In this document: positions 1 through 32,192 of the stretch, piece after piece
How positions within the stretch are numbered: position 1 is the stretch's first letter
Layout: the number at the start of each line of letters is the position of its first letter
NCBI GenBank assembly: GCA_947623815.1
Contig: CANQHO010000008.1
Span: 1 to 32,192, forward strand
Direction of reading: 5' to 3'
Length of the DNA: 32,192 nt
Origin: an uncultured Bacilli bacterium
GTDB lineage: Bacteria; Bacillota_I; Bacilli_A; RF39; UBA660
The notes under the pieces: generated by a model
What the model was told of the DNA's origin: nothing
The model's database searches: none
The model's input: the letters and a program-made list of their open reading frames with translations, nothing else
Made by a program: the position numbers and the translations under genes

Positions 1-45
1 AGCATTATTTGCTTAATTTTGGCATGAAAAAATAACAGAGATTAT

Positions 46-402
46 TTATTTTCTGCTATTTAGGTCTGAGTAGTAACGGATAATATCATTTAAAACACTA
101 ATTGCGTACTTTTGACTATCTAAATACCATCTAGCGACATTTAAAGAATACTTTTTTGTAATATCTTGATAAACTAACTCTTGAAGATAATTTATTTTAG
201 CCGTAGTCTTACCACTTACTCCATGACCAATTAAATCTGAATCAACTAAACAGACCTTTAAAGAACTATTTCTTAAATTATATAAAGTAGTAAGTCCGGT
301 TATTCCTCCCCCAATTATTAAAACATCAATATCGATATCTTTATTTAATTTATTTATGTCATTATTCATTTTACAATCTAACCATAAACTTGACTTTTTC
401 AT
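46..402 (-). pseudogene. N-terminal fragment of an FAD-dependent oxidoreductase (DAO/DadA type)
   Basis: The 118 residues contain an N-terminal Rossmann FAD-binding motif, GGGITG at about residues 31-36, in the hydrophobic context DVLIIGGGITGLTTLYNL. Further on come an acidic strand end (VCLVDSD) and the segment GHGVSGKTTAKINYLQEL, typical of DAO-fold oxidoreductases, some of which carry a C-terminal Rieske domain. Such enzymes usually run to about 370-500 residues. Here the frame stops after about 118, and the remaining 45 bases show no frame that restores it, so this looks like a truncated or decayed gene. The window edge prevents certainty. I chose the ATG at 400-402 because GGTGAT lies just upstream on the minus strand; the more distal ATGs lack a ribosome site. 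The substrate is unknown. Confidence 0.6.
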
Positions 403-562
403 TTCATCACCATTTTTAGTATGGCTAAAATTTTCCATAATATTTAAAACATACAAAACTAAAAATCAGACCTTCATATAATAAAATAGGATAGCAATTT
501 CATTTTAAAAAGTTTCCTTATGAATAGTGCCAAAGCATTATAAAAAGAAAGGATCTGATAAA

Positions 563-1060
563 ATGAAAAAAAGACAAACAATTATAATAAGTTCATTACT
601 AACGGTATTTTTAGTAATGACGGCTGGTTATGCAGCTTTTACTAGTAAACTGACAATCAATGGAACAAGTCAAATCGTTGGAAAATGGGATATCAGAATA
701 ACTGACGTCAAAGTCCTAACTGTCGCACCTAATTGTGATGCCGGAACACCATCTTTTACTAATGACAATGTCACCTTTAATGCTTCTTTAAATAAACCCG
801 GCGATGTAATTACTTATTTAGTAACAATCGAAAATAAAGGAACTATTGACGCTACCTTGAGTGGAATATCTTTTTTAAGCAACGATGAAAAAGAATCACC
901 AGATATTATATATTCCGTAACTGATCCCAAAAAAGATTTACCCGCTCAAAGTGAAACATCCTTTAGAATAACAGTGACTTATAATCCAGATACTAAAGAA
1001 ATACCCAACCAAAAAACTAAAACAATTATCGGAACTATAAATTATGTTCAAAAATATTAA
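563..1060 (+). CDS. SipW-dependent-type secreted protein (TasA/camelysin-like)
   Basis: This is a 165-residue exported protein. A short basic start (MKKRQ) and a hydrophobic stretch (about residues 6-20) are followed by TAGYAAFTSKLTINGTS, the layout of signal peptides cut by SipW-type signal peptidases. The mature part is beta-rich. Near the middle it contains LNKPGDVITYLVTIENKGTI, a segment common in TasA/camelysin-type and other beta-sandwich surface proteins. It has no C-terminal LPXTG motif or transmembrane anchor. The start at 563 is preceded by AAAGGA; an in-frame ATG at 527 has no comparable site. A SipW-like peptidase gene begins 28 bases downstream, which strongly supports an enzyme-substrate pair. 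A fibre or surface role is inferred from family resemblance only. Confidence 0.7.
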   Translation: MKKRQTIIISSLLTVFLVMTAGYAAFTSKLTINGTSQIVGKWDIRITDVKVLTVAPNCDAGTPSFTNDNVTFNASLNKPGDVITYLVTIENKGTIDATLSGISFLSNDEKESPDIIYSVTDPKKDLPAQSETSFRITVTYNPDTKEIPNQKTKTIIGTINYVQKY

Positions 1061-1088
1061 ATATCATTATAACTAAGGAACTATCTGA

Positions 1089-2213
1089 ATGAAAAAGAAT
1101 TTCCCTTGGTTAATAATTTTAAATATTTATCTTATCATAACAATATTATTATCAATCAGTCATTTTAAAATATATACCAATATTATAAATCCACTGTTTT
1201 GGTTTATTATCTTACTACTTATAAATAAAAATAGTTTTAGATCATATCATAATCACTATAACCTTTATTTTATTATCCTCAACATTTTTATTATTACTAT
1301 ATATTTTTGTACCGGTTTTATATTAGGATTTACTAAAAGTCCCTATAATCATTCTATAATTAGTATCATCAAAAACACAATTATAAATGTATTACCTTTA
1401 ATTGGTATTGAAATACTAAGGTATACCACTATCAACCAAGAAAAAAGGCATCCATTTATTATAACTTTATTACTAATCCTAATAGAAATAAACTATAATC
1501 AAATTTTATCTTTACATTTAAAAAACGAACAATTTTTTAAATATATCTGCTCTTACTTTTTTCCCATCATATCTAATAGTATCTTATATACTTTTTTAAC
1601 AACCAAACAAATTAAAACTTATTATCTTAGAATAATAAATGCCCTAGTTATAATTTTATTACCCATTTTTCCCAATACCGATTGGTTTACCAATGGGGTT
1701 ATAGGATTATTCAATCCTATAATAGTTTATGTATTTTCTAAATACATGTTCCCAAAAGAAAGAAAAATAATAACCAAAAAAGAAAAACAGATAGAAAACT
1801 TAAATTATGTTTTGACACTAATTTTTGTTATCATCTTAACTGGTTTTATGTTAGGAATATTTAAATATAAACCGATTGCTATCCTATCTAACAGTATGTC
1901 ACCTAAATTTAATCAAGGAGATATACTTATTTACCAAAAGAAAAACAATTTAAAAAAAATAACTAAAAATACTATTATAATTTATAAACTTAAAAATCAA
2001 TACATTGCCCATCGAGTTATCAATATAAAAAAAATAAATAACCAATATTTTTATCAAACTAAGGGAGACAATAATAATACTTATGATAACAATTGGGTAA
2101 GTGAAAAACAAATCGAAGGGATATATGCCTTTCATATCAAATATATAGGTTTTCCAACTGTATGGTTAAATTACTATTTTAATAATAAAAAACCATTGGT
2201 TGGTATAAAGTAG
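1089..2213 (+). CDS. SipW-like (S26B) signal peptidase with a polytopic N-terminal domain
   Basis: Residues about 260-374 form a signal peptidase I domain. The nucleophile motif SNSMSP lies at 267-272 (predicted catalytic Ser269), and IAHRV has His308 in the place where bacterial type I enzymes have lysine. TKGDNN at 324-329 is the third conserved box. The Ser-His arrangement defines the S26B branch, which includes B. subtilis SipW and the eukaryotic and archaeal enzymes. B. subtilis SipW is about 190 residues. This protein is about twice that because it starts with roughly eight hydrophobic segments before residue 260. It lies between a SipW-type substrate and a DUF5305-like gene, probably in one operon. 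AAGGA precedes the ATG. Cleavage of the upstream protein is inferred from context. Confidence 0.8.
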   Translation: MKKNFPWLIILNIYLIITILLSISHFKIYTNIINPLFWFIILLLINKNSFRSYHNHYNLYFIILNIFIITIYFCTGFILGFTKSPYNHSIISIIKNTIINVLPLIGIEILRYTTINQEKRHPFIITLLLILIEINYNQILSLHLKNEQFFKYICSYFFPIISNSILYTFLTTKQIKTYYLRIINALVIILLPIFPNTDWFTNGVIGLFNPIIVYVFSKYMFPKERKIITKKEKQIENLNYVLTLIFVIILTGFMLGIFKYKPIAILSNSMSPKFNQGDILIYQKKNNLKKITKNTIIIYKLKNQYIAHRVINIKKINNQYFYQTKGDNNNTYDNNWVSEKQIEGIYAFHIKYIGFPTVWLNYYFNNKKPLVGIK

Positions 2214-2221
2214 GTAGATTT

Positions 2222-3193
2222 ATGAAGAAAAAAGTTTTGATAATTATAACCATTCTGGGTTTAATTTTAATAACTATCGGTTTTAAAACAACCAGTAAAA
2301 AAAGCATATACAGTTATCAAACTACAAAAGATAGTCCTTATCAAGTTTTATTAAAACCAAACGATCTCTACCCTAATTTAACTTTACCATCTGGTCATTA
2401 CTATTTATCTTCTTCAATAAAATCTTTAAAAATAAATTTTAAATACCATTTTAAAAGTTTTGAACCAAGTAATATCAAATATACTTACAATATTTCTTCT
2501 AAACTAATAGGTTCTATGAAAGATGACAATCTAGAACTTAAAAATATCTGGTTTAAAAATTTTACTTTAGTTCCTAATACTTCTAAAAAAAATATAAAAA
2601 ATTCTTTTGACTTAGAAAAACCAATAAGTATCGATTTAGATTTTTATAATAATTTAGTCGCTCTTTATGAAAAAACATACAATGTTTCTATAAGTGCTAA
2701 TCTAAAAGTATTTTTAAATATTTCCTATGAAATAAACAGTAAAAATTTAAAAAATAAAATCATTAAAGACCAGATTGAACTAGTTATTCCACTTACTGAT
2801 AACATAACCGAAGTTAAAGAAAACTATACTAAAAAAAATAATCAAACCATAGAAAAAAAGAACAACAATATTTTTAACTTTTATAATGGTATAGGTTTAT
2901 TATTAGTTATCTACCCAATTATTTTAGGGGTAATAAAAATTACTAAAAACGATATGTCCACTCTAAATATTAAAAATATTCTAAAAAAATATAATGATTT
3001 AATAGTAACGGTAACTAATAAACCCGATATGTCCAATTTAAAAATAATGTTTTTAAAAAACTTTGATGATTTAGTTATAGTTGCTAATCAAAATCAAACC
3101 AATATAATAAATTATAAGGTATCAAATAAACAAAACAATTTATATGTCATAGTCCAAAACTATATATATATTTATAAAATAACAACAAAATAA
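2222..3193 (+). CDS. DUF5305-like membrane protein
   Basis: This 323-residue protein has an N-terminal hydrophobic helix (about 4-22), a long beta-rich extracytoplasmic region and a second helix at about 220-240, followed by a short soluble tail of about 80 residues. The pattern YQVLLKPNDLYPNLTLPSGH near residue 40, followed by predicted strands (YYLSSSIKSLKINFKYHF), resembles the DUF5305 family, which often sits beside SipW-like signal peptidases. That assignment is from memory of the family pattern. The gene starts 8 bases after the peptidase stop, with only a weak TAGGTAG ribosome site, which suggests translational coupling. A hairpin terminator follows at once. It may help assemble or anchor the secreted protein, but no biochemical role can be read from the sequence. 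Confidence 0.55.
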   Translation: MKKKVLIIITILGLILITIGFKTTSKKSIYSYQTTKDSPYQVLLKPNDLYPNLTLPSGHYYLSSSIKSLKINFKYHFKSFEPSNIKYTYNISSKLIGSMKDDNLELKNIWFKNFTLVPNTSKKNIKNSFDLEKPISIDLDFYNNLVALYEKTYNVSISANLKVFLNISYEINSKNLKNKIIKDQIELVIPLTDNITEVKENYTKKNNQTIEKKNNNIFNFYNGIGLLLVIYPIILGVIKITKNDMSTLNIKNILKKYNDLIVTVTNKPDMSNLKIMFLKNFDDLVIVANQNQTNIINYKVSNKQNNLYVIVQNYIYIYKITTK

Positions 3194-3212
3194 TTCCAAA
3201 TTTTTTCCTCAA

Positions 3213-3239
3213 AAAAATACTTCATTTTGAAGTATTTTT
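3213..3239. terminator. Bidirectional terminator between convergent genes
   Basis: Two 12-base arms (3213-3224 and 3228-3239) pair perfectly around a TTT loop. Runs of A on the left and T on the right let it work for the SipW cassette (+) and for the ABC exporter (-). The exporter stop codon overlaps the right arm. Confidence 0.8.
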
Positions 3240-5718
3240 ACTTGTTTAAAATGGCTTCGATAGGTTTTATTTTAGTTATTCTACTGATAGATACTATCGT
3301 TATAAATATACCAATAAAAATTGTAAAACCAAATAAAATTATCGGTATTAAAGGACTAGTTACTATTCCATTTATTACATAATAGTATTTAGAAAACAAT
3401 ATATTATTTAATATATTACATATTATATACCAACCAATTACTGATAAAAACCATGCTATAATTCCTATTATTATCGATTCATAACCAAAGATTTTAAGAA
3501 TATCTTTATTGTTGGCACCTAAGGCTTTTAATATACCTATTTCTTTTTTACAGTAAGAAATTGATACGCCAATAAAATTAGAAAATAGTAAAAAGGTAAA
3601 TAAGATAAATACTAAACTGACAATCAAAATAGCTGCTTTCAACTTAGTATAAATATTTATGATGGTGGCTAAAGCACTATAATCATTTTCTGTACTATAT
3701 AAATAATACTCTCCTTTAGGAATATCATCTATAGTATCTTTAAATTCTATTTTATTAAAAGTTTTAATTAAATTATTTTTATCATCATCGTATATTTTGA
3801 CATAATATAATTTTTTTAATTGCGGATTATATTCATCAAGATATTTTTGACTGACATAATTATTTTCATCTAAAGATATCCCTACTACTTCTACTTTAGT
3901 TTCTTCTAATTTATAATCGGGATGCCACATGGAAATAAAAAGGGGCCCTAATTCATTTTCTTTCAAATATTTGACAATAAATTTATTTTGTAATTGGTCA
4001 TAATCTTCATTGGGATTTTCCTTGATATATTCATTAAATTTGGTATCAAAATCCGGTTTAAATGTTTTTAAAGATTCAAGTGATAATATTACTTCGTCTT
4101 TATTTAAAGAACTGATATTTTTTCTATCATTTTTAGTTATAATATTTATTTTTTTATTTAAAGCCTTAATATTATCACTTACACTAACACTATTATCAAG
4201 TTTTTGACTAGTTCCTATGGAAGTTTTTTCTAATATACTATTTTTATTAACTTTTAATTTTACTTTATCGACAAAACCCTTGGTATAAATATAAACTCCT
4301 TTAGAAACATAGTTATTTAATTTTTTATTTAGTTCTTCATCTTGAAATAAACCTTTTTCTTTGGCTTGATTAAATAAGGTACTATCATCATCAAATATTC
4401 CTACTACCGTAACAGAGTTATCCCCTAGTTTAAGTTTAGTTTTAGAAGAAATCATCTCTTCATAACTTTTAGGAAAGTATAAAGTGTTGTCTATTTTTTT
4501 AATTCCGTATTTCATACAGTGATCAACAAAGTATTTATGAACGACAATTTCATTTGGTTGACTAGGTTTTTTGCCAATTATATTATTAAATATTCTATCA
4601 TCAGATACTTCTACAACTTGTAAATAAATATTTAACATCGATGAATAAATTTTATCTTTTCCATCACTTTCGCCAAATTCAAATCTTAACCATTCCCCAT
4701 TATCATAAAGGGTGTAAGTTTTATTAGCTATTGCCTTAGTATTTTCTTCAATTTCTTGGATGTTTTTTTCCGTCAATATTTTTTCTCCATTTAAGGAACT
4801 AGAATAGTTACTGACATTGTAGACATAGTCTTTATTATCAAACATCGTATTAACTATTAAATTGGCCTTGTTAAAAAGGGCAAAGTTTAAAGTAAAACCC
4901 ATAAAGATTAAAGAAAAAGTTGTCAAAAGAATTGTCATAAAAAGTTTGAACTTTTTTTGTTTAAAACTGGTTATGGACATTTTAAAGGCATACCAAAATG
5001 GTAAATGAGATTTTTTTAAAACTAAGTTTTCATTTTCTTTTATTTCCTCACTACCATTATCATCTATTACTTTACCATCTTCTATTTTAATAATACGGTC
5101 GGCATATTTTAACGCTGATTCTAAATCGTGGGATACTACAATCACTAATTTTTCTTTACTGATATTTTTTAGTATTTCAAAGATTTGTTCACTAGAATTT
5201 TTATCTAAATTACCGGTTGGTTCATCGGCTAAAACTATTTTAGGTTTTTTTATAATTGCTCTAGCTATGGCTACTCTCTGTTTTTGACCACCCGATAATT
5301 CGTTGATTTTTCTTTTTTCTAAATTTTCTAAACCTAAGTCTTTTAAAAGGTTATTTATTTCATTTTCTTTATCTTTTTTATTTTGTAAACGTAAGGCTAA
5401 TTCAATGTTTTCATAGACATTATACTGTTCTAAAACATTAAATTCTTGAAAGATAAAACCGACGTTAGTGTTGCGATATGAGTCATAATCTTTAGTTTTA
5501 AACTTACTCATATTTTTACCGTCAATTATAATGTCCCCACTTGTTACACTATCTAATCCACCTAGTAAGTTTAAAAAAGTAGATTTACCACTACCACTTT
5601 TACCAACGATGAATACCATTCCTTGGTTTCCAATTTTTAAATTGACATCATCTAAGGCTTTAGTTGACAAACTTTTTTTAGATTTATAAATTTTAGTTAC
5701 ATTTTTTAGTTCGATCAT
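3238..5718 (-). CDS. ABC transporter, fused ATPase and FtsX-type permease
   Basis: The first about 220 residues are a MacB/LolD-type ATPase: Walker A GKSGSGKS (39-46), Q-loop Gln91, signature LSGGQ (141-145), Walker B IVLADEP (161-167) and H-loop His197. A transmembrane helix follows at about 259-282, then a large extracytoplasmic domain of about 400 residues. Three more helices lie at about 695-720, 740-770 and 788-812. That is the four-helix FtsX/MacB permease plan, with ATPase and permease in one 826-residue chain. In Bacillota such fusions are often peptide exporters or antimicrobial-resistance pumps, but the substrate cannot be told and no two-component system is adjacent. A strong GAGGG ribosome site precedes the ATG. 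An extended -10 promoter lies about 25 bases upstream. Confidence 0.9.
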   Translation of the reverse strand: MIELKNVTKIYKSKKSLSTKALDDVNLKIGNQGMVFIVGKSGSGKSTFLNLLGGLDSVTSGDIIIDGKNMSKFKTKDYDSYRNTNVGFIFQEFNVLEQYNVYENIELALRLQNKKDKENEINNLLKDLGLENLEKRKINELSGGQKQRVAIARAIIKKPKIVLADEPTGNLDKNSSEQIFEILKNISKEKLVIVVSHDLESALKYADRIIKIEDGKVIDDNGSEEIKENENLVLKKSHLPFWYAFKMSITSFKQKKFKLFMTILLTTFSLIFMGFTLNFALFNKANLIVNTMFDNKDYVYNVSNYSSSLNGEKILTEKNIQEIEENTKAIANKTYTLYDNGEWLRFEFGESDGKDKIYSSMLNIYLQVVEVSDDRIFNNIIGKKPSQPNEIVVHKYFVDHCMKYGIKKIDNTLYFPKSYEEMISSKTKLKLGDNSVTVVGIFDDDSTLFNQAKEKGLFQDEELNKKLNNYVSKGVYIYTKGFVDKVKLKVNKNSILEKTSIGTSQKLDNSVSVSDNIKALNKKINIITKNDRKNISSLNKDEVILSLESLKTFKPDFDTKFNEYIKENPNEDYDQLQNKFIVKYLKENELGPLFISMWHPDYKLEETKVEVVGISLDENNYVSQKYLDEYNPQLKKLYYVKIYDDDKNNLIKTFNKIEFKDTIDDIPKGEYYLYSTENDYSALATIINIYTKLKAAILIVSLVFILFTFLLFSNFIGVSISYCKKEIGILKALGANNKDILKIFGYESIIIGIIAWFLSVIGWYIICNILNNILFSKYYYVINGIVTSPLIPIILFGFTIFIGIFITIVSISRITKIKPIEAILNK

Positions 5719-5741
5719 TATATCCCTCTATTCTTTATTTT

Positions 5742-5750
5742 ATTGTATCA
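5742..5750 (-). promoter_or_regulatory. Extended -10 promoter of the ABC exporter
   Basis: On the minus strand this reads TG-A-TACAAT, an extended -10 box, about 25 bases before the exporter ATG. No good -35 is visible. Confidence 0.45.
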
Positions 5751-5755
5751 TATTT

Positions 5756-6166
5756 TTAAATAATTGTTTTACTTTTTTTATATTCCCATATATTTAATTT
5801 TCCTTGGGCGGGGATTGGTTTTTTTAATGGTTTTATATTTTCTAAAATCCAAGCATATCTTCCCTCTTTATATTCACCACAAATATATTCTTGATGATCT
5901 TTTTTCATATTTTCGATATAATCTTTAGTCATATAAATACAATCAACTAATTGACATTTACAAATTATATTACCATAGTTTAAGGGAATACTTTCTATCA
6001 ATTGCATAATTTCCAGGTTATTTTTTTCTTTTTTAGTTAACTTACTTTTACTAGCATGAATATATAATTCGCCCCGATATTTTGTTTTCCAACTTCTAGT
6101 TTCTATCATTTTTTTATTTTCTTTTATTAAAGTAGCATATGGTTCTTTTATACTTAATACTTTCAC
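5756..6166 (-). CDS. ASCH-domain protein
   Basis: The 136-residue protein has the ASCH fold signature. It opens MKVLSIKEPYATLI, the start typical of the family, followed by KMIETRSWKTKYRGELYIHAS (glutamate, arginine and tryptophan in the conserved basic pocket), and ends with a YAWILENI strand. ASCH proteins are small PUA-related beta-barrels that bind RNA or modified nucleosides; some hydrolyse N4-acetylcytidine. The length fits a stand-alone ASCH protein. The start is GTG at 6164-6166, with AGGAGG 12 bases upstream. The gene lies upstream of the ABC exporter on the same strand, but the exporter has its own promoter, so a shared function is not implied. Confidence 0.8.
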   Translation of the reverse strand: MKVLSIKEPYATLIKENKKMIETRSWKTKYRGELYIHASKSKLTKKEKNNLEIMQLIESIPLNYGNIICKCQLVDCIYMTKDYIENMKKDHQEYICGEYKEGRYAWILENIKPLKKPIPAQGKLNIWEYKKSKTII

Positions 6167-6250
6167 GTTTATAATTGGCCTCCTATTTTTTTCAATTTAA
6201 TTTTATCAAATCATTTAGTCAAAGTCCATTTATTTAATTTATAACAATTA

Positions 6251-6457
6251 TCATTTTAATCTTAATATTTCTTTTTTTAATTCTTCATTTTCTTTGCGAG
6301 TTTTAGATAACTCAAAATTTAAATTTTCTATAGTAGAGGTTAAGGATTTAACTAATTTATTAGTTTCTTTCATTATCTTTTCATTTTTTTCAAATTTATT
6401 AAATAGTTCTTCATATTGAGTATAAAAATCATTAATTCTACCTTTAGACATATTCAT
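6251..6457 (-). pseudogene. Coiled-coil fragment, possible N-terminus of an IS66-type transposase
   Basis: About 68 residues, almost entirely heptad-rich helix (YEELFNKFEKNEKIMKETNK, then ENEELKKEILRLK). IS66 transposases begin with such a helix and then a low-complexity N/S/K/P stretch. Here the frame stops directly after ILRLK, in an AAAATGAT context; one extra A would read on as K-N-D-N, the start of that stretch, before the sequence loses sense. A decayed transposase remnant is therefore plausible, but a genuine small coiled-coil protein cannot be excluded. AAAGG lies in front of the ATG at 6455-6457. No inverted terminal repeats were found. Confidence 0.35.
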
Positions 6458-6540
6458 CACTACCTTTTAATTTATTATCTCATTTAATAAAATAAAAGTC
6501 TATAATTTTCCTTTATTTCAGCTATAATAAAACTTAAAAA

Positions 6541-6560
6541 GATAGATTTATTTATCTATC
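6541..6560. terminator. Possible terminator hairpin
   Basis: GATAGAT and ATCTATC pair across a six-base loop; one more A-T pair extends the stem. On the minus strand the stem is followed by TTTTTAAG, so it may stop transcripts reading leftward past the tRNA. The stem is short and AT-rich. Confidence 0.4.
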
Positions 6561-6625
6561 TCTTGACTGAACTGTAACCAATTATCAACAAATTTACCAA
6601 AAAATATAGATTTTTTATTAAAATA

Positions 6626-6634
6626 TGATATAAT
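6626..6634 (+). promoter_or_regulatory. Extended -10 promoter of tRNA-Leu
   Basis: TG-A-TATAAT, a perfect extended -10 box, ends 11 bases before the tRNA. No clear -35 is visible. Confidence 0.65.
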
Positions 6635-6645
6635 TGATATATATT

Positions 6646-6730
6646 GCTTGCGTGGCGGAACTGGTAGACGCGCACGACTCAAAATCGTGTGGTTTATACC
6701 ATGTGGGTTCGATTCCCACCGCGAGCACCA
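6646..6730 (+). tRNA. tRNA-Leu (anticodon CAA)
   Basis: This is an 85-base class II tRNA. The acceptor arms GCTTGCG (6646-6652) and CGCGAGC (6720-6726) pair with one G-T. The anticodon stem CACGA/TCGTG encloses the loop CTCAAAA, giving anticodon CAA, which reads the leucine codon TTG. A long variable arm follows (GGTTTATACC) and then the T arm GTGGG-TTCGATT-CCCAC. Discriminator A and an encoded CCA end are at 6727-6730. An extended -10 promoter precedes it and a terminator follows. Confidence 0.97.
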
Positions 6731-6740
6731 TATAAAAAAC

Positions 6741-6768
6741 AAAAGCTTTTAAAAATAAAGGCTTTTTT
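6741..6768. terminator. Terminator of tRNA-Leu, also serving the opposite gene
   Basis: AAAAGCTTT pairs with AAAGGCTTTT around a short AT loop (one bulged G), followed by a T run on the plus strand. The minus-strand acetyltransferase ends 25 bases away, so the hairpin may serve both sides. Confidence 0.6.
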
Positions 6769-6792
6769 AATATTCAAACTTCCAAAATACTC

Positions 6793-7476
6793 CTAAAAAT
6801 GTTTTCTTATATTTTTAAATTTAACCGTTGTTCTATTTAAAAATAATTCTTTATTTCCATGATATTCTTTTAAAATCAATATTTTATCATCTTTAAAATA
6901 GGTAGATTTTTTATAACCTGTAAATTCAAATCCAAGTTTTTCCATTATTTTCCATGAACTTGGATTTATTTCCGCTGCACCTGTAAAAATATCTGATATT
7001 TCAACTTCATTAAACATAAAGTCTAAAATTGCTAATGCTGCCTCAGTTGCATATCCTTTTCCTTGATAATTAGGATCAATAAACCACCCTACATCTCTAA
7101 TATCTTTAATATTATTATCTTTAGGTTGACAAGTCATTTGACCAATAACTATATCCGTATCTTTAAGAAAAATACTCCAAGTAAATTTTTGACTATCTTC
7201 TTGATTATTGATACTTTCAATTTTCTTTTCATAAAATGGTTGTTGTCTTGGCCAATCCTGTAACTGTTCCATAAAAATTTTTCTAGCCTTTTTCAAATCA
7301 CTAATATTATCTTTACTTAAATTATTCTTTTTAAATATTCTATCGGGAGTAGGAAAATAAAATTTATTTATTTCTTCATTAGATAATATTTCCCATAATC
7401 GATGTTGTTCTTTCATTGTTGGTATTCTTAAATCAAGTCTATCAGTATAAATATTTTTTGAGTTAATACTATTCAT
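6793..7476 (-). CDS. GNAT-family N-acetyltransferase (RimJ/RimL type)
   Basis: The 227-residue protein starts with TDRLDLRIPTMKE, the usual opening of RimJ/RimL-like GNAT proteins. It carries acetyl-CoA binding motif A as DPNYQGKGYATEAALAILDF, followed by NPSSWKIMEKLGFEFTGYKK, the standard family ending. It transfers acetyl from acetyl-CoA to an amine; the substrate (protein N-terminus, antibiotic or small molecule) cannot be told. An ATG at 7489-7491 sits only 5 bases from a perfect extended -10 box, where transcription should begin. I therefore prefer the ATG at 7474-7476, which leaves a short leader with GGATGTGG as a weak ribosome site. It lies in an accessory stretch beside tRNA-Leu. Confidence 0.85.
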   Translation of the reverse strand: MNSINSKNIYTDRLDLRIPTMKEQHRLWEILSNEEINKFYFPTPDRIFKKNNLSKDNISDLKKARKIFMEQLQDWPRQQPFYEKKIESINNQEDSQKFTWSIFLKDTDIVIGQMTCQPKDNNIKDIRDVGWFIDPNYQGKGYATEAALAILDFMFNEVEISDIFTGAAEINPSSWKIMEKLGFEFTGYKKSTYFKDDKILILKEYHGNKELFLNRTTVKFKNIRKHF

Positions 7477-7495
7477 ATATACCACATCCATAGTA

Positions 7496-7504
7496 ATTAT
7501 ATCA
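7496..7504 (-). promoter_or_regulatory. Extended -10 promoter of the acetyltransferase
   Basis: TG-A-TATAAT on the minus strand. Its expected start point (about 7489) falls at or inside the first in-frame ATG, which argues for the downstream start codon. Confidence 0.55.
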
Positions 7505-7561
7505 TTAAATTTAATTATTATAAATTAAATGAAGTAAAAATATAGATAATTAAAATTTTTG

Positions 7562-7570
7562 TGCTATAAT
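7562..7570 (+). promoter_or_regulatory. Extended -10 promoter upstream of the BRO-N fragment
   Basis: TG-C-TATAAT on the plus strand, followed by a leader of about 105 bases. The leader contains an inverted repeat (GAATTAT at 7600-7606 with ATAATTC at 7627-7633), whose stem extends further through wobble pairs. Confidence 0.4.
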
Positions 7571-7680
7571 ATGTATGTTGATGAGATATGAAGAAATAAG
7601 AATTATTGCCATATACATAGTATGTGATAATTCATTATGCCTGAAATATCCATCATTTTTTATTTACAAAAATATTTTAA

Positions 7681-8007
7681 ATGAAACAAAACAAATTAGA
7701 AACATTTTCAAATCTATTTGAAGGAAAAGAAATTAGAAGTATTTGGAACAGTGAAAAAGAAGATTATTATTTTAGTGTTGTGGATGTTATTAGTGTATTA
7801 ACTAACGCTAATATTCCAAGAAATTATTGGAGTGATTTAAAAAGAAAATTGAAAAATGAAGGAAGTCAACTGCACGAAAATATCGTGCAATTGAAAATGA
7901 TAGCTAGTGACGGCAAATTAAGACTAGCTGACACATTAGATACCAAAGGCATTTTAAGATTGATAGAGTCAGTTTCCTCACCTAAAGCAAAAGTGTTTTG
8001 TACATAA
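7681..8007 (+). pseudogene. Truncated BRO-N domain protein (DinD-like)
   Basis: The 108 residues match the N-terminal BRO-N part of DinD-like and phage antirepressor-like proteins: EIRSIWNSEKEDYYFSVVDV, then IPRNYWSDLKRKLKNEGSQL, then HENIVQLK and LRLIESVSSPKA. Full DinD-like proteins continue after SPKAEPFKLWLA for well over 100 residues. Here the reading turns to KVFCT and stops, and nothing recognisable follows. There is no Shine-Dalgarno site before the ATG. It is most likely a dead relic. BRO-N genes commonly travel with phages and type I restriction loci, as does the DUF1016 gene just downstream. If expressed, it would be a stand-alone DNA-binding BRO-N domain. Confidence 0.7.
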
Positions 8008-8089
8008 TGACATGATTGTTTTAACGCCTTTTAAATAACACACTACGATATTAACAAGCCAATATCAGAATTGATAAAAAGAGTTTAAT

Positions 8090-8119
8090 AATTTGGCAGA
8101 CGCATCTGCCAAATTATAC
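8090..8119. other. Perfect 13-bp inverted repeat with a CGCA loop
   Basis: Arms 8090-8102 and 8107-8119 are exact complements around the tetraloop CGCA. The core is TTTGGCAGA/TCTGCCAAA, unusually GC-rich for this window. No T run follows, so it is not a standard terminator. It lies between the BRO-N and DUF1016 relics. In one frame the hairpin can also be read as a peptide (NNLADASAKLYEE), so it might be a leftover of coding sequence. Confidence 0.6.
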
Positions 8120-8169
8120 GAGGAGACCTAAATATGATATAAATTAAATTAAATGACTTTAAGGTTGCA

Positions 8170-9034
8170 ATGGATAAAATAATAACTAAAATCAAAAAAA
8201 CGCAATTAGAAATATTTGAAAATGCTAACGCTAATGTAATGGATTTATATTTCTATATTGGTAAAATTATATATGAGAATAGTGAATATGGTAACAATTT
8301 TATAAATAAAATCTCGATTGAATTAAAACTTAAATTTTCTAACGCTAAAGGTTACTCTCCTAGAAATCTTCGTGATATGAAGAAGTATTATTTATCTGTA
8401 AAAGACAATGAACTATTGAAGAAATATTCATATAAAATTCCGTGGTCACACAATACATTAAATGCATCGAGTTAAGGATTATAATCAAAAAATATGGTAT
8501 ATAAAAGAAACATATAATAATGGTTGGAGTTATGATTATTTAGAAATTCAAATAAAGCGAGATGCATATAAGAGACAAATTTTTGGAGATAAACCTAATA
8601 ACTTCAAATTAACTCTTTTACAACCTCAAAGTTTATTGGCAAAAGAAATTATGAAAGATCCTTATATATTTGATGTTGGTGCTTTACGTGAGAATTTTGT
8701 AGAAAAGGATATTGAAAAAGCAATGATAGATAGAATTAAAATGACTTTGTTAGAGTTAGGAAATGGATTTAGTTTTATCGCTAATCAGTATAGAGTTACA
8801 GTTAATGATGAAGAAAATTTTATTGATTTATTATTTTATCATACGAAACTACATTGTTATATTGCAATTGAACTTAAAAACAAAAAATTTATACCAGAAT
8901 ATGCAGGAAAAATGAATTATTATTTATCTGCCCTAGATGATATGTTAAAAACCGAACTAGATAATCCATCTATAGGTATTATACTTGTCAGAAATAAGAA
9001 TAAATTAAATGAGGAAAATTTCAAAGGTTTCTAA
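8170..9034 (+). pseudogene. Frameshifted DUF1016 (YhcG-type) PD-(D/E)XK nuclease
   Basis: Two consecutive frames make up one DUF1016/YhcG protein. The first (8170-8475) holds the N-terminal domain and ends IPWSHNT. The second (from 8462) continues VKDYNQKIWYIKETYNNGWS, then LQPQSLLAKEIMKDPYIFD, and the nuclease core ENFIDLLFYHTKLHCYIAIELK, which has the D and E-x-K residues of the PD-(D/E)XK fold. Removing one A from the AAA at 8460-8462 would join them as SHNT-L-MHRVKDY, so a single-base insertion broke the gene. The C-terminus is also short: the usual INKPIGVSEY-like tail is missing after NKLNEENF. DUF1016 proteins are often found near restriction systems. AAGG lies before the first ATG. 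The gene is inactive unless frameshifting occurs. Confidence 0.8.
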
Positions 9035-9121
9035 TTAAACAGTAATAAATTTAATTTAAAAGGTAAAAAATTGTAAAAAAAAGAATAAAAATCTAATTTT
9101 AGCATATAATAATATAAACAC

Positions 9122-9150
9122 TTGACGTACGGAAAAAAGTACGTTATAAT
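9122..9150 (+). promoter_or_regulatory. Promoter and operator of the toxin-antitoxin pair
   Basis: TTGACG (9122-9127) and TATAAT (9145-9150) are separated by exactly 17 bases, a near-consensus housekeeping promoter. The inverted repeat ACGTAC (9125-9130) and GTACGT (9139-9144) fills the -35/-10 spacer. YefM-type antitoxins repress their own promoter by binding GTAC-centred palindromes, so this is very probably the autoregulatory operator. Confidence 0.8.
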
Positions 9151-9169
9151 TTGACTGAGGTGAAAATCT

Positions 9170-9427
9170 ATGAACACAATAAATATAACTAATGCGAGAG
9201 CAAATTTATTTCAAATAGTATCAGATGTAAATGTTGGATACAATCCAATTACAATTGTTAATAACAAAGGAAAAAATGCAGTTTTAATATCAGAAGATGA
9301 ATGGAAAAATATTGAAGAAACTTTATTTTTATCAAGTATGCCAGGCTATGTTGAAAATATAAATGATATAAAAAAGAATGAAAACTGGGATAATGCTAAG
9401 GAATATGTCAAAGATGAAGAATGGTAA
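9170..9427 (+). CDS. yefM: Phd/YefM-family antitoxin
   Basis: The 85-residue protein has the YefM fold signature. It opens NITNARANLFQIVSDV, a DNA-binding N-terminal region, and continues with PITIVNNKGKNAVLISEDEW, the conserved central strand-turn-helix of the family. The acidic tail (KEYVKDEEW) would wrap the toxin. The antitoxin neutralises the co-encoded YoeB-type toxin and, as a complex, represses the promoter whose GTAC palindrome lies just upstream. GAGGTG sits 7 bases before the ATG. The gene overlaps the toxin gene by 14 bases, typical of coupled translation. It looks intact, unlike the two decayed genes upstream. Confidence 0.9.
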   Translation: MNTINITNARANLFQIVSDVNVGYNPITIVNNKGKNAVLISEDEWKNIEETLFLSSMPGYVENINDIKKNENWDNAKEYVKDEEW

Positions 9428-9695
9428 TTTTTATACAATTAAATTTTCTAAACAAGCTGAAAAAGATAAAATTAAACTAAAAAGTGCTAATTTAGATAAA
9501 AATTGTAAAAACATATTAAATTTAATGCTTGAAGATCCATTCTGTTACCCACCAACATATGAAAAATTAAATGGTGAATTATCTGGTTTGTATTCTAGAA
9601 GAATAAATAGACAACATAGAATTGTATACGAAGTTATAGAAAGTAAAAAAGAAATTCACATTTTAAGAATGTGGACACATTATGAAAAAATATAA
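9414..9695 (+). CDS. yoeB: Txe/YoeB-family mRNA interferase toxin
   Basis: The 93-residue protein shows the RelE-fold YoeB signature: FYTIKFSKQAEKDKIKLKSA, then PPTYEKLNGELSGLYSRRIN, then RQHRIVYEV and the ending ILRMWTHYEKI. The conserved glutamate, arginines and C-terminal His-Tyr pair are all present, so it should be active. YoeB cuts mRNA in the ribosomal A site and stops translation. The start at 9414 is preferred because AAGGA lies 11 bases upstream; the in-frame ATG at 9405 has this site only 2 bases away. The start lies inside the antitoxin reading frame. Confidence 0.9.
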   Translation: MKNGNFYTIKFSKQAEKDKIKLKSANLDKNCKNILNLMLEDPFCYPPTYEKLNGELSGLYSRRINRQHRIVYEVIESKKEIHILRMWTHYEKI

Positions 9696-9703
9696 TTAAA
9701 CAA

Positions 9704-9734
9704 AAAAGTTCATGAAAAATTTCATAGAACTTTT
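9704..9734. terminator. Bidirectional terminator after the toxin-antitoxin pair
   Basis: AAAAGTTC-ATGAAA pairs with TTTCAT-A-GAACTTTT (one bulged A), flanked by A and T runs on either side. It separates the toxin gene (+) from the sigma-K gene (-). Confidence 0.7.
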
Positions 9735-10434
9735 ATTTTTTAGTCTTTTTTTCCTGTTTCATAAATTCCCTAAGTATTTTAGTCAAAGCCCTTTTTTCTA
9801 TCCTTGACACATAACTTCTAGAAATATTTAACTCTTTAGCAATTTCCTTTTGTGTTATCGGTTTATCTATATTTAATCCATACCTTTTAGTAACTATCTC
9901 CTTTTCCCTATCATTTAAAACATCAAAATATTTTTTTAACAAATGTAAATTATCCTTATTATGAATATCTAAAGCAAAATCTGGTTTGGGCGTTTTTAAA
10001 ACATCCAAAAAAGTTATTTCATTTCCCTCCTTATCAAAACCAATCGGTTCATTAAGACTGACATTTTTACTATTTTTTTTATCACTTCTAAAATACATTA
10101 GAATTTCGTTTTCGATACATTTAGCACAATAAGTGGTAAGTTTTACTCCCTTTTTATAAGAAAAACTATCTACCCCTTTTATTAGTCCAATCGTTCCAAT
10201 ACTAATTAAATCATCTTCATCTCCTTTTTGATGATCATACTTTTTCACAATATGGGCAACTAACCTTAAATTATGTTCAATAAGTTTATTTCTTGCTTCC
10301 TTGCTTCCCAACTTAGCCTCATTTAAATACTTCTCTTCTTCCTCTTTCGATAAAGGATCTGGAAATAAATTATTTGAATAAGCAGCCGTAAAAATATAAA
10401 AATCTTTAAGTAACATTCTAAAAAAATCTAACAT
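9733..10434 (-). CDS. sigK: RNA polymerase sporulation sigma factor, pro-sigma-K type
   Basis: The 233-residue protein closely follows sigma-K. Region 2 is ARNKLIEHNLRLVAHIVKKY, EDDLISIGTIGLIKGVDSFS and YCAKCIENEILMYFR. Then come SLNEPIGFDKEGNEITFLDV and region 4 LNDREKEIVTKRYGL with the helix-turn-helix TQKEIAKELNISRSYVSRIE. The first about 20 residues are hydrophobic and end in AAYSNNLFPDPLS, lining up with the B. subtilis pro-sequence end SYVKNNAFPQPLS, where SpoIVFB cuts. The protein therefore seems to be made as an inactive, membrane-bound precursor that directs late mother-cell genes. The gene is uninterrupted (no skin element). I chose the ATG at 10432-10434, downstream of GGTGAT; a GTG is directly upstream. 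It is separated from yneF by a terminator. Confidence 0.85.
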   Translation of the reverse strand: MLDFFRMLLKDFYIFTAAYSNNLFPDPLSKEEEEKYLNEAKLGSKEARNKLIEHNLRLVAHIVKKYDHQKGDEDDLISIGTIGLIKGVDSFSYKKGVKLTTYCAKCIENEILMYFRSDKKNSKNVSLNEPIGFDKEGNEITFLDVLKTPKPDFALDIHNKDNLHLLKKYFDVLNDREKEIVTKRYGLNIDKPITQKEIAKELNISRSYVSRIEKRALTKILREFMKQEKKTKK

Positions 10435-10448
10435 CACATCACCATTAC

Positions 10449-10456
10449 ATTTTATG
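10449..10456 (-). promoter_or_regulatory. Possible sigma-E/sigma-K type -10 of sigK
   Basis: The minus strand reads CATAAAAT, seven of eight positions of the sigma-E -10 CATACAnT. The predicted transcript would start close to the ribosome site, and no convincing -35 is seen, so this is weak. Confidence 0.25.
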
Positions 10457-10482
10457 ACAATCTTTTTAATTTAAAAACAAAA

Positions 10483-10507
10483 AAACTATTGAATTTATCA
10501 ATAGTTT
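10483..10507 (-). terminator. Terminator of the parE-parC-yneF unit
   Basis: AAACTATTGA and TCAATAGTTT (10 bp) pair across a five-base loop; on the minus strand a run of seven T follows. It isolates sigK from the genes upstream of it. Confidence 0.8.
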
Positions 10508-10724
10508 ACATATACTTACTCATTTGTTTCATTGTTTGATTAACTTGTTTTTGACTAGGTTTTCTTCCCATACTAGTAAGCATAGCCTTAATCATTTGTT
10601 CATTGATAGGTGGATTCTTTTTCATATACTTTTCCATAACTTTTCTCGCTATAAAAAATCCGGCAATCGCTCCTACTATAAAACCACCTAATATTTGAAA
10701 TATATCAACTAACCATGCTGGCAT
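10506..10724 (-). CDS. yneF: YneF family (UPF0154) small membrane protein
   Basis: The 72-residue protein has one N-terminal transmembrane helix (IFQILGGFIVGAIAGFFIAR) followed by KYMKKNPPINEQMIKAMLTS and a short basic tail (GRKPSQKQVNQTMKQM). This is the full YneF/UPF0154 pattern, including the invariant KKNPPINEQM. Its molecular function is not established. The start is the ATG at 10722-10724, preceded by AGAGGTGAT; an in-frame upstream ATG overlaps that ribosome site and is unlikely. It is the last gene of the topoisomerase IV unit, 51 bases after parC. Confidence 0.9.
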   Translation of the reverse strand: MPAWLVDIFQILGGFIVGAIAGFFIARKVMEKYMKKNPPINEQMIKAMLTSMGRKPSQKQVNQTMKQMSKYM

Positions 10725-10775
10725 ATTATCACCTCTCATTTACATTCTACTAAATTATAGTATTTATTTCAACTA

Positions 10776-13283
10776 TTATTGCTTATTTTCCATTTCTTTT
10801 AAGAAATCATCAATAGTAAGCATCTTTTTATCAATACTATCTAAAGACAAATTTTCCTTTTCAATAACTTCAGTTTGTTCTTTTTCCTCTAAATGAACTT
10901 CCTTAAAACACTCTAATATTTTTTGTTTAGATATATTACTTCCTGTTGCGTAACGATCATTTATTGGAAGTTCAGTAAGTTTTACTGATTTAATTTCCGT
11001 TTTGGTTTTAAGTAATAAATAATCTTTAAACTCTAAAATAAAGGCATTTAGTAAATGATAAGGATTAGTTTTAACATCCCGAATTACTTGAACTCCCCTT
11101 CTGGCTCTAGTAGTTCTTTCAAACTCAGTTAAGCGAATTCTTTTACCTGTATTTTTATCAGTTACAATAGTTAAATATTCGTAATCATCATTATACAATA
11201 TTCCACTAACAACTTCATCATTTTTTAAGGCAACCGCTTTAACTCCACTAGTTTTTAAACCTGTTACTGGTATTTCATCAGTTAAATAAGTAAGACCATA
11301 TCCGTTTTTCGTAACTACAAATACATAAGGATACTCTAAATCACTGACACTTTTAACTAAATCATTTTCCTTTAACTTTATAGCCACAATTGGTTTAGAA
11401 GTTCTTTGGGATTTAAAATCTGATAAATTGGTTCTTTTAACCATTCCATTTTTCGTAAATATAGTAATATGTTTTCCACAATCAAAATCGTATACTGGCA
11501 AAGCAAATAAAATATTTTCTTCCGCCTTTATCGGAATTAAATTACTGATATGTTTACCTAAATCTTTCCATTTTAAATCTGGTAATTCATGAACTTTAAT
11601 ACTTAAGTAATTACCTAAATCCGTAAATAATAAAATCGTATCTAATGTATTCATCTTAAATAAACCGATTAAATAATCACTTTCTTTTAAAGATGTTTCG
11701 GTATTGGCATCATAACTTCTTAAAGAAGTTCTTTTAATATACCCTTCTTTAGATATAGACACAATCACATCTTCTTTAGGAATCATCGATTCAGTATCTA
11801 TTTTTATTTCCGTTATTTCATCTTTAATAACTGTTTTTCGATCAGTTCCATATTCACTGGCTATTTTAGTAAGTTCATCTTTCATTAGTTGTTTTAATTT
11901 TTCTTCACTTTTTAAAATTTCTTCTAATCCTTGGATAAGTAATTTTAAATTTTGATATTCTTCTTTTAAAGTTTCCACATCAGTATTACTTAACCGATAT
12001 AATTGTAAATCAACAATGGCTTTAGCCTGTTCTAAAGTAAAAGCAAATTCTTCTACTAAATTATTTATCGAATCCGTTCTATTTTTACTTTTTCTAATAC
12101 AACTTATTACTTCATCTAAAATATCTAATGCTTTGATTAAACCTTCGACAATGTGCATTCTTTTTCTAGCCACTTCCAAATCAAAATTGGTTCTTTTTAC
12201 AATTACTTCCCTTTGATGTTTAATATAAGCATCTAAAATAGGCAGAATACCTAAAGTCATCGGTCTTCTATTTACAATGGCTACCATATTAAAAGCATAA
12301 GATATTTGCATATCGGTATTTTTTAATAAATAGTTTAATACTAATTCTTCATTGGCATCTTTTTTTAAATCGATTGCTACTCTAACTGGTTCTTTTCGAT
12401 TGGATTCATCCCGCACATCGGCTATACCGGCTACTTTTTTATCAATTATGATGTCCCCAATTTTTTTGACCATATTAGATTTATTGACATCAAAAGGTAT
12501 TTCGGTAATTAAAATTTGTTTTTTACCTTTTTCTTTGATAATTTCGTATTTAGAGCGAACAACAATTTTTCCGCGACCCGTCGTATAGGCATCAATTAAA
12601 CCTTTTTTTCCTTCGATAATACCTCCCGTTGGAAAATCAGGACCTTTGACGATATCTAAAACTTGCTCTAAAGAACCATCTGGATTATCGATTCGCCAAA
12701 CCGTCGCATCGATTATTTCTTTTAAGTTATGGGGGGGAATGTTAGTGGCATACCCGGCACTTATTCCCGTAGCACCATTAACTAATAAACAAGGAAATTT
12801 GGCCGGTAAAACTACAGGTTCCCATAAAGTGTCGTCAAAGTTAGGTGCAAAATCAACAGTATTTTTATCAATATCTTTTAATAGTTCACTACTTATTTTG
12901 GCCAGTCTTGCTTCCGTATAACGCATGGCCGCTGGACCATCGCCATCCATAGAACCATTGTTTCCTTGAATATCGATATAAACGGTATTTTGTTTCCACC
13001 ACTGACTCATTCGAATCATGGCTTCATAAATACTAGAATCCCCATGCGGGTGATATTTACCCATAACATCCCCAACGGCAGTGGCCGATTTTTTATGAGG
13101 TTTATCATAAGTATTATGGTTTCTATACATTCCATATAAAATTCTTCGTTGAACCGGTTTTAATCCATCCCGAACATCAGGTAACGCTCTTTCTTGGATA
13201 ATACTTTTTGAGTAATCACCAAACCGTTCACCCATTATTTCTTCTAAGGCATAATTACAAATTTTGTCACTGATATCTTGCAT
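10776..13283 (-). CDS. parC: DNA topoisomerase IV subunit A
   Basis: The 835-residue breakage-reunion subunit works with ParE to decatenate daughter chromosomes. It opens with the winged-helix region [20 protein letters not shown]. The catalytic arginine-tyrosine pair is Arg121-Tyr122 in [10 protein letters not shown]. The motif [19 protein letters not shown] is of the ParC type; GyrA has [19 protein letters not shown]. The quinolone-determining segment [11 protein letters not shown] (78-88) keeps Ser83 and Glu87, the equivalents of S. aureus Ser80 and Glu84, so no classic resistance change is seen. The C-terminal part has beta-pinwheel blades and ends in an acidic tail. AAAGGTGAT precedes the ATG. 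It follows parE by 14 bases, so the two are co-transcribed. Confidence 0.96.
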
Positions 13284-13297
13284 ACAATCACCTTTTT

Positions 13298-15205
13298 CTA
13301 AATGATATAATTATCTTCTAAAGAAAATATAACGTTTTCTTCAATCCAAGCCTTTCTTGGTTCTACTTTATCTCCCATTAAGACACTTACTCTTTTTTCG
13401 GCCATGGATGCATCTATTATATTGACTTTAATCAAACTGCGATTGGCGGGATCCATAGTAGTTTCCCAAAGTTGTTCCGCATCCATTTCTCCTAAACCTT
13501 TATATCTTTTGGTTTGGGTAGTTTTTCCTTTATAACTATCAATTACTTCTTTTCTTTCTTCTTCCGTCCATACGTAATGTTTTTCTTTTCCACAAGATAC
13601 TTGGTATAGAGGTGGACGGGCGATATAAAGTTTGCCATTTTCTATTAAAGGTTTCATATAACGATAGAAAAAAGTAAGAAGTAAAACTTGGATATGGGAT
13701 CCATCGACATCGGCATCAGTCATAATTATAACTTTATCATAATTACAATCTTCAATGGTAAAATCACTACCTACTCCCGCTCCTATCGTATATATCATCG
13801 TATTGATTTCTTCATTTTTAAGAATTTCTTCCATTTTGGCTTTTTCGGTATTTAACACTTTACCCCGCAAAGGTAAAATGGCTTGAAATTTACTATCACG
13901 CCCCAATTTAGCACTTCCACCAGCGGAATCACCTTCGACCAAAAATAGTTCATTGATTTTAGGATTTTTCTTTTGGGCCGCCGCTAATTTACCACTGATA
14001 TTTCGATCCTTAGCCCCTTTTCCTTTACCTTGTCTAGCTAAGTCTCTAGCTTTTCTAGCCGCTTCGCGAACATTTTTACTTTTGACCATCTTTTCTAATA
14101 TTTTAGTGGCACTTACTTTATTTTCCTCTAAGAAAAATTGTAATTGTTCAATTACGATACCCTCAACGACATTACGCGCTAAAGGAGTTCCGAGTTTTCC
14201 TTTAGTTTGACCTTCAAATTGTAATAAGGCTTCGGGAATTTGTAAATTGATAATGGCGGTTAAACCTTCTCTAGTATCTGGGCCATCAAAATTTTTATCT
14301 TTGGCTTTCAAAAAACCATTGTTTCTGGCGTAATCATTAAAAACTCTGGTAATGGCTGATTTAAAACCAACTTCATGGGTACCACCATCAGTTGTTTTGA
14401 CATTGTTGACAAACGATATAATATTTTCGGAATAAGTATCACTGTATTGAAAGGCTACTTGGACTTTTATTCCTTCTTTTTCGCCTTCAAAGGAAGTTAC
14501 ATTATGTAAAGTTGTTTTATCTTCGTTTAAATATTCAACAAAGGCTTTTAAACCATCTTCATAATGGAATATTTCTTTTTTGTTGTCGGCAATATCCTCA
14601 ACTTCAACAGTTAATCCTTTAAGTAAAAATGCACACTCTTGCATTCTTTCACAAATATCAGTGAAAGAAAAATGAATACTGGAAAAAATAGTTTCATCGG
14701 GCATAAAACGAACGGTCGTCCCCGTTTTAAAAGTTTTGTTTAATTGTTTCAATGGTATTTTAGTTTTTCCCCCATCTTCAAAACGAATATAATGTTCAAA
14801 ACCATCTCTTTTAATAGTTACTTCCATCCATTTACTTAAAGCATTTACTACACTGGCCCCAACCCCATGAAGTCCACCGGATACTTTATATCCACTGCTT
14901 TCAAATTTACCTCCAGCATGTAATACGGTACAAATTACTTCCGGGGTACTTACGCCACTAGAGTGCATTCCAACTGGCATACCTCTTCCTTCATCGGCTA
15001 CACTGACACTACCATCTTCATGTAAAGTTATTTTTATTTTTTTACCAAAACCGTTGATAGCCTCATCGATGGCATTATCGACAATTTCCCAAACTAAATG
15101 GTGTAAACCTCTTTTATCAGTTGAACCGATATACATCCCTGGTCTTTTTCTAACGGCATCTAAACCTTCTAATATTTTTATTGAACTTTCATCATAATTT
15201 GCCAT
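13298..15205 (-). CDS. parE: DNA topoisomerase IV subunit B
   Basis: The 635-residue ATPase subunit has the GHKL ATP site EIVDNAIDEAINGFG with DEGRGMPVGMH and GGLHGVGASVVNALS, the transducer domain, and a TOPRIM domain with EGDSAGGSAKLGRD and DADVDGSHI that binds magnesium. The opening LEGLDAVRKRPGMYIGSTDKRGLHHLVWE and the length match Bacillota ParE more closely than GyrB. It powers strand passage for ParC, encoded next. AAGGTGAT lies 7 bases before the ATG. A housekeeping promoter with near-ideal spacing is upstream, its -35 lying inside the terminator arm of the preceding gene. Confidence 0.95.
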   Translation of the reverse strand: MANYDESSIKILEGLDAVRKRPGMYIGSTDKRGLHHLVWEIVDNAIDEAINGFGKKIKITLHEDGSVSVADEGRGMPVGMHSSGVSTPEVICTVLHAGGKFESSGYKVSGGLHGVGASVVNALSKWMEVTIKRDGFEHYIRFEDGGKTKIPLKQLNKTFKTGTTVRFMPDETIFSSIHFSFTDICERMQECAFLLKGLTVEVEDIADNKKEIFHYEDGLKAFVEYLNEDKTTLHNVTSFEGEKEGIKVQVAFQYSDTYSENIISFVNNVKTTDGGTHEVGFKSAITRVFNDYARNNGFLKAKDKNFDGPDTREGLTAIINLQIPEALLQFEGQTKGKLGTPLARNVVEGIVIEQLQFFLEENKVSATKILEKMVKSKNVREAARKARDLARQGKGKGAKDRNISGKLAAAQKKNPKINELFLVEGDSAGGSAKLGRDSKFQAILPLRGKVLNTEKAKMEEILKNEEINTMIYTIGAGVGSDFTIEDCNYDKVIIMTDADVDGSHIQVLLLTFFYRYMKPLIENGKLYIARPPLYQVSCGKEKHYVWTEEERKEVIDSYKGKTTQTKRYKGLGEMDAEQLWETTMDPANRSLIKVNIIDASMAEKRVSVLMGDKVEPRKAWIEENVIFSLEDNYII

Positions 15206-15224
15206 ATAATAATCACCTTATTTA

Positions 15225-15253
15225 TTTATAACAGAAAAAGAAAAAAAGGTCAA
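15225..15253 (-). promoter_or_regulatory. Housekeeping promoter of parE-parC-yneF
   Basis: On the minus strand, TTGACC (15248-15253) and TATAAA (15225-15230) are separated by 17 bases. Confidence 0.65.
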
Positions 15254-15274
15254 ATATTTTGACACTTATTTGAC
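15249..15274 (-). terminator. Terminator of the small gene upstream of parE
   Basis: GTCAAATA and TATTTGAC (8 bp) pair across ten bases. On the minus strand the stem is followed by C and seven T. The 3' arm also supplies the -35 box of parE. Confidence 0.6.
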
Positions 15275-15277
15275 AAC

Positions 15278-15511
15278 TTATTTACCTATTTTTTTGACTT
15301 TTTGATGATGTTTTTCTAAACAATTTAATTTTTGATTTTCTATATAACAGTTTAAAGCATTATAACCAATTAAAAATGTATAAAGACTTATAACTATTGG
15401 CTTTTTACTACGGAAACTAATAGCACATAAAGTAAACAATCCCGTTTTTAAGGCTCTAGCATTGCGATTAAAACGGATATTTTCTATATCGGCTCTTACA
15501 TAAGAATCCAT
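15278..15511 (-). CDS. Small protein of unknown function with hydrophobic middle
   Basis: A 77-residue protein that I do not recognise. It has a basic N-terminal region (IENIRFNRNARALK), a hydrophobic centre interrupted by a basic FRSKKP, with a likely membrane helix in IVISLYTFLIGYNAL, and a lysine-rich tail (HHQKVKKIGK). AAAGGAGC lies 8 bases upstream of the ATG, and a strong housekeeping promoter and a terminator frame it, so it is probably a real gene. It diverges from gerQ. Three cysteines are present, without a CxxC pattern. Confidence 0.6.
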   Translation of the reverse strand: MDSYVRADIENIRFNRNARALKTGLFTLCAISFRSKKPIVISLYTFLIGYNALNCYIENQKLNCLEKHHQKVKKIGK

Positions 15512-15539
15512 CTAATATGCTCCTTTCATTAGTAGCATT

Positions 15540-15568
15540 ATAATAACAATTATATTTTTATTTGTCAA
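15540..15568 (-). promoter_or_regulatory. Housekeeping promoter of the 77-residue gene
   Basis: On the minus strand, TTGACA (15563-15568, full consensus) and TATTAT (15540-15545) are separated by 17 bases. Confidence 0.7.
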
Positions 15569-15572
15569 GCAA

Positions 15573-15602
15573 GCATTTTTTTAAGCAAATAACATATACA
15601 TT
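15573..15602 (+). promoter_or_regulatory. Candidate sigma-E-type promoter of gerQ
   Basis: GCATTTT (15573-15579) and TATACATT (15595-15602), 15 bases apart, each differ at one position from the B. subtilis sigma-E elements (G/T-A/C-ATATT and CATACAnT, spacing 13-15). No housekeeping -10 is visible. The expected transcript would start close to the ribosome site, so the call needs testing. Confidence 0.4.
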
Positions 15603-15621
15603 TAAAGAAAGGATGGATATT

Positions 15622-15987
15622 ATGAATAATAATTATATGGGGCAAACGATATTCCCTGGGCAACCATTATTTAGTGGTAATACTCCCGTTCCCGATCAAC
15701 AAACAGCTCAAACAACTACTCCGATGTTGCCTTTAGAACAATCGTATATTGAAAATATTTTAAGGTTAAATAAAGGTAAAAAAATAAGAGTTCACATGAC
15801 TTTCCCGGACTCAAATGAATTTCGTGACCGCGAATTTAGTGGTATAATAGAACAAGCCGGAAGAGATCATCTTATCATCAGTGAACCTGGTAGTGGCAAA
15901 TGGGAATTATTACTTATGATTTATGTTGATTTTATTACATTTGACGAACCGATAAATTATAGTGAAGAATTTATCCCAAAAGACTAG
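15622..15987 (+). CDS. gerQ: Spore coat protein GerQ
   Basis: The 121-residue protein has a glutamine/proline-rich N-terminal region (about 1-45) and a conserved C-terminal core: QSYIENILRLNKGKKIRVHM, then FSGIIEQAGRDHLIISEPGS and WELLLMIYVDFITFDEPINY. These are hallmarks of GerQ (YwdL), a coat protein crosslinked by the transglutaminase Tgl in B. subtilis and needed there for normal localisation of the cortex hydrolase CwlJ. The start at 15622 has AAAGG 9 bases upstream; upstream in-frame ATGs do not. A sigma-E-like promoter lies just in front, fitting the mother-cell expression known for gerQ. It is good evidence of sporulation ancestry. Confidence 0.85.
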   Translation: MNNNYMGQTIFPGQPLFSGNTPVPDQQTAQTTTPMLPLEQSYIENILRLNKGKKIRVHMTFPDSNEFRDREFSGIIEQAGRDHLIISEPGSGKWELLLMIYVDFITFDEPINYSEEFIPKD

Positions 15988-16004
15988 CATTTATTTTTTA
16001 GGTT

Positions 16005-16013
16005 TGCTATAAT
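16005..16013 (+). promoter_or_regulatory. Extended -10 promoter of the LemA gene
   Basis: TG-C-TATAAT, about 17 bases before the LemA ATG, giving a very short leader. Confidence 0.5.
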
Positions 16014-16029
16014 TATAATAGGTGGTAGG

Positions 16030-16566
16030 ATGACAACAGTAATAATAGCAATTTTAATATTTATAATTATCTGTATGTTCTTAATTTGGTTGATTAGTGG
16101 TTATAATAGATTTCAAACTTTTATCATCAGAATAAATGAAGCGGAAAATTTTATTGACACAACTTTAAGAAAACGTTTTGATTTATTAAATAAATCAGTG
16201 GCAATTATCCAAGAAAAGGCTGATGATAAAAAAATAATGACTAGAGTTATAAGTCTTAAAGATAAAAAAGTCAACAATTTTGAACTAGATAGAGAGTTAT
16301 ATGAATGTATCAATGATTTCAATCGTTATAAGGAAAAGTTTCCAGAATTAACAGATAATGAAACATTTTTAAAAATTGATTTGAATTTAAGTGAATCAGA
16401 GGCTGAAATTGTGGCCGCTAGAAAGTATTATAATGATATTATTACTGATTACAATAAATTAGTTAAAAGATTTCCTAGTAATATGATTGCTTTAGTATTT
16501 AGATACAAAGTTAAAATGTATTATGATGGTAAAGAAGATTTTGACGATAAAGTATTTAAAATGTAA
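16030..16566 (+). CDS. LemA family protein
   Basis: The 178-residue protein starts with a transmembrane helix (about 4-24, VIIAILIFIIICMFLIWLIS) directly followed by GYNRF and the helical LemA core: EAENFIDTTLRKRFDLLNKS, LNLSESEAEIVAARKYYND and ITDYNKLVKRFPSNMIAL. This order (helix, YN, R-R-DL-P/NL, A-R-YN, FP-N) is the family signature. The function of LemA proteins is not established; the N-terminus is expected outside and the helical domain faces one side of the membrane. A short leader with GGTGGTAGG precedes the ATG. It ends in a strong terminator, so it is a single-gene unit after gerQ. Confidence 0.88.
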   Translation: MTTVIIAILIFIIICMFLIWLISGYNRFQTFIIRINEAENFIDTTLRKRFDLLNKSVAIIQEKADDKKIMTRVISLKDKKVNNFELDRELYECINDFNRYKEKFPELTDNETFLKIDLNLSESEAEIVAARKYYNDIITDYNKLVKRFPSNMIALVFRYKVKMYYDGKEDFDDKVFKM

Positions 16567-16590
16567 ATCGATAGAAATATCGATTTTTTT
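16565..16590 (+). terminator. Terminator of the LemA gene
   Basis: AAATCGATA and TATCGATTT pair perfectly across a GAAA tetraloop, followed by a T run to 16590. The stop codon overlaps the first arm. Confidence 0.85.
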
Positions 16591-16626
16591 ATTTTTACTT
16601 AAAATATGCTATACAAACAATATTTC

Positions 16627-16657
16627 GACATATTTTGACTATGTCTAGTTTTATAAT
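16627..16657 (+). promoter_or_regulatory. Promoter region and possible operator of the rpn gene
   Basis: TATAAT at 16652-16657 is a consensus -10. Just upstream, GACATA (16627-16632) and TATGTC (16640-16645) form a perfect 6-bp inverted repeat with a 7-base centre, covering the spacer and -35 position. It could be a repressor site. The regulator is unknown. Confidence 0.4.
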
Positions 16658-16688
16658 AGCAACTTAACAATTTTGAAAGGAGGAAATT

Positions 16689-17606
16689 ATGAAAAAAAAC
16701 AAAAGAAAACACGAGCTAGTCCCGTTAACGAATGACTTCACCTTTAAGCAAATTTTTTTAAAAAATCCCATCTTTTTAAAAAAATTTATTAAAGATGTTT
16801 TACATTTAGATTTTGAAATAAATTCATTAGTTATTCAAAATTCAGAACTAATAAAACTTAATAAAAATGAGCGTAAAAAAGTTTTAGATATTTATGTTGT
16901 CATAAATGATACTTATAACTTATCTATAGAACTAAACAACTGCGATTACGCAAGAGTTAAAGTTCGAAACTTTTTATATCTAAATTCAATTTATAATTCC
17001 TTATATAAAAAAGGAGAAAAAATTGAAGATATAAATGCTCAAGCTGTTCAGTTAAATCTAAATGTTTTACCTAATAGCTTTGATAATCTAGATGGAAAAT
17101 GTTCTGTTTATGATCAAGTTAATAATACCATTATTATAGATAATTATAAAATAATCAATAAAAACCTTGCACATTTAGACGACATAATTTATAATAAGGA
17201 TAAAGAAAAAGAAATTGCTTGGTGTAGAGCAATTAAGGCTACAACTTATAAAGAATTAGATAAAAATTTAAGAATTGTTTTATCTAATAGAGAAAGAAAA
17301 CTATTTTTAAGGGAGGTCAAAAAAATGAATAGTGATAATTTTTTATATGAATATTGGAAAGATGAAAATGTCAATGAATTAGTTAGACGGTCTGAAATTA
17401 AAGATGCTAAAAAAGAAGGATTTGATAATGGTTTCACTGTTGGAGTTGATACAGGAAAAAATGATACAGCCAATGAATTTATCAAAAATATGTTAAAGAA
17501 AAATTTAGATTTATCTACCATATCTGAAATATCTGGTAAATCTAAAGAAGAAATAAAAAGTTTGAAAAAGCAATTCAAAAAACCTAAAAAACCCTTTATT
17601 ATTTAA
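16689..17606 (+). CDS. Rpn-family PD-(D/E)XK nuclease / transposase-like protein
   Basis: The 305-residue protein has the Rpn/PDDEXK_2 plan. The N-terminal LTNDFTFKQIFLKNP is followed by the core strand KKVLDIYVVI (Asp67) and LSIELNN (Glu81-Leu-Asn83), matching D-(x13)-E-x-N/Q/K. Asn replaces the usual Gln or Lys, so activity is uncertain. A helical C-terminal part ends SGKSKEEIKSLKKQF, a typical Rpn tail. Rpn proteins are DNA nucleases that promote recombination, and in E. coli act as toxic antiphage proteins. A strong AAAGGAGG precedes the ATG. Inside the gene, GGGAGG at 17311-17316 sits 8 bases before the in-frame ATG of codon 213, so a shorter product is expected. A terminator overlaps its end. 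A partial duplicate follows. Confidence 0.8.
   Translation: MKKNKRKHELVPLTNDFTFKQIFLKNPIFLKKFIKDVLHLDFEINSLVIQNSELIKLNKNERKKVLDIYVVINDTYNLSIELNNCDYARVKVRNFLYLNSIYNSLYKKGEKIEDINAQAVQLNLNVLPNSFDNLDGKCSVYDQVNNTIIIDNYKIINKNLAHLDDIIYNKDKEKEIAWCRAIKATTYKELDKNLRIVLSNRERKLFLREVKKMNSDNFLYEYWKDENVNELVRRSEIKDAKKEGFDNGFTVGVDTGKNDTANEFIKNMLKKNLDLSTISEISGKSKEEIKSLKKQFKKPKKPFII
17325..17606 (+). CDS. Predicted intragenic small protein of the rpn gene (RpnS-like)
   Basis: This is an in-frame internal start at codon 213 of the rpn gene (ATG at 17325-17327). The Shine-Dalgarno site AAGGGAGGT ends 7 bases earlier, as strong as the gene's own site, though coding for Leu-Arg-Glu-Val here. The product would be a 93-residue helical protein, the C-terminal part of Rpn. 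In E. coli, Rpn genes make just such internally started small proteins, which bind and inhibit the large toxin. I infer the same role. The strongest support is that the neighbouring duplicate encodes this same segment alone, with its ribosome site retained. Confidence 0.55.
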   Translation: MNSDNFLYEYWKDENVNELVRRSEIKDAKKEGFDNGFTVGVDTGKNDTANEFIKNMLKKNLDLSTISEISGKSKEEIKSLKKQFKKPKKPFII

Positions 17607-17619
17607 ATTAAAGGGTTTT
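17588..17619 (+). terminator. Terminator of the rpn gene
   Basis: AAAACCCTTTA (17588-17598) and TAAAGGGTTTT (17609-17619) form an 11-bp stem spanning the rpn stop codon. The T run after it is short. Confidence 0.65.
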
Positions 17620-17642
17620 AGTATATATACAATTTCTTGCTT

Positions 17643-17763
17643 ATTTAGACGACATAATTTATAATAAGGATAAAGAAAGAAAACTATTTTTAAGGGAGGT
17701 AAGAAAATTGAATAGTGATAATTTTTTATATGAATATTGGAAAGATGAAGATGTCAATGAATA
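17643..17763 (+). repeat. Partial duplicate of the rpn gene with an 87-bp in-frame deletion
   Basis: 17643-17678 repeats 17173-17208, and 17681 onward repeats 17298 onward. The offset changes from 470 to 383 bases, so 87 bases (29 codons) were lost, probably at the AAAGAAA runs at both edges. DNA identity is nearly complete up to about 17763 and then falls away inside the coding region. Confidence 0.85.
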
Positions 17764-17956
17764 TGTTAGAGAAGTGGAAATTGCAAAGGCTGAAGAAAAA
17801 GCCGAAAAAAAAGGATTTGATGATGGATTTGATAACGCATCTAATGAATATATCAAAAATATGTTGTTAAATGGGGCTGATCTAAAATTTATTTCTAAAG
17901 TGTCTGGCAAATCCACCAAAGAAATAAAAAGTTTAAAAAAACAAATGACAATTTAA
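17708..17956 (+). CDS. Stand-alone RpnS-like small protein (duplicate of the rpn C-terminus)
   Basis: This 82-residue protein starts at TTG (17708-17710), the exact counterpart of the intragenic ATG of the rpn gene, with the Shine-Dalgarno GGGAGG kept 9 bases upstream. It opens NSDNFLYEYWKDEDVNEYV like the intragenic product, then diverges: the middle is richer in Glu/Ala (AKAEEKAEKKGFDDGFDN) and the tail ends SGKSTKEIKSLKKQMTI. It is helical, with no nuclease core. A strong terminator follows. Either it is a dying fragment or it has become a separate antitoxin. The intact frame, the kept ribosome site and the terminator favour expression. The frame extends upstream to a stop at 17609-17611 but has no other good start. 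Confidence 0.55.
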   Translation: MNSDNFLYEYWKDEDVNEYVREVEIAKAEEKAEKKGFDDGFDNASNEYIKNMLLNGADLKFISKVSGKSTKEIKSLKKQMTI

Positions 17957-17985
17957 AAATTGGAAAATTAATTTCCAATTTTTTT
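17955..17985. terminator. Strong bidirectional terminator
   Basis: A 12-bp perfect stem, AAAAATTGGAAA (17955-17966) with TTTCCAATTTTT (17972-17983), followed by T. It lies between the rpn duplicate (+) and the leftward membrane-protein gene (-). Confidence 0.85.
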
Positions 17986-18031
17986 ATACAATTATTATTT
18001 TTATAACAACTTAACAAAACCTTTAAATCAA

Positions 18032-18295
18032 TCAATTAGCAGTTATTTCTTTTTTATCTACTTTTCCCCAGAAACCTTTAAAATCCCAACGATTTTCTGT
18101 TGAATCTTGATAATGGTATACTTTACATCCTAAACTATCATATTCAATAGCTTTACCATCACCATAAACATATTCCTTTTGACTAACTACTACAATTGGT
18201 TTTTTTTCAAAATAAGCTAAATATCTATTCGCAATTATTACTCCTAACCAAGCAATTATTAAAAGTTCTATTGTTACTACTATTCCTTTTTGCAC
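18032..18295 (-). CDS. Small membrane protein of unknown function
   Basis: An 87-residue protein that I do not recognise. It has one transmembrane helix near the N-terminus (IVVTIELLIIAWLGVIIANR) and a polar tail with KEYVYGDGKAIEYDSLGCKV, which looks like a folded beta-rich domain. The start is GTG (18293-18295), with AGGAG 6 bases upstream. It follows the glycerophosphodiesterase gene by 40 bases on the same strand and is probably the last gene of that run. The orderly tail and clear ribosome site make it likely to be real. Confidence 0.65.
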   Translation of the reverse strand: MQKGIVVTIELLIIAWLGVIIANRYLAYFEKKPIVVVSQKEYVYGDGKAIEYDSLGCKVYHYQDSTENRWDFKGFWGKVDKKEITAN

Positions 18296-18335
18296 AACAC
18301 TCTCCTACTTTCTATAAATCAATTCTATCATACTT

Positions 18336-18929
18336 TTATTCAGTTGTAAACTTAAAAAGATACGGTTTGTCAGTTATTATGTTAACCTTTTGTATATCTT
18401 TTATAACACTATTTACAGTCCAAAGAAATACTTCTTTATCAGTTGAATAACTGTTTTTATAATAAATTGATAAAAAATCTAAAATATTTTCCTTTTTATC
18501 ATCATTAAAAAAACCCATTTTAATTAAACCTATTTTATAACTTGGATACTTATCTTTCCATTCCTTTAAAATATGATAATGAAAAGAATGGATATAAATA
18601 TTTAAATTTGGAAAATTTTTAAGTATTTTATAAAGGACAGGTATAATACTTATATCATAATCCTTTATTTCTATTATGATTATTTTTTTACTTTTAATAC
18701 CATTTAAAACATTTTTTAATAAATCCAGATGTAAATCTTTATAGTTAGTTAAACAAATAATCCGATCTTTATATAGTGGACTATGCGATAAAACAATTTT
18801 TTTATCTTTAGTCATTCTAATATCAAACTCAACACCTGATACATAATCATTTTTTAAAGTACTAATAATAGCTTTTTTAGTATTTTCCTTAAAACCATGT
18901 TTATCATTACCTCGATGGGATATAATCAT
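18336..18929 (-). CDS. Glycerophosphodiester phosphodiesterase (GDPD family)
   Basis: The 197-residue protein carries the GDPD TIM-barrel signature: IISHRGN at the start (catalytic His and Arg), the ENT box in FKENTKKAI, and GVEFDIRMTKDKKIVLSHSP with the metal-binding glutamate and aspartate and the second catalytic histidine. It hydrolyses glycerophosphodiesters to glycerol-3-phosphate and an alcohol, supplying phospholipid precursors. It is shorter than the usual about 240 residues, and the last barrel strands look compact. There is no signal peptide, so it is cytoplasmic. The start is the ATG at 18927-18929, directly after AGGTGAT. A TTG further upstream overlaps that site and is unlikely. 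It follows hemW by 29 bases. Confidence 0.85.
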   Translation of the reverse strand: MIISHRGNDKHGFKENTKKAIISTLKNDYVSGVEFDIRMTKDKKIVLSHSPLYKDRIICLTNYKDLHLDLLKNVLNGIKSKKIIIIEIKDYDISIIPVLYKILKNFPNLNIYIHSFHYHILKEWKDKYPSYKIGLIKMGFFNDDKKENILDFLSIYYKNSYSTDKEVFLWTVNSVIKDIQKVNIITDKPYLFKFTTE

Positions 18930-18958
18930 TCTATCACCTATCAAAGTTAATGACTTAT

Positions 18959-20041
18959 TTATACAAAATATACTAAAATCTCATTAGCTAAATAAGAATA
19001 TTCATAAGGTATATAAATAAAACCATTTTTTTTAAGCAATTTTTTTTCTTTTAATAAACTTTCAATAAAAAATACTTCTTCAATAGTTTGACCATATTTT
19101 TTATAAAAAACTTTTTCATTTACCCCAATTTGTTTTCTAAGACCTAAAATCATCTCATAAATCATTTCATCTTTTTTAGTTAATATTTCTTTTTCCAAAC
19201 AATAATTACCTTTTAAATACTCATCTATTTTTTTAGTATTAGTATACCTTATATTTTTAATATAACCACTAGCCCCTAAACCAAAACCATAATAATTTTC
19301 ATTATTCCAATATACTAAATTATGTTTAGAAAAATATCCTTCTTTACCATAATTTGATGTTTCATAATGAATATAATTATTTTCTTTTAAAACTTTGTTT
19401 ATTAAATCATACATTTTTTTATCTAATTCTTCATCAATTTTAATACCTTGATTATAAAATAAAGTATGTGGTTCAATCATTAAAGAATAACAAGAAATAT
19501 GCGGTATATTTAAACTTAAAATTTGATTTAAATCATCTTGTAAATCTTTCAAAGTTGCACTAGGAAGAGAATACATTAAATCAACTGATATATTGGAAAA
19601 ATATTTTTTAGCCAAGTTAATTTTTTCAATATAGTCGATATTAAAACACCTATTTAATTTTTTTAAAATATCTTTATTGAAAGTTTGAACTCCAATACTT
19701 AATCTATTAACTTGATACTTTTTTAAAACCTTTAATAAATTTTCATCAATATCTTGAACATTACACTCTATCGTAAATTCAAAATCTTTTTGAAACTTAA
19801 AATTTTTAGTTATTTCTAATAATTTAATTAAATTTTTTTTATCTAAACAAGTGGGAGTTCCCCCACCTATATATAAAGTTTTTAACTTTTCATTTTGGTA
19901 ATACTTTTTTATTTCCTTATTTAAAGAATCTAAATAAGGACTTATCCATTTATCAATAGTGTACATTTTAGGAAAATCACAATAACTGCATATTTTTTTA
20001 CAAAAAGGAATATGAATATAGACACTTTCTATTTTAGTCAT
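18959..20041 (-). CDS. hemW: Radical SAM haem chaperone HemW
   Basis: The 360-residue protein has the radical-SAM cluster motif CKKICSYC (Cys14, Cys18, Cys21, C-x3-C-x2-C) after IHIPF, then LYIGGGTPT and LSIGVQTFN. The following YGFGLGASGY and the C-terminal HemW domain separate it from oxygen-independent coproporphyrinogen oxidase HemN. HemW binds haem and is thought to hand it to apo-proteins. There is no Shine-Dalgarno site before the ATG, and the sequence directly upstream is the U tract of an intrinsic terminator. Expression may therefore depend on read-through, or the protein may be made at a low level. It lies between secG and the GDPD gene. Confidence 0.88.
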   Translation of the reverse strand: MTKIESVYIHIPFCKKICSYCDFPKMYTIDKWISPYLDSLNKEIKKYYQNEKLKTLYIGGGTPTCLDKKNLIKLLEITKNFKFQKDFEFTIECNVQDIDENLLKVLKKYQVNRLSIGVQTFNKDILKKLNRCFNIDYIEKINLAKKYFSNISVDLMYSLPSATLKDLQDDLNQILSLNIPHISCYSLMIEPHTLFYNQGIKIDEELDKKMYDLINKVLKENNYIHYETSNYGKEGYFSKHNLVYWNNENYYGFGLGASGYIKNIRYTNTKKIDEYLKGNYCLEKEILTKKDEMIYEMILGLRKQIGVNEKVFYKKYGQTIEEVFFIESLLKEKKLLKKNGFIYIPYEYSYLANEILVYFV

Positions 20042-20051
20042 ATATTTAAAA

Positions 20052-20069
20052 AAGAATCTTACGATTCTT
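20052..20069 (-). terminator. Terminator between secG and hemW
   Basis: AAGAATC and GATTCTT (7 bp) pair with a GTAA loop on the minus strand, followed by six T, ending 5 bases before the hemW ATG. The secG stop codon lies in the stem. Confidence 0.65.
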
Positions 20070-20274
20070 AAGCTATAATAGATAGAACAAAGAAGGCAAT
20101 TCCTAAAACTATAGTTACTCTAGTAATAAGTAATTCAGCTCCTCTTTCTTTTCTATTTTTAAATAAATCATTATTATTACTTCCAGTTATAAAACCGGCT
20201 TCTTCTGCTTTTCCTGATTGTAATAATACAATTAAAATTAAAAGTACTGATACAATTATTAAAAGTATTTCCAT
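20068..20274 (-). CDS. secG: Preprotein translocase subunit SecG
   Basis: The 68-residue protein has two transmembrane helices: residues 2-19 (EILLIIVSVLLILIVLLQSG) and the C-terminal ITRVTIVLGIAFFVLSIIA. Between them lies the conserved loop AEEAGFITGSNNNDLFKNR, of which LQSGK...G is the family motif. SecG sits in the SecYEG channel and aids protein export. The length is normal. GAGGCG lies in front of the ATG. It has its own promoter of the TG-T-TAAAAT type at about 20300 and a terminator directly after it. Confidence 0.9.
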   Translation of the reverse strand: MEILLIIVSVLLILIVLLQSGKAEEAGFITGSNNNDLFKNRKERGAELLITRVTIVLGIAFFVLSIIA

Positions 20275-20294
20275 AAAATCGCCTCACTTCGTTA

Positions 20295-20303
20295 ATTTTA
20301 ACA
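20295..20303 (-). promoter_or_regulatory. Extended -10 promoter of secG
   Basis: On the minus strand TG-T-TAAAAT inside TATGTGTTAAAATTAA, the same 16-base string found before fmt. Confidence 0.45.
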
Positions 20304-20334
20304 CATAATTCTATGAAAAACAAGGATTTTTGTT

Positions 20335-20976
20335 TTAGTCTATCGCAAAATCACTTATTTGTCCATATTTACTATATGTCATTACTATTTTATAATTGTT
20401 TATTTTTTTATCTTTTTTATGCATTATTTGGGTTATATCTAAAACTATTTCTTTTACTGTACTTTTATTTTTTAAAATAGATAAATAAACACTTTCATCT
20501 TTTAAAGATGTATCGATAATTTTTAAATTACTTCCTTTAATTTGATAAGTATCTTTCGTTTGATTATTTTCATAAGTAATAGTCTTTTTATCTAAGGCAT
20601 CATCTAATAAAAGAGCAATATTATCGGGTCTTAAAGCAACAAAATCAATCCCTTTTAACAAATCTATTTTTTGACTGTCTACAATGATATAGGTTTCCAT
20701 CGGATTTAATAATTCCACTAATTCTTTATTTTTATATCTATTACCAGTTAAATTGTATACTTTATCATTGATAGTTATTTGGTAATTACATTCATAATTG
20801 TCCATATTATCAATACTGTATGTTTTATTATACACTACGGGCTTTTTTAAACTGTTCATAATAAATAAAGCCAAAAAACAAAGAAAAAAGAATAAAAACC
20901 ACAAACCTAAAACAAGTAAAGCATGATATTTAGGTTTTCCCCATAATTCAACTAATTTTTTAAAAAAATCTTTCAT
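20335..20976 (-). CDS. Membrane-anchored protein of unknown function
   Basis: A 213-residue protein that I do not recognise. A cytoplasmic N-terminal patch is followed by a transmembrane helix at about 19-41 (VLGLWFLFFFLCFLALFIMN). The rest is a predicted beta-rich extracytoplasmic domain (ECNYQITINDKVYNLTGNRY, and KTITYENNQ later). It starts 7 bases after fmt, so the two are probably co-transcribed. Nothing in it indicates a catalytic role. The N-in, C-out topology and the strand-rich domain suggest a surface or envelope protein. Confidence 0.65.
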   Translation of the reverse strand: MKDFFKKLVELWGKPKYHALLVLGLWFLFFFLCFLALFIMNSLKKPVVYNKTYSIDNMDNYECNYQITINDKVYNLTGNRYKNKELVELLNPMETYIIVDSQKIDLLKGIDFVALRPDNIALLLDDALDKKTITYENNQTKDTYQIKGSNLKIIDTSLKDESVYLSILKNKSTVKEIVLDITQIMHKKDKKINNYKIVMTYSKYGQISDFAID

Positions 20977-20983
20977 AAATCAC

Positions 20984-21961
20984 CTACTCAAAAAATGAAT
21001 GAAGTAATTGTTCTTTATCTTGAAAGCCATGGTAATAATCGATTGCCTGCATTTTAGGTTTACCTTCTGGTTGTAAAGAAGTTATAATTATCTCCCCATT
21101 TTGACACTTGACACCGATGCCATCATGGTGAATTTTAGTTATTTGGCCATTTAATTTACCATTGTAAGATTCATAACTAACGCGACTACCCCATATTTTC
21201 ATTCTTTTACCTTTAAATAAAGCATAGGCCCCTGGCCAACTATTCAGTCCTCTAATTTGATTATAAATAGTTTGACAACTTTTAGTAAAGTCTATTTTTT
21301 CATCATCGGGAGTTATATTAAAAGCATAAGTCGCTTCATTACTATCTTGTTCAATTCTCGGGGCTGTTTTATCGACTATTGAAGGGATGGTTTCTACTAA
21401 AAGTTCACTACCTAATTTACTTAATTTATCATGTAAAGTACTAGCAGTATCATCATTTTCTATTATTATTTCTTCTTGGGTAATAATGTCTCCTTCATCT
21501 AAACGGGGATTCATATGCATAATAGTAATTCCCGTTTTAGTATTTCCATTTAATATGGCCCGATGAATAGGTGCTCCTCCTCTTAATTTGGGTAATAAAG
21601 ATGCATGAACATTGATACAACCATATTCCGGATAAACTAAAAGTTCTCTAGGCACTAATTGGCCATAAGCACAGGTTACAATCATGGTTGGTTTTAAGGT
21701 TATAACATCCATATATTGTTCTTTTAAGTTTTCGGGTTGTAAAACTAAAACCGTATGATCTTGGGCCCATTTTTTTACTGGCGATTCGGCTATTTTACCA
21801 TTTCGTCCTACTTTTTTATCCGGTTGCGTTACTACAGCTCTAACTGGATATTTTTCATTTAAAGCATCTACTATTGGAACCGCAAAATCAGGGGTTCCCA
21901 TAAAAACAATTGATAAAGGGCTTTGTACTTCAACATCTTCTATTTTTATATTTTCATCCAT
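20984..21961 (-). CDS. fmt: Methionyl-tRNA formyltransferase
   Basis: The 325-residue enzyme formylates initiator Met-tRNA. Its catalytic core is NVHASLLPKLRGGAPIHRAI (Asn117, His119) with LDEGD (Asp155), and the N10-formyl-tetrahydrofolate loop is in IVFMGTPDFAVPIV. A C-terminal OB-fold domain follows at about 220-325. The start is clear because AGGTGAT lies 5 bases upstream, so the first about 15 residues (MDENIKIEDVEVQSP) form a short N-terminal extension, unusual for Fmt, which normally begins at the IVFMGTP strand. It follows priA by 44 bases; priA-fmt is a known order in Bacillota. A separate promoter box also precedes it. Confidence 0.95.
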   Translation of the reverse strand: MDENIKIEDVEVQSPLSIVFMGTPDFAVPIVDALNEKYPVRAVVTQPDKKVGRNGKIAESPVKKWAQDHTVLVLQPENLKEQYMDVITLKPTMIVTCAYGQLVPRELLVYPEYGCINVHASLLPKLRGGAPIHRAILNGNTKTGITIMHMNPRLDEGDIITQEEIIIENDDTASTLHDKLSKLGSELLVETIPSIVDKTAPRIEQDSNEATYAFNITPDDEKIDFTKSCQTIYNQIRGLNSWPGAYALFKGKRMKIWGSRVSYESYNGKLNGQITKIHHDGIGVKCQNGEIIITSLQPEGKPKMQAIDYYHGFQDKEQLLHSFFE

Positions 21962-21979
21962 TATATATCACCTACTTTA

Positions 21980-21988
21980 ATTTTAACA
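21980..21988 (-). promoter_or_regulatory. Extended -10 promoter of fmt
   Basis: On the minus strand TG-T-TAAAAT, in the same context as the secG promoter, 18 bases before the fmt ATG. Confidence 0.4.
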
Positions 21989-22005
21989 CATATTATTATT
22001 TTTTA

Positions 22006-24162
22006 CTATGGATTAAAGTCAATATCTAAATTGATATTTTTGTTTTGAAATTGATTTTTGACAAATTTTAAATGTTGATACAAATTTTTAGTTTGTTTAT
22101 ACTTTAACAATATTTGGTAATAATATACATTGTTTATTTTACCTAATAAAGAAATACTAGGTCCTAAAACGGTTAAATCTTTTAGGTTTTGATTTTTTAA
22201 ATAAACAACTACTTTTTCGGCTTCTTTATAAACATCATCTTCATTTTTACCACTAAATTTGAGTAAACACAAATTATAATACGGACTATATTTAAGTTGT
22301 TTTCTTAGTTTCATTTCTTGATTGTAAAAAGATTTATAGTCATGATTAGCGGCACATAACATACTAAAATGGTCAATAGAAAATCCTTGGATAATTACTT
22401 CACCTTTTTTAGTACTTCGTCCAGCCCGTCCCGCTACTTGGGACAATAATTGATAAGTTCTTTCACTGCTTCTAAAGTCGGGTATATTTAATATAGCATC
22501 ACCATTTAAAACCCCCACTAAAGTTACATTAGGAAAATCGAGACCTTTCGCAATCATTTGAGTACCTAATAAAATGGAATAATTTTGATTTTTAAATTCT
22601 TCAATCATTTTAAAATGACTATTTTTCCGTTTAGTTGTATCGGCATCCATTCTTAGAACCGGTACTTTAAATAAATCGGTTAGATATTGCTCTAATTTTT
22701 CAGTTCCCATTCCTTTAAAATCAATATTAGTACTTTGACATTTAGGACATTTAAATAAAGGACTAGTTATACTCCCACAGTAATGACAAATATAACTGTT
22801 ATTTTTTTTATGGTATGTATATGGTATATCACACGCTGGACATTTATGAACATAACCACAGTTTTTACAAATAGTTACAGTTGTATATCCTCTTCTATTT
22901 AAAAGTAACATAATTTGTTCTTTTTTTTCAATCCGATCGTTTATTTTATCAATTAGTTTTTTGGATAAAATGTTGTAACCTTTTTTATATTCATCTTTCA
23001 TATCAACTAATAGCACTTTAGGTAAACTTTTAGATATTCTATTTTTCATTTCTATTAGTTTATATATTCCTAATTTAGCCCGAGTATAACTTTCTAAGGA
23101 AGGCGTAGCGCTTCCTAAAACAACGGGACATTTATGGTATTTTCCCCGGAAATTAGCAATATCAATCGTATAATATTTAGGATTGTTTTCTTGTTTATAT
23201 GTATTAGAATGTTCTTCGTCAATAATTATTATCCCAATGGAATCTAAAGGCGCAAATATAGCACTTCTAGCCCCAATTACAATCGAGGCTTCTTTTCTTT
23301 TTATTCGCCGCCATTCATCATATTTTTCCCCATTACTTAAACCACTATGTAATACAGCAATGGTATCTTTAAAACGACTGGTGAATTGGGAAACAAATTG
23401 GGGAGTAAGACTTATTTCCGGTACTAAAACTAAGGCTTGTTTTTTTTGTTTTAACACTTCTTCAATTAAGGATAAATATACTTCGGTTTTTCCACTTCCG
23501 GTTACCCCATGAAGTAAAAAAGGTTGAAATTTATTTAATGATTTAGATATTGTATCATAAGCATTTTGTTGTTCTTCTGTTAATTTTTTAGGAACATATT
23601 CTTTTATTTCATTATATTGTACCCGATATATTTCTTGTTCTTTAATCGTTATTATTTTATTTTTTAAAAGGGTCTCAGTTGCGGATTTACTTATTTTGTT
23701 GGCTTCACTACGTAACATAGGATTGGATAATTGTTCTATTATTTTTACTTGGGCTTTACTTTTACAGTTTTTTAAAGCTTCTTCATAAGATACATTTAAA
23801 TAAATATATTTTTCGATTTTTTTATTGATGTTATTATTTTTGTTGGCTTTTAAAGCTGATGGAACCATGGTTTGGTAACAATGGATTAAGTTACACATGG
23901 TTTTATTTTGAATATAAATTCCTAGTTTTAAAAGTTCGTCATTAAATATTACGTCATCATCGATTAGTTTTTCTATATCTTTGATGGTATATTTTTCTTG
24001 AATTTCTTTGGTTATTTTTAATACAAATCCTTCTAGTTTTTGTTTACCAAATGGCACCAAAACTCTCGATCCCACTTTTACGTTTAAATTGTTTGGTATA
24101 TGGTATGTAAATGTTTGATTTATTTGTTTGGCTTTTAATTCCACTAATACTTGTGCATACAT
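22006..24162 (-). CDS. priA: Primosomal replication helicase PriA
   Basis: The 718-residue protein restarts stalled replication forks. It has the N-terminal 3'-end-binding domain (VLVELKAKQINQTFTYHIP), a Walker A GVTGSGKT (219-226), the DEEH box (315-318), and SATPSLES. Eight zinc-site cysteines lie at 432, 435, 441, 444, 459, 462, 472 and 475, all present. Then come GTQMIAKGLDFPNVTLVG and QVAGRAGRS in the second helicase domain. It is shorter than B. subtilis PriA (about 805) but complete. The start has AGGTGGTGG upstream. A perfect extended -10 promoter lies 20 bases before it, and fmt is downstream. Confidence 0.96.
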   Translation of the reverse strand: MYAQVLVELKAKQINQTFTYHIPNNLNVKVGSRVLVPFGKQKLEGFVLKITKEIQEKYTIKDIEKLIDDDVIFNDELLKLGIYIQNKTMCNLIHCYQTMVPSALKANKNNNINKKIEKYIYLNVSYEEALKNCKSKAQVKIIEQLSNPMLRSEANKISKSATETLLKNKIITIKEQEIYRVQYNEIKEYVPKKLTEEQQNAYDTISKSLNKFQPFLLHGVTGSGKTEVYLSLIEEVLKQKKQALVLVPEISLTPQFVSQFTSRFKDTIAVLHSGLSNGEKYDEWRRIKRKEASIVIGARSAIFAPLDSIGIIIIDEEHSNTYKQENNPKYYTIDIANFRGKYHKCPVVLGSATPSLESYTRAKLGIYKLIEMKNRISKSLPKVLLVDMKDEYKKGYNILSKKLIDKINDRIEKKEQIMLLLNRRGYTTVTICKNCGYVHKCPACDIPYTYHKKNNSYICHYCGSITSPLFKCPKCQSTNIDFKGMGTEKLEQYLTDLFKVPVLRMDADTTKRKNSHFKMIEEFKNQNYSILLGTQMIAKGLDFPNVTLVGVLNGDAILNIPDFRSSERTYQLLSQVAGRAGRSTKKGEVIIQGFSIDHFSMLCAANHDYKSFYNQEMKLRKQLKYSPYYNLCLLKFSGKNEDDVYKEAEKVVVYLKNQNLKDLTVLGPSISLLGKINNVYYYQILLKYKQTKNLYQHLKFVKNQFQNKNINLDIDFNP

Positions 24163-24181
24163 TTTACCACCACCTTTTTTT

Positions 24182-24190
24182 ATTATATCA
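24182..24190 (-). promoter_or_regulatory. Extended -10 promoter of priA
   Basis: TG-A-TATAAT on the minus strand, in the context TATGATATAAT. Confidence 0.6.
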
Positions 24191-24216
24191 TACTATTTTA
24201 AATATTTAGCCAAAGA

Positions 24217-24237
24217 AAAAAAGGTTTAAAACCTTTT
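24217..24237 (-). terminator. Terminator of the zinc-ribbon protein gene
   Basis: AAAAGGTT and AACCTTTT pair around a tiny AT loop, with T-rich sequence following on the minus strand. The stop codon lies at the edge. Confidence 0.5.
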
Positions 24238-24922
24238 ACGCTACTTTAGTTCCACAAAGGATACAAGTATCTCCTTCGACTTTGTTTCCACAATTTGGAC
24301 AGAATTTTGGTTCAGAAGTTGGTTGAGCTGGTTGTGTATTTGTTGGTTTGGGTTGATCAACAAATAAATCATTTGTTTGATTGTTATTAGGTGTTACTGG
24401 TTCAACTGTTGGTGCAACTTCTGGAGTTGGTGGAGTCACCGGTTCAACTGCTGGCGCAACTTCTGGCATTGGTGGAGTAACTGGCACAACTTCTGGCATT
24501 GGTGGAGTCACTGGTTCGACTACTGGTGCAACTTCTGGCATTGGTGGAGTCACTGGTTCAACTGCTGGCGCAACTTCTGGAGTTGGTGGAGTCACTGGTT
24601 CAATTGCTGGTGCAACTTCTGGAGTTGGTGGAGTCACTGGTTCAACAGTAGGCGCAGCTTTTTCTTGATCGACAGTTGGCACTGCATTTGGGGAAACTGC
24701 TTCCATTGTTACATTAGTAACTGTTGGAGTATCAACAGTTGGGGTTTCAACATTTTCTGCATTATGATTTTCGGTTGGGATAGTTTGTCCCACAACAGGA
24801 ATTGTCGAAGCTGGTAGCGGGGCATTTAAATCAGTATAATTTGATTGATATGTTCTAGCCGCTTGCTCTAAATTTGTACTTTGTTGTACATCACTTTTTT
24901 TCTTTTTTCCAAAAAATAACAT
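24236..24922 (-). CDS. Proline-rich repeat protein with C-terminal zinc ribbon
   Basis: A 228-residue protein. After an N-terminal region (MLFFGKKKKS, then low-complexity Thr/Asn/Pro) come about six tandem 14-residue units, APxxEPVTPPxPEV, at residues 90-178. The last 25 residues hold a zinc ribbon, CPNCGNKV...CILCG (Cys208, Cys211, Cys220, Cys223), of the zinc-ribbon type often fused to regulators or cytoskeletal proteins. There is no signal peptide, so it is probably cytoplasmic, with an extended proline spacer between an N-terminal anchor and a metal-binding end. It sits directly downstream of two coiled-coil proteins on the same strand. Its function is unknown. A TG-C-TATAGA promoter box precedes it. 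Confidence 0.75.
   Translation of the reverse strand: MLFFGKKKKSDVQQSTNLEQAARTYQSNYTDLNAPLPASTIPVVGQTIPTENHNAENVETPTVDTPTVTNVTMEAVSPNAVPTVDQEKAAPTVEPVTPPTPEVAPAIEPVTPPTPEVAPAVEPVTPPMPEVAPVVEPVTPPMPEVVPVTPPMPEVAPAVEPVTPPTPEVAPTVEPVTPNNNQTNDLFVDQPKPTNTQPAQPTSEPKFCPNCGNKVEGDTCILCGTKVA
24389..24655 (-). repeat. Tandem 42-bp in-frame repeat
   Basis: Six 42-base units encode APxxEPVTPPxPEV, with an additional short unit of 30 bases (VPVTPPMPEV, residues 145-154) that has lost four codons. Units differ at the third and fourth positions (TV, AI, AV, VV, AV, TV). Copy number is likely to vary between strains. Confidence 0.9.
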
Positions 24923-24951
24923 ATATAAACCTCTTTCTTTATTTTATCTCT

Positions 24952-24960
24952 TCTATAGCA
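24952..24960 (-). promoter_or_regulatory. Extended -10 promoter of the zinc-ribbon gene
   Basis: TG-C-TATAGA on the minus strand, 30 bases before the ATG. Confidence 0.4.
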
Positions 24961-25030
24961 TATAATATTTTATCTTTTTTGTAAATAGTTTTTTATTTTA
25001 ATTTTTTTACTTTACATTTTTTGACTGTAA

Positions 25031-25050
25031 AAGGGAATGTTAATTCCCTT
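25031..25050 (-). terminator. Terminator of the coiled-coil pair
   Basis: AAGGGAAT and ATTCCCTT (8 bp) pair across GTTA, with the gene's stop codon in the hairpin. The T tract that follows on the minus strand is short (TTTTAC). Confidence 0.5.
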
Positions 25051-25921
25051 CATCTTCATTAAATCTATCAATATTTATTGTAAAATCACTAACTAATTCA
25101 TTGAATTTTAACAAATTATTAGAAAGTTCATTTTTATCAGCATCATATTTAATTCTATCTAATTCTAATTTTCTTTTTTCTTCTTCAATCAAATCAAGTT
25201 TTAATTTAATATCATGTTCTTGATTATCTAACTCATTTTGTTTTTCTTCAAAAAATTTCTTTTGTTTAGATTTGATAGCTTTTATTTTGTTTAATTCTTC
25301 TTGTTTGAAATTTTCAAATTCTTGTTTTTCTTGATCTAAATTAGCTTGAGATTTTTTTAATTTAGATACTTGACGTTCAACTGCTTCTTTTTTTTCTTTT
25401 AAACTATTATAAACTTCTTCTTTATAATTCCTAATTTTTTCAATATCTTGTTCTTTTTGCTTTTCAAAATCTTTTTTTAGTTGTTCTAATTCTTCTATTT
25501 TTTCATCAATTCTTTTTTTGACTTGACTATTTTTAGCAAAGATTCCTTTGGCTTCAGATACTGTACTACTAGCAATTGCAAACATAGCATCTATATCAGT
25601 TTTGGCAAGACCTTCTTCAAATTCTTTATCAATTTTATTATCTTCTTTATTTTCTACTTTTTCTTCATTTGTTTCTTCTACTACTTCATCTATATCTTCG
25701 TCAACATCTAAACCAGGAAGTTTATCAGCTGGTTTCATTTCTAGAGGCTCTAACTCTTCTAATTCTTCAGGTTCAACGGTTCTTAATTCATATTCCATAT
25801 TATCCCCAGTCTTTCTTTCTTCCGGTTCATCAAAAGAAACAGGATCAGATTGGAGTAAATCGACACCCCGTCCTGCTCTTTCATTTTTACCTTTCTTATT
25901 ATTTGCTTCTTTCAAAGCCAT
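25040..25921 (-). CDS. Acidic coiled-coil protein
   Basis: A 293-residue protein with no recognised domain. The N-terminal third is acidic and low-complexity (EPEELEELEPLEMKPADKLP). From about residue 130 to 270 it is one long charged coiled coil (KKRIDEKIEELEQLKKDFEK). A short conserved-looking end follows: LLKFNELVSDFTINIDRF, comparable to the end of its neighbour (RFKELVSQLNSGFQQL). It looks like a paralogue of that gene. It starts 2 bases after the neighbour's stop, with AGGAG 13 bases upstream, so the two are translationally coupled. Its charge pattern suggests a cytoplasmic scaffold or filament. This is an inference from shape only. Confidence 0.65.
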   Translation of the reverse strand: MALKEANNKKGKNERAGRGVDLLQSDPVSFDEPEERKTGDNMEYELRTVEPEELEELEPLEMKPADKLPGLDVDEDIDEVVEETNEEKVENKEDNKIDKEFEEGLAKTDIDAMFAIASSTVSEAKGIFAKNSQVKKRIDEKIEELEQLKKDFEKQKEQDIEKIRNYKEEVYNSLKEKKEAVERQVSKLKKSQANLDQEKQEFENFKQEELNKIKAIKSKQKKFFEEKQNELDNQEHDIKLKLDLIEEEKRKLELDRIKYDADKNELSNNLLKFNELVSDFTINIDRFNEDEGN

Positions 25922-25923
25922 TA

Positions 25924-27000
25924 CTAGTTTCTATCTCCTGGTAATTGTTGAAAACCAGAGTTTAATTGCGAAACTAATTCTTTAAATCTTGCACAACTTT
26001 GTGATAAGTTTTTACTTTCTAATTCTAATTTTTTCTCTTCTAATTCTTTAGTTTTAGCAAATTGTTCTTTTTGTTGTTCTAATTCTTGTTGTCCTTGTTT
26101 GATTTTTTCTAAAGCTATTTCTTGATCTTTGGCAAATTGTTCTTTTTCGGTTTCTAATTTTTGTCTTTCAGTTTTGATTTTTTCTTCTTCTAATTCTTTA
26201 GTTTTAGCAAATTGTTCTTTTTGTTGCTCTAATTCTTGTTGTCCTTGTTTAATTTTTTCTTCTTCTAATTTAAGTTCGGCTTTAGTTGCTTCACAATCAC
26301 TATTAAATTTTTGTTCAGAGTTTTGAATACGTAATCTTTGATTTTTAACATAGTCATTACATTGTTCTTTTTCAGTTTCAATTATTTTTCTTTGTGCATC
26401 AATGTAATTAGCGAAGTCTTCTCTTTCTTTATCTAATTTTTCTTTAGTTTTTTTCAAATTAGCTTCATAATCTTGAATCCTTTTTTTCTGTGTCAACATA
26501 TCAGAGATAAAATTATTAGCTCCGTTGACATCATTGTATAAACTATCAAACATACTATCAAAACTTCCAGTTGTATCTAAACTACTATTTGTATCAAAAG
26601 TTATTGGTTCAAACGAAGGCATGGTATCTAAAAAACTGTTATCTACTGGACTATCAGATATTTCTTCTTTAGAAGCATCTGAAGCTGATTCCTCAGGAAC
26701 TTCTACAGTTGGTTCTTCATTAACATCTTCTTGAGATGTTTCTTCTTCACTAGTTGTTTCTACTGGTTCTTCAGCGGTAAATGAAGGAATTGTATCCGCA
26801 ACTGTTTCTTGTTCCACTTCTTTAATCATTGGTTCTACTGGAGTTATATCACCCATTTGTGGTAATTCTATATTTGGTATAACAATTTGTGGTTGTTCAA
26901 CAGTATTTTCTCCTTGTCCATTATAATAAAAATCATCAGCATCATCAACAGTATTTACATTTTCCATCATTTGATCATTTGGTATTTGGTCTTGCATCAT
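25924..27000 (-). CDS. Coiled-coil protein with disordered acidic N-terminus
   Basis: A 358-residue protein without a recognised domain. Residues about 1-150 are acidic and low-complexity, with repeated aromatic short motifs (IPSFTAEEP, TMPSFEPITF, NGQGENTVEQPQ). Residues about 160-330 form a long coiled coil rich in Glu/Lys/Gln with a 50-residue repeat (IKQGQQELEQQKEQFAKTKE occurs twice). It ends CARFKELVSQLNSGFQQLPG. I chose the ATG at 26998-27000, because AGGAG lies 9 bases upstream; the ATG at 27007 overlaps the site. It is the first gene of the coupled coiled-coil pair and has an extended -10 promoter. No signal peptide. Confidence 0.65.
   Translation of the reverse strand: MMQDQIPNDQMMENVNTVDDADDFYYNGQGENTVEQPQIVIPNIELPQMGDITPVEPMIKEVEQETVADTIPSFTAEEPVETTSEEETSQEDVNEEPTVEVPEESASDASKEEISDSPVDNSFLDTMPSFEPITFDTNSSLDTTGSFDSMFDSLYNDVNGANNFISDMLTQKKRIQDYEANLKKTKEKLDKEREDFANYIDAQRKIIETEKEQCNDYVKNQRLRIQNSEQKFNSDCEATKAELKLEEEKIKQGQQELEQQKEQFAKTKELEEEKIKTERQKLETEKEQFAKDQEIALEKIKQGQQELEQQKEQFAKTKELEEKKLELESKNLSQSCARFKELVSQLNSGFQQLPGDRN
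26041..26260 (-). repeat. Two 70-bp direct repeats, period 150 bp, inside the coiled-coil gene
   Basis: 26041-26110 and 26191-26260 match at all but two of 70 bases. The period of 150 bases equals 50 codons, so the reading frame is kept, and the protein repeat is IKQGQQELEQQKEQFAKTKE. This is a recent internal duplication. Confidence 0.8.
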
Positions 27001-27048
27001 AAAAAACATCTCCTTTTATTCTTTTACATCCCCCTATTTTCTTTATTT

Positions 27049-27057
27049 ATTATAACA
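27049..27057 (-). promoter_or_regulatory. Extended -10 promoter of the coiled-coil pair
   Basis: TG-T-TATAAT on the minus strand, about 48 bases before the ATG. Confidence 0.5.
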
Positions 27058-27119
27058 TACATTTCCCAAAAAACAAACAATATTTTTACATTTTAAGTAT
27101 ATTTTTTTTTAAACGCAAA

Positions 27120-27154
27120 AAAAAAGAAGAAAAAATACTTTTTTATTCTTTTTT
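27120..27154. terminator. Terminator after the lipoprotein gene
   Basis: A-rich arm 27120-27135 pairs with T-rich arm 27139-27154 around TAC, with one G-A mismatch; the T side is AT-only except one C. It works best for transcripts on the minus strand ending at the lipoprotein stop. Confidence 0.5.
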
Positions 27155-27161
27155 ATCAATT

Positions 27162-27578
27162 TTATTCATTAACAAATTCATAAGTTATAGATTTTGCTTT
27201 AGTTAAATTAGCATCAGTAGCAACAGATATTTGTTTTGTTTCTCCAGCTTTGATACTTTCACCATCTAAAGCAACTACCATTTTAGAAATTTCTTGCCCA
27301 TTAGCATCACTAGCATGAATAACTAAATATTTAGCTTTAACATCTTTTTTACCTTCGTTGGCAGCATCACAAGTAAATTGAGTTTGATCATTTTTAATAA
27401 GCATCATTACATTAGAAAATTTAACACCATCAACTGTTTGTTCTTTTACAACATTTTCACTTGTATTAGCGGTTGCTTTAGCATTTATATCATATCCTTT
27501 TTCTTTCTTTTTACAACCACAACCTGCTGATACCAATAATAAGGCTACTAAACTTAAAGCAATTATCTTTTTTTTCAT
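27162..27578 (-). CDS. Putative lipoprotein of unknown function
   Basis: The 138-residue protein has a classic lipoprotein signal: MKKKIIALSLVALLLVSAGC, lipobox LVSAGC (Cys20), followed by GCKKKEKGY. It should therefore be diacylated and anchored on the outer face of the membrane. The mature part is a small beta-rich domain, with the strands NVVKEQTVDGVKFSNV, KYLVIHASDANGQEI and SITYEFVNE, possibly immunoglobulin-like. I do not recognise a family. A consensus AGGAGG precedes the ATG, and a perfect extended -10 box lies 25 bases upstream. Confidence 0.8.
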   Translation of the reverse strand: MKKKIIALSLVALLLVSAGCGCKKKEKGYDINAKATANTSENVVKEQTVDGVKFSNVMMLIKNDQTQFTCDAANEGKKDVKAKYLVIHASDANGQEISKMVVALDGESIKAGETKQISVATDANLTKAKSITYEFVNE

Positions 27579-27602
27579 TACATTTCCTCCTAGTCTATTA
27601 TG

Positions 27603-27611
27603 ATTATATCA
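27603..27611 (-). promoter_or_regulatory. Extended -10 promoter of the lipoprotein gene
   Basis: TG-A-TATAAT on the minus strand, in the context TATGATATAATCA. Confidence 0.6.
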
Positions 27612-27659
27612 TAAAGATTAAAAAATTCAAGTAGTTTTGATAATTTGACTCATAAAAAA

Positions 27660-27854
27660 TTATTCATGATTTTCTTTAATCATATTTTCCATTTTTAATT
27701 TTTCTTCTTCTAAGTACTCTTTTTCGGCTTTTTTAAATTTTTCAATAAACAAATTAACTATTTTGGGATCTTTAATTACTTTTTTTAAAAGTCTTTCAAT
27801 TTCCTTGATATCTCCCGAATCTAATATTTTTTCCCATATTTCATAATCAGTCAT
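27660..27854 (-). CDS. Small helical protein of unknown function
   Basis: A 64-residue, highly charged, helical protein: MTDYEIWEKILDSGDIKEIE, then RLLKKVIKDPKIVNLFIEKF and a Lys/Glu tail. I do not recognise it. AAAGGAAA lies 6 bases upstream of the ATG, and a terminator hairpin lies just upstream, so it probably has its own weak promoter or is read through from gapdh. No membrane segment or cysteine motif. Confidence 0.5.
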   Translation of the reverse strand: MTDYEIWEKILDSGDIKEIERLLKKVIKDPKIVNLFIEKFKKAEKEYLEEEKLKMENMIKENHE

Positions 27855-27877
27855 ATAATTTCCTTTCTAAAAGATAA

Positions 27878-27906
27878 AACAGTAGTTCTTTTTATAAACT
27901 ACTGTT
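27878..27906 (-). terminator. Terminator of gapdh
   Basis: AACAGTAGTT and AACTACTGTT, perfect 10-bp arms across nine bases; on the minus strand TTATCTTTT follows. Confidence 0.7.
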
Positions 27907-27910
27907 AATT

Positions 27911-28924
27911 TTAATTATTTTTTAAACTCATAAAATATTTTAAAGTTCTAATCATTTGGGCAGTATAACTCATTTCATTGTCATACCAGGCAATTACTTT
28001 TACCAGTTGTTTCCCATCGACTTCGAGAACATCGGTTAAAAGTCCATCTACTAAAGCCCCCTCATGGGCTCCAATTATATCACTTGATACAATCGGATCT
28101 GTAGTATATTGAATGGTTTCATTTTGATTATTTAAAAATAAATTATTTATTTGTTCTACGGTAACATTATTTTTAAGTTCAACGGTTAAATCAATTAAAG
28201 AACCAGTTGTCGTCGGAACTCTTAAAGCTCCTCCTTGCATTTTTCCTTGTAAACTTGGTATGACAAGACCAATAGCTTTAGCGGCTCCAGTTGATGTTGG
28301 AATTATGTTACTAGCTCCGGCCCGTCCCCGACGGGCTTTAATACCTTTTTTATGAGCCACATCTAATATTGTTTGATCGTTAGTGTAAGCATGGACAGTG
28401 GTCATAAAACCTTTTTCAATAGTATAAGCATCATTTAATACTTTACAAACCGGCGCTAAACAGTTAGTGGTACAAGAAGCAGCACTAATACAAGTTTCTT
28501 CTCCCGTTAAAGTATCGTGATTAACATTATAAACAATTGTTTTCATGTTATCTTTAGCCGGTGCCGATAATATGGCCGCTTTAGCTCCAGCTTGGATATG
28601 TTTTTCCATACCTTCATTAGTAGTAAAATGTCCGGTACATTCTAAAACTACATCGACATTTAAATCTTTCCATGGCAGGTTAACAGGATCACTTTCCGCA
28701 AATACTTTAATATGTCTATTCCCCACAATTATTTCATCATCAGTAAAACTAATATCTTTTACCCGATAATTTCTATGAGATGTGTCATATTTTAAAAGGT
28801 ACGCCAATTGTTCCGCATCGGTCAAATCATTTATAGCAACAACATCTATATCACTATCTTGATCCATCAAACGTAAGGCTAAGCGTCCTATTCTTCCAAA
28901 ACCATTTATAGCAACTTTAATCAT
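27911..28924 (-). CDS. gap: Glyceraldehyde-3-phosphate dehydrogenase (NAD)
   Basis: The 337-residue glycolytic enzyme has the Rossmann opening MIKVAINGFGRIGRLALRLM, the active-site SAASCTTNCLAPVCK (catalytic Cys in SCTTNC) and the substrate-binding TVHAYTNDQTILD, RRGRAGASNIIPTSTGAAK and VPTTTGSLIDLTVEL. It ends WYDNEMSYTAQMIR. It oxidises glyceraldehyde-3-phosphate to 1,3-bisphosphoglycerate. I chose the ATG at 28922-28924, because AAAGGATG is directly upstream; longer in-frame starts would overlap the nucleoside kinase. The 13-base gap after the kinase suggests shared transcription. The adjacent terminator ends the unit. Confidence 0.96.
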   Translation of the reverse strand: MIKVAINGFGRIGRLALRLMDQDSDIDVVAINDLTDAEQLAYLLKYDTSHRNYRVKDISFTDDEIIVGNRHIKVFAESDPVNLPWKDLNVDVVLECTGHFTTNEGMEKHIQAGAKAAILSAPAKDNMKTIVYNVNHDTLTGEETCISAASCTTNCLAPVCKVLNDAYTIEKGFMTTVHAYTNDQTILDVAHKKGIKARRGRAGASNIIPTSTGAAKAIGLVIPSLQGKMQGGALRVPTTTGSLIDLTVELKNNVTVEQINNLFLNNQNETIQYTTDPIVSSDIIGAHEGALVDGLLTDVLEVDGKQLVKVIAWYDNEMSYTAQMIRTLKYFMSLKNN

Positions 28925-28937
28925 ATAATCATCCTTT

Positions 28938-30593
28938 CTATTTATAAAATGCACTTCTTCCAATAAATTCTCTTAAAACACTATCGGCTGGTACGTCTTC
29001 ACTAGGTATTGGTAAAAAGTTTCTTAATAAGTTAATCAAACGTATTGCCTCTGGATAATTAGGATTATCTTCTGGAACATTAAACAAAAGTGGTTCTACA
29101 TAAGTTTTTAAAATACCAAGTTCATATAACAAGGCGGAATTAACCACATAATCCGCATCATCTTGATATGGGAAAATATACTTTTCTTCCCCTTCTCGGA
29201 TGTTTTTCCATCTATCTAATGTCTCATAAGCTTTGTAACCCCGATATCTATTATCCCGGACAATTCGTCTTAACTTTCTAGTATCACTCGTATGAACCCG
29301 ATTGTGATGATCGATATTGATTTGGGTAAGTGGAGTTATATAAATTTTGTATTTAACACTTCGATCAATTGACTGCGTCAATTCATCATTCATACAATGT
29401 AAACCTTCGACGATGATAATACCATCTTCATCCATTTTTAATGTTTCCCCATTGTATTCTCTTTTTCCCGTTACAAAATTGAAAGTTGGAAGGTCGACTT
29501 TTTCTCCATCTAATAAACTCATTAGTTGTTTATTAAATAAGTTTATATCAACACAATTTAACGATTCGGTATCTAATTCGCCATTGGCTAATTTTGGGGT
29601 TTTTTCGCGGTCTAAAAAGTAGTTATCCATCGATATTTGATATGGTTTTAAGCCTTTACTTCTTAAATAGATAGCTAGTTTTTTAGCCGTTGTGGTTTTC
29701 CCAGCTGACGATGGCCCAGCTATTAAAATAATTTTGATATTGCGATTGTTTATAATGTTTGATGCGATATCAACTAATTGATTATTATAGTATACTTCGG
29801 CAAGTCCGATAAGTTCGCTATATTTACCCTTCGCCACTACTTGATTTAAATCAGCCGCAGTTTGTTGGTTAATCATAGTGGCCCATCTACTATATTCTAA
29901 AAATTTATCAAACATCATTTGATGATGAACATAATCTAAAGTACATTCGGGATTATAACTACTTGGATAACTTACCACAAAACCAGTTTCGTTTATCCAA
30001 TCTAGTTTAAAGTCATCGATTTGTCCTGTTGAATACGCCAATTTTCCATAAAAATAGTCGTATGTTTTATCAATTCGATACAAATTGATATAAGTATTAC
30101 TTATATATTTTAATACTTCTACTTTATCGTATTGTTTTTTCTTTTTGAAAAATTTTATCGCATCAATTCGAGAAACACTCATCTTATTGATAATATGGTC
30201 TTCTTTAGATAATTCCATCATTTTATTTTGTAACTCTTCGATATCTTCTTTAGTTACGGTTTTATTTTTCAATTCACAATAAAAACCTTTATCGATAGAA
30301 AATTGAATTATTACTTCCGCCTCTTCCCAAAGTTGATTTAAAGCCACAACCATTAAAAATTGTAAAGTTCTTCCGTAAATACTATTTCCGACCCCACTAC
30401 TTCGATCGTAAAAATCAATGGTGTAACTTCTCGTTAATGGTTCATTTAATTCAACTAATTCATTGTCAATTTTACCAAGTAAAATTGGATAGTTAAAATT
30501 TTCTTGATAGTATTCACTTATTTCTTTGACAGTTGTTCCACTTTCAAATTCTTTAGTATTTCCTCGGAAATTCATGATAATTTGTTTGGCCAT
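28938..30593 (-). CDS. Nucleoside kinase fused to TGS and ThrRS-like domains
   Basis: The 551-residue protein is a three-part chain. Residues about 1-65 are a TGS domain (IIMNFRGNTKEFESGTTVKE), the following part resembles the second additional domain of threonyl-tRNA synthetase, and residues about 285-480 form a uridine kinase-like P-loop kinase with Walker A GPSSAGKT (293-300) and downstream SMDNYFLDREKTP and VEGLHCMND. Proteins of this build are annotated as nucleoside kinases in Bacillota. It would phosphorylate uridine/cytidine; the synthetase-like part lacks the class II catalytic motifs and probably regulates. GAGGGA is upstream of the ATG. It is followed by gapdh after 13 bases. Confidence 0.85.
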   Translation of the reverse strand: MAKQIIMNFRGNTKEFESGTTVKEISEYYQENFNYPILLGKIDNELVELNEPLTRSYTIDFYDRSSGVGNSIYGRTLQFLMVVALNQLWEEAEVIIQFSIDKGFYCELKNKTVTKEDIEELQNKMMELSKEDHIINKMSVSRIDAIKFFKKKKQYDKVEVLKYISNTYINLYRIDKTYDYFYGKLAYSTGQIDDFKLDWINETGFVVSYPSSYNPECTLDYVHHQMMFDKFLEYSRWATMINQQTAADLNQVVAKGKYSELIGLAEVYYNNQLVDIASNIINNRNIKIILIAGPSSAGKTTTAKKLAIYLRSKGLKPYQISMDNYFLDREKTPKLANGELDTESLNCVDINLFNKQLMSLLDGEKVDLPTFNFVTGKREYNGETLKMDEDGIIIVEGLHCMNDELTQSIDRSVKYKIYITPLTQINIDHHNRVHTSDTRKLRRIVRDNRYRGYKAYETLDRWKNIREGEEKYIFPYQDDADYVVNSALLYELGILKTYVEPLLFNVPEDNPNYPEAIRLINLLRNFLPIPSEDVPADSVLREFIGRSAFYK

Positions 30594-30620
30594 TATATCC
30601 CTCTATTCTTCTACTATTTT

Positions 30621-30629
30621 AGTATATCA
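30621..30629 (-). promoter_or_regulatory. Extended -10 promoter of the nucleoside kinase
   Basis: TG-A-TATACT on the minus strand. The 17 bases ending at the ATG (AATAGAGGGATATAATG) are identical to those of the ABC exporter gene. Confidence 0.45.
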
Positions 30630-30705
30630 TATTTTTTATGTTTTGGTAATTGTTTTTGTATATTTTTATTTTTTTTGACTATCATATAGTAGAAAGGAAG
30701 ATTTC

Positions 30706-31281
30706 ATGATTATTCCAACAGTTATTGAAAAAAGTCATAATGGGGAACATGCTTATGACTTATATTCTCGATTACTTAAAGATCGTATTATTATGTTGAC
30801 GGGTGAAATTGATGATAATAAGGCTAATATTATTGTTGGACAACTTCTTTATTTAGATTCTATCAACCATGATACTATTAGTTTATATATAAATTCACCT
30901 GGTGGTTCGGTTACAGCCGGTATGGCTATTTATGATACCATGAATTTTATTAAATCGGATGTGTCAACTATTTGTCTAGGTATGGCCGCAAGTATGGCTG
31001 CTTTCCTACTTTCTAGTGGAGCCAAGAAAAAAAGATTTATTTTACCTAATGGTGAAGTTATGATTCATCAACCTTTAGGTGGGGCTCAAGGACAAGCCAC
31101 GGAAATTAAAATTGCCGCCGAAAGAATTTTAAAATTGAAAGATAAACTTAATGAATTGCTTTCTAAAAATACGGGTAAAGATAAAAAGATAGTAGCTTTA
31201 GATACAGAAAGGGATTATTTTTTATCCGCTAAAGAAGCTTTAGATTACGGTTTAGTTGATGAAATATTAAATACCAAATAA
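30706..31281 (+). CDS. clpP: ATP-dependent Clp protease proteolytic subunit
   Basis: The 191-residue serine protease has its triad in [12 protein letters not shown] (Ser96), [13 protein letters not shown] (His121) and [10 protein letters not shown] (Asp170). The N-terminal loop and IPTVIE opening are typical. It forms a double heptamer and, with ClpX or ClpC, degrades proteins. The sequence is standard, although 191 residues without a cleavable N-terminal extension is at the short end. AAAGGAAG lies before the ATG. No CtsR double site is present; only a single TTTGACT half-site lies in the leader. A terminator follows the gene. Confidence 0.95.
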
Positions 31282-31294
31282 CTTTTGGTATTTT
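31269..31294 (+). terminator. Terminator of clpP
   Basis: AAATACCAAA and TTTGGTATTT (10 bp) pair across five bases, with a T-rich tail. The clpP stop codon lies in the loop. Confidence 0.75.
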
Positions 31295-31305
31295 ATTTTA
31301 TAGTT

Positions 31306-31314
31306 TGATATAAT
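31306..31314 (+). promoter_or_regulatory. Extended -10 promoter of the Fic gene
   Basis: TG-A-TATAAT, 32 bases before the Fic ATG. Confidence 0.55.
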
Positions 31315-31345
31315 ATATTTATATTAGAAAAACGAAGGTGATGCT

Positions 31346-32095
31346 ATGCTAGTAGATAAAATTAAACAAGAATTATTAGAACAAAAAAAATCGAAATTTA
31401 AAGGTAATATTTATCATTATTCTCAAGTTAATTTTGCTTATAACTCTAATAAGATAGAAGGTGGAAATTTATCCCAAGATGAAACCGAAGAAATATTTGA
31501 AACAAACTCTTTTATTCCCAAAAATGATGATGCGATTAAATTGGATGATTTAACGGAAATGAAAAATCATTTTCGTCTATTTGATTATTGTTTAGATATT
31601 ATTGATGAAAAACTTACCAAAGAAATAATTATAAAAATGAATATGATACTTAAAAGAAATACTACTGATGAAGAAAATCCTAGATACAATGTTGGAGGAT
31701 TTAAGATTGTTCCCAATAAAATTGGAATTATTAATGTCATAAATACATCGTCCCCCCAAAATGTTGAAAAAGATTTAGATAATTTATTAAGTAAATATCA
31801 TAGTCTTAAAAAGATTACAATTGAAGATATTATCGATTTTCATTACCAGTTTGAACTTATTCATCCGTTTGGGGATGGGAATGGACGGGTTGGTAGAATG
31901 ATTATGTTTAAGGAGTGTTTAAAAAATAATATTATCCCCTTTATTATCCTAGATAAAGATAAACCATATTATATGCGGGGATTAAAAAATTATAAAGATG
32001 ATAAAATGTTTTTAATCGATACCATTAAAAATGAACAAGATTTATACGAAAAGATGGCTGAAGAATTGTTAAACTTTGAACTAGAAGATAAATAA
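31346..32095 (+). CDS. Fic-family AMP-transferase-like protein, N-terminally self-inhibited
   Basis: The 249-residue protein has the full Fic motif HPFGDGNGRVGR (173-184), with catalytic His173 and the phosphate-binding GNGR. Its N-terminal helix carries the inhibitory motif S-x-x-x-E-G at Ser34-Asn-Lys-Ile-Glu38-Gly39, typical of class II Fic enzymes, in which the glutamate blocks ATP binding until released. Fic proteins attach AMP (or sometimes phosphate) to hydroxyls of target proteins. Its target is not visible. It stands alone after clpP with its own promoter. GAAGGTGAT lies directly before the ATG, and no toxin partner gene is adjacent within the window. Confidence 0.9.
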   Translation: MLVDKIKQELLEQKKSKFKGNIYHYSQVNFAYNSNKIEGGNLSQDETEEIFETNSFIPKNDDAIKLDDLTEMKNHFRLFDYCLDIIDEKLTKEIIIKMNMILKRNTTDEENPRYNVGGFKIVPNKIGIINVINTSSPQNVEKDLDNLLSKYHSLKKITIEDIIDFHYQFELIHPFGDGNGRVGRMIMFKECLKNNIIPFIILDKDKPYYMRGLKNYKDDKMFLIDTIKNEQDLYEKMAEELLNFELEDK

Positions 32096-32192
32096 ATATC
32101 TTCTTTTATTTTAACAAAGAATTAATTCCTTTGTAGAATATAAGCAATAAAAATAAGGAAAAACAAAGTAGTAAAAAAAAGAGAACGCACCG

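Follow-up and report, generated by a model that had tools for sequence, protein, structure and literature searches.

What might a signal peptidase with an unusually large membrane front end do beside a small secreted protein and a protein of the DUF5305 family? The question is raised by three genes at the left end of the window – the whole stretch of 32,192 nucleotides that was analysed, which is an entire contig of an uncultured Bacilli genome (1.36 Mb, 96 contigs, 94.6% complete) with 20 to 37% G+C per kilobase. All three lie on the + strand, in the order Tas (563–1060), S26B (1089–2213) and DUF5305 (2222–3193), with intergenic gaps of 28 and 8 bp: they form the compact three-gene operon (563–3193) that had been proposed from the bare letters of the DNA (hereafter the sequence-only reading). 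A strong hairpin at about 3213–3239 (–10.3 kcal/mol, z –4.3; no shuffle folds as well), lying where the DUF5305 gene and an ABC-transporter gene converge, is a likely terminator; it emerged from folding, and a G+C-based consensus terminator scan listed none. According to profile searches, the whole genome holds one polytopic S26B, one DUF5305 and one Tas-profile protein. A second S26 match is weaker and of ordinary size (a 172-aa frame).

Our hypothesis is that the cassette is the minimal machinery for making a donor-strand-type surface fibre, and we consider this reading probable. The candidate fibre subunit is Tas, 165 aa from its ATG, in which a signal peptide is followed by a beta-rich domain. 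When a profile of 48 Tas rows was compared to all solved structures, AbpX came out on top (9sj2, E 2.7e-9; 9rhp, 4.8e-7), with the TasA structures far below (E 0.13 and 0.14 only). A Thermoproteota Tas protein adjoining a polytopic S26B matched AbpX as a single sequence (E 4.5e-8; a second one, 0.02), and on the TasA/camelysin model PF12389 the Tas of the window scored 19.2, below the gathering cut-off of 22.5. By profile, then, Tas appears to resemble the archaeal bundling-pilus subunit AbpX more closely than TasA; neither the kinship with AbpX nor the greater distance of TasA had figured in the sequence-only reading. TasA, ABP and ABPx fibres are termed donor-strand exchanged in PMC11952670.

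The presumed cleavage region of Tas has a feature in common with the SipW substrate TasA. Cleavage is presumed to follow GYA (residue 24), which places Phe26 at P2', and across the 48 Tas rows Tyr or Phe occupies P2 and Ala or Ser occupies P1 without exception (48/48 each), while P2' is aromatic in 38. TasA likewise has Phe at P2' and is cut by the archaeal-like SipW, E. coli LepB cleaving such sites poorly (PMC10269814). The suggestion of a minimal fibre or pilin-like system thus gains support from two likenesses, that of the candidate subunit to AbpX and that of its P2' aromatic to the SipW substrate TasA. Many loci encode extra Tas proteins, and 23 of the 240 distinct ones have at least 350 residues (maximum 1996).

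The same data can be read without a fibre. A dedicated signal peptidase could serve one or a few secreted surface proteins that do not polymerise. Tas would then remain monomeric, as an adhesin or a matrix protein, and DUF5305 would act in quality control or anchoring. In many loci large Ig- or repeat-bearing proteins do share the Tas-type signal peptide, and the relation of Tas to AbpX is a profile-level match only. Nevertheless we regard this account as unlikely, since the nearest solved relatives of Tas polymerise (AbpX first, TasA weakly) and small Tas genes often stand in tandem – up to seven at one locus (L155) – as with major and minor pilins.

The third protein, taken for DUF5305-like at the outset, has 323 aa and scores 58.6 bits on PF17231, for which the gathering cut-off is 29. 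Its AlphaFold2 model (pLDDT 93.7, pTM 0.71) predicts a helix (residues 2–22), a beta-sandwich (27–212), a second helix (215–256) and a small alpha/beta domain (261–321); because two membrane helices flank it, the sandwich is presumably extracytoplasmic, and the small domain presumably cytosolic. A fold search returned nothing at E 0.001. TRAP subunits and Ig domains of transglutaminases shared the best structural score (Z 7.5), and these are unspecific Ig-like folds. No credible sequence relative was found among solved chains. A chain of the human signal peptidase complex (7p2p_B; Foldseek E 0.012, TMq 0.16) was considered as a relative and rejected as too weak. A literature search found no paper naming DUF5305.

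Co-occurrence of the genes is strong. Among 145 genomes of the family, the front-end domain of the peptidase, used as bait, matched 67 and DUF5305 matched 74: both were found in 65, the front end only in two, DUF5305 only in nine and neither in 69 (Fisher P = 1.9e-28, the species not being independent). The two front-end-only exceptions dissolve on inspection: in a congener (G135) the DUF5305 gene is in place (profile E 5e-78) and was missed by the Pfam model, and in the other genome (G136) the front-end match is weak (9.7e-4) and has stops. The surroundings of the best DUF5305 match in each matching family genome besides our own gave 73 loci, 54 of which carry an adjacent polytopic S26B, 47 of these with an upstream Tas gene; 16 are without polytopic S26B (some are cut by a contig end, and in one the peptidase frame is broken by stops), and the remainder comprises two loci without a labelled gene and one with a peptidase but no DUF5305 by custom profile.

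Searching named genomes with the peptidase gave a comparable picture. The loci here are the 80 most similar to the window out of a ranking of at least 452 relatives, a choice that favours near kin. Where the S26B is polytopic (75 loci), DUF5305 occurs in 69 and is the same-strand neighbour in 68, as against none of the five loci with a short SipW-like peptidase (Fisher P = 1.9e-5). Genome-wide searches of three Chloroflexota with a polytopic S26B did not find DUF5305, which is therefore not obligatory for such peptidases. In 14 control genomes DUF5305 was found in none, and the signal peptidase model TIGR02228 matched in eight, including Bacillus subtilis and Haloferax.

The order Tas – S26B – DUF5305 was seen in Bacilli, Clostridia, a Saccharibacteria-labelled MAG, an Archaeoglobaceae archaeon and Methanosuratincola. 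Lachnoanaerobaculum has Tas after DUF5305 and none before the peptidase; in a second Saccharibacteria-labelled MAG, DUF5305 comes first. Of 200 Thermoproteota genomes, 24 had a DUF5305 match, which exceeded the cut-off in 14, and in five (L237, L238, L240, L242, L245) of 16 stretches examined – a non-random set leaving out G146 and matches with E above 1e-5 – Tas genes, polytopic S26B and DUF5305 are clustered; the DUF5305 of L242 (30.1 bits) and of L245 (25.5 bits) was seen with the Pfam model, which has a cut-off of 29, and not by the custom profile. With 65 family genomes holding both genes and the association extending to archaea, the first outcome by which the sequence-only reading was to be refuted, a lack of co-occurrence in relatives, did not arise.

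As to how this range came about, a 34-row peptidase tree places the archaeal rows apart from gut Bacillota on long branches, and therefore does not suggest a recent transfer to archaea. Two Saccharibacteria rows fall within Bacillota, reflecting either transfer or mis-binned contigs. The peptidase alignment used below comprises 53 rows, the window and 52 from the 80 loci, with short, cut and redundant rows omitted; alignments A3 and A4 have 48 rows each, hand-picked from labelled ORFs, and A6 has 27.

These distributions bear on the possibility that DUF5305 has nothing to do with the fibre and is, say, a regulator or a protein of envelope stress that happens to share the operon. A predicted cytosolic domain would suit such a role, as would the solitary DUF5305 genes that adjoin housekeeping genes in several family genomes. 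Yet in bacteria and archaea alike DUF5305 goes with the polytopic front end, and it is absent genome-wide from all five genomes with a short SipW-like peptidase: we think an unrelated role quite improbable.

In the fibre-making machinery that we favor, cleavage would fall to the 374-aa product of the middle gene, whose anchor helix (residues 230–255) and S26B catalytic domain are encoded at 1776–2213 (+ strand). This protein passes the archaeal-type signal peptidase I model TIGR02228 (90 bits, cut-off 51.85) and PF10502 (26.6, cut-off 22.9), and falls short of the Bacilli SipW model NF046067 (69.9 bits, cut-off 190). Ser269, His308, Asp327 and Asp333 are invariant in all 53 aligned rows (taken from the 80 top-ranked loci among at least 452 relatives), and a profile of the catalytic domain matches SEC11A at E 8.5e-26, over profile positions 255–378 only. 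Its assignment as a Ser-His S26B peptidase therefore holds, and the archaeal-style arrangement noted at the outset is supported both by the archaeal-type model and by the similar clusters of polytopic S26B and DUF5305 in archaea.

The polytopic front end spans residues 1–229 (1089–1775, + strand). In the AlphaFold2 model of the peptidase (mean pLDDT 91, pTM 0.86) eight helices are predicted ahead of the anchor helix: 5–24, 26–44, 55–79, 90–118, 122–142 (in two pieces), 146–172, 178–190 and 199–220. The initial estimate of about eight extra membrane segments was therefore fair; a hydropathy count of six was replaced by the eight helices of the model. Helix 178–190 is short for a complete membrane crossing. 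When the Foldseek matches were re-aligned, SpdC ranked second after SEC11 (Z 11.6, 212 residues, model 1–224) and Rce1 third (Z 10.9, 210 residues, model 3–225), with no other polytopic membrane protein among the re-aligned rows shown. PMC5854430 describes SpdC as an Abi-domain protein; that Rce1 is of the CPBP/Abi type was taken from its structure entry title. This likeness to the CPBP fold is absent from the sequence-only reading. Since Z-scores under about 13 in helical bundles can reflect a common helical arrangement, and both CPBP scores lie below that level, a second line of evidence was sought.

That evidence came from two archaeal genomes (G220 and G450) in which the fusion is naturally split: DUF5305 is followed by a free-standing membrane protein of 270 to 291 aa and a separate S26B of 166 to 175 aa, with a Tas-like gene before. 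(The G450 Tas gene, L251:8954-9631, is named from its signal peptide and position; it has no profile match.) With 26.9 and 26.4 bits, the two free-standing proteins exceed the cut-off of 22.4 for the Rce1-like Pfam model PF02517, and the pair is matched by the front-end profile (hhalign 74%, score 39.2, 148 columns); in a control with 72 clusters of other membrane proteins the best score was 21.0 (1.6%). A direct link from the front-end sequence failed: Pfam found no family for the front end in 42 fused members, and no match to PF02517 among them at E 0.1; hhalign of the front-end profile with ordinary CPBP proteins gave 3.8%; and the profile did not distinguish 13 CPBP proteins of relatives from 99 background membrane ORFs (rank test, P = 0.46). 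We retain the CPBP reading in spite of this because the fold match is backed by the two split operons. Because the split pair both passes the Rce1-like cut-off and matches the front-end profile, we take the front end to be, most likely, a CPBP domain of divergent sequence that is part of a fusion here but a protein of its own in two archaeal genomes.

Among 300 Thermoproteota, the archaeal CPBP protein was matched in four genomes at E 0.001. In two (G220 and G450) the gene lies in the cassette; a second G220 copy and the match in G295 lie outside it, and the fourth genome is G187. Near cassette loci, CPBP-profile matches amount to three of 4037 ORFs – the first immediately follows the DUF5305 of the cassette (L041), the second immediately precedes a solitary DUF5305 (L106) and the third lies about 1.4 kb ahead of a short S26 (L186) – and were given no weight because CPBP genes are common.

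If the front end is a CPBP domain, it appears to have lost the catalytic residues. Of the motifs that we take to be catalytic in CPBP proteins (EExxxR, FxxxH, HxxxN), a Glu-Arg pair is recognizable: Glu108 is kept in 52 of the 53 rows and Arg111 in 51 (rows again from the 80 top-ranked loci among at least 452 relatives), and both line up with the stretch that holds the Glu-Arg motif in Rce1-like relatives, with a spacing one residue shorter than in EExxxR. A conserved pair of histidines is absent from the 53 rows, the best His column (88) being filled in 24 and lying in a loop. With the histidines lost, the front end is probably a scaffold, and protease activity in this domain is unlikely. An active CPBP intramembrane protease, with the fusion making two successive cuts, would account for the fold match and for the retention of Glu108 and Arg111, but given the missing histidines and the short Glu-Arg spacing it is very improbable indeed.

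Taken as a fibre-making machinery, the cassette could work as follows. Sec would export the Tas/AbpX-like subunit, and the S26B domain, seated in its CPBP-fold scaffold, would remove the signal peptide. This cut would free the N-terminal strand of Tas, and assembly by strand exchange would follow. DUF5305, in contact with or beside the peptidase, would assist assembly or anchoring from the membrane, a part played in Bacillus by TapA or CapP. In larger loci the further proteins with a Tas-type signal peptide (to about 2,000 aa) would be extra or tip subunits.

A bolder and more tentative idea, which we hold to be rather less than an even prospect, is that CPBP scaffold, S26B and DUF5305 form one membrane complex in bacteria and archaea, the prokaryotic equivalent of the signal peptidase complex of eukaryotes. 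It would couple cleavage to the hand-over of strands to the growing fibre. Its clients would be AbpX, TasA-like proteins and many unnamed surface proteins of gut bacteria, and DUF5305 would fill a gap among the assembly factors known for archaeal bundling pili. On the fibre reading itself, DUF5305 gains a place in a process. A membrane domain without annotation is recognized, with the help of its naturally split form, as a likely CPBP scaffold in fusion with a signal peptidase, and the link between the bundling pili of archaea and the TasA-like fibres of bacteria comes to include the machinery in addition to the subunit. A further claim is testable: in single-membrane cells, a signal peptidase complex at the membrane may drive donor-strand assembly.

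How does the cassette compare with known systems? In the literature searched, neither the fused front end nor a part of DUF5305 in making fibres was found described; because the main paper on archaeal bundling pili, and with it published descriptions of ABP loci, lies outside that coverage, part of the locus may already be in print. With SpdC and Rce1 the likeness is one of predicted fold (peptidase residues 1–225), the differences being fusion to a signal peptidase and catalytic histidines that are not conserved. The eukaryotic signal peptidase complex (SEC11A/C) shares the S26B catalytic domain, but its membrane part and partners differ. The Bacillus systems, tapA-sipW-tasA of B. subtilis and sipW-tasA/calY with CapP of B. 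cereus, have in common with the cassette a secreted beta-rich subunit, a dedicated S26B peptidase and the P2' aromatic; partner roles in these fibres are assigned to TapA and, in B. cereus, to CapP in PMC9674648 and PMC13082335. As the sequence-only reading had supposed, the cassette is nevertheless distinct from tapA-sipW-tasA: its peptidase lies below the SipW cut-off and carries an eight-helix front end, DUF5305 is present here and in none of the five short-peptidase genomes, and there is no fourth gene and hence, judged by gene order only, no TapA. Archaeal bundling pili share the subunit family by profile, and Thermoproteota loci with AbpX-like subunits (L238, L242 and L245) likewise have a polytopic S26B and an adjacent DUF5305; the cassette differs in belonging to a gut-type member of the Bacillota and in having a single subunit gene.

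Large proteins with a Tas-type signal peptide, 726 to 1996 aa in length, adjoin the cassette in related loci L053 (1-5989), L061 (6907-12699), L101 (2-4249), L150 (9973-12333) and L156 (9974-12154). Scans of four showed that some contain repeat or Ig-like domains and weak Hint-type matches in the vicinity of the C-terminus. The cassettes of L156 and L164 come from Saccharibacteria-labelled MAGs, and their peptidases cluster within Bacillota: this placement reflects either transfer or mis-binning.

Solitary DUF5305 genes, lacking S26B and adjoining housekeeping genes, occur in loci L063, L079, L082, L086, L098 and L106; the L106 copy has a CPBP gene immediately upstream of it, and the cassette itself is directly followed by a CPBP gene in L041. 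Frames of 74-79 aa that match DUF5305 in its last 50 positions only were found in the Thermoproteota genomes G167, G176, G192, G200, G216, G231, G238 and G245, and are perhaps a free-standing form of its C-terminal domain. Two Thermoproteota carry a split cassette (L235:7061-8390 and L251:6392-7814), in which DUF5305 is followed directly by an Rce1-like membrane protein that stands free and by S26B as a gene of its own.

Elsewhere in the window, a DUF1016/YhcG nuclease gene (8170-9034) is split into two overlapping frames, the first containing DUF1016_N and the second YhcG_C, with the break apparently caused by a frameshift; a YoeB-like toxin gene lies at 9378-9695.
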